From contig JAKSTR010000009.1 of assembly GCA_024402495.1 (NCBI GenBank), positions 1-48,862 on the forward strand: 48,862 nt of DNA, in the 5' to 3' direction. This stretch comes from Treponemataceae bacterium (lineage in GTDB: Bacteria; Spirochaetota; Spirochaetia; Treponematales; Treponemataceae). Numbering within the stretch: the first letter of the stretch is position 1; each line of letters starts with the position of its first letter. The notes under the pieces are model-generated. The model was given only the letters and a program-made list of their open reading frames with translations, did no database searches and was not told the DNA's origin. This document shows, one piece after another, positions 1-48,862 of the stretch. Both the position numbers and the translations under genes were made by a program.

Positions 1-22
1 AGCATCTGTATGGAAAAATCGT

Positions 23-301
23 TTAGAATTTCAAAATAATAAAAGCAGCAAGTGCCAGCTGAAGTATTAAAATTGCCGGCATACCGTATTTAAAATACCA
101 GTGCTGGGTTTTGTGCCTGAAAACCTGCATTCCCAAAATAGAACCGATGCTTCCGCCAAGAATTGCGGCTAAAAACAAGGTTGCTTCCGGTATGCGCCAC
201 GCACCTTTTTTAGCTTTCTTTTTGTCGCTGCCCATAAGCGCAAAACCGACAATGTTTACCGCAAGCAGATAAACAAAAAGACAAATCAATGCAATTTTCA
301 T
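23..301 (-). CDS. DUF1294 family small membrane protein
   Basis: This 92-residue protein has three hydrophobic stretches (about residues 2-22, 40-60 and 72-90). Between the first two lies a GSDKKKAKKGAWRIPE segment, followed by GGSIGSILGM and FRHKTQHWYF. That order (a DK-containing basic loop, RxPE, a GGS-G turn, RHKT) is the pattern of DUF1294 membrane proteins, whose function is unknown. A GGGGG Shine-Dalgarno sequence sits just before the ATG. It is the last gene of a probable three-gene unit with the DMT transporter and the LacI/GGDEF gene; the gap to the transporter is 16 nt. The family call is fairly secure; the role is not known. Confidence 0.8.
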   Translation of the reverse strand: MKIALICLFVYLLAVNIVGFALMGSDKKKAKKGAWRIPEATLFLAAILGGSIGSILGMQVFRHKTQHWYFKYGMPAILILQLALAAFIILKF

Positions 302-317
302 ATTTCCCCCAAAAAAA

Positions 318-731
318 CTAAAATATCAAAAGCAAAGTGCCGGCGGTTATTAAAACGCAGGCAATAATTGTTTTTAAGGTAAAAGCTTCGTGCAGAACAA
401 CAAACGCAAGAATAAACGTAAGCACAATGCTCAATTTGTCAATTGGCACAACCTTGCTTACATCGCCCAGCTGCAGCGCCTTGTAATAGCACAGCCACGA
501 AGCCCCGGTTGCAAGCCCGGACAAAATTAAAAATATCCAGCTTTTTTTGTCGATGGAGAAAATGCCGTTTTGCGTTCTGGTAATAAAAACCATTACCCAG
601 GCAAAAGCCACCACCACCACGGTGCGCAATGCCGTTGCCAAAGTTGAATTAACGCCGTTAATGCCGATTTTTGCAAAAATAGAAGTAAGGGCAGCAAAAA
701 CCGCGGACAAAACCGCATACAAAGCCCACAT
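318..731 (-). CDS. Single-domain EamA/DMT-family transporter
   Basis: The 137-residue product is almost entirely membrane-spanning, with five predicted helices and the EamA hallmarks: an N-terminal WALYAVLSAVFAALTSIFAK helix and a C-terminal block in which KVVPIDKLSIVLT leads into a helix and HEAFTLKTIIACVLITAG. Most DMT exporters carry two such repeats in about 300 residues; this one has a single repeat, so it probably works as a dimer, as small DMT proteins do. Its ATG overlaps the stop codon of the upstream GGDEF gene by one base (TAATG), which points to translational coupling. The substrate cannot be told from sequence. Confidence 0.85.
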   Translation of the reverse strand: MWALYAVLSAVFAALTSIFAKIGINGVNSTLATALRTVVVVAFAWVMVFITRTQNGIFSIDKKSWIFLILSGLATGASWLCYYKALQLGDVSKVVPIDKLSIVLTFILAFVVLHEAFTLKTIIACVLITAGTLLLIF

Positions 732-2671
732 TATTTTCTGCTTTCCTTTTTGCCGCGCTTTTCTTTGTACTGTTCCGCGTCAGCTTTTTTCAATAATTCA
801 AGCAGGTTGTAATTGTCTTTGTCAAATTCTACGGCACCAAGGCTGATTGAAAGTTTAAAAGGTTCGCTGTTTTTTGCGTTCCATTCACTGCAAAGCAAAT
901 CAAGCCGCTGCTTTAATTTTTCAAATATCTGCATGGAAAGCGAAACTGAAAGAATAGCAAACTCGTCGCCGCCAAGACGGCCAATAATGTCTGCGGTGCG
1001 GAAAGTTTTAGAAAGAAGCTCAACTTCTGCAAGAATAGCCCGGTCGCCCGCATCGTGACCAAATGTGTCGTTAATATATTTCAGCCCGTCCATATCGCCG
1101 TAAATAACCAGCCCGGTCTGTTCAAGGCTGGCGGCAATATTAAGCTGCTGCTGCGCCGCAAACAGAAAGCCGCGGCGGTTTAAAATACCGGTCATTTCAT
1201 CAGTTTTCGACAGTATCGAAAGGTTCAGATTCATCTGCTGCAGATTGCTCTGCTGGCGTTCGCTCATGGTAACGTCGTAGGCAGAAGCAATGAATTTTGA
1301 AAGAAGCGAAAAAATAAGCTGGTAAGTGGTGCAGTCAATTGCGTCAAAAGACATAATCATATAGCCGTACTGATACTCGCCGTGATAAATCATTTTTACA
1401 ATCTGAACGCCCGTAAAATCGTCCAGCTTGTTGTCCGGCAAAAGGCTCTCGGAACAGTCAAAGAAATTCTGGTCATCAACAATCGGGGTTGTCTGTTTCT
1501 GGTTCTTCAAATAATAAATGTATGCTTCGTCCGGCAGGTTGTATTCTTCATTTGGCAAAACTGCCACCGGCTGCCTGTACAGACAGATTGCGCACTGCTT
1601 TATGTCAAAATCCAGCAGGTGCCGTTCAAGGCGGTGTACCAGCCGTTCCAGCGACAGATTACTGTGCAGTTCTTCTACAAAATTCAGGATTTTAAGGTTC
1701 TGGTCGCGCTTGTCAAAAAAAGTGAAAGCAATGTCATTAAAAAACTTATCTTCGCGCGGCGTATAAGTGCCATTTTCATCAACGGAAAGATAGCGGGTAT
1801 CGTACTTATCCAGACAGCCGCAGCTTGCACGCATGCAGCAGGAAGAATGTATAAAAGAAAGGGGCGGAACTTCTTTGCCGTTCACCATGTCGCGCAAAAG
1901 CATGGCGCTGCTATAAATCTGGTAGGAAACACGCTGGTCTACCGTGCTAAGGCTTGGAAAACAGTAATTAGACCGGAAAGTGTTGTCAAAACCGGTTACG
2001 GCAACGTCGCCCGGCACGTCCAGCCCGATACTTGTTAAATATTCAATTGCGCCAAGTGCCATTTCATCCGTTACGCAGATAAGGGCATCAAAATTTACGT
2101 CTTCCTTGCGCTTAAAGTTTTTTTCCAGCACGGTTATGGAACTGTCAACCGTATAATCGCCGAAAAGCAGCAGGTTTTTATCAAATGGAATGTCGTGTTC
2201 GGATAAAACTTCCTTAAAGATTTTATAGCGCAGTAAAATGTCTTCGCTTTTACAGTTAATGCCCATAAACGCAAAGCTTTTTTTGTTGTGTTTTTCTATT
2301 AAGTGGCTTACAAAGGTTCTAAATGTCTTGGTGCTGTCTACAATAAGAGACGGAATGCCTTCTATTTCCGTAATTACCGAAAAAGTTGGAAGCTTTTTGC
2401 TGTACTGCTTCACAATTTCTATCATTTTAGGTTCGCCAATGTGGCGGCAAAGTGCTGCCGTTGGCATTAACAGACCATCTATGTTCTTTTTATTGAAGAA
2501 TTTAGATACTGACCATTCCTGATATGCAAAGTCGGTTTCGCAAGCGCCGGGCTGTTTGGAAACGAAAACCAGACAGCTTTCGCCGGTCTGTTTTACATAA
2601 TCGATAAACCCGTCAAGCATTTTCTGGGAATATTCATATTCAATATGGGTTAACGGAAGACCTAAACGCAT
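731..2671 (-). CDS. LacI-type periplasmic-binding-like sensor fused to a GGDEF diguanylate cyclase
   Basis: This 646-residue protein starts directly with a LacI-like ligand-binding domain (about residues 1-310: MRLGLPLTHIEYEY, DGLLMPTAA, VTGFDNT, STVDQ) but has no DNA-binding helix-turn-helix before it. A helical middle region follows, then a C-terminal GGDEF domain with an intact RLGGDEF signature (GGDEF at 567-571). An RTAD sequence lies five residues before the signature, which is the classical RxxD inhibitory site. It should therefore make cyclic di-GMP in the cytoplasm under control of a small ligand, possibly a sugar. An in-frame extension to 2773 exists, but the start at 2671 is preferred: a TTGACA-N17-TAAAAT promoter ends seven bases before this ATG, and the protein domain begins here. 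There is no Shine-Dalgarno sequence. Confidence 0.88.
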   Translation of the reverse strand: MRLGLPLTHIEYEYSQKMLDGFIDYVKQTGESCLVFVSKQPGACETDFAYQEWSVSKFFNKKNIDGLLMPTAALCRHIGEPKMIEIVKQYSKKLPTFSVITEIEGIPSLIVDSTKTFRTFVSHLIEKHNKKSFAFMGINCKSEDILLRYKIFKEVLSEHDIPFDKNLLLFGDYTVDSSITVLEKNFKRKEDVNFDALICVTDEMALGAIEYLTSIGLDVPGDVAVTGFDNTFRSNYCFPSLSTVDQRVSYQIYSSAMLLRDMVNGKEVPPLSFIHSSCCMRASCGCLDKYDTRYLSVDENGTYTPREDKFFNDIAFTFFDKRDQNLKILNFVEELHSNLSLERLVHRLERHLLDFDIKQCAICLYRQPVAVLPNEEYNLPDEAYIYYLKNQKQTTPIVDDQNFFDCSESLLPDNKLDDFTGVQIVKMIYHGEYQYGYMIMSFDAIDCTTYQLIFSLLSKFIASAYDVTMSERQQSNLQQMNLNLSILSKTDEMTGILNRRGFLFAAQQQLNIAASLEQTGLVIYGDMDGLKYINDTFGHDAGDRAILAEVELLSKTFRTADIIGRLGGDEFAILSVSLSMQIFEKLKQRLDLLCSEWNAKNSEPFKLSISLGAVEFDKDNYNLLELLKKADAEQYKEKRGKKESRK

Positions 2672-2678
2672 AATCAAT

Positions 2679-2707
2679 ATTTTACCACGTAGTATGCAAG
2701 CTGTCAA
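2679..2707 (-). promoter_or_regulatory. Sigma-70-type promoter of the LacI/GGDEF gene, leaderless geometry
   Basis: On the minus strand TTGACA (2702-2707) is followed by a 17-base spacer and TAAAAT (2679-2684). Only seven bases separate the -10 box from the ATG at 2671, so the predicted transcription start is the start codon itself. Confidence 0.7.
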
Positions 2708-2820
2708 AAAAAGGTGTAAGAATGTTCGTAAGCAGATGCCTTTAAAGGTAAAACAACCAGCAATTACAAACATTTTCTTCTATTATTATGCAGAATTTTC
2801 AGTTATAATTATTTAAATAG

Positions 2821-4584
2821 TTGGCGCTACAACCTGCGGTTTTTATAAAATCCATTTTGCAAAATGCGCCCAAAGGAAAAAAATTGGTCGTATTCATTCA
2901 TTTTGCAACGTTTATTGCTGCAATTGCCATGACTGGAAGCTTCATGCTTGACAATAAAAAAGTAGATTCCATTTATCTTTTGCTTGGAATTCTGGTCATT
3001 CTTAACAGTTTTGGCAGATACATGATTTCAATTTCTACCACCATTGAAATGGCACTTTGCGGCAACATTTTTAACTATGTCGGCGGTTGTTTCTGCCCGG
3101 CAATTCTTATTCTGGTTATTGCGCGGCTTTGCAACGAAACTTTGCCAAAATGGCTAGTCGCGGTTTTGTTTTCATTTACCGGCATAATTATGGCGCTGGT
3201 TTTAACAATAGGCAAACTGCCGGTTTATTACGCAAACGTGGAACTTGGCTTTGCGCCGGGCGGATACAGCTATTTAATAAAAACTTACGGCCCTGCACAC
3301 AAACTTTACCCGGTTTTAATGCTTTTTGACGCAGTTGTTCTAGGCGTATACCAGATAAAGGCAATCCTCAACAACCGCAATATTTCTTTCAAGTCAATTT
3401 TTCCCATCAGCATGACGGGCACAGTTGTAATTGCAACCTACATAATTGAGCACCTTATTCATTCAACATTCAGTCTGGTTTCAATTGCCTATTTACTTTC
3501 TGCAATGGTTGTAATACGCCTGTTTGAACGCGTTTACATGTACGACATGACAAACAACATTGCCAACTACGTAGAAAGAATGAAAACTTACGGCTACATA
3601 GTTTTTGATAAAAAGTTCAATTACGTAAACAGCAACGATTACGCAAAACAGATTTTTCCAGAAATTGCAAAAACATGGCGCATCGATTTTCCCGTGCCTC
3701 AAAGCGATTCGTTTTTGTACCAGGAATTGTATCTGCCGGTAAAAAACTACAAATTTGAAACCAAAACTTTTTTTGTAAACGACACCTATATTGAAGTTGT
3801 AGAAAAACCGCTGACTTATAAAAACGGCAAGCTCATCGGCTATATTCTGGAACTGGTTGACAGCACAATTCAGAAAAAATATTTAACCACAGTTGAAAAC
3901 TATAACCGCAACCTTAAAATTGAAATTGAAAGGCAAACCGAACACATTTCCAGCATGAAGGATAAAATGGTTCTGGGTATTGCAAGCATTGTAGAAAGCC
4001 GCGACAACAGCACCGGAAACCATATTATGCGCACAAGTGCCGTTATCAAAATTTTTGCAGATGCCTTGCGTCCGCAAAAAGAAAAATTCGGGCTTTCCGA
4101 AGATTTTTTGCAGAAACTTATAAAAGCTGCGCCAATGCACGATCTGGGCAAGCTTTCAATTGATGATGTAATTTTGCGCAAAACCGGCAAATTTACTCCG
4201 GAAGAATACAAAATCATGCAAACCCACAGCACCGAAGGCGCTAAAATCGTAGAAAAGATTTTGCGCAATGTTGAAGACGACAATTTTGTAGACATTGCCA
4301 GAAATGTGGCGCATTTTCACCACGAAAAATGGAACGGTGAGGGCTACCCTATGGGCTTAAAGGAAAAGGAAATACCAATTGAAGCGCGCATCATGGCGCT
4401 TGCCGATGTTTTTGATGCTCTGGTAAGCAAACGCTGCTATAAAGAAAGTTTTTCGTTTGACCAGTCTTTTGAAATTATTGATCAGAATATTGGCACTCAC
4501 TTTGACCCGGATCTGGCGCGCCTGTTTTTAACCTGCCGCTGCCGTCTGGAAAAACTTTACAACGGTTTTACGGAAGAACAATAG
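2821..4584 (+). CDS. Membrane-anchored PAS/HD-GYP cyclic di-GMP phosphodiesterase
   Basis: The 587-residue protein has a seven- or eight-helix N-terminal membrane region (about residues 20-240), a PAS-like segment (about 250-350, YIVFDKKFNYVNSN), a short coiled coil and a C-terminal HD-GYP domain. The metal-binding HD pair is at 440-441 (MHDLGK) and the HHEKWNGEGYP motif at 500-510 is complete, so it should hydrolyse cyclic di-GMP. It is divergent from the GGDEF cyclase, giving a make/break pair across one intergenic region. The start is uncertain. The frame opens at a TTG right after a stop codon, 11 bases after a TATAAT (2804-2809), without a Shine-Dalgarno sequence. A second in-frame TTG at 2884 has AGGA six bases before it and would remove 21 residues. 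Confidence 0.88.
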   Translation: MALQPAVFIKSILQNAPKGKKLVVFIHFATFIAAIAMTGSFMLDNKKVDSIYLLLGILVILNSFGRYMISISTTIEMALCGNIFNYVGGCFCPAILILVIARLCNETLPKWLVAVLFSFTGIIMALVLTIGKLPVYYANVELGFAPGGYSYLIKTYGPAHKLYPVLMLFDAVVLGVYQIKAILNNRNISFKSIFPISMTGTVVIATYIIEHLIHSTFSLVSIAYLLSAMVVIRLFERVYMYDMTNNIANYVERMKTYGYIVFDKKFNYVNSNDYAKQIFPEIAKTWRIDFPVPQSDSFLYQELYLPVKNYKFETKTFFVNDTYIEVVEKPLTYKNGKLIGYILELVDSTIQKKYLTTVENYNRNLKIEIERQTEHISSMKDKMVLGIASIVESRDNSTGNHIMRTSAVIKIFADALRPQKEKFGLSEDFLQKLIKAAPMHDLGKLSIDDVILRKTGKFTPEEYKIMQTHSTEGAKIVEKILRNVEDDNFVDIARNVAHFHHEKWNGEGYPMGLKEKEIPIEARIMALADVFDALVSKRCYKESFSFDQSFEIIDQNIGTHFDPDLARLFLTCRCRLEKLYNGFTEEQ

Positions 4585-4603
4585 CAAAGCCTGAACCAAA
4601 ACC

Positions 4604-4649
4604 GCGCAATATGCGCAATATTGATAAATGCAACTTTATTCAATAAAAA
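4604..4649 (+). promoter_or_regulatory. fabF promoter with overlapping repeat operator
   Basis: TTGATA (4621-4626), a 17-base spacer and TAAAAA (4644-4649) form a plausible promoter. Overlapping the -35 box is a perfect 9-bp direct repeat, GCGCAATAT twice (4604-4612 and 4613-4621). The same bases also form a dyad, CAATAT-N5-ATATTG (4607-4623). This is the layout of a repressor or activator site; the binding protein is unknown. Confidence 0.5.
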
Positions 4650-4676
4650 CAGTCTAATAATTTTATAGGAGAAAAT

Positions 4677-5942
4677 ATGGACAATAAACGACGGGTAGTA
4701 ATTACCGGATTGGGCTGCGTAAGCCCTGTTGGAAACACTGTAGACCAGACCTGGGAAAGTGTAAAAAACGGAAAATGCGGCGTTGGCAAGATTACCCTTT
4801 TTAATAGCGACCGGCTTTCGGTTAAAATTGCAGCTGAAGTAAAAGACTTTAATATTGAAGATTACGGTATTGCAAACCGCGATACCCGCAAAATGGCGCG
4901 TTTCAGCAAATTTGCCTTGGGTGCAAGCGCACAGGCTATTGCAGACGCAGGCTACACAAAAGAAACATTGAAAAACGAAAAAGTCGGCGTTATGGTTGGC
5001 TGCTGTATCGGCGGAATGGACGCCTGTTCTGCCGGTTTTGAAAAACTGTGCGACCCTGCCGCCGGTCCAAGCCGCATGCCGCCGTTAACAACCCCGCTGA
5101 TGATTAGTAACGAAGCCGCAGCAAACATCAATATTTATTACGGCTTAAACGGCTTTTCGTGGACAATAAATACAGCCTGCGCTTCTGGCACAGACGCGCT
5201 GGGTGTTGCACTGGATTTGGTACGCAGCGGCCGCTGTGATATGTGCCTTGCAGGCGGTACCGAAGCCGCAATTACCGAATTCGGCGTTTCTTCTTTTATA
5301 GTTTTGCAGGCTTTGGCAAGCCACTTTAACGATGCGCCGCAAAAAGCAAGCCGCCCGTTTGACAAAGACCGCGACGGTTTTATTCTGGGTGAAGGCGCTG
5401 CAATGCTGATGTTTGAAGAACTGGAACACGCAAAGGCACGCGGTGCAAAAATTTATGCAGAAGTTGCCGGTTTTGGTACAAGCTGCGATGCCTATCATAT
5501 TACTGCACCGTTAAAAGACGGCAGCGGCGCCGCTTTGGCAGTAAAACAGGCGCTTGCAGACGCAAACATGAAAGGCGAAGAAGTTGAATATTATAACGCC
5601 CACGGTACAAGTACCAAAGCAAACGACAGCGGCGAAACCGCAATGCTTAAGCTTGTTTTTGGCGACCATGCATACAAAATGAACGTAAGTTCAACCAAAA
5701 GCATGACAGGGCATCTGGTAGGTGCGGCAGGCGCAATTGAAGCAATTTTCTGCGTAAAGGCAATTAACAGCGGCTTTATTCCGCCTACAATCAACCTTGA
5801 AAACCCGGATATTGAAGCCGGCTGCGACTTGAACTATACGCCGAATACTGGCGTTGAACGCAAAATCAAAGTTGCCGCATCTGCTTCGCTTGGTTTTGGC
5901 GGTCATAACGCCTGTATTATTGTAAAAGAATACAAAGACTAG
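4677..5942 (+). CDS. fabF: 3-oxoacyl-ACP synthase II
   Basis: FabF condenses malonyl-ACP with acyl-ACP in the elongation step of type II fatty acid synthesis in the cytoplasm. The 421-residue protein is full length. It has the nucleophile Cys168 in NTACASGTDAL, the first histidine at 309 (YYNAHGTSTKAND), Lys341, and the second histidine at 346 (SMTGHLVGAAGAIEA), plus the glycine-rich C-terminal GFGGHNA. The start is fixed by a TAGGAG Shine-Dalgarno sequence five bases upstream of ATG. It appears to be a single-gene unit with its own promoter and a strong terminator, not part of a fab cluster, which is the only unusual point. Confidence 0.96.
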   Translation: MDNKRRVVITGLGCVSPVGNTVDQTWESVKNGKCGVGKITLFNSDRLSVKIAAEVKDFNIEDYGIANRDTRKMARFSKFALGASAQAIADAGYTKETLKNEKVGVMVGCCIGGMDACSAGFEKLCDPAAGPSRMPPLTTPLMISNEAAANINIYYGLNGFSWTINTACASGTDALGVALDLVRSGRCDMCLAGGTEAAITEFGVSSFIVLQALASHFNDAPQKASRPFDKDRDGFILGEGAAMLMFEELEHAKARGAKIYAEVAGFGTSCDAYHITAPLKDGSGAALAVKQALADANMKGEEVEYYNAHGTSTKANDSGETAMLKLVFGDHAYKMNVSSTKSMTGHLVGAAGAIEAIFCVKAINSGFIPPTINLENPDIEAGCDLNYTPNTGVERKIKVAASASLGFGGHNACIIVKEYKD

Positions 5943-5966
5943 TTTGCCATAAAACCCGGCTAAAAA

Positions 5967-6003
5967 TAAAAGCTGAAGTCTAAAACAGGCTTCAGCTTTT
6001 TTT
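5967..6003. terminator. Bidirectional intrinsic terminator between fabF and the trmN6-like gene
   Basis: Stem AGCTGAAG (5971-5978) pairs with CTTCAGCT (5990-5997). It is flanked by an A-run on one side and a run of seven T on the other, so it can serve both convergent genes. Confidence 0.85.
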
Positions 6004-6063
6004 CTGCATTTTTAGTTCTGGTAAACAGCGTCTTTATATCATGCGGCGCTGTTCTGGGCAATT

Positions 6064-6831
6064 CTATTCTTCGCTGTAAATTTTATTCATCTGGTCGGTG
6101 TACTGCCCCGGCGCGGAATATACGATAATATCGTCGTTGTATTTTAAAAAGCTTTTTGCGTCTTTTACGCTTTCAACTAAAAACATGGTAGGACTTTTGC
6201 CCAGAAACGGTTTTATGAAAGTTATATATTTCGGTTCAAGCTTGTGGCTTTTCAATGCAAAAATCACGTCCGCCATTCGGTCTGCCTTGTGAATAAGGTA
6301 CAGACTGCCGCCGTTTTTTAGCAGCGCCGCCGAAGTTTTTGCCACGTCGTCAATCGTACAGCAAACTTCCTGCCGGGCTATTAAAAGCTGCGGCGTTTTG
6401 TTTGCACTTGTGGGGCAGTTTTTCATGTACGGCGGGTTGCATACTACGGCATCGTAGCTGCATTTTTGCAGAAAATCTGGTGCTTTTTTCAGGTCTTCGT
6501 TAAAAAGGCTTATTTTATCTTCAATATTGTTAATTTTTACAGATTTTTCTGCAAGCTCAAAGGCTTCTTTTTGAATTTCAACAGCGTCAATATGCCCGTT
6601 TTGTAGTTTTCGGCTTAACAGAATTGAAATTATGCCGTTTCCGCTGCAAAGTTCGCAGATTTTATGGTTTCTTTTAATTCTGGCAAAGTTTGCAAGCAGA
6701 ATTGCATCTATGCCAAAGCAAAAATGCTTTTTGTTCTGCACGATTTTAAGCGGCTTTGCGTGCAATTCTTCTATTACTTCATCTGGTTCGCCACCGGCAG
6801 AAAAGTTTTGCGGTAAATTAGTCGCTGACAA
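6064..6831 (-). CDS. tRNA1(Val) adenine-N6-methyltransferase-like protein (TrmN6/YfiC type)
   Basis: The 255-residue protein is a Rossmann-fold SAM-dependent methyltransferase. The family pattern is visible: a basic KIVQNKKHFCFGIDAILLANFA segment (29-50), the SAM loop ELCSGNGIISI (60-70) and the catalytic NPPY (132-135), which marks N-methylation of adenine or glutamine. By analogy with E. coli YfiC it would modify A37 of a tRNA, but related enzymes act on other targets. The best start is a TTG at 6831 inside the end of the MATE gene, a 14-base overlap, so it is probably translationally coupled to that gene. No good ATG lies nearby. Confidence 0.8.
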   Translation of the reverse strand: MSATNLPQNFSAGGEPDEVIEELHAKPLKIVQNKKHFCFGIDAILLANFARIKRNHKICELCSGNGIISILLSRKLQNGHIDAVEIQKEAFELAEKSVKINNIEDKISLFNEDLKKAPDFLQKCSYDAVVCNPPYMKNCPTSANKTPQLLIARQEVCCTIDDVAKTSAALLKNGGSLYLIHKADRMADVIFALKSHKLEPKYITFIKPFLGKSPTMFLVESVKDAKSFLKYNDDIIVYSAPGQYTDQMNKIYSEE

Positions 6832-8215
6832 TGTTGTTAACCCAAATACCTTTTTTTACCAGAATGATGCCGATGCAGGCTTTAAGAATATCCAGCGAAG
6901 TAACAGCAAGATAAATTGGAAAAATATCAAGACTGGTAAAGCGCGTTAAACAGGCGGCGGTTGGCACGGCAAAAAACCATACAAAAACGCTGTCGAACAA
7001 AAGGGTAATTACGGTTTTGCCGCCGCAGCGCAGGGTAAAATAGCAGCCGTGTACGCACGCCATTATTGGCATAAAAATTGCAGAAATTACAATAAACTTT
7101 GATGACAAAAACCGAACTTCGGCTTCGGTATTGTATATCTGCGGAAAAATGTTGCGGCACAAAAGCAAAATTGAGCCGATTACAAAGCACGACAGCACCG
7201 ACATAAAAATCAGCCTGCGGGCGCTAAGCCGGGCTTCTTCATATTTTTTGGCGCCAAGCAGGTTGCCTACAATAATTGCAATCGCTTCGCCCATGGCAAA
7301 CAGAAAAACGTTAAAAAGATTTAATATTGTTGAATTTATATTCAAAGCGGCAATTACCGACATTCCGCGGAGCGAATAGCTCTGGTTCAGCAGGGTCAGA
7401 CCCAAAGCCCACATAGCTTCGTTTAATGCCAGCGGCGCGCCTTTCAGCAGAATGTTTGCCATTAAAGCGCCGGGTATTTTTAGCGATTTGTACGCGCCAA
7501 CAATAAACCTGTTTTCCTGCTGGTGCGTGTGCGTCCAAAAAACAATTATAAACAATTCCACAAAACGCGAAATTACGGTAGCAATCGCCGCGCCTTTTAC
7601 GCCCAAAACCGGAAAACCGAAATGGCCGAAAATCAGCACGTAATTCAGAACGAGGTTTACAAAAACTCCGGCAACTCCGGCTTTCATTGGCAGGGCGGTT
7701 TGCCCGATAGAACGGAGGGTATTTGAATACGCCATTGCAAGGCACAGGGGAACAAGTCCCCAAAGCATAATCTTCAAATAGATTTGGGCATTTTGCAAAG
7801 TCTGGTCAATGTTGCCAATGCCGTCGGTCTGGTGCAAAAACTGCAAAATTAAAAAACTGCCCTTAAAATACAAAAGAAAAAGGCTAGCCGCAGAAACCAC
7901 AAGCGAAAAAATAATTTTGGCACGAAAAGTGTACATCAAGCCCTGATGGTCGCCCTTGCCGAAAAACTGTGCCGAAAAAATACCCGCGCTGCAAACTACG
8001 CCCCAAACGCACAAATTGAAAACGAACATCAGCTGGTTTACAACGCTAACGCCGTTCATGGCATTTGTGCCAATCTGCCCAACCATAACGTTGTCCAAAA
8101 GCCCGGCAAGGTTTGTAATTGTATTTTGAATGACAATTGGCAGAGCAACCGTCATCAGTTTTTTATAAAAATCTTTATCGCCAATAAAGGAATTTAAATA
8201 CTTGATTCGTGTCAT
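6818..8215 (-). CDS. MATE-family multidrug/sodium efflux protein
   Basis: This 465-residue protein has about twelve membrane helices in two homologous halves. Family hallmarks are VALPIVIQNTITNLAGLLDNVMVGQ near the N-terminus and the matching second-half segment around LNEAMWALGLTLLNQSY. MATE proteins export cationic drugs or metabolites in exchange for Na+ or H+. The start at 8215 is supported by the conserved N-terminal segment. There is no Shine-Dalgarno sequence, and the nearest promoter (-10 at 8227-8232) would leave a leader of only a few bases. It is followed by the overlapping methyltransferase gene. The substrate is not known. Confidence 0.92.
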   Translation of the reverse strand: MTRIKYLNSFIGDKDFYKKLMTVALPIVIQNTITNLAGLLDNVMVGQIGTNAMNGVSVVNQLMFVFNLCVWGVVCSAGIFSAQFFGKGDHQGLMYTFRAKIIFSLVVSAASLFLLYFKGSFLILQFLHQTDGIGNIDQTLQNAQIYLKIMLWGLVPLCLAMAYSNTLRSIGQTALPMKAGVAGVFVNLVLNYVLIFGHFGFPVLGVKGAAIATVISRFVELFIIVFWTHTHQQENRFIVGAYKSLKIPGALMANILLKGAPLALNEAMWALGLTLLNQSYSLRGMSVIAALNINSTILNLFNVFLFAMGEAIAIIVGNLLGAKKYEEARLSARRLIFMSVLSCFVIGSILLLCRNIFPQIYNTEAEVRFLSSKFIVISAIFMPIMACVHGCYFTLRCGGKTVITLLFDSVFVWFFAVPTAACLTRFTSLDIFPIYLAVTSLDILKACIGIILVKKGIWVNNIVSD

Positions 8216-8226
8216 AAGAAGCTTTT

Positions 8227-8255
8227 ATTTTACCAAAATATTGAAAATTTGTTAA
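8227..8255 (-). promoter_or_regulatory. Promoter of the MATE gene
   Basis: Minus-strand TTAACA (8250-8255), a 17-base spacer and TAAAAT (8227-8232). Eleven bases lie between the -10 box and the ATG, predicting a leader of about four bases. Confidence 0.55.
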
Positions 8256-8336
8256 GTGAGTAAATGACAGGTAACTTACAGGGTTTAAGACAGCGCTTAA
8301 AAAAAATACTTTCTGTATTGGCGGATTTTTTTACTG

Positions 8337-8807
8337 TTATTCTGCTTTTTTGCAGACATTTACCCACTGCTTGTAGTTTGTAAATTTTTCCAGCTGGGCA
8401 ATTGTTGTACGCACAGCAGAATTACTGCTACCAGCCGCCGGGTAAACAATATCATATTGCTTTAAAGATTCATCTAAATAAATTTCTACGCCTTCGTTTA
8501 CGGCAAATGGGCAAACGCCACCCGGCGCGTGACCGATATATTTTTCAACTTCTTCAAAAGCAATCATCTTAGCTTTGATATGAAAAATTTCTTTATATTT
8601 TTTGTTGTCAATTTTGGAACAGCCGGAAACTACGATTAAAACAGGCTTTTCTTCTATTAAAAAGGAAAGAGTTTTTGCAATCCGGTCGGCTTCTGTATTT
8701 AAGGCTTTTGCCGCAAGTTCAACAGTTGCGCTGGATTCTTTGCAAATGATTATCTGGTTTTCCAGTTCTGTTCCTTTTAATTTTGCCTGAACATTTTCAA
8801 ATGACAT
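8337..8807 (-). CDS. YbaK/EbsC-type aminoacyl-tRNA deacylase
   Basis: The 156-residue protein matches the YbaK/ProX editing fold. It has the conserved lysine in ADRIAKTLSFLI (Lys45), the GHAPGGVCPFAV loop (about 92-103) and EIYLDESL. Members hydrolyse mischarged tRNAs in trans, for example Cys-tRNA(Pro) or Ala-tRNA(Pro); the precise substrate cannot be assigned. A GGAG Shine-Dalgarno sequence is correctly spaced. The gene follows the terminator of the amino-acid-binding protein, so it may depend partly on read-through. Only a weak hairpin with a T-run follows it (about 8305-8320). Confidence 0.9.
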   Translation of the reverse strand: MSFENVQAKLKGTELENQIIICKESSATVELAAKALNTEADRIAKTLSFLIEEKPVLIVVSGCSKIDNKKYKEIFHIKAKMIAFEEVEKYIGHAPGGVCPFAVNEGVEIYLDESLKQYDIVYPAAGSSNSAVRTTIAQLEKFTNYKQWVNVCKKAE

Positions 8808-8819
8808 ATAAATCTCCTA

Positions 8820-8851
8820 AAAAAACAGGCTGCCTGAAAAATCAGACAGCC
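8820..8851 (-). terminator. Intrinsic terminator of the amino-acid-binding protein gene
   Basis: On the minus strand a 10-bp stem (8842-8851 with 8828-8837, one G-U pair) with a four-base loop is followed closely by a run of six T (8820-8825). On the plus strand the same position is a C-A mismatch, so it belongs to the minus-strand gene. Confidence 0.8.
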
Positions 8852-8880
8852 GTAAAATCTAATTTTTATGCAAAATTAAA

Positions 8881-9705
8881 TTACATTTTTCCGCCTTCAA
8901 CTACAAGAGCGTCAGCATCAGAATTAGCGCCATAAACCGAACGCAAAGTTGCTTCGTAATCAGCGTGGAAGAAGTTTTCCTTGCCCAGTTTAACAATTTC
9001 ATCGTTCAGCCAGTTCAAAAGCGATTCGTTTCCTTTAGAAACTGCCGGTGCAATTGCATCCAGTGTTCCAAGCGAATCAATTCCTACTGCAAAACCCGGA
9101 TTTTCAATTGCCCATGCAAGAACTTCCGTGTTATCGGTAGAAAGCCCAACGCCGCGACCATCCAGCAGAGCATTGTAAGCTTCGCTGTACTGGTCAAATT
9201 TCAACAGGTTTACTTCCGGGTAATTGTTTGTAAAATAAGTTTCAGCAGTTGTACCTTTGCTGATAATCAAAGTTTTACCTTTAAGCTGTTCAACGTCTGT
9301 AATGTAATCTTTTTCGTTAGAAACAACACCCAAAGCACATTTCATGTATGGAAGTGCAAAATCAACTTTTTCAGCGCGTTCAGCAGTAACGGTAAAGTTA
9401 GCCAGAACCAAATCAACTTTGCCAGTCTGAAGAACTTCAACGCGTGCAGCAGCTTCAACCGGAACATATTTTACTTTTACGCCCAAATCTTTTGCAATGC
9501 GTTCTGCAAAATAAACATCGTAACCCTGATATTTACCGTATTCGTCTACATAGCCAAAAGGTTTTTTGTCGCTAAAAACTGCAACAGTAAGTGTTCCCTT
9601 TTTCTTAATCTGGTCTACGGTGCGGAACTTTGGTTTTGCAGAAAGTGGAGAAACTGCCAGTAAAAGCGCCAGAACAGCGAAAATTTTTCCGAATGTTTTT
9701 TTCAT
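8881..9705 (-). CDS. Family 3 extracellular solute-binding protein (polar amino-acid ABC importer)
   Basis: This 274-residue protein starts at MKKTFGKIFAVLALLLAVSP, a signal peptide probably cleaved after LSA. The mature part has the family 3 layout: GTLTVAVFSDKKPFGYVDE, GKYQGYDVYFAERIAKDLGVK, DLVLANFTVTAERAEKVDFA and GKTLIISKGTTAE. It binds an amino acid in the periplasm and delivers it to the permeases encoded at 11002-12343. An upstream in-frame ATG (9795) is rejected because it overlaps the promoter; the chosen ATG has AGAGG eight bases upstream. The gene is separated from its ATPase gene by 500 bp and has its own regulated promoter, so binding protein can be made in excess. The specific amino acid cannot be told. 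Confidence 0.93.
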   Translation of the reverse strand: MKKTFGKIFAVLALLLAVSPLSAKPKFRTVDQIKKKGTLTVAVFSDKKPFGYVDEYGKYQGYDVYFAERIAKDLGVKVKYVPVEAAARVEVLQTGKVDLVLANFTVTAERAEKVDFALPYMKCALGVVSNEKDYITDVEQLKGKTLIISKGTTAETYFTNNYPEVNLLKFDQYSEAYNALLDGRGVGLSTDNTEVLAWAIENPGFAVGIDSLGTLDAIAPAVSKGNESLLNWLNDEIVKLGKENFFHADYEATLRSVYGANSDADALVVEGGKM

Positions 9706-9734
9706 ATTTAGCCTCTGTATATTATGTTTTTGTT

Positions 9735-9759
9735 TATACCTACCAATTAAGTAGGTATA
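9735..9759. promoter_or_regulatory. 25-bp dyad operator at the binding-protein transcription start
   Basis: A perfect 9-bp inverted repeat, TATACCTAC (9735-9743) and GTAGGTATA (9751-9759), is separated by seven bases. It begins about five bases downstream of the -10 box of the promoter at 9764-9792, so a bound dimer would block initiation. Confidence 0.72.
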
Positions 9760-9763
9760 TTTA

Positions 9764-9792
9764 CTTATACAATTTTCATTATTTTCTGTCAA
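9764..9792 (-). promoter_or_regulatory. Near-consensus promoter of the binding-protein gene
   Basis: Minus-strand TTGACA (9787-9792), a 17-base spacer and TATAAG (9764-9769): eleven of twelve consensus bases. The leader of about 50 bases contains the dyad operator and an AGAGG ribosome site. Confidence 0.85.
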
Positions 9793-10002
9793 CAAGATTG
9801 AAAAAATTTTTTTTGAATTTTACTTTGCGAAAACACTGCAATAAAACATTAGTTTTTGCAGGCAAAAAACTAGTGCTGCGTACACAGAAAAAGATAAAAA
9901 TTAGAGATTGATTAAAAAGTACGCGCCAGCGCCCAAATATAAAGCAAGACTGAATAATTTTAATTTTTCCGGTTTTATAAAAGGTTCAGTTTTGAGTTTT
10001 TG

Positions 10003-10037
10003 GAAATTGATAAACAAGAATTGTTTTTATCAATTTC
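10003..10037. other. 12-bp perfect stem-loop of unknown role
   Basis: GAAATTGATAAA (10003-10014) pairs with TTTATCAATTTC (10026-10037). There is no T-run on either side, so it is not a standard terminator. It lies in the 400-bp gene-free stretch between the binding-protein promoter and the ATPase gene, next to the MITE-like repeat. Nothing else is recognisable in that stretch. Confidence 0.45.
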
Positions 10038-10046
10038 AACTCATTT

Positions 10047-10183
10047 TGTCATGCTGAATTTATTGGCATCTGGCGGCTGTGCATAATATTCGTCATGATG
10101 AATTTAGTTCAGCATCTTATTTGTTACCCAAAAACAAATTCCGAATCAAATTCGGGGTGGCACTTGTTCATTCAGGGATGACA
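10047..10183. repeat. MITE-like dispersed repeat, copy A
   Basis: The ends form imperfect terminal inverted repeats: TGTCATGCTGAA at 10047 and TTCAGGGATGACA ending at 10183. A second GTCATGATGAA...GTTCAGCATC motif starts at 10091, so two elements may be joined or nested. It contains no ORF. A related, shorter element lies at 48459-48533. Confidence 0.6.
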
Positions 10184-10214
10184 AAACTTTGAAACTCGCT
10201 ATTTGAACTAAAAA

Positions 10215-10958
10215 TTATTTTCTTTTTTCAAATTCAAAGTTATGCAGGAATTTTTTTGCACGTTCTGTCTGCGGATTTGTCCAGAACTGTTCCGGGTCAC
10301 CGGTTTCTACAATTTCGCCGCCGTCCATAAATACAATTTTATCTGCAACAGCGCGGGCAAACTGCATCTGGTGGGTAACTATAAGCATTGTTTTTCCGTC
10401 GTTTGCCAAATCCATCATCACATCAAGAACTTCGCGAACCATTTCCGGATCAAGGGCAGCAGTAACTTCGTCAAAAAGCATTACTTCCGGATGCATGCAA
10501 AGCATGCGCACAATTGCAACGCGCTGTTTTTGCCCGCCGGAAAGCTGACGCGGATAGGCGTTTGCTTTATCAGCCAGACCTACACGCTCAAGCCACATTT
10601 CAGCTTCTTTCTGGGCTTCTTCCATGTTGCGGTGCTGGGCGTGTTTGGGTCCAAGCAGAATATTTTTCATTACAGTAAGATGCGGAAAAAGATCGTAACT
10701 TTGAAAAACCATTCCGATTTTTTGCCGGATGAGGTGCATATCCTTTGTCCGGTTGGAAATTACTTCGCCGTCCAACAGAATTTCGCCGTCCTGAATGGGT
10801 TCCAGACCGTTTACGCATCGAAGCAAAGTAGATTTTCCGCAGCCGGAAGGACCAAGAATTACGATTACATCACCCTTTTCAACATTCAGTGAAATATCTT
10901 TCAGGATTACATTTTCATCAAAAGCTTTTTTTATATTTTTAATTTCTAAAAGTGACAT
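10215..10958 (-). CDS. Polar amino-acid ABC transporter ATPase
   Basis: This 247-residue protein is a complete GlnQ-type nucleotide-binding subunit. It has Walker A GPSGCGKSTLL, a Q-loop near MVFQSYDLFPHLTV, the signature LSGGQKQR, Walker B VMLFDEVTAALDPE and the switch histidine in THQMQFA. It powers uptake of an amino acid together with the two permeases just upstream and the binding protein at 8881-9705. A GGAG ribosome site precedes the ATG. The gap to the upstream permease is 43 bases, so the three genes form one unit. No clear terminator follows; the MITE-like repeat and a stem-loop lie downstream. Confidence 0.95.
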   Translation of the reverse strand: MSLLEIKNIKKAFDENVILKDISLNVEKGDVIVILGPSGCGKSTLLRCVNGLEPIQDGEILLDGEVISNRTKDMHLIRQKIGMVFQSYDLFPHLTVMKNILLGPKHAQHRNMEEAQKEAEMWLERVGLADKANAYPRQLSGGQKQRVAIVRMLCMHPEVMLFDEVTAALDPEMVREVLDVMMDLANDGKTMLIVTHQMQFARAVADKIVFMDGGEIVETGDPEQFWTNPQTERAKKFLHNFEFEKRK

Positions 10959-11001
10959 ATTTACTCCAAATTCTTATTTTCAATATTCAGCACAGAACGG
11001 C

Positions 11002-11703
11002 TTACATTTTCTGTTTTTTTTCTATAAACCGCGCGGCAAGGCTTAAAAACCAGCATACAAAAAAATACATCATAAAAATTACAAAATAAACCGCAATTGA
11101 AGCCGTTGGAATTGTAAGCCGGTTTGCTTCAATTATTTGCTGACCAATTTTTACAACTTCAATAACGCCTACAAAAACCACCAGCGATGTGGTTTTTATC
11201 ATTCTTGTAATCAAATTCATGCTTAGCGGAATAAGAGAACGGAAAGTTTGCGGAATGATAATAAACGTAAAAATCTGTTTTTCCGTAAGACCGATGGCGC
11301 GACCACTTTCGTACTGATGTTTCGGTACACTTTCCAGCGCACCGCGTACCAAATCGCCCATTTCGGCAGTGCCCCAAAGGGTAAAAACCAAAATACTTGC
11401 CGCTTCGCCGCTAAGCGAAATATTAAACATTCGAGTAAGCCCGTAATAAGCCACAAAAAGCAAAACCATCTGGGGCATAATGCGCATAATTTCAAGGTAA
11501 ATTTTACAAACAGCCTTAAGGATTTTGTTTTTTCGCGTCATGACAACACCAAACCCAAAACCAAAAATCATAGAAAGCGCCACAGAAACCAGCGCAATCC
11601 AGACTGTAACCCAAAGCCCGCCAAGCAGACGAAGCATATTTGTTCCCATTCCCAAAACACTGAAAGCCTGAGAAATTGCATTAAGAGTTTCCGAACTGTG
11701 CAT
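11002..11703 (-). CDS. Amino-acid ABC transporter permease (second subunit)
   Basis: The 233-residue protein is a HisM/GlnP-type inner-membrane permease with about five helices and the EAA loop that docks to the ATPase (ESGRAIGLTEKQIFTFIIIPQTFRSLIP). The start is placed at MHSSETLNAISQ because AGGAG lies eight bases upstream. An in-frame TTG seven codons earlier has no ribosome site. The gene overlaps the end of the first permease gene by 23 bases, implying coupled translation. Two unlike permeases imply a heterodimeric channel. Substrate unknown beyond polar amino acid. Confidence 0.92.
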   Translation of the reverse strand: MHSSETLNAISQAFSVLGMGTNMLRLLGGLWVTVWIALVSVALSMIFGFGFGVVMTRKNKILKAVCKIYLEIMRIMPQMVLLFVAYYGLTRMFNISLSGEAASILVFTLWGTAEMGDLVRGALESVPKHQYESGRAIGLTEKQIFTFIIIPQTFRSLIPLSMNLITRMIKTTSLVVFVGVIEVVKIGQQIIEANRLTIPTASIAVYFVIFMMYFFVCWFLSLAARFIEKKQKM

Positions 11704-12343
11704 AACGCAATCTCCTTTCTGCAAGTGCTGCCAAAACTGAAACCGGCAAGAGCAAAATTAAATATGAAATGCAAAGCAATGTAAGTGCTTCGTCAGTTTT
11801 ATAGTAAAGTCCAATTAAATCTTTTGCCACATACATTAAATCTGCAAGGGCAACGGCACTAAAAACCGAAGTTTCTTTAATCATGAACATAATGTTTGCA
11901 CAAAAACCGGGAACAGAAACCGAAATTGCCTGAGGAAGAATTACGTACTGGGTAATTTGCCGGCGGTTCAAGCCAATGCACAAAGCGCTTTCTATTTGAA
12001 CTTTTGAAACAGATTCAAGTGCAGAACGGAAAGTTTCTTCCATGTAGCTTCCGCTTAAAAAAGTTAAGCCAATTATTGCACACTGAACGGAAGAAAGTTT
12101 TATTCCCATGCGCGGAAATGCAAAGTAAAGAAAAAAAAGCTGAATAAGCAAAGGCGTGTTTCTTGAAAATTCAATATAAATACTTGTAAGCTGTTTTAAA
12201 ACAGGTATTTTAAAATACTGAATCAACGCACAGATTAAGCCCACCAAAAGAGACAGCAAAATGCCGACTAAAGCCAGTTTAAGCGTAAGCCCGGCTGCTT
12301 CTACATACATTGGAAGAACTTTTTGTATAAAACCAAAATCCAT
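11681..12343 (-). CDS. Amino-acid ABC transporter permease (first subunit)
   Basis: This 220-residue permease has the same family features as its neighbour: a helix-rich core with an EAA loop (ESALCIGLNRRQITQYVILPQAISVSVPG) and N-terminal LTLKLALVGILLSLLVG. It is the first gene of the permease-permease-ATPase unit. A TTGACT-N17-TAAAAT promoter lies about 40 bases upstream, giving a leader of about 30 bases. The Shine-Dalgarno match is weak (GGA). No operator like the one before the binding-protein gene is seen here, so the two units of this transporter may be controlled differently. Confidence 0.92.
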   Translation of the reverse strand: MDFGFIQKVLPMYVEAAGLTLKLALVGILLSLLVGLICALIQYFKIPVLKQLTSIYIEFSRNTPLLIQLFFLYFAFPRMGIKLSSVQCAIIGLTFLSGSYMEETFRSALESVSKVQIESALCIGLNRRQITQYVILPQAISVSVPGFCANIMFMIKETSVFSAVALADLMYVAKDLIGLYYKTDEALTLLCISYLILLLPVSVLAALAERRLRYAQFGNS

Positions 12344-12379
12344 CTGAAAAATCCAAGTTAAAAAAGTCGTCAGTTCGGG

Positions 12380-12408
12380 ATTTTAGATTGTTTGCAGGCG
12401 TTAGTCAA
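12380..12408 (-). promoter_or_regulatory. Promoter of the amino-acid permease operon
   Basis: Minus-strand TTGACT (12403-12408), a 17-base spacer and TAAAAT (12380-12385); ten of twelve consensus bases. The start site is predicted near 12373. Confidence 0.7.
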
Positions 12409-12553
12409 TTAACCAGCCTTGTACCGCAAGCATTTGAAATTTTAATATTACATCCGGCGCAATTGATATTTGCATTTTGCATACGCTAAAAAAAATTTTT
12501 ACCACTTTTCCGGAAAAACCGGGAACAATAAAAAAAACTTTTGGTTTCACCTG

Positions 12554-12668
12554 CAGAACAATATTGGTTTGTGGTACAGAACAACGTTGTTCTGGGGGTG
12601 AGAACAACTATGGTTTAAGACCCAAACCAATATTGGTTTGAGGGTGAGAACATTTGTGTTTAAAAGTT
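12554..12668. repeat. Five tandem 23-bp units, each holding an 18-bp dyad
   Basis: Units begin at 12554, 12577, 12600, 12623 and 12646, exactly 23 bp apart. The consensus of the first 18 bases is CAGAACAATATTGGTTTG. Unit 2 (12577-12594) and unit 4 (12623-12640) are perfect 18-bp palindromes built from two different half-sites, and units 1, 3 and 5 are hybrids of these. The array lies between divergent promoters of the permease operon (-35 at 12403) and pgm (-35 near 12739). The phasing of about 2.2 helical turns and the dyads suggest cooperative protein binding. The rest of the 520-bp gap is AT-rich with no gene. Confidence 0.85.
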
Positions 12669-12738
12669 CCGGTTTTGTAAAAAAATCTGAATATCTGCAC
12701 CGTTGTTATCAGTGATTTTTGCAGGAACGGTTGAGATA

Positions 12739-12768
12739 TTGCGCATCCTTAAATGTGTTCCATATAAT
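12739..12768 (+). promoter_or_regulatory. Probable pgm promoter
   Basis: A perfect TATAAT (12763-12768) has a poor -35 match, TTGCGC (12739-12744), at 18 bases. The weak -35 box would fit a promoter that needs an activator; the 23-bp array ends about 70 bases upstream. Confidence 0.55.
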
Positions 12769-12864
12769 AATAGATTTTTTTTTGGTTCTCTGATAAAATG
12801 TGTTTAACTTTTCAAATTTTATTTTGAAAAAAATAGCTTTTAATTGCCTTTAGAGGAGAAACTG

Positions 12865-14640
12865 ATGGACAAAGCTGAAATTATTGAACGTGCAAAAGCA
12901 TATATTGCTGAAGAAAAAGACGAAAACTTTCGCAAAGAAGTAGAAGCCTTGATTGCTTCTCCTGATGCAAACCTTGCAGAACTTGAAGACCGTTTTTACC
13001 GTGCCCTTGAATTTGGTACAGGTGGTTTGCGTGGCGTAATTGGCGGCGGTACAAACCGCATGAATACTTACGTTATCAACAATGCAACTCAGGGTTTGGC
13101 AAACTATTTTATCAAAACTTTCCCGGAAAAAGCTGCAAAAGGCGAACTTTCGGCTGTAGTTGCATACGATTCGCGCAAATATTCTGACGTTTTTGCAGAA
13201 GCTACCGCTTTGATTTTTGCTGCAAACGGTTTCAAGACATATCTTTTTACAGGCTTGCGCCCTACCCCGGAACTTTCCTATGCAATCCGCAAGCTTGGCT
13301 GCGACACCGGCGTTGTAGTAACCGCTTCGCACAACCCGCCGCAGTACAACGGCTACAAGGCTTACTGGAATGACGGCGCACAGGTTATTGAACCGCACGA
13401 CAAAGGAATTATTGACGAAGTTAACGCCGTTTCCAGCGTTAAAACAATCAGCAAAGATGAAGCAATTAAAAACGGCAAGCTTGTTTTGATTGATAAAGAA
13501 ATTGATGAACCTTACTGGGCAATGGTAAAATCTCAGCTTTTCCGCCCGGAACTGTTCAGCAAAATGGCAAAAGACGTAAAAATCGTTTACACTCCTTTGC
13601 ACGGTACAGGCGCAATGCACGTAGAAAAAGTGCTTGGCGATCTGGGTCTTGCAGTTACAACTGTTCCGGAACAGCGTGAACCAGACGGAACATTCCGCAC
13701 CGTAGAAAAACCTAATCCGGAAGAAGCACCGGCACTTAAAATGGCTGTTGAACTTGCACAGAAAGAAAAAGCTGATGTTGTTATGGCAACAGACCCTGAT
13801 GCAGACCGTTTCGGCAGCGCAGTTCCTGGAAAAGACGGCAAATTTGTTTTGATTAACGGAAACCAGATGGGTGTTCTTTTGACCGATTACATTCTGCTTT
13901 CGCGCAAAGAACTGGGAAAAATGCCTGCAGCCCCTGCAATGATTCGTTCTATTGTAACTGCCCCAATGGTAGATAAAATTGCGGCAAAAAACGGCGTAAA
14001 ATTAGTTGAATGCCTGACAGGATTTAAATGGATTGCCAACGATATGGCAACTTTTGAAAAAACCGGCAGCAACCAGTACGTTTTCGGTTTTGAAGAAAGC
14101 TACGGTTACAACGTTGAAACAGACGTTCGCGACAAGGACGGCGTAAGTGCTGCCGCAATGTGTGCCGAAATGACACTTTACTGGCGCAGTCAGGGCAAAT
14201 CTTTGCTGGAACGCCTTGAAGAATTGTACAACGAATACGGTTACTACGAAGACTGCGCAATTTCCAAAAACTTTGCCGGCGCTTCTGGTGCAGAAACAAT
14301 GAAAAACATTATGGCAAAACTTCGCGCCGACGGATTCAAGTCTCTTGGCGGCAAAAAAGTTATCTGCATCCGCGATGTTCAGCAGAGCATCGTATTCAAT
14401 CCTGCAAATCCGGCAGACAAAAAACCTTTGGCATTGCCAAAAAGCAACGTTTTGCAGTTCTTCCTTGAAGGCGGTACAGTTGTAAGCGCCCGTCCAAGCG
14501 GAACAGAACCTAAAATTAAGTTCTACATTAACGCACAGGTTCCAAGCAACGATGGTCTTGCAAAAGCAAAAGAAGCAGCTGCAAGTCTTTGCGACGCAAT
14601 CAAAACAGAAATTAACGCTGTTTTGGACGCTGCAAAATAA
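12865..14640 (+). CDS. Phosphoglucomutase/phosphomannomutase (alpha-D-phosphohexomutase)
   Basis: This 591-residue enzyme interconverts hexose 1- and 6-phosphates, linking glycolysis with sugar-nucleotide and polysaccharide synthesis. The four family motifs are present: the phosphoserine loop TASHNPPQYNGYK, the Mg-binding DPDADRFG, the sugar-binding FGFEESYGY and the phosphate-binding SARPSGTEPKIKFYI. Its length and the N-terminal GTGGLRGVIGGGTNRMN place it with the long PgcA/Pgm2-like group. The ATG at 12865 has GAGGAG six bases upstream, so an earlier in-frame TTG (12844) is rejected. The exonuclease gene follows five bases after its stop. Confidence 0.95.
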   Translation: MDKAEIIERAKAYIAEEKDENFRKEVEALIASPDANLAELEDRFYRALEFGTGGLRGVIGGGTNRMNTYVINNATQGLANYFIKTFPEKAAKGELSAVVAYDSRKYSDVFAEATALIFAANGFKTYLFTGLRPTPELSYAIRKLGCDTGVVVTASHNPPQYNGYKAYWNDGAQVIEPHDKGIIDEVNAVSSVKTISKDEAIKNGKLVLIDKEIDEPYWAMVKSQLFRPELFSKMAKDVKIVYTPLHGTGAMHVEKVLGDLGLAVTTVPEQREPDGTFRTVEKPNPEEAPALKMAVELAQKEKADVVMATDPDADRFGSAVPGKDGKFVLINGNQMGVLLTDYILLSRKELGKMPAAPAMIRSIVTAPMVDKIAAKNGVKLVECLTGFKWIANDMATFEKTGSNQYVFGFEESYGYNVETDVRDKDGVSAAAMCAEMTLYWRSQGKSLLERLEELYNEYGYYEDCAISKNFAGASGAETMKNIMAKLRADGFKSLGGKKVICIRDVQQSIVFNPANPADKKPLALPKSNVLQFFLEGGTVVSARPSGTEPKIKFYINAQVPSNDGLAKAKEAAASLCDAIKTEINAVLDAAK

Positions 14641-14645
14641 TTTAT

Positions 14646-15194
14646 ATGCAAAATTTTTCAGAACAGCTTCGTTCCTACTGGGACGGAGCTGTTTTTACCG
14701 CTTTTGATACCGAAACCACGGGGCTGAAACCAGAACTTGATAATGTTATTGAAATTGGCGCCGTGCGTTTTGACAAAAGCGGTATAATTGACCGCTACAA
14801 TGTTTTAATCAAGCCGCCAAAGCCTATACCAGCCGTAATTACAAGAATCAATAATATTACAAATGAAATGGTAGAAGGTTTGCCTGCGTTCAGCCAGCGT
14901 GCAGGCGATTTTTTGGATTTTATACAAGGTTCGTGTCTTGTTGCGCACAATGCGCCTTTTGACCACGCTTTTATAAATGAAGAACTTAGCCGCTGCGGTT
15001 TGCCAAATTTGAAAAATGATATTTTGGATACTCTTGTTTTAAGCCGTCAGGCTTTCCCTTATTTCTGCAAGTTTAACCTTCAGTATCTGGCAAAAAACTT
15101 GAATATCAACGTAAAAAACGCCCACCGCGCAGAAGACGATGCGCGTGTATGCATGGAATTATTTATAAAAATTGCAGAAAAATTGCGTCCGTAA
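14646..15194 (+). CDS. DnaQ/PolC-type 3'-5' exonuclease (DEDDh)
   Basis: The 182-residue protein is a stand-alone exonuclease domain of the DNA polymerase epsilon-subunit type. Its three motifs are complete: ExoI FDTETTGLKPELDNVIEIGA, ExoII VAHNAPFDHAFINEEL and ExoIII NAHRAEDDARVC, the last giving the DEDDh histidine and aspartate. It could proofread for a polymerase III or act in DNA repair or RNA turnover; nothing else in the protein decides this. It starts five bases after pgm without its own Shine-Dalgarno sequence, so it is probably translated by coupling to pgm. Confidence 0.9.
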   Translation: MQNFSEQLRSYWDGAVFTAFDTETTGLKPELDNVIEIGAVRFDKSGIIDRYNVLIKPPKPIPAVITRINNITNEMVEGLPAFSQRAGDFLDFIQGSCLVAHNAPFDHAFINEELSRCGLPNLKNDILDTLVLSRQAFPYFCKFNLQYLAKNLNINVKNAHRAEDDARVCMELFIKIAEKLRP

Positions 15195-15268
15195 CCGGTG
15201 CCGCAAAAGCAAATACACAAAACTGAAAAAATAATTTTTCATATCAAATGCTACGTTACGCGCGCATA

Positions 15269-15311
15269 AAAAAAGCTGAATTGCGATTTGTATCACAATT
15301 CAGCTTTTTTG
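15269..15311. terminator. Strong bidirectional terminator after the pgm-exonuclease unit
   Basis: A perfect 15-bp stem (15269-15283 with 15296-15310) has A- and T-runs at its ends. It can also stop transcripts of the convergent LysM gene. The remaining 150 bases up to 15467 show nothing recognisable. Confidence 0.88.
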
Positions 15312-15466
15312 TTTTTATAACCTGATTTTATTTTTTGCGCGACACCAATTAAAAATTACACGCATAATAATTTCAATCCAAGACAGCGGCGCAATATCAA
15401 AAAGAACAAATCTAGCCGCAAACGCACAAGGTATCGCTCGTTTCTGATGAAATTGCGCTCCGTGTT

Positions 15467-16375
15467 TTAGCCGCGCGGTGCCGAAGCCGGGTCAACCGCG
15501 GCACCATTCTTAAATACCATAAAATTCAGCTGGGGCTTTTTACTGATTGTATCAATTCCCAAAGTACCCAAAGTTGCGCCGCATTCAACGCTGTCGCCCT
15601 TGCGCACCGCAATTGAATCCAGGCCGCTGTAAACATATACATAATCGCTGGATTTTGGCTGAACAAATACAACCTGACCAAAACCGCGGTACAAGCCGCT
15701 GAAAATAACTTTACCGGCTTTTACGGCGGTTACTTTTTCGCCTTTACTGCCGCTTAAAAGAACGCTGTTTGTTTTTCCGCTCACGTAGCTTAATTCTGTG
15801 GCTTTTACAGGCCAAACAGTTTTGCTGTCAACATTTTTTACTTTATAATTCCGCGGGTCGCTTATCGGCGTAGTTTCGGTGCTGACAACAACCTGTGCAA
15901 GCATAGTACCGCTGTTTGCGCTGGCAGAACTTGCAGAAGAACTGGAATTAGTGCTGCCGGTACTTGCCACGGCAGAATTTTTAGAAGGAATTAAAAGACG
16001 CTGACCGATTTTTAAAGTAGACTTTTCGCTCAAGTTATTGGCTTTGCGAATTTCGTCAACGGTAGTTTCAAAAGAACGCGCAATACCAAAAAGCGTATCA
16101 CCGCTAGAAACCAGATATTCGCGGTAAGCCGGTTCGCTGGCTTTGGCAAGAGAACCCTTTTCCGGAATAGTTATAGACTGACCAATTTTGATTTTTGCCT
16201 GATTTGAAATGCCGTTATATGCGCAAATTTCGTCAACGCTTACACCGTATTTACGGGCTAAAGCGTACAAAGTGTCGCCTTTTTGAATAACGTGCACTGT
16301 TTCGCCGAAGCAAAAAGAAAGTGAAAAAAATAGTAATGTCGAAGCAAATAATGCCGATAATGCCGAACGTTTCAT
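15467..16375 (-). CDS. Secreted LysM protein with a degenerate LytM (M23) domain, NlpD/EnvC-like
   Basis: The 302-residue protein has a signal peptide (MKRSALSALFASTLLFFSLS), two LysM peptidoglycan-binding repeats (about 28-70 and 80-125), a serine/alanine/asparagine-rich linker and a C-terminal M23-like domain. The zinc ligands of active LytM peptidases are missing: the HxH region reads LNFMVFKNG instead of LHFEV, and the YAHL-type motif reads VYSGLDS. It is therefore probably not a peptidase. By analogy with EnvC and NlpD it may activate a cell-wall amidase at division. The ATG at 16375 begins the signal peptide; an in-frame TTG 15 codons earlier is less likely. It follows the HD gene by about 50 bases. 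Confidence 0.88.
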   Translation of the reverse strand: MKRSALSALFASTLLFFSLSFCFGETVHVIQKGDTLYALARKYGVSVDEICAYNGISNQAKIKIGQSITIPEKGSLAKASEPAYREYLVSSGDTLFGIARSFETTVDEIRKANNLSEKSTLKIGQRLLIPSKNSAVASTGSTNSSSSASSASANSGTMLAQVVVSTETTPISDPRNYKVKNVDSKTVWPVKATELSYVSGKTNSVLLSGSKGEKVTAVKAGKVIFSGLYRGFGQVVFVQPKSSDYVYVYSGLDSIAVRKGDSVECGATLGTLGIDTISKKPQLNFMVFKNGAAVDPASAPRG

Positions 16376-16428
16376 ACTAATAAAAATATCGGCAAAAAGT
16401 GCATTTTTGCCCACCGCCAATAATTATT

Positions 16429-17646
16429 TTATGCTTCAAATTCGCGAAAAAACGCATTTATATCAAAACCGTTTATCAAGCCTTTGCCGCTGTAATTTTT
16501 TACAAGGTTCGTTCTGCCGTCACGCAGATGGGTAGAAGTTATGCCGTAATTTATAGAACTGTCGGCTTCCAGAAACGCCGCAATATGGTCTGCACAGCGA
16601 ACCAGTTTGCCGTCAACCGGCAGAAATTCTTCATTATTATATCTGGCGTTTAAATCTTCAAAGGGAACGTGAATGATTTCGTTATTTTTGCCGCGAATAC
16701 GGTTTTCAAATTCATCGCTGGTAAAATACAAAAGTTCATCTGTGTAAAAATCTTCCATCAGCGGCAAAAGTTCGTTGCTTACAATTTTGTCTTCAATATC
16801 TTTTACAATGGAAGGTAAACCGCTGGTTGCCTGTTTTACCGGCGAAATAATGTCGCGGGTAACGGCTTCCGGCAAATCGTGAAAAAGTGCAGAAAAATAA
16901 TTATTAAATATACGTTTTGGGCACATAGCCGCGCCAGACTGCCGGCTTAGCAGAAGCGTAGTTACGGCAACAAAAAACGAATGCCCCAAAACCGAAGTTC
17001 TTGGTACGCGCGGCGTCTGATTCCAGCGTGTTTGAAAGCGCAGCTTTTCAATTACAAGCAGAAACTTATAGCATTTCTGCTTGGTAACCAATTGCTGCAA
17101 GCCTTTCAAATCCAAATATTCACCAATATCCTGATTCAATTCCAGTTCAATGTCGCCCAGACGCATGCTTTCGTTAACCGGGGCAATCATTTCAAACTCG
17201 CGCATGGTAGAAAACTTGTGAGCCGCCCTAAAAATCCTCATTTCCAGGGTTTCGGGCTTTGAAGAATCAGCGGTGTATTCTATGTAATCGCTGAATTTTT
17301 CATAAAGATCCCTGTCGCTCAAAAGTTCCTGATACTGCTCCAATACCCATTGGTTCAATTTGTGATATTCTTCCGGGTACTGGTGCCGAATCATGCGCTG
17401 CACCGGCGCTTTTATATCGCAAAGGGCTATTTTCCGCAAAAGTTCAAAAAACGAAGCATAAATCAGCCATTCCCAATCCAGGGTTTTGCCAGCCTGTTCT
17501 TCAAACTTGCCAATTATGTAAACCAAAACCATTTTTTCAGCCGATTTATCCATTTCGATTAAATCACAAGGCCGAATCAAATCGTTCCAGCGTTCAATGG
17601 AAAAGCCTTCAAAGATTTTTAGTGCCAGTGCCTTATTCAGCATCAA
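16429..17646 (-). CDS. HD-domain phosphohydrolase, YfbR-like
   Basis: This 405-residue protein carries a YfbR-type HD domain in its second half: first histidine at 222 (LGHSFFVAV), the HD pair at 256-257 within FHDLPEAVTRDIISPVK, and the last metal-binding aspartate at 353 (RCADHIAAFLEA). YfbR enzymes remove the phosphate from deoxynucleoside 5'-monophosphates. The N-terminal 200 residues are not recognised, and the protein is about twice the length of E. coli YfbR. Its ATG overlaps the stop codon of a nucleoside-type ABC permease gene (ATGA), so it is translated with that importer, which fits a role in handling nucleotides. Substrate is inferred. Confidence 0.8.
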   Translation of the reverse strand: MMLNKALALKIFEGFSIERWNDLIRPCDLIEMDKSAEKMVLVYIIGKFEEQAGKTLDWEWLIYASFFELLRKIALCDIKAPVQRMIRHQYPEEYHKLNQWVLEQYQELLSDRDLYEKFSDYIEYTADSSKPETLEMRIFRAAHKFSTMREFEMIAPVNESMRLGDIELELNQDIGEYLDLKGLQQLVTKQKCYKFLLVIEKLRFQTRWNQTPRVPRTSVLGHSFFVAVTTLLLSRQSGAAMCPKRIFNNYFSALFHDLPEAVTRDIISPVKQATSGLPSIVKDIEDKIVSNELLPLMEDFYTDELLYFTSDEFENRIRGKNNEIIHVPFEDLNARYNNEEFLPVDGKLVRCADHIAAFLEADSSINYGITSTHLRDGRTNLVKNYSGKGLINGFDINAFFREFEA

Positions 17647-18554
17647 CTTGCCCCTTTCTCGTAAGGTTTGCCGCTTGCCGCCGGCGCATAGTTTTTGCCG
17701 CTAAATACAACCAGCGCTGCCAGAGTAATTATATAAGGCAGCATGGTAAAAAATTCCGTTGGCAAAAGCTCGCGAAGCGAAGCAATGTTTGTAACGTATA
17801 CCGAAAATGCAACGGCTGTACCAAAAAGCAGGGAAGAAAGGCTGATTCCAGCCGGGCGCCAGCGACCGAAACTTACAGCGGCAAGAGCGATAAAGCCTGC
17901 ACCGTTGATTGTGTTGGACGTATACTGAATTGTGTAGGTTAAAACCAGACACGCGCCAGCCAGTCCGCCTAAAAAGCCCGAAACGATTACTGCCGCATAG
18001 CGCACTTTCTTTACGTTTATACCAACCGAAGCTGCCGCCTGAGGATGTTCACCGCAGGCACGCAGACGCAGACCAACCGGCAGTTTGTAAAGCACGAACC
18101 AGCAGATTAAAACCACGCACAAGGCAATAATTGCAGTTGGATAAATGCCGGTATTGCCGATTGTGCGCATACCCATATTGAATTCTTTTGTGCGGTCTTG
18201 GTTGAAAAGTATCTGCGCCATAAAAATCGTAATGCCGTTTACCAGAAGGTTAATGCCCGTACCGGCAATCGTCTGGTCAGCATTAAGCGAAACCGCTGCA
18301 TAAGCCAAAATAAGCGACATAATTGCGCCGCAAACTGCACCAACCAGCAGTGCAAGCCAAACCGAAGCTCCGCCAAGTGCAAATTCGTTAATTGCATGAA
18401 AAGCTGCGGCAGCAAAAGCACCAATGCCCATCAAACCTTCAAGCGCAATGTTTACTACGCCGCTGCGTTCGCAAATCATTCCGCCGCAGGCAGTTATTAA
18501 AATTGGTGCAACCATCAGCAAGGCTGAAGGTATCAATCCGAACCAGTTATTCAT
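17643..18554 (-). CDS. Nucleoside-type ABC transporter permease (BmpD/NupQ-like)
   Basis: The 303-residue membrane protein belongs to the BPD_transp_2 family found next to BMP-type binding proteins. It shows an LISTACGGMICERSG-like start (actual ILITACGGMICERSGVVNIALEG), the loop NADQTIAGTGINLL and the coupling segment SVGINVKKVRYAAV. With its partner permease it forms the channel of an importer that, in characterised spirochaete and Bacillus members, takes up purine nucleosides; riboflavin systems look similar. It lies 11 bases after the partner gene and overlaps the HD gene downstream. Confidence 0.9.
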   Translation of the reverse strand: MNNWFGLIPSALLMVAPILITACGGMICERSGVVNIALEGLMGIGAFAAAAFHAINEFALGGASVWLALLVGAVCGAIMSLILAYAAVSLNADQTIAGTGINLLVNGITIFMAQILFNQDRTKEFNMGMRTIGNTGIYPTAIIALCVVLICWFVLYKLPVGLRLRACGEHPQAAASVGINVKKVRYAAVIVSGFLGGLAGACLVLTYTIQYTSNTINGAGFIALAAVSFGRWRPAGISLSSLLFGTAVAFSVYVTNIASLRELLPTEFFTMLPYIITLAALVVFSGKNYAPAASGKPYEKGAS

Positions 18555-18565
18555 TTTCAGCCCCC

Positions 18566-19729
18566 TTAATTATTAGCCGATTGGTTGTTTTTTTCTTCAA
18601 TTGAAACTGCTGCTTTTTGCGAAGCCTTCTTTTTGCGCCATTTTAAGAAAATACGCAAGCCTTCGCGCAATGCAATAAATACAACAATTAAACCCTGAAT
18701 GATAAAAGTAATTTCTTTTGGTATCTGGCGCGACTGCATTAACGGCTGCGAAGCGTGAAGCAAACCGAAAAGCAAACCGGCTAGCGCAGTTCCAAGCGCG
18801 GTATTGTTACCTACCAGCGCAACCGCAATTCCCATAAAACCGTAATTGTCCTGTCCTGAAATTACGCGGCCGTATTTAAAGGAACCCAAAGCAACAGTTC
18901 CGCCAGCCAGACCAGCAAATGCGCCGGAAATTGCCATGGAAATTACGATGCTTGAAACAACCGGAATACCTGCGTAACGGGCTGCGTCTTTGTTAAAACC
19001 TGTGGCGCGCAGGGAAAAACCTAATTTTGTTTTTTCCATTAAAAGCCAGTAAACAAAAACAGCCAGAATTACAAAAAACAAACCAATGTTCAATGTAGAA
19101 CCGCGGGTAAGTTTTTCCAGAAACGACCAGCGCAAAAGCGCAGTTTCGGGGTAATTTGGCGTTTTGTAAGTTGAAGAACCCGGAATAGCCATACAGATAA
19201 TTCTGGAAAGATACAGCGCAACATAGTTAAGCATAATTGTTGCAACAACTTCCGAAACTTCGTATTTTGCCTTTAAAAAACCTACAATGCCGCCCCAAAC
19301 TGCACCGGCAAGAATTGCTGCAACAATTGCAACAAACCAGTGCAAGCCCGGTATTTGAAAAAAGTAAATGGCAACAACCTGCGCCGCCGTCATTCCGACA
19401 ACGTACTGCCCTTCTCCGCCGATATTGAAAAGCCCGGCACGTGCGGCAAATGCCATACACAAACCGCACAAAATATACGGCATGGAAACGGCAAGCCATT
19501 CGCCAACATAGCGGATGTTCCAGACAAGGTTGCCGCGTTTGTCGGTGTAAAGCCCGGTTAAAGACTGAAAAAAAGATTTGTACATGTTGCCCGGATTGCG
19601 GCCAACACACAAAATAATAATTGTTCCAAACAAAAAGCCCAAAAGTACAACAACAACCGAAACGGCGGCGTCAGACTTTAGAAGCAAATCCTGCAATTTG
19701 TGTTTTTTTTCTATTTTTGCATCACTCAT
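18566..19729 (-). CDS. Nucleoside-type ABC transporter permease (NupP-like)
   Basis: This 387-residue permease has the features of the larger partner subunit: a long first helix and periplasmic loop, FAARAGLFNIGGEGQYVVG, VSEVVATIMLNYVALYL and the coupling segment ATGFNKDAARYAGI. The charged C-terminal tail after residue 365 is cytoplasmic. It forms the membrane channel with the smaller permease and is driven by the ATPase encoded immediately upstream, whose stop codon overlaps this ATG by one base. The exact substrate (nucleoside or riboflavin) cannot be decided from the permease alone. Confidence 0.9.
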   Translation of the reverse strand: MSDAKIEKKHKLQDLLLKSDAAVSVVVVLLGFLFGTIIILCVGRNPGNMYKSFFQSLTGLYTDKRGNLVWNIRYVGEWLAVSMPYILCGLCMAFAARAGLFNIGGEGQYVVGMTAAQVVAIYFFQIPGLHWFVAIVAAILAGAVWGGIVGFLKAKYEVSEVVATIMLNYVALYLSRIICMAIPGSSTYKTPNYPETALLRWSFLEKLTRGSTLNIGLFFVILAVFVYWLLMEKTKLGFSLRATGFNKDAARYAGIPVVSSIVISMAISGAFAGLAGGTVALGSFKYGRVISGQDNYGFMGIAVALVGNNTALGTALAGLLFGLLHASQPLMQSRQIPKEITFIIQGLIVVFIALREGLRIFLKWRKKKASQKAAVSIEEKNNQSANN

Positions 19730-21276
19730 CAGACATTTTCCCCTTTGGCATCAGCTTTGTCTTTTTTAGAACCAGCCATCATAATACCAATTTGCCGTTC
19801 GCTAACATCGCCGGCATTGTAAACGCCAACAATTGAACCTTTAGAAATTGTCGCGATACGGTCACAAAGGTTCATAATTTCATCAAGTTCAAACGAAACC
19901 AGAAGAATTGCCCTGCCCTTGTCGCGTTCTTCAATAATTCTTTTGCGGATATATTCAATTGCACCAACATCAAGCCCGCGCGTAGGCTGTGCAACCACCA
20001 TAAATTCAGGCGAAAGTTCAATTTCGCGGGCAATGATAACTTTTTGCTGGTTGCCGCCGGACATACTTGCCGCTTTTGTATTTGCGCCTTCTCCGGCACG
20101 AATATCAAAATCTTCTATTAATTGTGCTGCTTTTTTTTTCATTTCGCCCATATTCAAAAAACCGGCTTTTGTAGAATACGGCGGCTTGTAGTAGTTTTTA
20201 AGCGCAACATTTTCGGCAACAGAAAATTCGCCGACCATACCGTGTTTGTGCCGGTCTTCTGGAATGTGCCCGATGCCGGCTTCGATGCGCTGGCGAATTG
20301 TATATTTAGAAATATTTTTATCTTTCAAATAAATTGAACCGCTTTCAATCGGACTCATGCCGGTAATTGCATAAATCAGTTCAGACTGCCCGTTGCCGTC
20401 TACACCGGCAATACCAACAACTTCGCCGGCACGTACATCCAGCGAAAGGTCTTTTACGGCAATCTGTCCGCGGGCATTTTTTACGCTGATATTCTGCACC
20501 GAAAGAATTGTTTCACCCGGATTTGCCGGTTTTTTATCAATTTCAAACTTAACGGCGCGGCCAACCATCATTTCGGCAAGTTCGCCTTCGCTGACACTGG
20601 CAACATCAACGGTGTTTATAACTTTACCGCGGCGAAGAACTGTACAGCGTTCTGCTACGGCTTTAATTTCTTTCAATTTATGGGTAATTAAAATGATGGT
20701 TTTGCCTTCTGCCTTCAGGCGGCGGATAATTTCCATCAATTCATCGATTTCCTGCGGAGTTAAAACGGCAGTCGGTTCATCAAAAATAATGATGTCAGCA
20801 TTGCGGTACAAAACTTTCAAAATTTCCACGCGCTGCTGCATGCCAACCGTAATGTTTTCAATCAAGGCTTTTGGATTTACCGCCAGACCGTATTTGTCAG
20901 AAAGTTCTTCTACGCGCTTTTCGGCGGCTTTAAGGTTAAGCATACCGAATTTGTTTCTGGGTTCAACGCCAAGAACGATATTTTCGGCAACCGTATAATT
21001 ATGAACAAGCTTAAAATGCTGGTGAACCATACCGATTCCAAGGCTGGTTGCCGCATTCGGATCTTTTATTTTTACTTCTTTACCGCGAATTTTAATAACG
21101 CCGCAATCCGGGTCGTAAGCACCAAACAGAATTGACATCAAAGTCGATTTTCCGGCACCATTTTCGCCAAGCAAAGCAAGCACTTCATTTTCTTTTACTG
21201 TAATTGTTACATCGTCATTTGCAACAACCCCGGGGAAGGTTTTTGTTATGCCGATCATTTCAATAGCATTTTCCAC
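19729..21276 (-). CDS. Nucleoside-type ABC transporter ATPase with two ABC domains
   Basis: The 515-residue protein has two fused nucleotide-binding domains, as in RbsA, NupO and PnrC. Domain 1 has Walker A GENGAGKSTLM, a divergent signature ITVGMQQRVEI and Walker B IIIFDEPTAVLTPQE. Domain 2 has a degenerate Walker A (GVDGNGQSEL, lysine replaced), but an intact signature MSGGNQQKVIIARE and the family form MVVAQPTRGLDVGA. This split of good and poor motifs gives one full and one degenerate site, as usual for the family. It lies downstream of the binding-protein gene, separated by a strong terminator. Confidence 0.94.
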   Translation of the reverse strand: MENAIEMIGITKTFPGVVANDDVTITVKENEVLALLGENGAGKSTLMSILFGAYDPDCGVIKIRGKEVKIKDPNAATSLGIGMVHQHFKLVHNYTVAENIVLGVEPRNKFGMLNLKAAEKRVEELSDKYGLAVNPKALIENITVGMQQRVEILKVLYRNADIIIFDEPTAVLTPQEIDELMEIIRRLKAEGKTIILITHKLKEIKAVAERCTVLRRGKVINTVDVASVSEGELAEMMVGRAVKFEIDKKPANPGETILSVQNISVKNARGQIAVKDLSLDVRAGEVVGIAGVDGNGQSELIYAITGMSPIESGSIYLKDKNISKYTIRQRIEAGIGHIPEDRHKHGMVGEFSVAENVALKNYYKPPYSTKAGFLNMGEMKKKAAQLIEDFDIRAGEGANTKAASMSGGNQQKVIIAREIELSPEFMVVAQPTRGLDVGAIEYIRKRIIEERDKGRAILLVSFELDEIMNLCDRIATISKGSIVGVYNAGDVSERQIGIMMAGSKKDKADAKGENV

Positions 21277-21344
21277 TGAACGCCTCCGACTTTTTATTTT
21301 ATATGATTTTTTTGCATTTGTGGGAAAAATTTAGCGTATTCCGC

Positions 21345-21376
21345 AAAAAAAAAGCTGCCCAAAAATGAGCAGCCTT
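21345..21376 (-). terminator. Internal terminator between the BMP gene and the ATPase gene
   Basis: On the minus strand a 10-bp stem with two G-U pairs (21367-21376 with 21351-21360) and a six-base loop is followed directly by six or more T. It should stop most transcripts after the binding-protein gene and so lower expression of the ATPase and permeases. Confidence 0.82.
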
Positions 21377-21394
21377 TTTCATATTCAGCAAAAA

Positions 21395-22498
21395 TTAGTC
21401 ATCGATTGCGCCAAGACCAGCTGGAGCAATGCCTTTTGCCTGTGCTTCTTTGTAAGTACCAATAACCTGAATTTTTCCAGATTTGATGTCTTTAGCAGCA
21501 GCTTCAAGTTTTGCTTTTACGGCTGGTTTAAGTTCAGCGTTTGTATCAGCATAACCAACACAGTTTTCTGTAATTGTCAATGTGAAAGCGCCTGCCTTGA
21601 AAGAATCATTTGCAACAGCGTTAAGTCCCAGAATTACAGAATTTTCAACTTTTTTAACCATTGAAGTCAAAACAGCTGATTTTCCTGCTGTGTAAACGCC
21701 TTCTTCATACTGGTCAGAGTCTACACCGATTGCCCAAACGTTTTTACCCTGTGAGCGGTATTCTTTTGCCTGTGCAATTGTACCGTTACCGGTACCGCCT
21801 GCAGCAGAGAAAATTGTGTAAACGCCAGAATCGTACCAGTTTTTAGCCTGTGCTTTAGCAAGTTCCGGTTTTCCCCAGTCGTTTGCATAGTAGTCAATAA
21901 TCTGTGCGTTTGGATAAACCGATTTGATTCCCTGAATATAACCAATTTCAAATTTTGTAATTGTTCTTCCAGGAACGCCACCGATAAAACCGAATTTAGG
22001 ATTAGAAATTCCGTCTTCTTTTGCCATAAGGGCAGCTGCAACACCAACAAGGTAAGAACCCTGTTCTTCTGAATATACATATTCAAGAACGTTTGGTTTG
22101 TTAACCCAGTCAACGTCAACAATCATAAATTTCTGGTCTGGATACAAATCTGCAACTTCGCTCAAAGCGTCTGCAAAGGTAAAACCAGTTGTCAAAATCA
22201 AATCATAGCCTTCGTCAGCAGCCTGTTTAAGAGTAGGAATATACATATCCTGTGTCTGACAAGTTACTACGTCATAAAGCTTTCCGCGGCTTGCCTGATT
22301 TTCCCAGGTTTCACCGTAGAATTCCAGAATTCCGCGCCATGCAGCAGCATTGAATGATTTGTCATCAATACCAGTTGCATCTGTAATCAGGCGGATTGTA
22401 GGACGAGAGTCTGCTGCACCTGTGTCTTTTTTACCACCGGCAAAAACCATGCCGCACACTGCAAGTGCAAGCATACAAGTAAGAGCCAATTTTTTCAT
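21395..22498 (-). CDS. BMP/PnrA-family substrate-binding protein
   Basis: This 367-residue exported protein has the basic membrane protein (BMP) fold. It shows IRLITDATGIDDKSFNAAAWRGI near the N-terminus, YDLILTTGFTFADAL, GVAAALMAKEDG, FGFIGGVPGRTITKFEIGYIQGI, and VWAIGVDSDQYEEGVYTAGKSAVLTSMVKKVENSV. In Treponema pallidum PnrA (TmpC) this family binds purine nucleosides; a riboflavin-binding branch exists. The signal peptide MKKLALTCMLALAVCGMVFA contains a cysteine at 15 that could be a relaxed spirochaetal lipobox, or cleavage could follow VFA. The start is fixed by GGAGG five bases upstream of this ATG; the longer frame to 22594 overlaps the promoter. Confidence 0.93.
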   Translation of the reverse strand: MKKLALTCMLALAVCGMVFAGGKKDTGAADSRPTIRLITDATGIDDKSFNAAAWRGILEFYGETWENQASRGKLYDVVTCQTQDMYIPTLKQAADEGYDLILTTGFTFADALSEVADLYPDQKFMIVDVDWVNKPNVLEYVYSEEQGSYLVGVAAALMAKEDGISNPKFGFIGGVPGRTITKFEIGYIQGIKSVYPNAQIIDYYANDWGKPELAKAQAKNWYDSGVYTIFSAAGGTGNGTIAQAKEYRSQGKNVWAIGVDSDQYEEGVYTAGKSAVLTSMVKKVENSVILGLNAVANDSFKAGAFTLTITENCVGYADTNAELKPAVKAKLEAAAKDIKSGKIQVIGTYKEAQAKGIAPAGLGAIDD

Positions 22499-22565
22499 AA
22501 AACCTCCGTAAGCACTCAAAGGCGCTTTATACTGCCTGTCGGCAGAAGTAGATAAATGATGATTC

Positions 22566-22594
22566 ATTATAAAGTTTGCCAAATAAAAAAACAA
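22566..22594 (-). promoter_or_regulatory. Promoter of the BMP-ABC operon
   Basis: Minus-strand TTGTTT (22589-22594), a 17-base spacer and a perfect TATAAT (22566-22571). The leader of about 60 bases holds a small TGCC/GGCA hairpin before the GGAGG site. Confidence 0.62.
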
Positions 22595-22706
22595 TAAAAT
22601 TTGCAGTGAAAAACTGAATAAATGATAAAAATCTCTAAAATTTCAATTTTTAAAGCCGCTTCTTAAATGAGAATTATTTGAAGCTTACAGAAAGCGTTTA
22701 AAATGC

Positions 22707-22740
22707 AAAAGCCTGAAAACACAAAGTTTTTCAGGCTTTT
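22707..22740. terminator. Terminator downstream of the recN-linked unknown gene
   Basis: A 13-bp stem, AAAAGCCTGAAAA (22707-22719) with TTTTCAGGCTTTT (22728-22740), eight-base loop. It closes the cheW-to-unknown gene run. Confidence 0.82.
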
Positions 22741-22771
22741 TATGTAAATTACAAAACATAAACAGCAGAAA

Positions 22772-23572
22772 CTATTTTTTCTGTTCCTTGCTGTCAGTTT
22801 CCATTTTACTTTTCCAAACTTGAATCTTTTTCTTAACTTCTTCTGCTTCGTCTTTGTCGCCAAAGTTAACCAGAAGCCGGCGGTAAGCCATTAAAAAGTT
22901 AATGCCCATACGCATATCGTCAATTCGTCTGGTAGAAAGCTCGTATTTTTCGCGGTAACTGTCTGCACATTTTGGCAGCTGCGTTTTTAACAGGCGAATA
23001 TAATAGAAAGAAATGTCATGGGCAGGAGAAGCACCGTCGTAATAATCCTTACTAACCTGCGGCATATCAAGCATATTCTTTGCAACCGCAATAAAACGCG
23101 CCTGCATTTCAACAAATGACCATTTCCATTTGGAGTTATCGCCGTAAGCATCAATAACCAGCTGAATTGTAAGGCCAAGCTTGCGTGTAAGATAGTAACG
23201 TCTTTCCAGCGGAACAGATTCAATTTTCGGCAGACGGTCTTTCAAATCGTCCGGCGTGCTGTCAACAATGTTCGTAACAATATCTTCAAGGTAAATAATT
23301 GCCTTGTAAATCAATTTGCGGGCATCATTCAAAGCGTCTTCGTTTTTAACGCTCATAATTTCCCAAGACATATTGTTAATAAGAATATGAACGCTTGCGG
23401 CATAAAGCATTGTTTCTGCCAGTTCCAGTTTCAAAACGCCTTCCTGGGTTTTGTCCTTGGAAATTTCAGAAGTCAGCACCTTTTCCTGTGCAAGAATTTC
23501 TTTAATCTTTGCTTTGTACGCAGCGCTGTCTTTATTAAATTGTTCGCGGCTTTCGGCAGTTACTTTTGCCAT
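22772..23572 (-). CDS. Unrecognised cytoplasmic helical protein encoded behind recN
   Basis: I do not recognise this 266-residue protein. It has no signal peptide and no membrane helix. Residues 5-35 are charged and probably coiled coil (FNKDSAAYKAKIKEILAQEK), and the remainder is rich in helices with repeated aromatic and lysine residues (YYLTRKLGLTIQLVIDAYGDNSKWKW, DISFYYIRLLKTQLPKCADSY). The C-terminus is highly charged and ends in lysines. It starts two bases after the recN stop, with GGAGG inside the end of recN, so the two are translated together. That suggests a link to recN or simply shared expression. It may be lineage-specific. Confidence 0.85.
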   Translation of the reverse strand: MAKVTAESREQFNKDSAAYKAKIKEILAQEKVLTSEISKDKTQEGVLKLELAETMLYAASVHILINNMSWEIMSVKNEDALNDARKLIYKAIIYLEDIVTNIVDSTPDDLKDRLPKIESVPLERRYYLTRKLGLTIQLVIDAYGDNSKWKWSFVEMQARFIAVAKNMLDMPQVSKDYYDGASPAHDISFYYIRLLKTQLPKCADSYREKYELSTRRIDDMRMGINFLMAYRRLLVNFGDKDEAEEVKKKIQVWKSKMETDSKEQKK

Positions 23573-23574
23573 AC

Positions 23575-25281
23575 TTAAATTTGCCCTCCATATCGAGAAA
23601 GCAATGCCCTGGCGTGTTCAAGTGAAGCTTCGCTCACCATGTCGCCGGCTAACATTCTCGAAATCTCTGTAACACGTTCTTGCCCTGTAATTACGTGAAC
23701 CTTTGTAGTTGTTTTTTGATTTTCTACAAATTTAGCTATCTTTATATGAGTATCGGCACAAACTGCAATATTGGCTAGGTGCGAAATACACAAAATCTGG
23801 TGTTTTTCGGCAAGCTTTTTGATATGCGCACCAATTGAAACTGCAACTTCGCCGCCGATACCAGTATCAATTTCGTCAAAAATCAAAGTCGGCGTCGTAT
23901 CAATATCAGCCAAAATGGTTTTCAGCGCCAGCATAACACGCGAAAGTTCACCGCCAGACGCAATTTTCGCCAGCGGTCTTAAAGGCGAGCCGGGATTGGC
24001 GCTAATCAGGAACTCAACATTGTCAAAACCGTAAGGCCCGATTTTCTGAAAATCACCGTCAAAAGGCTTCTGTTCCAAACCGGCATTAAAAACCGTACCT
24101 CGCATTCCAAGCTCAGCAAGAACAGCTTCAATTTTTGGTCCCATCTGGCTCGCCGCCTGATGCCGTTTATCAGAAATGCTTTTTGCCGCAAGATAAACTT
24201 TCTTTTCAAGTGCCGAAACTTCTGCTTCAAGTTCGGCGCGGTTGCCTTCAAAATTGCACAAAGTTTCAAGCTGTTCCTGTGCTTTTGCAGAATACTGCAA
24301 AATTTCTTCTATATTACCGTTCACTCCGGCAGTGCAGTATTTTTTCTTCAGGCGGAAAATCAGTGCAAGTCTTTCCTGCACTTCTTCAAGACGCGCCGGG
24401 TCAAATACCAGCTGATTTTTATATGCGCGCAATTCGTCGGCAATGTCTTCAAGCTCGTAATATGCCGTTTCAAGACGGCTGGTAAAACTTTTCAAGGAAG
24501 AATCTATCGAAGCAGTCCGTTCAAGAACCGGACGAAGGCGCTTAATGCCTGCAACGATACTTTCATCGCCGCTCAAAGCTTCGTTTACAACTTCAACATC
24601 GGCAAAAAGCTTTTCATACTGGCTTAAACGCCCTTCTTCGGCGCTAAGCTCAGCCTCTTCTTCCGGTTTCAGCTGCGCAGAATCAATTTCTTCAACCGCA
24701 AAACGCAAAAGTTCAATTTTTTCACTTCTTTCAGCATCACTAGTATTCATTTCGTTCAGCAAACGGCGTTTTTCTACCAGCTGGGTATAAAGTTTTGTAA
24801 AAGCCGAAACTTCATCGTTTAAAAGCGCATAAGAATCCAGAAATTTCCGGTGTTCGCTAACTTTCATCAGCGACTGGTGTTCGTGCTGACCGTGAATGTC
24901 AACCAGATATGCGGTAAAATCTGCAAGTTCATTTTTTGTAACCGGCGTATCGCCAACCCACGCAGAAGTTTTTCCGCTGTCCTTTATTGTTCTGCGAAGC
25001 AAAACGCGGTCGTTTTCAAGTTCAATTCCGTGTTCGTTCAGCCAAGCCAAAGCGCCTTTTTGTTTTTGGCTTATAAAAACGGTGCCGCTAACACGGGCTT
25101 CGGTGCTGCCGGTACGAATTTGAGAAATATCGGCGCGACCGCCAAGTAAAAAAGAAAGCGCACCAATCAGAATCGATTTACCGGCACCAGTTTCGCCGGT
25201 TAAAACATTAAAACCTTTTGTAAATTCAATTTGAAGGCTGTCTATAAGTGCAAAATCTTTAATTGTTAAATCTTCAAGCAA
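23575..25281 (-). CDS. recN: DNA repair ATPase RecN
   Basis: RecN is an SMC-like ATPase that acts early in double-strand-break repair by recombination. The 568-residue protein has an N-terminal half with Walker A GETGAGKSILIG, long coiled-coil arms and a C-terminal half with the signature ASGGELSRVMLALK and Walker B TLIFDEIDTGIGG. The start is a TTG at 25281 (MLEDLTIKDFALID), where the RecN fold begins. GGAGG lies five bases upstream, and this start overlaps the nadK stop by eight bases. The longer frame to 25350 lies wholly inside nadK and is rejected. Confidence 0.95.
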   Translation of the reverse strand: MLEDLTIKDFALIDSLQIEFTKGFNVLTGETGAGKSILIGALSFLLGGRADISQIRTGSTEARVSGTVFISQKQKGALAWLNEHGIELENDRVLLRRTIKDSGKTSAWVGDTPVTKNELADFTAYLVDIHGQHEHQSLMKVSEHRKFLDSYALLNDEVSAFTKLYTQLVEKRRLLNEMNTSDAERSEKIELLRFAVEEIDSAQLKPEEEAELSAEEGRLSQYEKLFADVEVVNEALSGDESIVAGIKRLRPVLERTASIDSSLKSFTSRLETAYYELEDIADELRAYKNQLVFDPARLEEVQERLALIFRLKKKYCTAGVNGNIEEILQYSAKAQEQLETLCNFEGNRAELEAEVSALEKKVYLAAKSISDKRHQAASQMGPKIEAVLAELGMRGTVFNAGLEQKPFDGDFQKIGPYGFDNVEFLISANPGSPLRPLAKIASGGELSRVMLALKTILADIDTTPTLIFDEIDTGIGGEVAVSIGAHIKKLAEKHQILCISHLANIAVCADTHIKIAKFVENQKTTTKVHVITGQERVTEISRMLAGDMVSEASLEHARALLSRYGGQI

Positions 25282-26113
25282 GAGGGCCTCCCGACCAATG
25301 CAGCTTAGAACGCAATGCGGAATAAAAAACCGCAGAACCGCAGCCAGCAAGAAGTACTTTTTCTTTAGTTTTTTGAATTATCACAATATCGCCGGTTTCC
25401 AGCCGTTCGGAAACCTGACCATCAGCAGTAACTGCAACCGGCGCACCCCGGGCAGGTAAAATTTCTATTTGCAAAACAGCAGTTGAAGGCAAAACCAGAG
25501 GCCTGTTGCTAAGGGAAAAAGCGCAAATCGGATTAAACACAATTGCATCAAGTTCCGGGTCTACAATCGGACCGCCTGCCGCCGCCGAATATGCCGTAGA
25601 ACCTGTAGATGTTGCAATTATCAAACCGTCTGCCCGGAATTGCCCGAATGCATTTTGGTTATATTTTATGTCAAAAACGCCTGGTTTTGCCGCTTTATCA
25701 ACGGCAATTACCACATCGTTCAGGGCATATTCGCTAAAAATCGTTTTATTTCCCCTGCGAACATCAACTTTCAGCATGCTTCTTGCCGCCAAAGCAAGCT
25801 CGTCATGCAGAAACTGTTCCAAAGGTTCCTGCCATTTATCTTTTTGAACCCCGGCGATAAACCCAAATTCGCCTAAATTTATAGGAAAAATTGGTATGCG
25901 CTTGTCCAGACAGCCCCTTGCAGCAAACAAAACCGTACCATCGCCGCCTAAAGTAATGGCAAAATCGTATGGCTCAAAGCTGAAATTCTCCAAAGGCTCT
26001 GCAAACTCCAGTTTATCAACTGTTACAGAACGTTTCTGCAAAAAATCTTCTATAGATTCTGCAAGAGAAAATGCCTGTTTTTTGTAAGTGTTAAGCAAAA
26101 TTAGACAGCGCAT
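25274..26113 (-). CDS. nadK: NAD kinase
   Basis: NAD kinase phosphorylates NAD to NADP in the cytoplasm. The 279-residue protein has the catalytic GGDG motif (ITLGGDGTVLFAAR, about 55-68), the NAD-binding TSTGSTAYSAAAGGPIVDP segment and the C-terminal VTADGQ loop. The N-terminal 50 residues are the usual Rossmann-like part. It is followed by an overlapping recN, a pairing seen in many bacteria, and lies 11 bases after the DegT-fold gene. Confidence 0.95.
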   Translation of the reverse strand: MRCLILLNTYKKQAFSLAESIEDFLQKRSVTVDKLEFAEPLENFSFEPYDFAITLGGDGTVLFAARGCLDKRIPIFPINLGEFGFIAGVQKDKWQEPLEQFLHDELALAARSMLKVDVRRGNKTIFSEYALNDVVIAVDKAAKPGVFDIKYNQNAFGQFRADGLIIATSTGSTAYSAAAGGPIVDPELDAIVFNPICAFSLSNRPLVLPSTAVLQIEILPARGAPVAVTADGQVSERLETGDIVIIQKTKEKVLLAGCGSAVFYSALRSKLHWSGGPLA

Positions 26114-26124
26114 TTTTTACCTGT

Positions 26125-27183
26125 TTACGGCAATGTGGCAAGAACTTTTGCAATTTTTGCCGCGGTTGCCATGCCCAAACGCGGGTAAAGCGGAAAAAGC
26201 ACAGTGCGCAAAACCAAAGATTTTGCAACCGGACAATTTTCTACCGCTTCTTCATATTTTGCCGCCACAGAATTGTCAAAAGCGTTTTCCAGATCTATTT
26301 CTTTGCGGGCAGCATATTGTTTTACATCTTTTAAGCCGCTGGAAAGCAAAACCGGAAAAGAATAAACAACGTTTGTAGCATTATCAGCCGCATTCATAAA
26401 AGTTGCGTGCCTTCCCTGCATCAAACTTCGTATATACAATTCCCGCATTTCACGGCGAATCTGTTCATTTCTACTTCTTTCTTTAATCTGTACAGAAGCC
26501 AAAGCACTGTTAATATCCGGCAAAATATCCGTAACAGGTGCTTCATCAATAAACTTTTTTAAAACAATCCATTCGCGGCGTTTGGGTGCCAAAAGTGCAG
26601 CACCGCCGCCGGCAGTCAAAATATCCTGTTCTTCAAGTCCTAAAATTGTATAAAGACCAAAAGTACCTGCGTTCTGTTCAACAATTTCGTCACTGTCGCC
26701 GGCTTTTACACCCAGAACAGCGCCTGCATTTTGTGAAATGTCTTCAATTATTGGAATACCTAAAGCAGAAAGACCGGCAAAATCCGGTACCAAGCCCAAA
26801 GTTTCATGCAAAAGCAAAAGCCTGCCGCCGTTTTTCATGCCTTCTTCTACGGCAGCAACCGTAACAAGCGCAGTTTCTGCAGCAACATCCAGAACAACGG
26901 GCTTAAAGCCAAGTTCTTTAATTACATAAAATTGCCATGCCGGTGCCAATGCCGAAATCATAACACCGCTTTCGGCAGGCAAATCGACAGCCTTTAAGGC
27001 ATATTTTAAAGCAATGGCAGGGCTGCGCAAAGCAGCACAGCCGTCTACAGCAAACTGTTCTTTAATCTGCTGCACAAGCCTGACATTCAACTCTCCCGGA
27101 CCGATACGTTCGCTGACCATGCACGAAAGTACCGCGTCCATTTCTTTTCTGCGGATAGTTGAACTGAAAACTGGAATTTTCAT
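26125..27183 (-). CDS. DegT/DnrJ/EryC1-fold protein lacking the PLP lysine (probable pseudoenzyme)
   Basis: The 352-residue protein follows the DegT aminotransferase pattern: an N-terminal substrate-lid region (about 1-45), the PLP-contacting EDISQNAGA (147-155) and the glycine-rich GGGAALLA (192-199). In active members the lysine that forms the Schiff base lies in a SFHxTK...TGEGG segment. Here that stretch (175-194) reads FGLYTILGLEEQDILTAGGG and contains no lysine. It is therefore unlikely to be a normal transaminase; it may be a regulator or have lost its catalytic role. Its ATG overlaps the cheW stop by one base (TGATG), so it is co-translated with a chemotaxis protein. The rest of the ORF is intact, arguing for selection. 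Confidence 0.8.
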   Translation of the reverse strand: MKIPVFSSTIRRKEMDAVLSCMVSERIGPGELNVRLVQQIKEQFAVDGCAALRSPAIALKYALKAVDLPAESGVMISALAPAWQFYVIKELGFKPVVLDVAAETALVTVAAVEEGMKNGGRLLLLHETLGLVPDFAGLSALGIPIIEDISQNAGAVLGVKAGDSDEIVEQNAGTFGLYTILGLEEQDILTAGGGAALLAPKRREWIVLKKFIDEAPVTDILPDINSALASVQIKERSRNEQIRREMRELYIRSLMQGRHATFMNAADNATNVVYSFPVLLSSGLKDVKQYAARKEIDLENAFDNSVAAKYEEAVENCPVAKSLVLRTVLFPLYPRLGMATAAKIAKVLATLP

Positions 27184-27662
27184 CAGCTAATGCCAACCAG
27201 TTTCTGCATTTCTTTCGGGTTAAATACACGACGAATGTCTAAAATAATTAAATAGCCGCTTTCCTGACGAACAACCCCGTGGATATATTCTGTACCAATA
27301 CCGGCAAGCATCTGTGGCGGTGGTTTAACTTCGTCAGATTTTATTTGAACAACACGCGCAATTTTGTCAATGATAATACCGATTTTGCAGCCGTCAATGT
27401 TCAAAATGATAAAGCCACCTTCAAATTCGTCATCTTCGTCTGTTTTTTGACGTTCTTTTAAGTGAAAACGTTTGTGAAGGTTGATAACCGGAATAATTTC
27501 ACTACGCAGGTTAAAAATTCCTTCTACGTAATAAGGCGCATTCGGAATTGGACGAACCGATTGAAGTTTTACAATTTCTTTTACGTCCATAATGTCAACG
27601 CCGTACAGTTCTTCGCCAAGTTCAAAAGTTACAAGCTGAAACTGTGAATCGCCAACTGCCAT
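27183..27662 (-). CDS. cheW: Chemotaxis coupling protein CheW
   Basis: CheW links chemoreceptors to the CheA kinase in the polar signalling arrays. The 159-residue protein is a single CheW domain: QLVTFELGEELYGVDIMDVKEIV, RPIPNAPYYVEGIFNLRSEIIPVINL, the GCKIGIIIDKIARVVQI strand and GVVRQESGYLIILDIRRVF. A mildly longer acidic loop (about 80-90, DEDDEFEGG) is a small variation. The start at 27662 has GGAGG five bases upstream; the longer frame to 27740 has none. It is the first gene of a run that continues through the DegT-fold protein, nadK, recN and an unknown gene. Confidence 0.95.
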   Translation of the reverse strand: MAVGDSQFQLVTFELGEELYGVDIMDVKEIVKLQSVRPIPNAPYYVEGIFNLRSEIIPVINLHKRFHLKERQKTDEDDEFEGGFIILNIDGCKIGIIIDKIARVVQIKSDEVKPPPQMLAGIGTEYIHGVVRQESGYLIILDIRRVFNPKEMQKLVGIS

Positions 27663-27840
27663 AAAATCCTCCACATAGGAAAAGCTTGAGTTCGTTGCAT
27701 TTTTAACAAATCTTTGCTTTTTCAAGATAAAAAAGCGCAAAAAACTCTATTTAAGAATACAATGAAAATGCAATTTTTACAAGCCAAAGTTTATTTTTCA
27801 GTTATTTTGCAAAAAAATCGAATAATTTTCACTTAGCAAA

Positions 27841-27873
27841 AAAAATACCCGATGAAAAACACCGGGCATTCTT
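27841..27873 (-). terminator. Terminator of the GlsB/YeaQ-family gene
   Basis: On the minus strand an 11-bp stem with two G-U pairs around a five-base loop is followed by eight T. It separates this gene from cheW. Confidence 0.8.
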
Positions 27874-27890
27874 TTTAATTCAGTAAAAAA

Positions 27891-28139
27891 TTACCATTTT
27901 TTACCCATAATTGCTCTAACGATGATGATGAGCAGACATGTTCCAAGAATCTGAATAAGAGCTGTAACGATAAAACCGCCGCCAATATGAAGCAAACCAG
28001 CAACCCAGCCGCCTAATGCAGCACCAACAATTCCCAAAAGACAGTTCATCCAGAAACCGTGTTTGCTTTTCATGATAATACCGGCAAGCCAGCCTACCAA
28101 AGCACCAATTAAAATTGTCAAAATGATTGAAATTATCAT
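27891..28139 (-). CDS. GlsB/YeaQ/YmgE-family small membrane protein
   Basis: This 82-residue protein has three membrane helices and the glycine-rich family pattern: LIGALVGWLAGIIMKSKHGFW, then NCLLGIVGAALGGWVAGLL, then ILGTCLLIIIVRAI. Such proteins were once called transglycosylase-associated and are often stress-induced, with no established activity. AAAGGAG lies seven bases before the ATG at 28139, so the longer in-frame ATG (28202) is rejected. A perfect TATAAT (28171-28176) lies about 30 bases upstream, but I see no good -35 box. Confidence 0.88.
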   Translation of the reverse strand: MIISIILTILIGALVGWLAGIIMKSKHGFWMNCLLGIVGAALGGWVAGLLHIGGGFIVTALIQILGTCLLIIIVRAIMGKKW

Positions 28140-28297
28140 AGATTTCTCCTTTTGATGTGTTCTGTATAGAATTATAACACCAGCTGTAAATATAATCGAC
28201 AAAAAATTTCTAAAATTACAATAAATTTTCTATAAATTTATCAAAAATATCAAAAAACTCTAAAATCTTTAATTTACAAATCAGCAGCGCATCTTTA

Positions 28298-29950
28298 TTA
28301 AGACAGCGCGGCACTTATTTCTTCTTCTTTCAAACTGCCGGTATTTTTATCAAGGACAACCTGCACACCGCCATTCTGCGCCAAACCGCCTTTCAGCACG
28401 ACAATACGATCAGCAAGCGCCAAGGCTTCGGCGGCGGAATGAGTAACCAGAATTGTGGTTGGCGCAAAAACCTTTTGATAAGCACAAAAAACTTTATAAA
28501 GGCGCTGTTTTGCAGCCAAATCCTGAGCATTAAAAGCTTCGTCCAGCAGCAGAACTGGCGCAAAAACCGCCAGACCGCGGGCAAAGGCACTGCGCTGTTT
28601 TTCTCCGCCGGAAAGATTTGCAGGCTTTGACATTTTTTGCGCATTTATATTGAAGAAATTAAACAAACCGGCGCATATTGCTGATTTTTGCTTGTTCTGC
28701 AAATTATTTTTTTGCGCTTTTGCGGCAATCTGGCAGTTTTTTTCAATTGAAAACCACGGCAAAAACCTGAAATCCTGAAAAATATAGGAAAAATGCGCAG
28801 CCGCGGTGTTTTTTACCAGATTTTGTGAATTTTTACAAAAACTGCGCCCAAAAGAAAGATTGCTACCGCTTTTTTTTGGGCTTGAATGTGCAGATTCTTC
28901 ATTTATAAAAGCAATTCTGCCGCTTTTATACGGCAAAATACCTGCAATGCAATTTAAAAGCGTGGTTTTTCCTGCTCCGGAAGGAGCCAGTATTGCCGTA
29001 ACCTTGCCGCGCGCAAAAGAAATATTGAAATTGTCAAAAATCTGCCGTTTGCCAAAACCAAGGCACAAATTTTCAACGCTTATATCCGGCGCGGCTTGGT
29101 CTGGATTAAGCGCGCTTTTTATGTTTTCAAAATATGACAAAAAATCGTCATTGTTTTCAATTTGAGCAGTTTTTGGGCAATTTTTGCGCTTTTCTAATTT
29201 TTCACCTAAATTTTTGCTTTGCTTTATCGCCCAAATTATTAAAAACTTGCACAGCTGGGAAAAAATTACCACAGCAAAAGTCCAGGCAAAAACTTCCGCG
29301 CTTTCCAAATGCACTTTTGCGCTGTACAAAGCCGCCCCAACCGAGTTTTTGGGCAGGCTTAAAATTTCGCCTGCAAGCACAACTTTCCATGTAAGTTCAA
29401 AACTGCTAATTAATGCCGGGGCGAACTGCCCCAAAATTGAAGGGAAATACAGATAAAGGCATTTTTGTACCGGCGAAAAACCGAAAACCCGGCACATTTG
29501 CTTTAATTTTTCGTCGCACTGCCCCACCCCGGCGGCGGCAGCTTGAGTCAAAATTGGCAAAGTCATTAAAAAAGCAACAAAAACCGGCACGTTTCCGCTG
29601 TTAAACCAAAAAAGCGCCAGCAAAACAAAAGTAACCGCCGGTGTTGCCTTTATAAGTGCCAGCGGAAATTTAAAAAAAATGTCTGCGCCGGGACTTAGCC
29701 CCATTAAAAAGCCCAAAACAAAAGAAAGGCACGCAGAAAAAAGAAAGGCGCAGACGCAGCGCCCAAAACAGGCACCCATTGCCGCATAAAAACTTTTGGC
29801 AAAAAGCAAGCTTAATAATTTGCCAAAAACCTGATGCGGCAACGGTAAAATTAAAGTTGAATTAACTAAAAAACCGGCAAAATACCACAAACATATAAAA
29901 AATATTGCCGAAAAAGCCCAGATAAGGGCTTTTTTCAACTTAATTTGCAT
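28298..29950 (-). CDS. ABC transporter permease-ATPase fusion, NitT/TauT (SsuC-SsuB) type
   Basis: The 550-residue protein joins a SsuC/ThiX-like permease (1-245, about six helices; coupling loop CRVFGFSPVQKCLYLYFPSI) to an ATPase (about 288-540) by a charged linker. The ATPase has Walker A at 322-330 (APSGAGKTT), signature LSGGEKQR (446-453), Walker B VLLLDEA and switch His504. About 35 serine/asparagine/lysine-rich residues (351-385) are inserted between Walker A and the Q-loop, and the D-loop reads AQD. In most NitT/TauT importers permease and ATPase are separate polypeptides. It overlaps the binding-protein gene upstream by one base. Likely substrates by family are sulfonates, nitrate or thiamine precursors; no further choice is possible. 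Confidence 0.87.
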   Translation of the reverse strand: MQIKLKKALIWAFSAIFFICLWYFAGFLVNSTLILPLPHQVFGKLLSLLFAKSFYAAMGACFGRCVCAFLFSACLSFVLGFLMGLSPGADIFFKFPLALIKATPAVTFVLLALFWFNSGNVPVFVAFLMTLPILTQAAAAGVGQCDEKLKQMCRVFGFSPVQKCLYLYFPSILGQFAPALISSFELTWKVVLAGEILSLPKNSVGAALYSAKVHLESAEVFAWTFAVVIFSQLCKFLIIWAIKQSKNLGEKLEKRKNCPKTAQIENNDDFLSYFENIKSALNPDQAAPDISVENLCLGFGKRQIFDNFNISFARGKVTAILAPSGAGKTTLLNCIAGILPYKSGRIAFINEESAHSSPKKSGSNLSFGRSFCKNSQNLVKNTAAAHFSYIFQDFRFLPWFSIEKNCQIAAKAQKNNLQNKQKSAICAGLFNFFNINAQKMSKPANLSGGEKQRSAFARGLAVFAPVLLLDEAFNAQDLAAKQRLYKVFCAYQKVFAPTTILVTHSAAEALALADRIVVLKGGLAQNGGVQVVLDKNTGSLKEEEISAALS

Positions 29951-31002
29951 TATTTAAAGTAAAAATCACCGGCTGGCAGTGCGCCGCCAATTGAATTTGG
30001 TGCAAACTGCAAAAATACAGACAAAAGCTGTTCAACCTGCGGTTTTGCATCTTGTGCAGATACAAAACCGAATGCGCAGTTTGGGATTGCTTTTGCCGCA
30101 ACTGCCGCTTTTAAGCCCAAAGTATGTTTTTCTACCATTTCGCCTGCAATTTCCGGTTTTGCAACACTGAATGCAATTGAATTCTGTGCAAGAGTCAAAA
30201 AGTCTTTAACATATTCCGGGTATTTCTGCGCAAAACTGCGGGTTACAACAATCATGGTCATAGGATAATTCTGCAAAATTGCATTATTTTCTGCATTTTT
30301 AGCCTGAATTTTCTGCCATTCTTCCTGCAAACTAACTGCAACATAAATATTTTTTGAATTCTGTTTTGCATTTGCCAAAGCAACAGTCTTAAAAGGTTCC
30401 GGCATAAGGGCGTTTTCAATTTTGCCGCTTAAAAGAGCTGCCGCAAGTTCGTTTGCCGGAATTGAAAAATCAAGCTCAATTTCGCCTTCTTTTATGCCGT
30501 TTTGGGCAAGCAGATAGCGCAGCAAATATTCCGGCGTTGCCCCCTGACCGGCAACATACAAAGTTTTTCCTTTAAGCTGGTCTAAGCTTTTAATATTCTG
30601 GTTGCTTGTCAAAATATTCAGCATGCCAAAACCGCTTACGCCGGCACAAACAATTGAACCGTTGCTGGCATTGAAAACTTTTGCTGCAACATTTGGCGGC
30701 AAAATACCAATATTAATTTCGTTTTTAAGCAATTTTGGCAAAATTACGTCCGGGCTGGCACAAACTTCGTAATTTACAGGCACGCCGTTTATGTATGGCA
30801 CGTAATCAAACATTTGGGCAAAACACATTCCGCTTGGACCGTTTAACACGCCAAAATTAATTTGCGGCGGTACTGCGCCGGGCTGAATTTGCGAATCTTC
30901 CATTTGGGCGTTTGCAAAAACTGAAAAAGCTGCAAAAGCACAAACCAACAGACTAGCCGCCAAACGGCAACCCTTTTTGTTACCAGTTGTAAAATTTTTC
31001 AT
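29950..31002 (-). CDS. NMT1/TauA-like substrate-binding protein
   Basis: This 350-residue exported protein starts MKNFTTGNKKGCRLAASLLV with a signal peptide, probably cleaved after FANA. The body has the NMT1/TauA-type two-lobe pattern: INIGILPPNVAAKVFNAS, IKSLDQLKGKTLYVAGQGATPEYLLRYLL, ALLSGKIENALMPEP and MIVVTRSFAQKYPEYVKDFL. It feeds the fused permease-ATPase encoded directly downstream (one-base overlap), so two genes make a whole importer. The start at 31002 is preferred over a TTG at 31023 because the latter lies upstream of the predicted transcription start; no Shine-Dalgarno sequence is seen. Confidence 0.87.
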   Translation of the reverse strand: MKNFTTGNKKGCRLAASLLVCAFAAFSVFANAQMEDSQIQPGAVPPQINFGVLNGPSGMCFAQMFDYVPYINGVPVNYEVCASPDVILPKLLKNEINIGILPPNVAAKVFNASNGSIVCAGVSGFGMLNILTSNQNIKSLDQLKGKTLYVAGQGATPEYLLRYLLAQNGIKEGEIELDFSIPANELAAALLSGKIENALMPEPFKTVALANAKQNSKNIYVAVSLQEEWQKIQAKNAENNAILQNYPMTMIVVTRSFAQKYPEYVKDFLTLAQNSIAFSVAKPEIAGEMVEKHTLGLKAAVAAKAIPNCAFGFVSAQDAKPQVEQLLSVFLQFAPNSIGGALPAGDFYFK

Positions 31003-31011
31003 AGTGAACAA

Positions 31012-31039
31012 ATTATAGCACAAAAGCCGTTCTTTTCAA
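31012..31039 (-). promoter_or_regulatory. Promoter of the NMT1-type transporter, leaderless geometry
   Basis: Minus-strand TTGAAA (31034-31039), a 16-base spacer and a perfect TATAAT (31012-31017). Nine bases separate the -10 box from the ATG at 31002. Confidence 0.72.
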
Positions 31040-31084
31040 AAGCGCCAAATATTGCACAAAAAACGGAATACCGGCAAAAATATG

Positions 31085-31274
31085 AAAAAAACAATGTACG
31101 CGACTCTCAAAACCCTGATTTTGCCGTTTTTAGGTTTTGCTGTAAGCCTTAAATCAGCAACCTCGCCACAAGCAGCGAGATATGTTGTTCTTAATAAGTG
31201 GTTGCCATCGGTTTTAATACCCCGACGCACGAATAAAAAAACTGGCGGTTTGAAGCCGTCAGTTTTTTTAAGAT
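31085..31274. ncRNA. Candidate structured RNA between clpC and the NMT1 transporter, strand unresolved
   Basis: This stretch has no convincing gene but several helices: CAAAACC(C)T with AGGTTTTG (31108-31140), which competes with GGTT..GCTG and CAGCAACC (31133-31162), and CTCGC/GCGAG (31163-31180). It ends in the hairpin at 31235-31269, which pairs better as plus-strand RNA. A closing helix near 31095/31230 pairs better as minus-strand RNA. I cannot match it to a known RNA family. A 64-codon minus-strand frame (31036-31230) starts with GTG, lacks a ribosome site and overlaps the NMT1 promoter. Confidence 0.35.
31235..31269 (+). terminator. Intrinsic terminator, better formed on the plus strand
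   Basis: A 16-bp stem (31235-31250 with 31254-31269) contains two G-U pairs as plus-strand RNA and ends in seven T. As minus-strand RNA those two pairs become A-C mismatches, though it may still help end clpC transcripts, whose stop codon is at 31275. Confidence 0.7.
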
Positions 31275-33974
31275 TTATTTATCTTCCGTTATAAGCGCGG
31301 TTTTGCTTTTTGCCGGTTTTTTAAGCGACAAAACCATTTTGCCGTTTTTGTATTCGGCAGCAATGCACGTTTTTTCTTTAGTTTCGCCTGCAATAATTTT
31401 TTGCGCCAGCGGGTCTTCAATTTCCTTTTGAATGAGCCTGCGCATCGGGCGCGCGCCAAACTGCGGGTCGTAGCCATTTTCAATTAAATATTCGCGTGCC
31501 GAAGATTTTAGCGAAATGGTCAAATTCTGTTCTGCCAGACGTTCCGCAAGTTCGCCGATTTGAATTTGCAAAATATTTGCCACTTCTTCCTTGCTTAAAG
31601 GCGTAAAAACAACCGTGTCGTCAATGCGGTTCAAAAGTTCCGGGCTTAAAATCCGCTTCAATTCCGCCATTGCGTTGCTTTTAATTTCGTCGTAAGACAA
31701 AATGCTTTCCGTGCTGCTGCTAAAACCAAGGCGGTTTTCGGCAGAAATATGGCGGACACCGGCATTGCTGGTCATAATTATTACGGTATTTCTGAAATTT
31801 ACCACGTGACCAAGGTTGTCTTTCAGCTCGCCTTCTTCCAGAACCTGAAGCAAAAGGTTAAAAACATCCGGGTGGGCTTTTTCAATTTCGTCAAGAAGCA
31901 CCACCGAATATGGATTGCGGCGGATTTTTTCAGTTAAAACGCCGCCTTCTTCGTAGCCAACATAACCTGGCGGCGCGCCAACAAGGCGGCTGGAATTATG
32001 CTTTTCCATAAAATCGCTCATGTCAATGCGCACAAGTGAATCTTCCGTACCGAAAAGGAATTTTGCTAAAGTTTTAGCCAGCAAGGTTTTACCAACGCCG
32101 GTAGGTCCCAGAAAAATAAAGCTTCCCAAAGGGCGCTTAAAAGAAGAAACCCCGGCACGCGACCGGCGCACCGCCGAAGAAATAAGCGCAACAGCTTCAT
32201 TCTGCCCGATAACGGTTTTATGCAGTTCAGCTTCCATATTTACAAGCTTGCTGCTTTCGGCGCTGTCCATATTTTCCTGCGGTATGCCCGTCATCACGGA
32301 AAGAACATGGCGAACGTCGGCGCTGGTAACAAGATTTGCCGCGTTGCTGCCGCAATTCTGCCAGTACCGGCGAATCAGTTCCAGATGCTGCTTCATTTCG
32401 CGCACCTGATCGCGCACTTCTGCCGCCCGCTCGTAATTCTGGCTGAAAACCAGCTGCTGCTTTTCCTGCGTCATCTGCTCAATTCTGTTTTCAAGCTCGG
32501 CAAGTTCCGGCGGGCGCACATTCGAAGAAATTTTCTTCATTGCGCCGGCTTCATCCAGAAGGTCAATTGCCTTGTCCGGCAAAAAACGTTCCGTAATATA
32601 GCGGTGGGAATATTTTACAATTGCATCAATTACGTCGTCGGCATAGGTTACGCCGTGATATTCTTCATACTGCTTTTTCAAGCCCTGCAGAATAAGTTTC
32701 GTATCGCTTTCACTTGGTTCTTCAACGCGCACCATTTGAAAACGTCTTTCAAGCGCGGCATCTTTTTCAAAATGCTTGCTGTATTCTTTGCTGGTAGTGG
32801 CGCCGATACACTGAATTTCGCCGCGGGAAAGTGCCGGCTTTAACATATTTGCCGCATCCATTGCACCTTCTGCACCGCCGGCGCCAATAATCGTATGCAG
32901 TTCGTCAATAAACAGAATGATGCTTTTATTTTCGCTTACTTCCTTTACAATGCGCTTAATGCGTTCTTCAAATTCGCCGCGGTATTTTGTACCGGCAATA
33001 ACCGCCGCCAGATCAAGGGTAACAACGTGCTTGCCGCAAAGATTGCGCGGCACCTGATCTTTTACGATGCGCATTGCAAGACCTTCTACGATTGCGGTTT
33101 TGCCTACGCCGGGTTCGCCAACCAGAACCGGGTTGTTTTTTGTGCGGCGCGAAAGAATCTGAATAACGCGTTCAATCTCGCGTTCGCGGCCAATAACCGG
33201 GTCAAGCTTGTTCTGCCGCGCCCTGTCTGTTAAATCGCGGCTGAATTCTGCAAGAATACTTTCGCGGCGGTTAGCGCTGCGGTTCTGGCTTTGTCCAAAC
33301 GGTGCAAAACGTTCGCCATTTTGCCCGATTGAACCAGAACCGGCTGCCATTTGCGGAAAAACCGCAGCATGTGCCGCACCGTTCTGACCGTTACCGGCGC
33401 TTGCAGGGCGGCTGTTCATATTATTTACGCTTGATTTCTGTGTATTTTCTGTTGCGGCAGAAGCATTTGCGCTGTTTTCGGTATTTGCAGTTTCTTTTAC
33501 GGAAGCTTCGCCGTAAGCGCTGCCTAAAATGCCTTCTTCGTGGATAATTTTATCAGTCATCTGTCTAACCAAATCTATGCTAATTCCGTTGGCTTCAAAA
33601 AAAACAGCGCACGGACTTCTCTCTTCCCTAATCGCCGCCAAAAGCAGATGCTCCGTGCCGACAAATTCCTGACTTAAAGAACGCGCTTCAATTTGGGCAA
33701 TGTTTATAAGGGTGCGCAGGCGGCGGCTTGCAGGCAAATCCGCAAAAGTTGAATTATCAGCATGAAGCGGCAGCGCCTGTTCAATGCTCAGCTGAAGCGA
33801 AAGCACGTTAACGCCCAGACGCTGCAAAACGAGGCAGGCAATTCCGTCACCGGCTTTTAGCATGGCAATAATGACGTGTTCCGGCAAAATCTGGTCGCTG
33901 CCGTTTTTGCGCCCTTCTTCCTGGGCTAAAACTGTAATTATTTTTTTTGCTCTAGGCGAAAGCCCTTTGAACAT
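31275..33974 (-). CDS. clpC: ATP-dependent Clp unfoldase ClpC
   Basis: ClpC unfolds proteins for degradation by ClpP. The 899-residue protein has a double Clp-N domain (1-150), a first AAA+ domain (Walker A GEPGVGKT, about 275-285), a middle region with a UVR motif ([20 protein letters not shown]) and a second AAA+ domain ([19 protein letters not shown]). Between the N-domain and the first AAA+ domain lies a linker of about 80 residues very rich in Asn, Ala, Ser and Gln (about 160-240), much longer than in Bacillus ClpC. It is the last gene of the mcsA-mcsB-clpC group, 24 bases after mcsB. No ctsR repressor gene is present. Confidence 0.96.
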
Positions 33975-33998
33975 ATTTTTCCTCTAACCTTCAAAAAA

Positions 33999-35090
33999 CT
34001 ATAAAACCAAAGTCACATTGGAAAGTGCTTCCTGCAGAACCAGCGCACGCAGACGCTCAATTTTGCCTTCTTCGCTTGTAATGTCGTATTCAAATTCAAA
34101 AGTGCCGTTACGAATTACATAAGTTAAATGGGCATTCTGAATGCGATACAAAAGAGCCGTCAGTTCGCTGTGTTCAACACCGGTAACGAGCCCCAAATTT
34201 AAGCCCCATTTAATTTTGGAAACAATTTCAATGCCTTCTCTATTACTAATCAATCGGCCGTATTTTAAAATTGCAACAGTACGGTAAATCGTATCTTTAA
34301 CCCGGGTAGAATTAGCTTCCGCCACCGTCATCGTTGCACCGCGCTCATATTCGGCAAGGCGCAAAATTGCCGAATTAAAACGCTCAATCTGCTCTTCTTC
34401 CGTGCCGGCAAAAGAATTGCGGTTTTTTACCAGATAATAGGAACCGCATGGAATTTCGCTGGCATTCGTGCCCAGAAACGCAGAAAAACTATAGCCCATG
34501 TCGGCAATTTCGCGCAAAAGTTTTGCACCGGCTCTGGTCATTAAAAGCGAAGGCAAATGAATTACCGCCGACATTTTCATTCCGCTACCCAAATCTGCGA
34601 TGTGCGGGCATAAATAACCAAATTCGGCAGAGGCGGCAAACTGGAGCTTGTTTTGCAGCTGGTCATCAATCTGCTTTACCATATTGTAAGCCTGCTTGCA
34701 GCCAAAGCCCGGCACAAAGCTGGCAAGCCGCAAATGGTCAATGTAATTTACGGAACAGGTAAAACGCCCGTCGCTTCTAACCACGCCGCCGGTCCAGGGC
34801 AGCGCATACATCTGGTACGAAAACATACCGCGTTCCGAAAGAATTTTCTGTCCCAAAGCGTCCAGATTTGCCGAGCGCAAAGACTGAAAATCTTCGCCGT
34901 TTTCAAAATGCGCAAAAGAATCAAAAACGAGACTTTGAACCCGTTCTGCGTCTTCCGGTTTTAAAAACTGCGGAAAAACAAAATCGGCAAGATTGCGCGA
35001 TAAGCGAACCCGGCTTGATAAAACTACATCACATTCTGCACCCGGAAACGAATACCAGGAATCCTGCCCGATTGAAGACTGTTCACTCAT
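33999..35090 (-). CDS. mcsB: McsB-family protein arginine kinase homologue, catalytic motif altered
   Basis: McsB phosphorylates arginines to mark proteins for ClpCP. This 363-residue homologue keeps the nucleotide-binding SSRVRLSRN (25-33), the CPHIADLGSG/HLPSLLM region (161-183) and the C-terminal ANSTRVKDTIYR. However, the guanidino-kinase NEED(H) motif, whose glutamates are catalytic, reads NYIDH at 115-119: both glutamates are gone. The basic residue in GTGLR-type loops is changed too (GSGMK), and the phosphoarginine-pocket RDxxRA motif is not apparent. It may be inactive as a kinase, or act as an adaptor for ClpC. It lies one base after mcsA and before clpC. Confidence 0.9.
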   Translation of the reverse strand: MSEQSSIGQDSWYSFPGAECDVVLSSRVRLSRNLADFVFPQFLKPEDAERVQSLVFDSFAHFENGEDFQSLRSANLDALGQKILSERGMFSYQMYALPWTGGVVRSDGRFTCSVNYIDHLRLASFVPGFGCKQAYNMVKQIDDQLQNKLQFAASAEFGYLCPHIADLGSGMKMSAVIHLPSLLMTRAGAKLLREIADMGYSFSAFLGTNASEIPCGSYYLVKNRNSFAGTEEEQIERFNSAILRLAEYERGATMTVAEANSTRVKDTIYRTVAILKYGRLISNREGIEIVSKIKWGLNLGLVTGVEHSELTALLYRIQNAHLTYVIRNGTFEFEYDITSEEGKIERLRALVLQEALSNVTLVL

Positions 35091-35091
35091 A

Positions 35092-35598
35092 TCATTCTTC
35101 TCCGTAATTTACAGAACGGGTTTCCAGCGCTTTAAGGCGGTCGCGGTACAAGGCGGCTTTTTCATAATCTTCAACAGCAACAGCGTCTGCAAGTTTAGCC
35201 TGTAAAATCATTCTGTCGTTCAGTACCGAATGAAAATTGGCAAGCTGTTTGGGCAGCGTACCGTGATAGGTGCCTTCAAGACCTTCATTTTTCAAAATTG
35301 AAAAAATTTCGCTTTTAAAAACCGTATAGCATTCCGGGCAGCCGGTAAATTTCTGTTTTTTCAAGTCGTTCAAAGTTCTGCCGCAAACCGGGCAGGCTGC
35401 ATTCTGGCTCTGGTTCAAGCCTTCCTGCATAAGATTGTTAATCAGATTGTTTAAAGTTTCTTCTGCGTTTTTGCCCGGCGTGTGAATGCCGCGCTTACGG
35501 GCACATTCAAAACACAAATGCAATTCCACCGTTTTGGTTGAACTTACCTGCTGAACAAAAAGCACAGCATCATTTATTCCGCAAATGTCACATTTCAT
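35092..35598 (-). CDS. mcsA: McsA-like zinc-finger UVR protein
   Basis: The 168-residue protein has four CxxC pairs (CDIC at 3-6, CFEC, CPVC, CPEC) arranged as two zinc ribbons, and a C-terminal UVR motif (about 128-165, LADAVAVEDYEKAALYRDRLKALE). This is the McsA layout: the zinc fingers bind and stimulate McsB, and the UVR motif contacts ClpC. All eight cysteines are present, although the partner kinase appears altered. It follows lolC by 15 bases and precedes mcsB by one. Confidence 0.93.
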   Translation of the reverse strand: MKCDICGINDAVLFVQQVSSTKTVELHLCFECARKRGIHTPGKNAEETLNNLINNLMQEGLNQSQNAACPVCGRTLNDLKKQKFTGCPECYTVFKSEIFSILKNEGLEGTYHGTLPKQLANFHSVLNDRMILQAKLADAVAVEDYEKAALYRDRLKALETRSVNYGEE

Positions 35599-35613
35599 AG
35601 TTTTTTCCTGTTT

Positions 35614-37050
35614 TTACAGCTTGCGCAGGGTGTCTAAAGGTTTTTCTTTTGCAGCTTTATAAGCAGGCAGCAGCGAAACCAGCACCGAAAGCAGAATTGT
35701 TAAAAAAGCAATGCCAAAAAGTTCCTTTATGTTGAAGCTGATTGGAATTGTTTCAAGATAATAAGCCGGGTCTAAAAGCTGTACCGGCACAAAAATCAAG
35801 CTTGAATCAAAAAAGCTTTTGATAATATACACCAAATAGCCCCAAGCGTTAACAAGTTTTTCAATTGCGCTGATTATTTGGTTTGTAAAAAGCGCACAGA
35901 ACACGCCCAAAGGCAGCCCCAGAACCACACCGCCAACGCCGCAAAAAAAGCCGGTAAAAACAAAAGAGCGCTTTATGCCTTTTGGTCTTGCCCCAAGACT
36001 TTTTAAAATCGCAATTTCCTTGCGGCGTTCTATGCCAAGCATAATCAGCGCCGAAGAAATATTTACGCATGCCACAAGCACAATAAGGCACATTACCAGC
36101 ATCAGCATCAGTTTTGAAGTTCTGAAATTGGCAAAACGAGCATAATCAAGTTCCTGCCATGTATATGCGCCGTAATTTTTGCCGCTTATACGCTGAATGT
36201 CGTCTGCAATGCGGTACAAATCTGGCGAAAAAGCGTCGGCAGTTTTTACGCCCAAAATAATCCGCGACACGTTTGAAGACAAAAACTCAAAGCCTTTTTC
36301 CAGCGGCACAAAAACCCATAAGGCATCCAGTTCCTGATAGCCGCAGCTTACAATGCCGCAAACCGTAAAGGTTGCAATTTTTGGCACGCTTGTGCCGTTG
36401 GGCAAAGTTTTTATGGTTATAAGGCGCAATGTGTCGCCAACTTTTACCCCTATTTTTTGCGCCAGTACATTGCCTACGATTGCCTGATTCTGGTCTGCAA
36501 AAAAAGCTTCGCCCTCTTCTACCATAAAAAGCGGCTTGGCTTTTGTACTTTGAAGCTTTTTACCGGCGCCGGCGGCATTTTTCAAATCGACCGTATCGCC
36601 GGCATTGCAAATACCGCCAGGTTTTTCAAAATTATCGCGCAAAAAAGAATTTTCAACACCGCGTACAGTTACGCCGCCGCGTTCTTTTTTACCGGCGGCA
36701 AGCGCAACGCCGCTTCTTTCTATATAGCAGTCTGTTACGCCGCCGATTTTTTCTACGTTTTCTTTTAATTTTGCAAGCCCTTCAATATTTGCCTGATAAT
36801 TTGCCGCCGCCTTGTACTGCACAGCCTGAATGTGAAAACTTGAAAGTTCAATAATTTTGCTGGTCATGCCGCTGATAAGCCCGTTTGCCACAACCAGCAC
36901 CACAACCAGCGGAATAAGGCTCAGTGCAACGCAAAAAATCGCCGCAAAAACACTTTTTCGGGCTTGATTTGGAGAATTTTTATCGTTTTTGTCTTTGCAA
37001 AACGGAAAAAGCCAGCGGAAGGCTAAAAAAAGCGAAGATTTGAAAGTCAT
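35614..37050 (-). CDS. LolC/E-type lipoprotein-releasing ABC permease (second)
   Basis: This 478-residue protein has the FtsX/MacB plan: one N-terminal helix (about 33-60), a large periplasmic domain (60-310) and three C-terminal helices (about 315-345, 375-400, 445-470). With LolD and the second permease it extracts lipoproteins from the inner membrane for transport to the outer membrane. The periplasmic domain contains a GAGKKLQSTKAKPLF insertion typical of variable loops. Its start overlaps the lolD stop by four bases. LolC and LolE cannot be told apart by eye, so no symbol is given. Confidence 0.88.
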   Translation of the reverse strand: MTFKSSLFLAFRWLFPFCKDKNDKNSPNQARKSVFAAIFCVALSLIPLVVVLVVANGLISGMTSKIIELSSFHIQAVQYKAAANYQANIEGLAKLKENVEKIGGVTDCYIERSGVALAAGKKERGGVTVRGVENSFLRDNFEKPGGICNAGDTVDLKNAAGAGKKLQSTKAKPLFMVEEGEAFFADQNQAIVGNVLAQKIGVKVGDTLRLITIKTLPNGTSVPKIATFTVCGIVSCGYQELDALWVFVPLEKGFEFLSSNVSRIILGVKTADAFSPDLYRIADDIQRISGKNYGAYTWQELDYARFANFRTSKLMLMLVMCLIVLVACVNISSALIMLGIERRKEIAILKSLGARPKGIKRSFVFTGFFCGVGGVVLGLPLGVFCALFTNQIISAIEKLVNAWGYLVYIIKSFFDSSLIFVPVQLLDPAYYLETIPISFNIKELFGIAFLTILLSVLVSLLPAYKAAKEKPLDTLRKL

Positions 37051-37814
37051 AAACTTTGCAGTTTGCCCCCAACAAGTTTGTAAATAACATCGCCGGCTTT
37101 TGCCAGATTCATGTCGTGGGTTACCAGAACAAGCGTTTTTTTATAGCGGTCAACAAGATTAAAAAACATTTCACCCACCAGAAGCGCATTTGCCGGGTCA
37201 AGGTTGCCGGTAGCTTCGTCTGCAAGAATCAGTTTAGGGTCGTTTATAAGGGCGCGGGCAACTGCTACGCGCTGGCGCTCGCCGCCGCTAAGCTGAGACG
37301 GCAGATGATTCATCCGTTTTTCAAGCCCTACGTCGCATAAAAGCTGCTTTGCCCGCATTTTTGCCTCTTTTTTGCTCATTCCGGCAATGTAGGCTGGCAT
37401 AAAAACATTTTCTAAAGCCGAAAAATCCTTTAACAGATAGTGAAACTGAAAAATTAAGCCCAAATCGTGGCTGCGGTACTGCGCAAGCTGATCTTCGTTC
37501 AGTCTGTCAATCTGGTAACCGCAGCAATTTATGTAGCCACCGGTGGGCGTATCCAGCGAACCGATGATATTCAGCAAGGTGCTTTTTCCGCAGCCGCTTT
37601 CGCCGCAGATTACGGCTTTTGTACCGGCAAAAAGGGTCAAATCCAAATCGTTCAAAATTGTTAAAGTTTCGCTGCCGGTATTGTAGGTTTTGCAAAGACC
37701 TGCAATTTGTACCACCGGCAATTCTTCTATTTTATTCATCTGGTCTTTCGGCAAGTCGCCCGAACTGGCAAAGCCTGTCAGATTGTTTTTTGTAAAATTG
37801 TTAAAATCTTCCAT
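37047..37814 (-). CDS. lolD: Lipoprotein-releasing ABC transporter ATPase LolD
   Basis: The 255-residue ATPase is MacB/LolD-type: Walker A GESGCGKSTLL, a Q-loop at LGLIFQFHYLLKDFSALENVFMP, signature LSGGERQRVAVARA, Walker B LILADEATGNLDP and the switch histidine in VTHDMNLA. The FQFHYLL..F and ATGNLD forms are typical of LolD. About 35 extra residues at the N-terminus precede the ABC fold. It lies between the two permease genes, overlapping the downstream one by four bases, and is separated by 117 bases from the upstream one. Confidence 0.92.
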   Translation of the reverse strand: MEDFNNFTKNNLTGFASSGDLPKDQMNKIEELPVVQIAGLCKTYNTGSETLTILNDLDLTLFAGTKAVICGESGCGKSTLLNIIGSLDTPTGGYINCCGYQIDRLNEDQLAQYRSHDLGLIFQFHYLLKDFSALENVFMPAYIAGMSKKEAKMRAKQLLCDVGLEKRMNHLPSQLSGGERQRVAVARALINDPKLILADEATGNLDPANALLVGEMFFNLVDRYKKTLVLVTHDMNLAKAGDVIYKLVGGKLQSL

Positions 37815-37902
37815 ATAATAAATACCTTTTTTAGCTGCATTCGCCTTAAAAAAGAAACTCCAAAAACTGCAATTTTTACAGATTCCCTAAGTTTCAGCAA
37901 AA

Positions 37903-37920
37903 ACGAAGTGAACGCTTCGC
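37903..37920 (-). terminator. Weak attenuator-like hairpin between the first Lol permease and lolD
   Basis: On the minus strand a 5- to 6-bp stem (CGAAG/CTTCG, six-base loop) is followed by five T in the 117-base gap. It is too weak to call a full terminator; partial termination would lower lolD and downstream genes. Confidence 0.35.
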
Positions 37921-37931
37921 GTCACATTCCG

Positions 37932-39266
37932 TCAATCGTCGTGCAGAACTTCCGCCAGAGAATAGCGCAAAACGCCCCGGCTTGCCGCCCATGAAGCAAA
38001 AACCGCAGAAAGCACGCCAAATAACGTAATTGTAAAAACTTCGCTAAAAACAATGCGGGGCGGTATTGAAGCAAACACCGAATACAGTGAATTTTGCACC
38101 AGATATTTTGCACTTGAAGGCGCGGTTAAAAGCGTAATCACATACTGAAAAAAGTAAGAAACTTTTCCAATTACTGTAAAAACGAAATTCATGTTGTGGC
38201 AGATTATTATTGCCATTACCGCGCCGGGCAGCGCGCCCAAAATGCCGCACAAAAAGCCCTGCATTACAAAAAGCAGCCTTATCTGCCTGATTTTTGCACC
38301 AAGCGCGGCAAGAACACAAATTTCTTCCTTGCGGCTAAAAACCATGCGGCGCAAACCGTTGTAAATATTTACGCCAACCACAACAAAAATCAGCAGAACC
38401 AGAAGCATCAGCATGTTTTTTTCAACTTTAAGCACGCCAAAAAACGAACGGTTGTAGTTTGCCCAGGATTCAAAATCAAACGCCGGAAATTTATTTTTCA
38501 GCATTTCACAGTAACGCTGGCTGAAATCTGCATTTTTCAGCTTTATGCCATAAACCGGCACTGCGTTTGCGCCAAAAAGCTGGTCTTTTTTTTCGTTGCC
38601 GACAAAAACATAGCTTGCGTTTATGTCGGCGTAGGAACAGGTAAAAATGCCCGTTACAACGAACTGGCGGTTATCGCTTAAAAGTTCAACGTCGCTGCCG
38701 CCGGAAAGTGCCAGAAAATTTATATCGTCGCCAACGTGCACGCCCAGATTATAGGCAAGGTCATAGCCCAAAACTGCATAATCCGGCTGGCTAAGGTCAA
38801 AATCGCCGGAAATTATTTCAACTTCTTTTGCAAAACCACGGTCCTGCTGCATAACGGCGGCGGGCACGGCACGTATAAGCGCACCCTGCTGCTTGCCGCG
38901 GCTGCTTGCCACCAGCGACTGACCTTCGTAAAAAGGCGTAATGCTTAAAATGTCACTGCTGTTTTTTGCAAATTGCAGAAAATTTTCAATTTCCGCCGCG
39001 CTGCTGTTTAAGCCGCTTGCGCCGTCTTTAGCCGTCATTCTTATATGGTAAGAACTGATTTCCAGAATGCTGTCAATGTAGCCAAGCTGAAAACCGTTCA
39101 TCACCGAAATAATGACGATAAGCGCCATTACGCCAAACGCAATGCCCAGGCTTGCCAGAATTGAAGTTACGCGGCTGCGCCCTTTCCGGTCAACTTGAGA
39201 AAATCGTCGTGAAATATAAAAAATCCATTTAAAAGAAGAAAGCGGCGATTTTTGATTTTTTTTCAT
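37932..39266 (-). CDS. LolC/E-type lipoprotein-releasing ABC permease (first)
   Basis: The 444-residue protein repeats the plan of its partner: an N-terminal helix (about 35-60, VTSILASLGIAFGVMALIVIISVMNG), a periplasmic domain and three C-terminal helices with the FtsX-type EEICVLAALGAKIRQIRLLF coupling stretch. It should form a heterodimer with the permease at 35614-37050. The ATG at 39266 is two bases after the preceding stop codon; a GTG three codons earlier would overlap that gene. The Shine-Dalgarno match is weak in both cases. Confidence 0.88.
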   Translation of the reverse strand: MKKNQKSPLSSFKWIFYISRRFSQVDRKGRSRVTSILASLGIAFGVMALIVIISVMNGFQLGYIDSILEISSYHIRMTAKDGASGLNSSAAEIENFLQFAKNSSDILSITPFYEGQSLVASSRGKQQGALIRAVPAAVMQQDRGFAKEVEIISGDFDLSQPDYAVLGYDLAYNLGVHVGDDINFLALSGGSDVELLSDNRQFVVTGIFTCSYADINASYVFVGNEKKDQLFGANAVPVYGIKLKNADFSQRYCEMLKNKFPAFDFESWANYNRSFFGVLKVEKNMLMLLVLLIFVVVGVNIYNGLRRMVFSRKEEICVLAALGAKIRQIRLLFVMQGFLCGILGALPGAVMAIIICHNMNFVFTVIGKVSYFFQYVITLLTAPSSAKYLVQNSLYSVFASIPPRIVFSEVFTITLFGVLSAVFASWAASRGVLRYSLAEVLHDD

Positions 39267-39268
39267 AT

Positions 39269-40015
39269 TTACCACGTTTCGCTTCTAAAAATCTGCCCTT
39301 CAGATTCAAGCCACTGGTCTGTTTTTGTGCCGTCGGTAAAAACGCTTACAACCACGTCGCCGCCGTCAAAATAAATGCGGTCTTCGTAAACATTTGCCGC
39401 TTTATAAATCTTTTCGCTTACAAGCACGTTTTTTTCGTAAACTTTCAAATTGGGCTGGTCGCAAAAATTGTTATAGCTATACAAAATTTTGTTTCTTTCG
39501 CCGTTTGCACTGGCACTTTGCATTTCTATAACCCGGTTCTTGTCGTCGTATTTTTTCATATAGGAAGAAATTGGCTTTTTAGAAGGCTGCCCGTTCTGCA
39601 AAGTATAAACGCTTTGCGCCAAAATCAAGCCTTTTTCGTTAAACTGGCTCCGGGTATAAAGATTCTGCAAAAAATCGCTTTCGTCCAGACGCCGGTAACT
39701 CTGCGCGCCGTCGGCGTAAGTGTATTTTTTTTCGCTTGCAAGCACCGCCTTGTTATTTGATGCAAACTGCCAGCTTGTTTCGCTTAAAAGGCGCATCTGT
39801 TTGTCGTAGGTTCGGCGGCTGTAACCGGCTTCGTCGGCAACATAAAGCTCGCTAATGCCGGTTTCGTTACGAACGGTATAAAAAATTTCATCGCCGGTAA
39901 CGGTATTTCTAAAACGCCCGTCTTTGTCTATAATTGCGCCATTTTCTGCGCGTGCCGCCCAAACCCAGACAAAAACGAAAATTGTAACGGGCAATACAAT
40001 TTTTAAATTCTGCAT
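39269..40015 (-). CDS. Unrecognised exported protein between ftsY and the lol genes
   Basis: I do not recognise this 248-residue protein. It has a signal peptide (MQNLKIVLPVTIFVFVWVWAARA). The rest is beta-rich with repeated short strands and tyrosine-containing turns (YTVRNETGISELYV, KKYTYADGAQSYRRL, YSYNNFCDQPNLKVYEKN), resembling RHS/YD-like or MORN-like strand repeats without matching them well. It starts two bases after the ftsY stop and ends two bases before the Lol permease start, so it is firmly in the operon. An envelope role linked to lipoprotein export is possible but not shown. Confidence 0.82.
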   Translation of the reverse strand: MQNLKIVLPVTIFVFVWVWAARAENGAIIDKDGRFRNTVTGDEIFYTVRNETGISELYVADEAGYSRRTYDKQMRLLSETSWQFASNNKAVLASEKKYTYADGAQSYRRLDESDFLQNLYTRSQFNEKGLILAQSVYTLQNGQPSKKPISSYMKKYDDKNRVIEMQSASANGERNKILYSYNNFCDQPNLKVYEKNVLVSEKIYKAANVYEDRIYFDGGDVVVSVFTDGTKTDQWLESEGQIFRSETW

Positions 40016-40016
40016 T

Positions 40017-40892
40017 TTACAGTCCTAAAAAGGCGTTCAAATATTCTTCGCTGTTAAAAAGCCCGATATCTTCGTATTTTTCGCCGGTGCCGGTAAATGC
40101 AATACCAAGCCCAAGCTCTTTTCCAACGGCGCAGGCAATGCCGCCCTTTGCAGTTGAATCGTATTTGGTCAGAATAATTGCGTCCACACCGACAGCTTCG
40201 TTAAAAACTTCTGCCTGACGCAGTGCGTTCTGCCCGGTGGTTGCGTCTATTACAAGAATCTTTTTATAGCAGCCTTCGGCGGCTTTCTGTCTTGCAATGC
40301 GGTCAATTTTCTGCAATTCGCGCACAAGGTTTTCCTTATTGTGCAGGCGGCCGGCAGTATCGGCAATAACCAAACCGCCGCCCTGGGCTGTTACTGCATC
40401 GGCAGCGTCAAAAACAACTGCGCCGGGGTCTGCGCCGTTCTGGTGGGCAACCACACGCAAACCAAGTTTTTCACCGTGATACTGCAACTGTTCAATTGCT
40501 GCGGCGCGGAAAGTATCTGCCGCCGCCAGAACAACCGGCATTTTTGCAGACTGTTCAAAATATTTACCAAGCTTTGCGGCGCTGGTTGTTTTTCCAACGC
40601 CGTTAACGCCCAGCATAAGATAAATATTGGTTTTGCCCGGTTCCGGAACAAGGCGGGTTTCTTTTACAAAAGAAGAAAGTTCCTGCTTTAAAAGCGCGGT
40701 AATTTCTGCCGGGTCTTTTGTGCCCTGTTTTTTGCATAAAGTTTCTATTTTTTCAGTAAGTTCAAAAGCGGTTTTTGCGCCCAAATCGCCTTCAATCAGC
40801 GAATCTGTCAAATCTTCAAAAAAATCTTCGGTTTCTTCGTTTTTTTTGCCAAACAAAGATTTTAGTTTTTCAGAAAAACTTAATTTTGCCAT
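40017..40892 (-). CDS. ftsY: Signal recognition particle receptor FtsY
   Basis: FtsY docks SRP-bound ribosomes at the inner membrane. The 291-residue protein is the NG GTPase core: an N-terminal helical N domain (1-80), GTPase motif G1 GVNGVGKTTSAAKLGKYF, DTFRAAAIEQLQ, G3 DTAGRLHNKENLVREL, and G4 LTKYDSTAKGG. It lacks the long acidic A domain of E. coli FtsY, as in many bacteria; a short basic N-terminus (FSEKLKSLFGKKNEETEDFF) may bind lipid. It sits 23 bases after the PEGA-like gene. Confidence 0.95.
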   Translation of the reverse strand: MAKLSFSEKLKSLFGKKNEETEDFFEDLTDSLIEGDLGAKTAFELTEKIETLCKKQGTKDPAEITALLKQELSSFVKETRLVPEPGKTNIYLMLGVNGVGKTTSAAKLGKYFEQSAKMPVVLAAADTFRAAAIEQLQYHGEKLGLRVVAHQNGADPGAVVFDAADAVTAQGGGLVIADTAGRLHNKENLVRELQKIDRIARQKAAEGCYKKILVIDATTGQNALRQAEVFNEAVGVDAIILTKYDSTAKGGIACAVGKELGLGIAFTGTGEKYEDIGLFNSEEYLNAFLGL

Positions 40893-40915
40893 AATTTTCC
40901 TCCGGTTCTACTTTT

Positions 40916-42550
40916 TCAATTTTCTTCTATATTACTGTCAATTGAATTTGTGGTGTTTTCTTCAATTTTGCTGTCGTTTGCCGGCATAAAATCGCCATAT
41001 TTTTGGTTTTGCGGCGCAATTTTTAGGGTTTGAGGCATAAGCGAATTGCCCATGTAAAGATAACGCCCAACATTATACAAAAAGTTTATGCCCATCGCCG
41101 CGCTGACCGTGGTAAACGCATAATTGTAAAGTTTCCAGTGGGTAACGTCGGCTGGGTCGGCACGGTCGTAAAGATACGAATTGTGCATCGCAATGCTCAT
41201 GCCTTTAGAGAAAAACGTAAAAGGCAGGCTGATAAGCAAACCGGCGTAAGAATTATACAAATCTGACCTTGATTTTTCAATCTGAGCCGGAAAATCCAAA
41301 AGTGAATCGTTAAATGTAATCGGCTTGAAATTCAGCTTTCCGCTTTGTTCTGCACCGCTTTTATTGCCGGGCTGGTTATCAAGCATAAAAAACTGGCTTT
41401 TTCCGTTTTCGCCTGCAAATTCGCCCAAAGTGTGCCCTTTATCAAGACTCAAATCGTTTTTGTCCTGCACGGGCATGGCGTTTGCATAAAAATCGCCGTC
41501 GCGGTTAGCCGAAGCCAGCGCAACGCGCACAATTTCTTTTTTTGGCATCTTAACCTGAATTACAAATTCATCGGTCTGGGTAAAGCTGTAGGAAAAACTT
41601 TTGCTTTCAAAACCTTCCGCATAAATGTAAACCTGATGTTTTCCGTTCTGAACATCGATTTCGCCGCTGTTCTGGGGCGTTGCGCCGTCTACATATATGC
41701 GGGCAACTTTGGCGGCTTCTGCCGGAAAAATTTCAAAACGAAGTTTTACGGGTTTGCTGTTTATGACATAAGGATAAAGCGATTTTGCTAAAGTTGCCGC
41801 CAGCGCGCCCAAATCTTTCATTGAACCGATGTCGTTTAGCGTACATTCAATTTTTGCACCGGGGTACAAAACCAGATTAACCGTTGCCTGCAAAAATCCG
41901 GCGCGTTCTATAATTGAACCTGTAATAATTCCGTCTATTTTGTTTTCAACTGCGCGGTTTTCAAAATCGTCCAGAGTTTCGTCGTCGCGCCGGGGCGCAA
42001 ACAATTCTTCGGCGCTGTCTTTATAAATGGCAAGCTGGGCGCTGTCACCCGGCCGCAATTCTGAAAGGTATTCAATTTTTTGATTTTTTCTGGAACTTTT
42101 GGTATTTTCAGCTGCAAAAGCGCCCAAAGGATTTGCCGCTTTTTTTAAGTTTTCTTCAATCTGCTTTTGAATCTGAGCAATTTCGAAATCTTTTTGTTTT
42201 TCAAGTTTCTTTTTGCCATAAGCCGAACCGGCTGCAAAAAAAAGTTCATCTTTTTCCGCAATTTTTCCGCTGAGCTGAACAAAAAGTTCCTGCCGCTCCT
42301 GCCGCAAATCGTATAAAACTTTCTGTTCAATTTCGCTTTCTTCTAAAATGCGACTGCCCCTGCCCTGCAATTCGGCTAAAACCAGTTTTGGCAGCTCTTC
42401 TGCGGCGGCGCGTACCGAATCGCCGGATGTTTTTGAAGTTGAACGATATTCAAAAGGCACGGCAGACAAAACCCAGTTTTGCGCCGCGGCAATTTGAGGA
42501 AAAATCGTAAAAACTGCAAAAATTACTGCCAAAACTGACGGCTTTTTCAT
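40916..42550 (-). CDS. Exported protein with coiled-coil and PEGA-like segments
   Basis: This 544-residue protein has a signal peptide (MKKPSVLAVIFAVFTIFPQIAAA). A strongly charged helical region follows (about 60-160, QERQELFVQLSGKIAEKDEL), then a middle domain, then a PEGA-like beta segment (about 275-310, ARIYVDGATPQNSGEIDVQNG), and near the C-terminus one or two hydrophobic stretches (about 440-505, YAGLLISLPFTFFSKGMS). The acidic tail ends in repeats of IEEN. PEGA repeats are common in bacterial surface proteins. It is probably periplasmic or envelope-anchored; the function is unknown. Its ATG overlaps the prfB stop by four bases. Confidence 0.83.
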   Translation of the reverse strand: MKKPSVLAVIFAVFTIFPQIAAAQNWVLSAVPFEYRSTSKTSGDSVRAAAEELPKLVLAELQGRGSRILEESEIEQKVLYDLRQERQELFVQLSGKIAEKDELFFAAGSAYGKKKLEKQKDFEIAQIQKQIEENLKKAANPLGAFAAENTKSSRKNQKIEYLSELRPGDSAQLAIYKDSAEELFAPRRDDETLDDFENRAVENKIDGIITGSIIERAGFLQATVNLVLYPGAKIECTLNDIGSMKDLGALAATLAKSLYPYVINSKPVKLRFEIFPAEAAKVARIYVDGATPQNSGEIDVQNGKHQVYIYAEGFESKSFSYSFTQTDEFVIQVKMPKKEIVRVALASANRDGDFYANAMPVQDKNDLSLDKGHTLGEFAGENGKSQFFMLDNQPGNKSGAEQSGKLNFKPITFNDSLLDFPAQIEKSRSDLYNSYAGLLISLPFTFFSKGMSIAMHNSYLYDRADPADVTHWKLYNYAFTTVSAAMGINFLYNVGRYLYMGNSLMPQTLKIAPQNQKYGDFMPANDSKIEENTTNSIDSNIEEN

Positions 42551-43681
42551 AAATCGTCGTCGCTTTCGTCGCTTTGTTCAGGCAAACCTTTCCATTTCAG
42601 AGAAAGATAATTTTCTATAAATGCGTCAATGTTTCCATCCATTACAGACTGAATGTTGCCTGATTCAAATTTGGTGCGGTGATCTTTAACCATTGTATAC
42701 GGCTGAAAAACGTAGGAACGAATCTGGTTGCCCCAGGAAATATCTTTCTTTTCCTGAGCAAATTTGGCGTGTTCCTTTTCTTTTTCGGCGCGGTAATATT
42801 CGTACAGACGTGCGCGCAGCATGTTCATCGCGGTCTGGCGGTTCATAATCTGGCTGCGTTCGGTCTGGCAGGCAACAACAATTCCGGTTGGCAGGTGGGT
42901 AAAACGCACCGCAGAATCGGTTTTGTTAACGTGCTGTCCGCCTGCACCGCCTGCGCGGTAAGTATCAACGCGCAAATCTTCAGGTCTGATTTCTACTTCA
43001 ATGCTGTCGTCCAGAACAGGGAAAACATAAACCGAAGTAAACGAAGTATGCCGGCGTGCGTTGGAATCGAACGGACTGATGCGAACCAGACGGTGAATGC
43101 CTGCTTCCGATTTTAAATAACCGTAAACATATTCGCCGGTAATTTGCGCCGTTACCGATTTTATTCCGCCTTCAGCTTCCAAAAGGTCTACAACTTCCAT
43201 CTTGAAGCCCCGGCGTTCGCACCAGCGGCTGTACATTCTGAAAAGCATTTGAGCCCAGTCACAGGCTTCAGTTCCGCCTGCTCCGGCATGAATCGTCAAA
43301 AATGCGCCGTTCCGGTCAACTTCGTCAGACAGGAGGTTCAAAATACTCTGTTTTTCGTATTTTTCGCTAATTGAAGCTAAAGAACTTTTAATTTCATCTT
43401 CAAGCGAATCATCGCCGCCTTCAACGGCAAGTTCGTACAAGGCTTCGGTATCTTCAATTGCGGCAATCAGTTCTTTCCACGGTTCAATGCGGTTTTTAAG
43501 GGCTTTAATGTCGCCCAAAACTTTCTCGGCTTTCTGCGGATTGTCCCAGAAACCGGGTTCGCCGCACAATTTTTCTTTTTCTGCAATTTTGGCTTCAATT
43601 ACAGCCGAGTCAAAGATGCCCCCAAACTTCGAGGATGTCTGCCTTTACATTGGCAATGGGGATTTTTAATTCTTCAAGCAT
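42547..43681 (-). CDS. prfB: Peptide chain release factor 2, expressed by programmed +1 frameshift
   Basis: RF2 ends translation at UGA and UAA codons. The gene is split over two frames: 23 codons from ATG 43681 end at a UGA (43610-43612), and the remainder continues in the +1 frame to 42547, giving about 377 residues. The main frame has the tripeptide region (SPFDSNARRH), the catalytic GGQ (YRAGGAGGQHVNKTDSAVR) and the FWDNP start motif. The frameshift site is described separately. A simple ORF caller would start at an internal TTG (43569) and lose the regulatory beginning. It is the first gene of the run down to clpC. Confidence 0.96.
43609..43623 (-). promoter_or_regulatory. prfB autoregulatory +1 frameshift site
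   Basis: On the minus strand GGGGG (43619-43623) is followed by CAT, CTT and the in-frame stop TGA, then C. This is the same spacing as the classic RF2 site (Shine-Dalgarno-like stretch, three bases, CTT TGA C). When RF2 is scarce the ribosome slips from CTT and reads GAC, continuing the protein. Confidence 0.93.
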
Positions 43682-43755
43682 AGTTTTTCCTAAGATTTTT
43701 TCTATTTTATAAAGAAATAATTTTGGGATAATTTCTTTTATTGTAAAATTTAAAA

Positions 43756-44058
43756 TTACTGTGTGTTTTTCTGGGCGTCATCCGCAGAACTTTTCATCAG
43801 CATTTTGCGCCATTTTTTCTGCTTCAATTCTGTTATTGCCATTGCGCCCTGCACCGGGTAATGATAAAAACGCACTTTGTCGTAATAATCGGTAACGCGG
43901 TCAATGTCTTTTTTCAGCGCGGTAAAACGCTCTTCGCTTACGCTGTTGTGTTCCCAGCAGCTGCGCTGTTTTTTTTGATAACCATAAAATGTAAGAATTT
44001 GGGCAAGGGCTGTTGCCGATTCGGCTGCCCCCGGATCTAAGATTACAGAAACAAACAT
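43756..44058 (-). CDS. Stand-alone Cas2-like ferredoxin-fold protein
   Basis: The 100-residue protein resembles Cas2. A first strand MFVSVILDPG has an aspartate at 8 where Cas2 has its metal-binding Asp. A helix follows (ALAQILTFYGYQKK), then a strand QRSCWEHNSVSEERF like the Q.SVFE stretch, a helix (ALKKDIDRVTDYYD) and the strand KVRFYHYPV like Cas2 D.VRFY.L. No cas1, other cas genes or CRISPR array is present, so a role in spacer acquisition is unlikely; VapD-like nucleases and other non-CRISPR Cas2 relatives share this fold. It has its own promoter with leaderless geometry and lies upstream of prfB, 75 bases away. Confidence 0.68.
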   Translation of the reverse strand: MFVSVILDPGAAESATALAQILTFYGYQKKQRSCWEHNSVSEERFTALKKDIDRVTDYYDKVRFYHYPVQGAMAITELKQKKWRKMLMKSSADDAQKNTQ

Positions 44059-44064
44059 TCTTTA

Positions 44065-44093
44065 AGAATATGCTAATCAAAGTATCTTGTCAA
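44065..44093 (-). promoter_or_regulatory. Promoter of the Cas2-like gene, leaderless geometry
   Basis: Minus-strand TTGACA (44088-44093), a 17-base spacer and TATTCT (44065-44070). Only six bases lie before the ATG at 44058, and no Shine-Dalgarno sequence is present. Confidence 0.6.
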
Positions 44094-44121
44094 ACCGTAT
44101 TTTTTAGGTGATTATATTTAC

Positions 44122-45339
44122 ATGAAGCAAAAAAATATCAAATTCTTTCTATTAAATACACTTTTTTTCATCTCTTTTTCGGTTCATGCACAAAACGCAA
44201 CGCCGGTTGCAAAAGACATTTCGGTGCTGGTAACAAACACCAGCGTGCAGATTACGTGGAAGCGTGCCGAACCTTACACTTATTCGCCGGAAATGCTTTT
44301 TAGAATTTACCGCGATACCAAGCCGCTTACCCGGCTGAACCTTAACGCAAAAACCCTTGTTGCAGAACAGGATTCCAGCCAGCTGATTTACAGCGAAGAA
44401 ATTACCGACAACGGGCAATATTATTATGCCGTTCTTGCAGTAAAAAACAACGAATTTGTGTGCGGTTCAATTATTCCCGGCGTAAACAGCACAACCAGCC
44501 CGGTAAACGCCCATTTTGCAGGAAAAATTATTCAGCCCAAAAGCCAGATAAGCAATTTCTGCACAATTTCAAAGGACAATTCGGTAATCATTACCTATAC
44601 TTCGGAAAATCCGGGCAACCGTTTGTGCCTTTACCGCTGCGAAAAGCCTTTTACAAAAATCAGCGCTTTCAGCGAAGCAACTTTGGTAAGCACTTTTACA
44701 GATGCCGGCACGCCGCTGGTTGATTTTCCGCCCGCAAACCGCAATTTTTATTATGCATTAATAGAAGAAAGTGAACTTTTGACCGGCGAAGTTTTGCTGA
44801 AAATCGGCAACAACACAACTGCAAGACCAATTGCCGTAAGCATCAGCCAGAACGACACAAAACAGAACGTGCAGGGCAAGCGCGCCGCACCGCTGCCGCA
44901 ATTTTATAATTCAATTGAAGCCAAAGGCAAAAATACAGAAGAAAACATAAAAGAATATCCGCTTTTAGACGAACTTCTGGCGGAAAAAAGTGCAACGAAT
45001 AACGGTAAAAATCTTGCGCCGCAAAACCTGCACAGCCGGCAAAACGTAAAACTGCCTTTTGTTTTTAACAGCGAAAAACAAAACGACACATATCTGGCGC
45101 AAATAGTAAATCAGTATTTTGCCAGCGAAAACTGGCATACCGCCCGCCAGGAACTTTTAGCTTATCTGGAAACTTACCAGAGCGGCAAAACCGTGCAGAG
45201 CGTTGCACGCGCCAATTTTTATCTTGGCGAATGTTATTATTTTATGGGCAACAAGCACGACGCGCTTTTGTATTTTTTAAACGCCAGGGCGCAGTACCCG
45301 GTGCAAAGTGCCGAATGGATTGATGCAGTTTTAGATTAA
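44122..45339 (+). CDS. Exported protein with Fn3-like repeats and a C-terminal TPR-like region
   Basis: I do not recognise a named family for this 405-residue protein. After a signal peptide (MKQKNIKFFLLNTLFFISF, cleavage near VHA) come two fibronectin-III-like beta domains (about 25-120 with VTNTSVQITWKRAEPYTYSPEML and YYYAVLAV; about 135-235 with NSVIITYTSENPGNRLCLYR and FYYALIEES). A low-complexity linker follows, then a helical C-terminus resembling one or two TPR units (about 340-400, YFASENWHTARQELLAYL and ANFYLGECYYFMGNKHDALLYF). It is probably periplasmic and protein-binding. The ribosome site AGGTGA is 12 bases from the ATG. Confidence 0.83.
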   Translation: MKQKNIKFFLLNTLFFISFSVHAQNATPVAKDISVLVTNTSVQITWKRAEPYTYSPEMLFRIYRDTKPLTRLNLNAKTLVAEQDSSQLIYSEEITDNGQYYYAVLAVKNNEFVCGSIIPGVNSTTSPVNAHFAGKIIQPKSQISNFCTISKDNSVIITYTSENPGNRLCLYRCEKPFTKISAFSEATLVSTFTDAGTPLVDFPPANRNFYYALIEESELLTGEVLLKIGNNTTARPIAVSISQNDTKQNVQGKRAAPLPQFYNSIEAKGKNTEENIKEYPLLDELLAEKSATNNGKNLAPQNLHSRQNVKLPFVFNSEKQNDTYLAQIVNQYFASENWHTARQELLAYLETYQSGKTVQSVARANFYLGECYYFMGNKHDALLYFLNARAQYPVQSAEWIDAVLD

Positions 45340-45488
45340 GCGCCGGTTGAAAGCAGAACACGCTGGAGATTTTAGAGTTTTTTTAAATATCCGGCGGTAA
45401 AAAATTTTCAATATGCAAAAGCAAGGCGCGCCGAAGACTAAAGATTATGTTTTAGCTTTTTTAAGGTTCGCCACACCACTTGAATATA

Positions 45489-45523
45489 AAAAAAGTCATT
45501 CCGCTTACGGAATGACTTTTTTT
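45489..45523. terminator. Perfect bidirectional terminator between convergent genes
   Basis: A 15-bp perfect stem (45489-45503 with 45508-45522), four-base loop, with A- and T-runs at its ends. The 150 bases between 45340 and 45488 show nothing else of note. Confidence 0.9.
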
Positions 45524-45528
45524 ATGAT

Positions 45529-47214
45529 TTACGCTTTGTGTACGCGTGTAGTTTTATTCTGTTCAATTGGCAAAATATTCTGCTGGGTTGCAAGGCGCAA
45601 AACCGACTGAAAATTCGGCGCAGCACAGTCTTTGCTGAAAGCATAACCGCCCGCCAATGACAGCGGCAGCTGCGAATGGCTGTTTTCGGCATTAACCATT
45701 CCCTGCAACACAAACAAAAAGTGCCGTATTTTCTTTTCGGTTAAATCAGTGCCGATAAACAGAAAACGCCCGGTATCAAATCTGCCTACATACATATCTT
45801 CCGTCGGGATATGCTTTACAATATCGCTAAAAACCGCAAGCATATCGTTTATTTTTTCCGCATTTTCCACGCTGTTTTGTAGCGGCAAATTATCAATATC
45901 AATCCAAATAATTGAATAATCTTTTTTATTTTTCTGCAAAGTCTCTAAAATCTCTAATGTTTTGTTGCGCGTCAGCAGTCCGGTAATAAAATCCTGATAA
46001 ACAGACTGTTCTTCGTAAGTTTTAGAAATCAAACGGTATTCGTTTAAATTGATGTAAAGAACCTGACCGGCAATCGTACACAAAATCAAAATCATAATTC
46101 CTGTTGCCAGCCACATTACATTCATGCTTACAAACGAGCCAATTGTATAATATGAAACAAGATAAGAAATTTCATCGAACATAAAAAACACAACAAGCAC
46201 GCCGCAGCCAAATACCGGCAGACACTTGCTGACCGGCTGGTTAATTATAATTTGCGCCGCAATAAACAAACCGTAACACGAAATTATCACGACGAAAATG
46301 CGGATTACACCGAGCATATTTCTTACATGCACAATATTGGAAACGTGCAAAAGTATGGTTACCACAGAACCGATGGCAACGGTAAAAATAGCCGCCAGCA
46401 GAAATTTCCGGTGAACGGAATATTTATCAAGCTGATTATACAGCAAGGCAAGCAGACAAACTATGGCGCCAGAAATAGAAGAAAAGCGCATCTGTGTCAA
46501 TTGGGCGGCAGAATGAAAGAACAGGCTCATTATCTGGCTTTCAATGCCGATGGCGTTGCTTGTTAAAATACCAAACAGACCTACAAAAAATATTGTACCA
46601 GCCATTTCGCGCTTCAGTACTTTCAGAATAATGCCCATTACAACGCCCAAAAGCCCGGTAATAAACATAAAATGTACGCAAATGAAAATATAAAAGTTTC
46701 TGACATAAATATCGCTGTAATAATCCGCGGCAGACATTAACCTGAACGGCGTTAAGCGCTTAAAAGCATCAGTTTCGGCAACGGTCAGAACAATTTTCAG
46801 TTCTTCGCCGGAAGAAAAATTACCGATTGGTACGGAAACATTTCCGCGGCCAACAAAAGGGCGGCCGTTTGCCGGGTGCATGCTGTTAAAAACCGGTTTG
46901 CCGTTTTTCTGCACTTCAAAAAAATAATTGTCCATGTGAACAATCAAAATCGGATACAGCATGTCAAATTCCGGCATCGGTACGGTTAAAACTATTCTTT
47001 CGCCGCGCCCCAAATCTGAAAAAATAAAATCGGCAAGCGCCACATTTGTATAAGTTCTATCGTGGTAAGTAACGTCCCAGCCGTAATTCATGTAACCGGC
47101 AGGTTCTGAATTGCCTACAACCCTGCCCAGCTGAAAAAAACTGATTCCGGCAAAAACAATAAGTGCAGCCGCAATAATTGTAAGGCTTGTAAGCTTAATT
47201 TCTTTTGCAACCAT
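45529..47214 (-). CDS. 7TMR-DISM-type membrane sensor with a degenerate GGDEF domain
   Basis: The 561-residue protein has one N-terminal helix, an extracytoplasmic beta domain (about 40-165), seven membrane helices (about 170-390) and a C-terminal domain with GGDEF-family landmarks (DFITGLLTRNKTLEIL; IIWIDIDNL). At the active site GGDEF is replaced by FDTGR within GRFDTGRF (477-484), and the metal-binding second glutamate/aspartate positions are not conserved. It is therefore probably not a diguanylate cyclase and may bind a nucleotide or act through protein contacts. Ribosome site AAAGGA is 12 bases from the ATG. Confidence 0.83.
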   Translation of the reverse strand: MVAKEIKLTSLTIIAAALIVFAGISFFQLGRVVGNSEPAGYMNYGWDVTYHDRTYTNVALADFIFSDLGRGERIVLTVPMPEFDMLYPILIVHMDNYFFEVQKNGKPVFNSMHPANGRPFVGRGNVSVPIGNFSSGEELKIVLTVAETDAFKRLTPFRLMSAADYYSDIYVRNFYIFICVHFMFITGLLGVVMGIILKVLKREMAGTIFFVGLFGILTSNAIGIESQIMSLFFHSAAQLTQMRFSSISGAIVCLLALLYNQLDKYSVHRKFLLAAIFTVAIGSVVTILLHVSNIVHVRNMLGVIRIFVVIISCYGLFIAAQIIINQPVSKCLPVFGCGVLVVFFMFDEISYLVSYYTIGSFVSMNVMWLATGIMILILCTIAGQVLYINLNEYRLISKTYEEQSVYQDFITGLLTRNKTLEILETLQKNKKDYSIIWIDIDNLPLQNSVENAEKINDMLAVFSDIVKHIPTEDMYVGRFDTGRFLFIGTDLTEKKIRHFLFVLQGMVNAENSHSQLPLSLAGGYAFSKDCAAPNFQSVLRLATQQNILPIEQNKTTRVHKA

Positions 47215-47276
47215 TTATTTTGCCGTTCCTTTCTGGAAAAAAATGAAGTTTCAAATTGATTTTTATAATTTCTTCC

Positions 47277-47305
47277 ATTATATAGTTGAAAATTGAAAAA
47301 AACAA
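47277..47305 (-). promoter_or_regulatory. Promoter of the 7TMR-DISM gene
   Basis: Minus-strand TTGTTT (47300-47305), a 17-base spacer and TATAAT (47277-47282), the same two boxes as the BMP operon promoter. Confidence 0.6.
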
Positions 47306-47330
47306 GGGAACTTTTGCGCGTATCCGCCTG

Positions 47331-47954
47331 TTATTTTGCCGCCGGCTTCCACGGTTTTGGCGATAAAAGCGTAGTTTTGCCAATATCGGGCAAAACGTCG
47401 TAAACCGAACAGCCCATTTTATTTTCAAAATATTCTTTAATTTCAAAGGCTTTTTCCCAGCCCTTTATATAGTTTTCCATTATGCCGTAGCGCCGGGTTA
47501 CGTCTACAAAGCGTTTTTCCAAAATTACAAATCCGTAATCTGTTGCAAGCGAATCGCACATCTGAATAAGCAAATCGTAATCGTCGCAGCGGCAGTTTTC
47601 TATAAAAAGCTTAATTTCTTTCTCTTCAATGGTTTGCGGCTCGTAATCCACGGCATCTTTCATCAAAAGGTAAGAATGTGTCATGCAGACCTTCGCAACT
47701 TCGTCCCAGCCGCGCTGCATGCAATATTTATAGCCTTCATAAACGTGCCGCGGCGTATTTACAAAACCTACACGCCTGCCAATATCGTGCAGCAAGCCCA
47801 CAATATAGGCTTTTTCGCTGTTCATGCCCAAAACTTTTTGTGCAATATTCCGGGCGGCAATACCCGTATTTACAGAATGTTTAATCCACGGTCCCGGATT
47901 AAGTTTTTCGGCAATTTTAAGCTCGTTTTCGGCTTCGTTTTTAGACGGCAGCAT
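47331..47954 (-). CDS. HD-domain phosphohydrolase
   Basis: This 207-residue cytoplasmic protein is a single HD domain. It has the first histidine in IKHSVNTGIAARNIA (25-26), the HD pair in GLLHDIGRRVGF (56-57), a histidine in THSYLLMKD and the final aspartate in QMCDSLATDYG. Such proteins hydrolyse nucleotides or other phosphoesters; the small size and HDIG form resemble stand-alone YqeK/HDIG enzymes, but the substrate cannot be assigned. AAGGGG lies five bases before the ATG. It is divergent from the C_GCAxxG_C_C gene with only about 70 bases between. Confidence 0.85.
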   Translation of the reverse strand: MLPSKNEAENELKIAEKLNPGPWIKHSVNTGIAARNIAQKVLGMNSEKAYIVGLLHDIGRRVGFVNTPRHVYEGYKYCMQRGWDEVAKVCMTHSYLLMKDAVDYEPQTIEEKEIKLFIENCRCDDYDLLIQMCDSLATDYGFVILEKRFVDVTRRYGIMENYIKGWEKAFEIKEYFENKMGCSVYDVLPDIGKTTLLSPKPWKPAAK

Positions 47955-47987
47955 TTTTCCCCTTCAATTTTGCACACTTTGCACTAT

Positions 47988-48016
47988 TTGAACATTTTAC
48001 CACGATTTTTTATAAT
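47988..48016 (+). promoter_or_regulatory. Promoter of the C_GCAxxG_C_C gene, leaderless geometry
   Basis: TTGAAC (47988-47993), a 17-base spacer and a perfect TATAAT (48011-48016). Seven bases lie between the -10 box and the ATG at 48024. Confidence 0.65.
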
Positions 48017-48023
48017 GAAAAAC

Positions 48024-48350
48024 ATGAAAGCAACAGATACATTCAGAACGCCGCCTTATGCCCACAACTGCGCCCAGGCGGTGGCAAACAAATACCAGTC
48101 GCTTTACAAAAGCGACGACATTGTAAACGAATATGCGCCATACGTTGGCGGCAGAGCGCCGGGCGGTTTATGCGGTGCTCTTTTTGCAGCCCAGCAGGCA
48201 CTGCCCCAGCATGCCGCCCAAATTGAAGAAGAATTTGTAAAGGCTTGCGGTGCCGCAACCTGCATGCAGATAAAAATGCAAACCGGCACACCATGCGCCG
48301 CCTGCGTAAACGCCGCAGACCAGCTTGTAGAAAAATATTCAAAATTATAA
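48024..48350 (+). CDS. C_GCAxxG_C_C family protein
   Basis: The 108-residue protein has the spaced cysteines of this family: NCAQAV (Cys16), GGLCGALFAA (Cys50), ACGAATC (Cys75 and Cys80) and a C-terminal PCAACV pair (Cys91, Cys94). The family is thought to be redox- or metal-related; its biochemical role is not established. An ATG at 48015 is in frame but lies within the -10 box, so the start at 48024 is chosen; there is no Shine-Dalgarno sequence. A strong terminator follows about 40 bases after the stop codon. Confidence 0.85.
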   Translation: MKATDTFRTPPYAHNCAQAVANKYQSLYKSDDIVNEYAPYVGGRAPGGLCGALFAAQQALPQHAAQIEEEFVKACGAATCMQIKMQTGTPCAACVNAADQLVEKYSKL

Positions 48351-48392
48351 AACGGCGCAATTATGTGCCTTCTGCAAACTGAATTATAAAAG

Positions 48393-48429
48393 ACTGCCGG
48401 TCTGGTAAAAATTGCCGGCAGTTTTTTTA
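48393..48429 (+). terminator. Terminator of the C_GCAxxG_C_C gene
   Basis: ACTGCCGG (48393-48400) pairs with CCGGCAGT (48415-48422), followed by a run of seven T. Confidence 0.85.
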
Positions 48430-48458
48430 TTTACCGTGAATGTCGTGTTTTCATGTTT

Positions 48459-48533
48459 TGTCATCCCGAACTTGCTTCGGGATCTGTTTTGGATAACAAA
48501 TCGGATGATGAACCAATGAGTTCAGAATGACGA
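48459..48533. repeat. MITE-like dispersed repeat, copy B
   Basis: The ends TGTCATCCCGAACT (48459) and AGTTCAGAATGACGA (ending 48533) are imperfect inverted repeats of the same sequence type as copy A at 10047-10183. An inner CCCGAACTTGCTTCGGGATC hairpin is also visible. No ORF. Confidence 0.62.
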
Positions 48534-48556
48534 ATATTTTAAACTCGAAGTTCGGG

Positions 48557-48847
48557 TTATTTATTTTTCTGCTTCTTTTCTGAAAGAACCTTTATACCGT
48601 AAATAACGCAGGATATAAAAAAGCCAGCTGCAAAAACCGGCATACTTTTCTGATAAGGCGATATGCTTGCATCAAAATAATATTTCATAATTTTTTCAAA
48701 ATTGTTCCCAATATGCGGCGAATTTTTCACTATGAAAAAACATTGAACCAGCATTAAAAGCAGACTTACCAAAAATGCAAAAAACAGATTTTTCAAGTTT
48801 TTAACCGAGGACTGATTATTTTTTCTGTTTTTATGCCGTTTTTTCAT
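48557..48847 (-). CDS. Small two-helix membrane protein, unrecognised
   Basis: The 96-residue protein has a very basic N-terminus (MKKRHKNRKNNQSSVKNLKN), two hydrophobic segments (about 22-42 and 70-86) and a lysine-rich tail. The basic ends suggest both termini face the cytoplasm. No family is recognised. It begins close to the window edge, so its upstream partners and promoter are not visible, and no ribosome site is seen. Confidence 0.65.
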   Translation of the reverse strand: MKKRHKNRKNNQSSVKNLKNLFFAFLVSLLLMLVQCFFIVKNSPHIGNNFEKIMKYYFDASISPYQKSMPVFAAGFFISCVIYGIKVLSEKKQKNK

Positions 48848-48862
48848 AATTTATACATGATT

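Follow-up and report, generated by a model that had tools for sequence, protein, structure and literature searches.

A tandem array of five 23-bp palindromic units in the 48,862-nucleotide stretch of DNA analyzed here (the window) belongs, by its architecture and half-site motif, to a class of arrays tied to genes for proteins that join an HU-type domain to a DUF4469 domain (HU-DUF4469). The most fitting reading of the window array is an orphan copy that acts in trans. With a probability of about 0.6, we consider it a dispersed member of a set of 23-bp palindromic arrays that would serve as binding platforms for HU-DUF4469 proteins. To our knowledge, DUF4469 proteins have no known function, and the arrays offer a defined target against which each can be tested.

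The array spans positions 12554 to 12668, and its units start exactly 23 bp apart (Table 1), as a sequence-only reading had reported. That reading also described units 2 and 4 as perfect 18-bp palindromes made from two different half-sites, which the arm counts bear out. Its further statement that each unit contains an 18-bp dyad suits units 2 and 4 and is loose for units 3 and 5. The degenerate sixth unit it suspected (unit 0) keeps one arm, matches the half-site pattern at 12533 with 3 mismatches, and occupies the position of the degenerate first dyad of related arrays. Because the units differ, default tandem-repeat finding misses the array. In a scan whose score depends solely on four dyads being evenly spaced, with no requirement that units resemble one another, the window array obtained 26/32 at period 23. 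No run attained 26 in 829 kb of shuffled sequence from its own genome, and none attained 25 in ~2.0 Mb shuffled from six congeners; relative to both, the array is palindromic beyond chance at a 23-bp period. Dyads take up 16–18 of each 23 bp and leave a gap of ~5 bp, where a CRISPR array would require a unique spacer of ~20 bp or more; a CRISPR array was ruled out.

Table 1. Units of the palindromic array and flanking features, in window coordinates
Feature	Position	Strand	Description
Unit 0	12531..12553		Degenerate AAAAACTTTTGGTTTC; single arm (TTTTGGTTTC) retained; in array register
Unit 1	12554..12576		Hybrid dyad CAGAACAATATTGGTTTG; 6/8 arm pairs
Unit 2	12577..12599		Perfect 18-bp palindrome CAGAACAACGTTGTTCTG; 8/8 arm pairs
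Unit 3	12600..12622		Imperfect dyad GAGAACAACTATGGTTTA; 1 mismatch to ARAMCAANNTTGKTYT; <6/8 arm pairs
Unit 4	12623..12645		Perfect 18-bp palindrome CAAACCAATATTGGTTTG; 8/8 arm pairs
Unit 5	12646..12668		Weak dyad GAGAACATTTGTGTTTA; 3 mismatches to two-dyad pattern; <6/8 arm pairs
Amino-acid ABC transporter permease gene	11681..12343	-	First gene of divergent operon; start 12343
Permease -35/-10-like boxes	12408-12380	-	TTGACT/TAAAAT; ~145 bp from array
Phosphoglucomutase-type gene (pgm)	12865..14640	+	Start codon about 195 bp past array

A pattern of two dyads at 23 bp, derived from the window half-sites, matched seven loci in the same genome (G000): the window and contigs C18, C51, C53, C127, C145 and C166. 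The reversed control pattern matched none there. The six other arrays (that of C166 is cut by the contig end) have the dyad GAAACAAYRTTGTTTC in common across four units, begin with a degenerate dyad that closely recalls window unit 0, and are flanked by mutually unrelated genes. One of them, on C145, lies 335 bp from an HU-DUF4469 gene. This genome encodes three HU-DUF4469 proteins, on contigs C145, C154 and C124, and none is encoded on the 48.9-kb window contig. Window units and the C145-linked family have the motif ARAMCAAY in common, and their consensus sequences are moderately alike, with 0.61 identity against a background of 0.47 ± 0.08, a value that 6% of unrelated array pairs also reach; blastn at E ≤ 1 does not join the window array to the HU-linked array of the genome. 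The candidate cognate protein of the window array would be that of C145, or else that of C154 or C124.

A period-free scan covering 2.03 Mb from six congeners found period 23 four times, 41–42 four times and 44 once, and nothing in the corresponding shuffles. Congener arrays use another dyad (AATCTAGCTAGATT). The dyad AATCTARYTAGATT is repeated with a 23-bp period in five congeners but is absent from G000. Other repeats were seen alongside. In G000 the dispersed repeat GTCATTCCGAACTCGTTTCGGAATC occurs at more than 20 places, often beside 23-bp arrays (for instance right of the array at L077, and at L141 10714–10820). The same genome holds 41–42 bp palindromic tandem arrays at L140 (~5600–5800), L141 (~10837–11200), L139 (~4310) and L164 (~6422–6590); in that of L141 the arms shift jointly from TTTCTACA..TGTAGAAA to TTCCGCA..TGCGGAA and the palindrome is kept. 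In G004:C47 (L195 18738–18923), a 22-bp palindromic array (GAAACGAATCGTTTC), possibly a period-22 variant, lies ~1.5 kb upstream of an HU-DUF4469 gene.

The association with HU-DUF4469 genes was seen in three independent settings: G000:C145, G005:C28 (with its counterpart G007:C95) and G019:C203. The reverse test began from HU-DUF4469 genes and looked for arrays in their flanks. Within the genus, 14 of 30 loci had an array, 13 of these at exactly 23 bp. A family-wide Treponemataceae set of 28 HU-DUF4469 genes, not selected for arrays, gave 19 with an array, all at period 23; 18 of the 19 lie 3' of the gene, with start points mostly from -9 to +28 bp relative to the stop codon. At the same threshold, public plasmid and phage records had arrays at 8/10 HU-DUF4469 genes, including all six from Parabacteroides distasonis, plus a weak one at pTS1. 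(The P. distasonis "plasmids", NZ_OY725757.1 and sister records, carry gltX, priA and other such genes and resemble mislabelled chromosomal contigs.) Further Bacteroidota and Treponema genomes, which were picked for carrying an array, had one at 17/20 HU-DUF4469 genes, with periods of 23 (12 arrays), 24 (four) and 22 (one). Bulk congener DNA contained about six intergenic period-23 arrays in 1.96 Mb. Fisher tests against this bulk gave p = 5e-25 with the 28 family-wide loci and 4e-33 when every Treponemataceae locus was counted; these values overstate independence, not direction, because the sets include orthologues (e.g. L296/L299/L300 and L306/L307/L309). About one third of HU-DUF4469 loci had no array within the flanks examined. 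The 23-bp arrays are thus strongly tied to this gene family. Since they usually adjoin HU-DUF4469 genes and each gene lineage has its own array sequence, they are very probably the targets of these proteins.

Nearly every HU-DUF4469 gene lineage has a dyad sequence of its own. Arrays of different HU genes resemble one another only at background level (0.47 ± 0.06), close relatives excepted, and genes whose tails are at least 96% identical have arrays that are 96–100% identical. In one genome, the L276 and L280 proteins agree at 204 of their first 209 residues and differ in the last ~30, and their arrays are unrelated. At the DNA level the two loci are 90–98% identical over ~600 nt, 65–70% over the last ~120 nt of the gene and 23–40% across the array. 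L266 is a third gene with the same break; at least one pair, L313/L314, does not fit a joint change of tail and array. Family-wide, array similarity correlates weakly with that of protein segments. Close relatives alone are informative, and among them rho is 0.30 for the body and 0.39 for the tail, from pairs that are non-independent. Independent cases are few, and their simplest reading is that specificity is set by the final ~30 residues of the Ig-like domain, with tail and adjoining array changing together.

The partner proteins combine an HU-type domain (PF14848, with profile matches up to 1.9e-43) and a C-terminal Ig-like DUF4469 domain (PF14734). A family profile built from 23 members and searched against the PDB matched the solved structure 4fmr at 1.8e-33 and, more weakly, HU (1.9e-7), TF1 (1e-4) and IHF (1.8e-4). 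PF14734 was found in 127/269 Treponemataceae genomes, with up to 17 per genome among the matches listed, and in 0/14 control genomes. PF18291, whose cut-off is 26.2 bits, scored 27.9 bits in L286 and below cut-off in L248, L290 and L323; the other proteins were unmatched. PADLOC returned no anti-phage defence match for six HU proteins. Neighbouring genes encode BspA-type LRR, FGE-sulfatase-type, InlB-repeat and fimbrillin proteins, type I restriction proteins and integrases, one kind of which is an integron integrase. At L248 8055–10560 (G005) and L250 8105–10578 (G007), a 23-bp array and an HU-DUF4469 gene are followed by the integron integrase (TIGR02249, E 9e-126), next to tpiA. Type I restriction genes adjoin an HU-DUF4469 gene and array at G000:C145 (L167 7040–8566 and 9299–10072) and on T. 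saccharophilum pTS1 (L286 80–8765). We found no published description of such arrays in the literature accessible to us, in which a single paper, on T. denticola TDE_2259, was found to name both domains.

A three-dyad pattern, which imposes the 23-bp period on its matches, also found arrays in termite-gut Treponema, Tannerellaceae, Mediterranea, Bacteroides, Prevotella, Oligosphaera, Holdemania and two viral records. In viral contigs, control patterns (reversed arms, 22-bp period) gave no matches versus two, numbers too few to weigh, and no viral relatives were found in the scan. The array-bearing Oligosphaera, Prevotella ihumii and Holdemania genomes and the two viral records contained no DUF4469 match, and in five other genomes no match was seen between the orphan arrays and the HU-linked ones retrieved from the same genome. 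A conventional regulator encoded beside the Bacteroidota, Holdemania and Treponema arrays was considered and rejected: the flanking proteins (ClpB, VanZ, SPOR, DUF4143, HTH-cupin) are mutually unrelated. Some Bacteroides arrays have period 24 and one has period 22. In Bacteroides sp. BRZ, 24-bp arrays stand beside HU-DUF4469 genes at L325, L329, L335 and L342, three of them just 5'. Arrays range from roughly 3 to 39 units; the longest seen, ~39 units of 23 bp, is beside an HU-DUF4469 gene of Treponema sp. Nc350 (L333, G277:C1).

The genes on either side of the window array are those the sequence-only reading named, an amino-acid ABC permease and a phosphoglucomutase. At the distances given in Table 1, the array overlaps neither core promoter. 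Among eight species of the genus, the intergenic region had a BLAST match only in its own genome. Three congeners have a close match to the permease gene and all seven have pgm. The two genes do not adjoin there, and no array of the window sequence lies upstream of either. In G004, one of the 23-bp arrays from the period-free scan, with a different dyad, AATCTARYTAGATT, is found ~365 bp upstream of pgm; other copies of that array adjoin unrelated genes. Conserved pgm or permease regulation was ruled out by this congener comparison. The earlier idea of a cooperative array for an architectural-type protein is well supported at the level of the class, for which HU-DUF4469 can now be named. Nothing found here supports a local part for the array in controlling pgm or the permease.

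An operator that serves a conventional transcription factor in controlling the divergent permease operon and pgm is an unlikely explanation. The site does lie between divergent promoters, and 23-bp-phased dyads resemble multi-operator regions; against this stand an arrangement that congeners do not keep, arrays of related dyads at unrelated loci of the same genome, and promoter cores that the array leaves clear. Also improbable is a neutral tandem repeat, produced by slippage with hairpin-templated correction of the arms and no protein. It would account for the varying copy number and sequence of the arrays, for relatives that lack an array at the same locus, and for the 41–42 bp palindromic arrays of this genome, but it predicts neither that a 23-bp period should be common to Spirochaetota and Bacteroidota nor that the arrays should be strongly linked to a single gene family. 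The sequence-only reading had associated absence from this locus in close relatives with neutrality. The array is indeed absent there, yet neutrality does not follow, given the tie between this class of arrays and a single protein family.

We regard it as very unlikely that the arrays are parts of mobile elements, such as transposon-end or integrase sites or MITE-like repeats, with the HU protein as a recombination accessory factor. Dispersed copies with common flanks would suit such an origin, as would the integron integrase after the HU gene in G005 and G007, a site-specific integrase before one Parabacteroides HU gene and an IS110 transposase after another HU gene. Most HU-array loci nevertheless have no recombinase in the flanks examined, no target-site duplication was established, and orphan copies differ from genome to genome. 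The chance appears slimmer still that the arrays act as RNA, forming chains of small hairpins in HU-gene 3' UTRs that affect stability or termination or capture the HU protein. Many arrays do begin on the transcribed side, within a few bp of the stop codon, and the window array can be folded on paper into a terminator-like hairpin. If RNA hairpins were under selection, G-U pairs should be favoured, but on the HU-gene coding strand dyad mismatches in 3' arrays were G-T in 26 cases versus A-C in 23, and in 5' arrays 4 versus 6. With no G-U bias, the constraint and the dyad symmetry are most simply ascribed to DNA, as would suit a protein that binds as a dimer. Several dyads are, moreover, palindromes without a loop, and many arrays are found on the 5' side of the gene or, as in the window, between divergent promoters.

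In the favoured account, HU-DUF4469 binding, one protein dimer would most likely occupy each dyad, and the fixed 23-bp step (~2.2 helical turns) would let adjacent dimers pack and bend or wrap DNA, presumably in a cooperative manner. Each protein lineage would read its own dyad, most likely through the variable basic C-terminal segment. As the HU-DUF4469 gene is usually next to its own array, binding there may bring about autoregulation or form a boundary at that gene. Extra copies, the window array among them, would be trans targets and might work as upstream architectural or regulatory elements; any transcriptional effect of the arrays, including one on pgm or the permease, is conjectural. 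A broader proposal, to which we give even odds, is that HU-DUF4469 proteins form a large, fast-diversifying, sequence-specific HU-fold family of Spirochaetota and Bacteroidota, in which each paralogue has its own array, a swapped cassette of the array and the ~30 codons before it alters specificity, and dispersed arrays are trans targets. If true, the proteins and arrays would together amount to a naturally re-programmable protein-DNA array system. Confirmed binding would make these proteins a branch of the HU superfamily that is sequence-specific and whose preferences are readable from the genome, and the natural specificity swaps could serve to work out a recognition code. The proteins and their arrays may also explain control or exchange of the neighbouring surface-protein genes (BspA LRR, FGE-sulfatase type, InlB-repeat and fimbrillin).

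Several known systems bear comparison. T. denticola TDE_2259, encoded beside lrrA (TDE_2258), has the HU-DUF4469 domain architecture (PF14848 plus PF14734) and, as at G001:C28 and pTS2, a BspA-type neighbour; it differs in being described, in the parts of the account available to us, as an HU-like protein assumed to bind without specificity, and those parts mention no repeat array (PMC12724145). With the HU/IHF superfamily (HU, IHF and phage SPO1 TF1), HU-DUF4469 proteins have the N-terminal HU-type domain in common by profile; they differ in their extra Ig-like domain and in the palindromic array particular to each lineage. HU-type dimers bend DNA, and HU is largely non-specific, whereas IHF has one consensus. 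Burroughs and colleagues reportedly delineated HU-HIG proteins (PF18291) in their analysis of the HU superfamily. In these, which are expanded in Bacteroidota, the HU domain is fused to an Ig-like domain. The fusion architecture is alike, but HU-DUF4469 proteins mostly match PF14848 plus PF14734, with PF18291 mostly below cut-off. Lambda-type repressors bind as cooperative dimers to operator dyads placed 23–24 bp centre to centre, a spacing similar to that of the 23-bp arrays; the protein fold is different, HU-DUF4469 arrays comprise ~3–39 units, and the window array overlaps no promoter. ParB-parS, SopB-sopC (43-bp repeats) and MatP-matS each have a protein that binds palindromic DNA sites, arranged in tandem or dispersed and often beside its gene, and HU-DUF4469 arrays are like them in this respect. 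Unlike partition systems, the HU-DUF4469 loci of public records have no ParA/ATPase partner among their annotated neighbours. A further difference from all three systems is that a genome encodes many HU-DUF4469 paralogues, and each of these has an array to itself.
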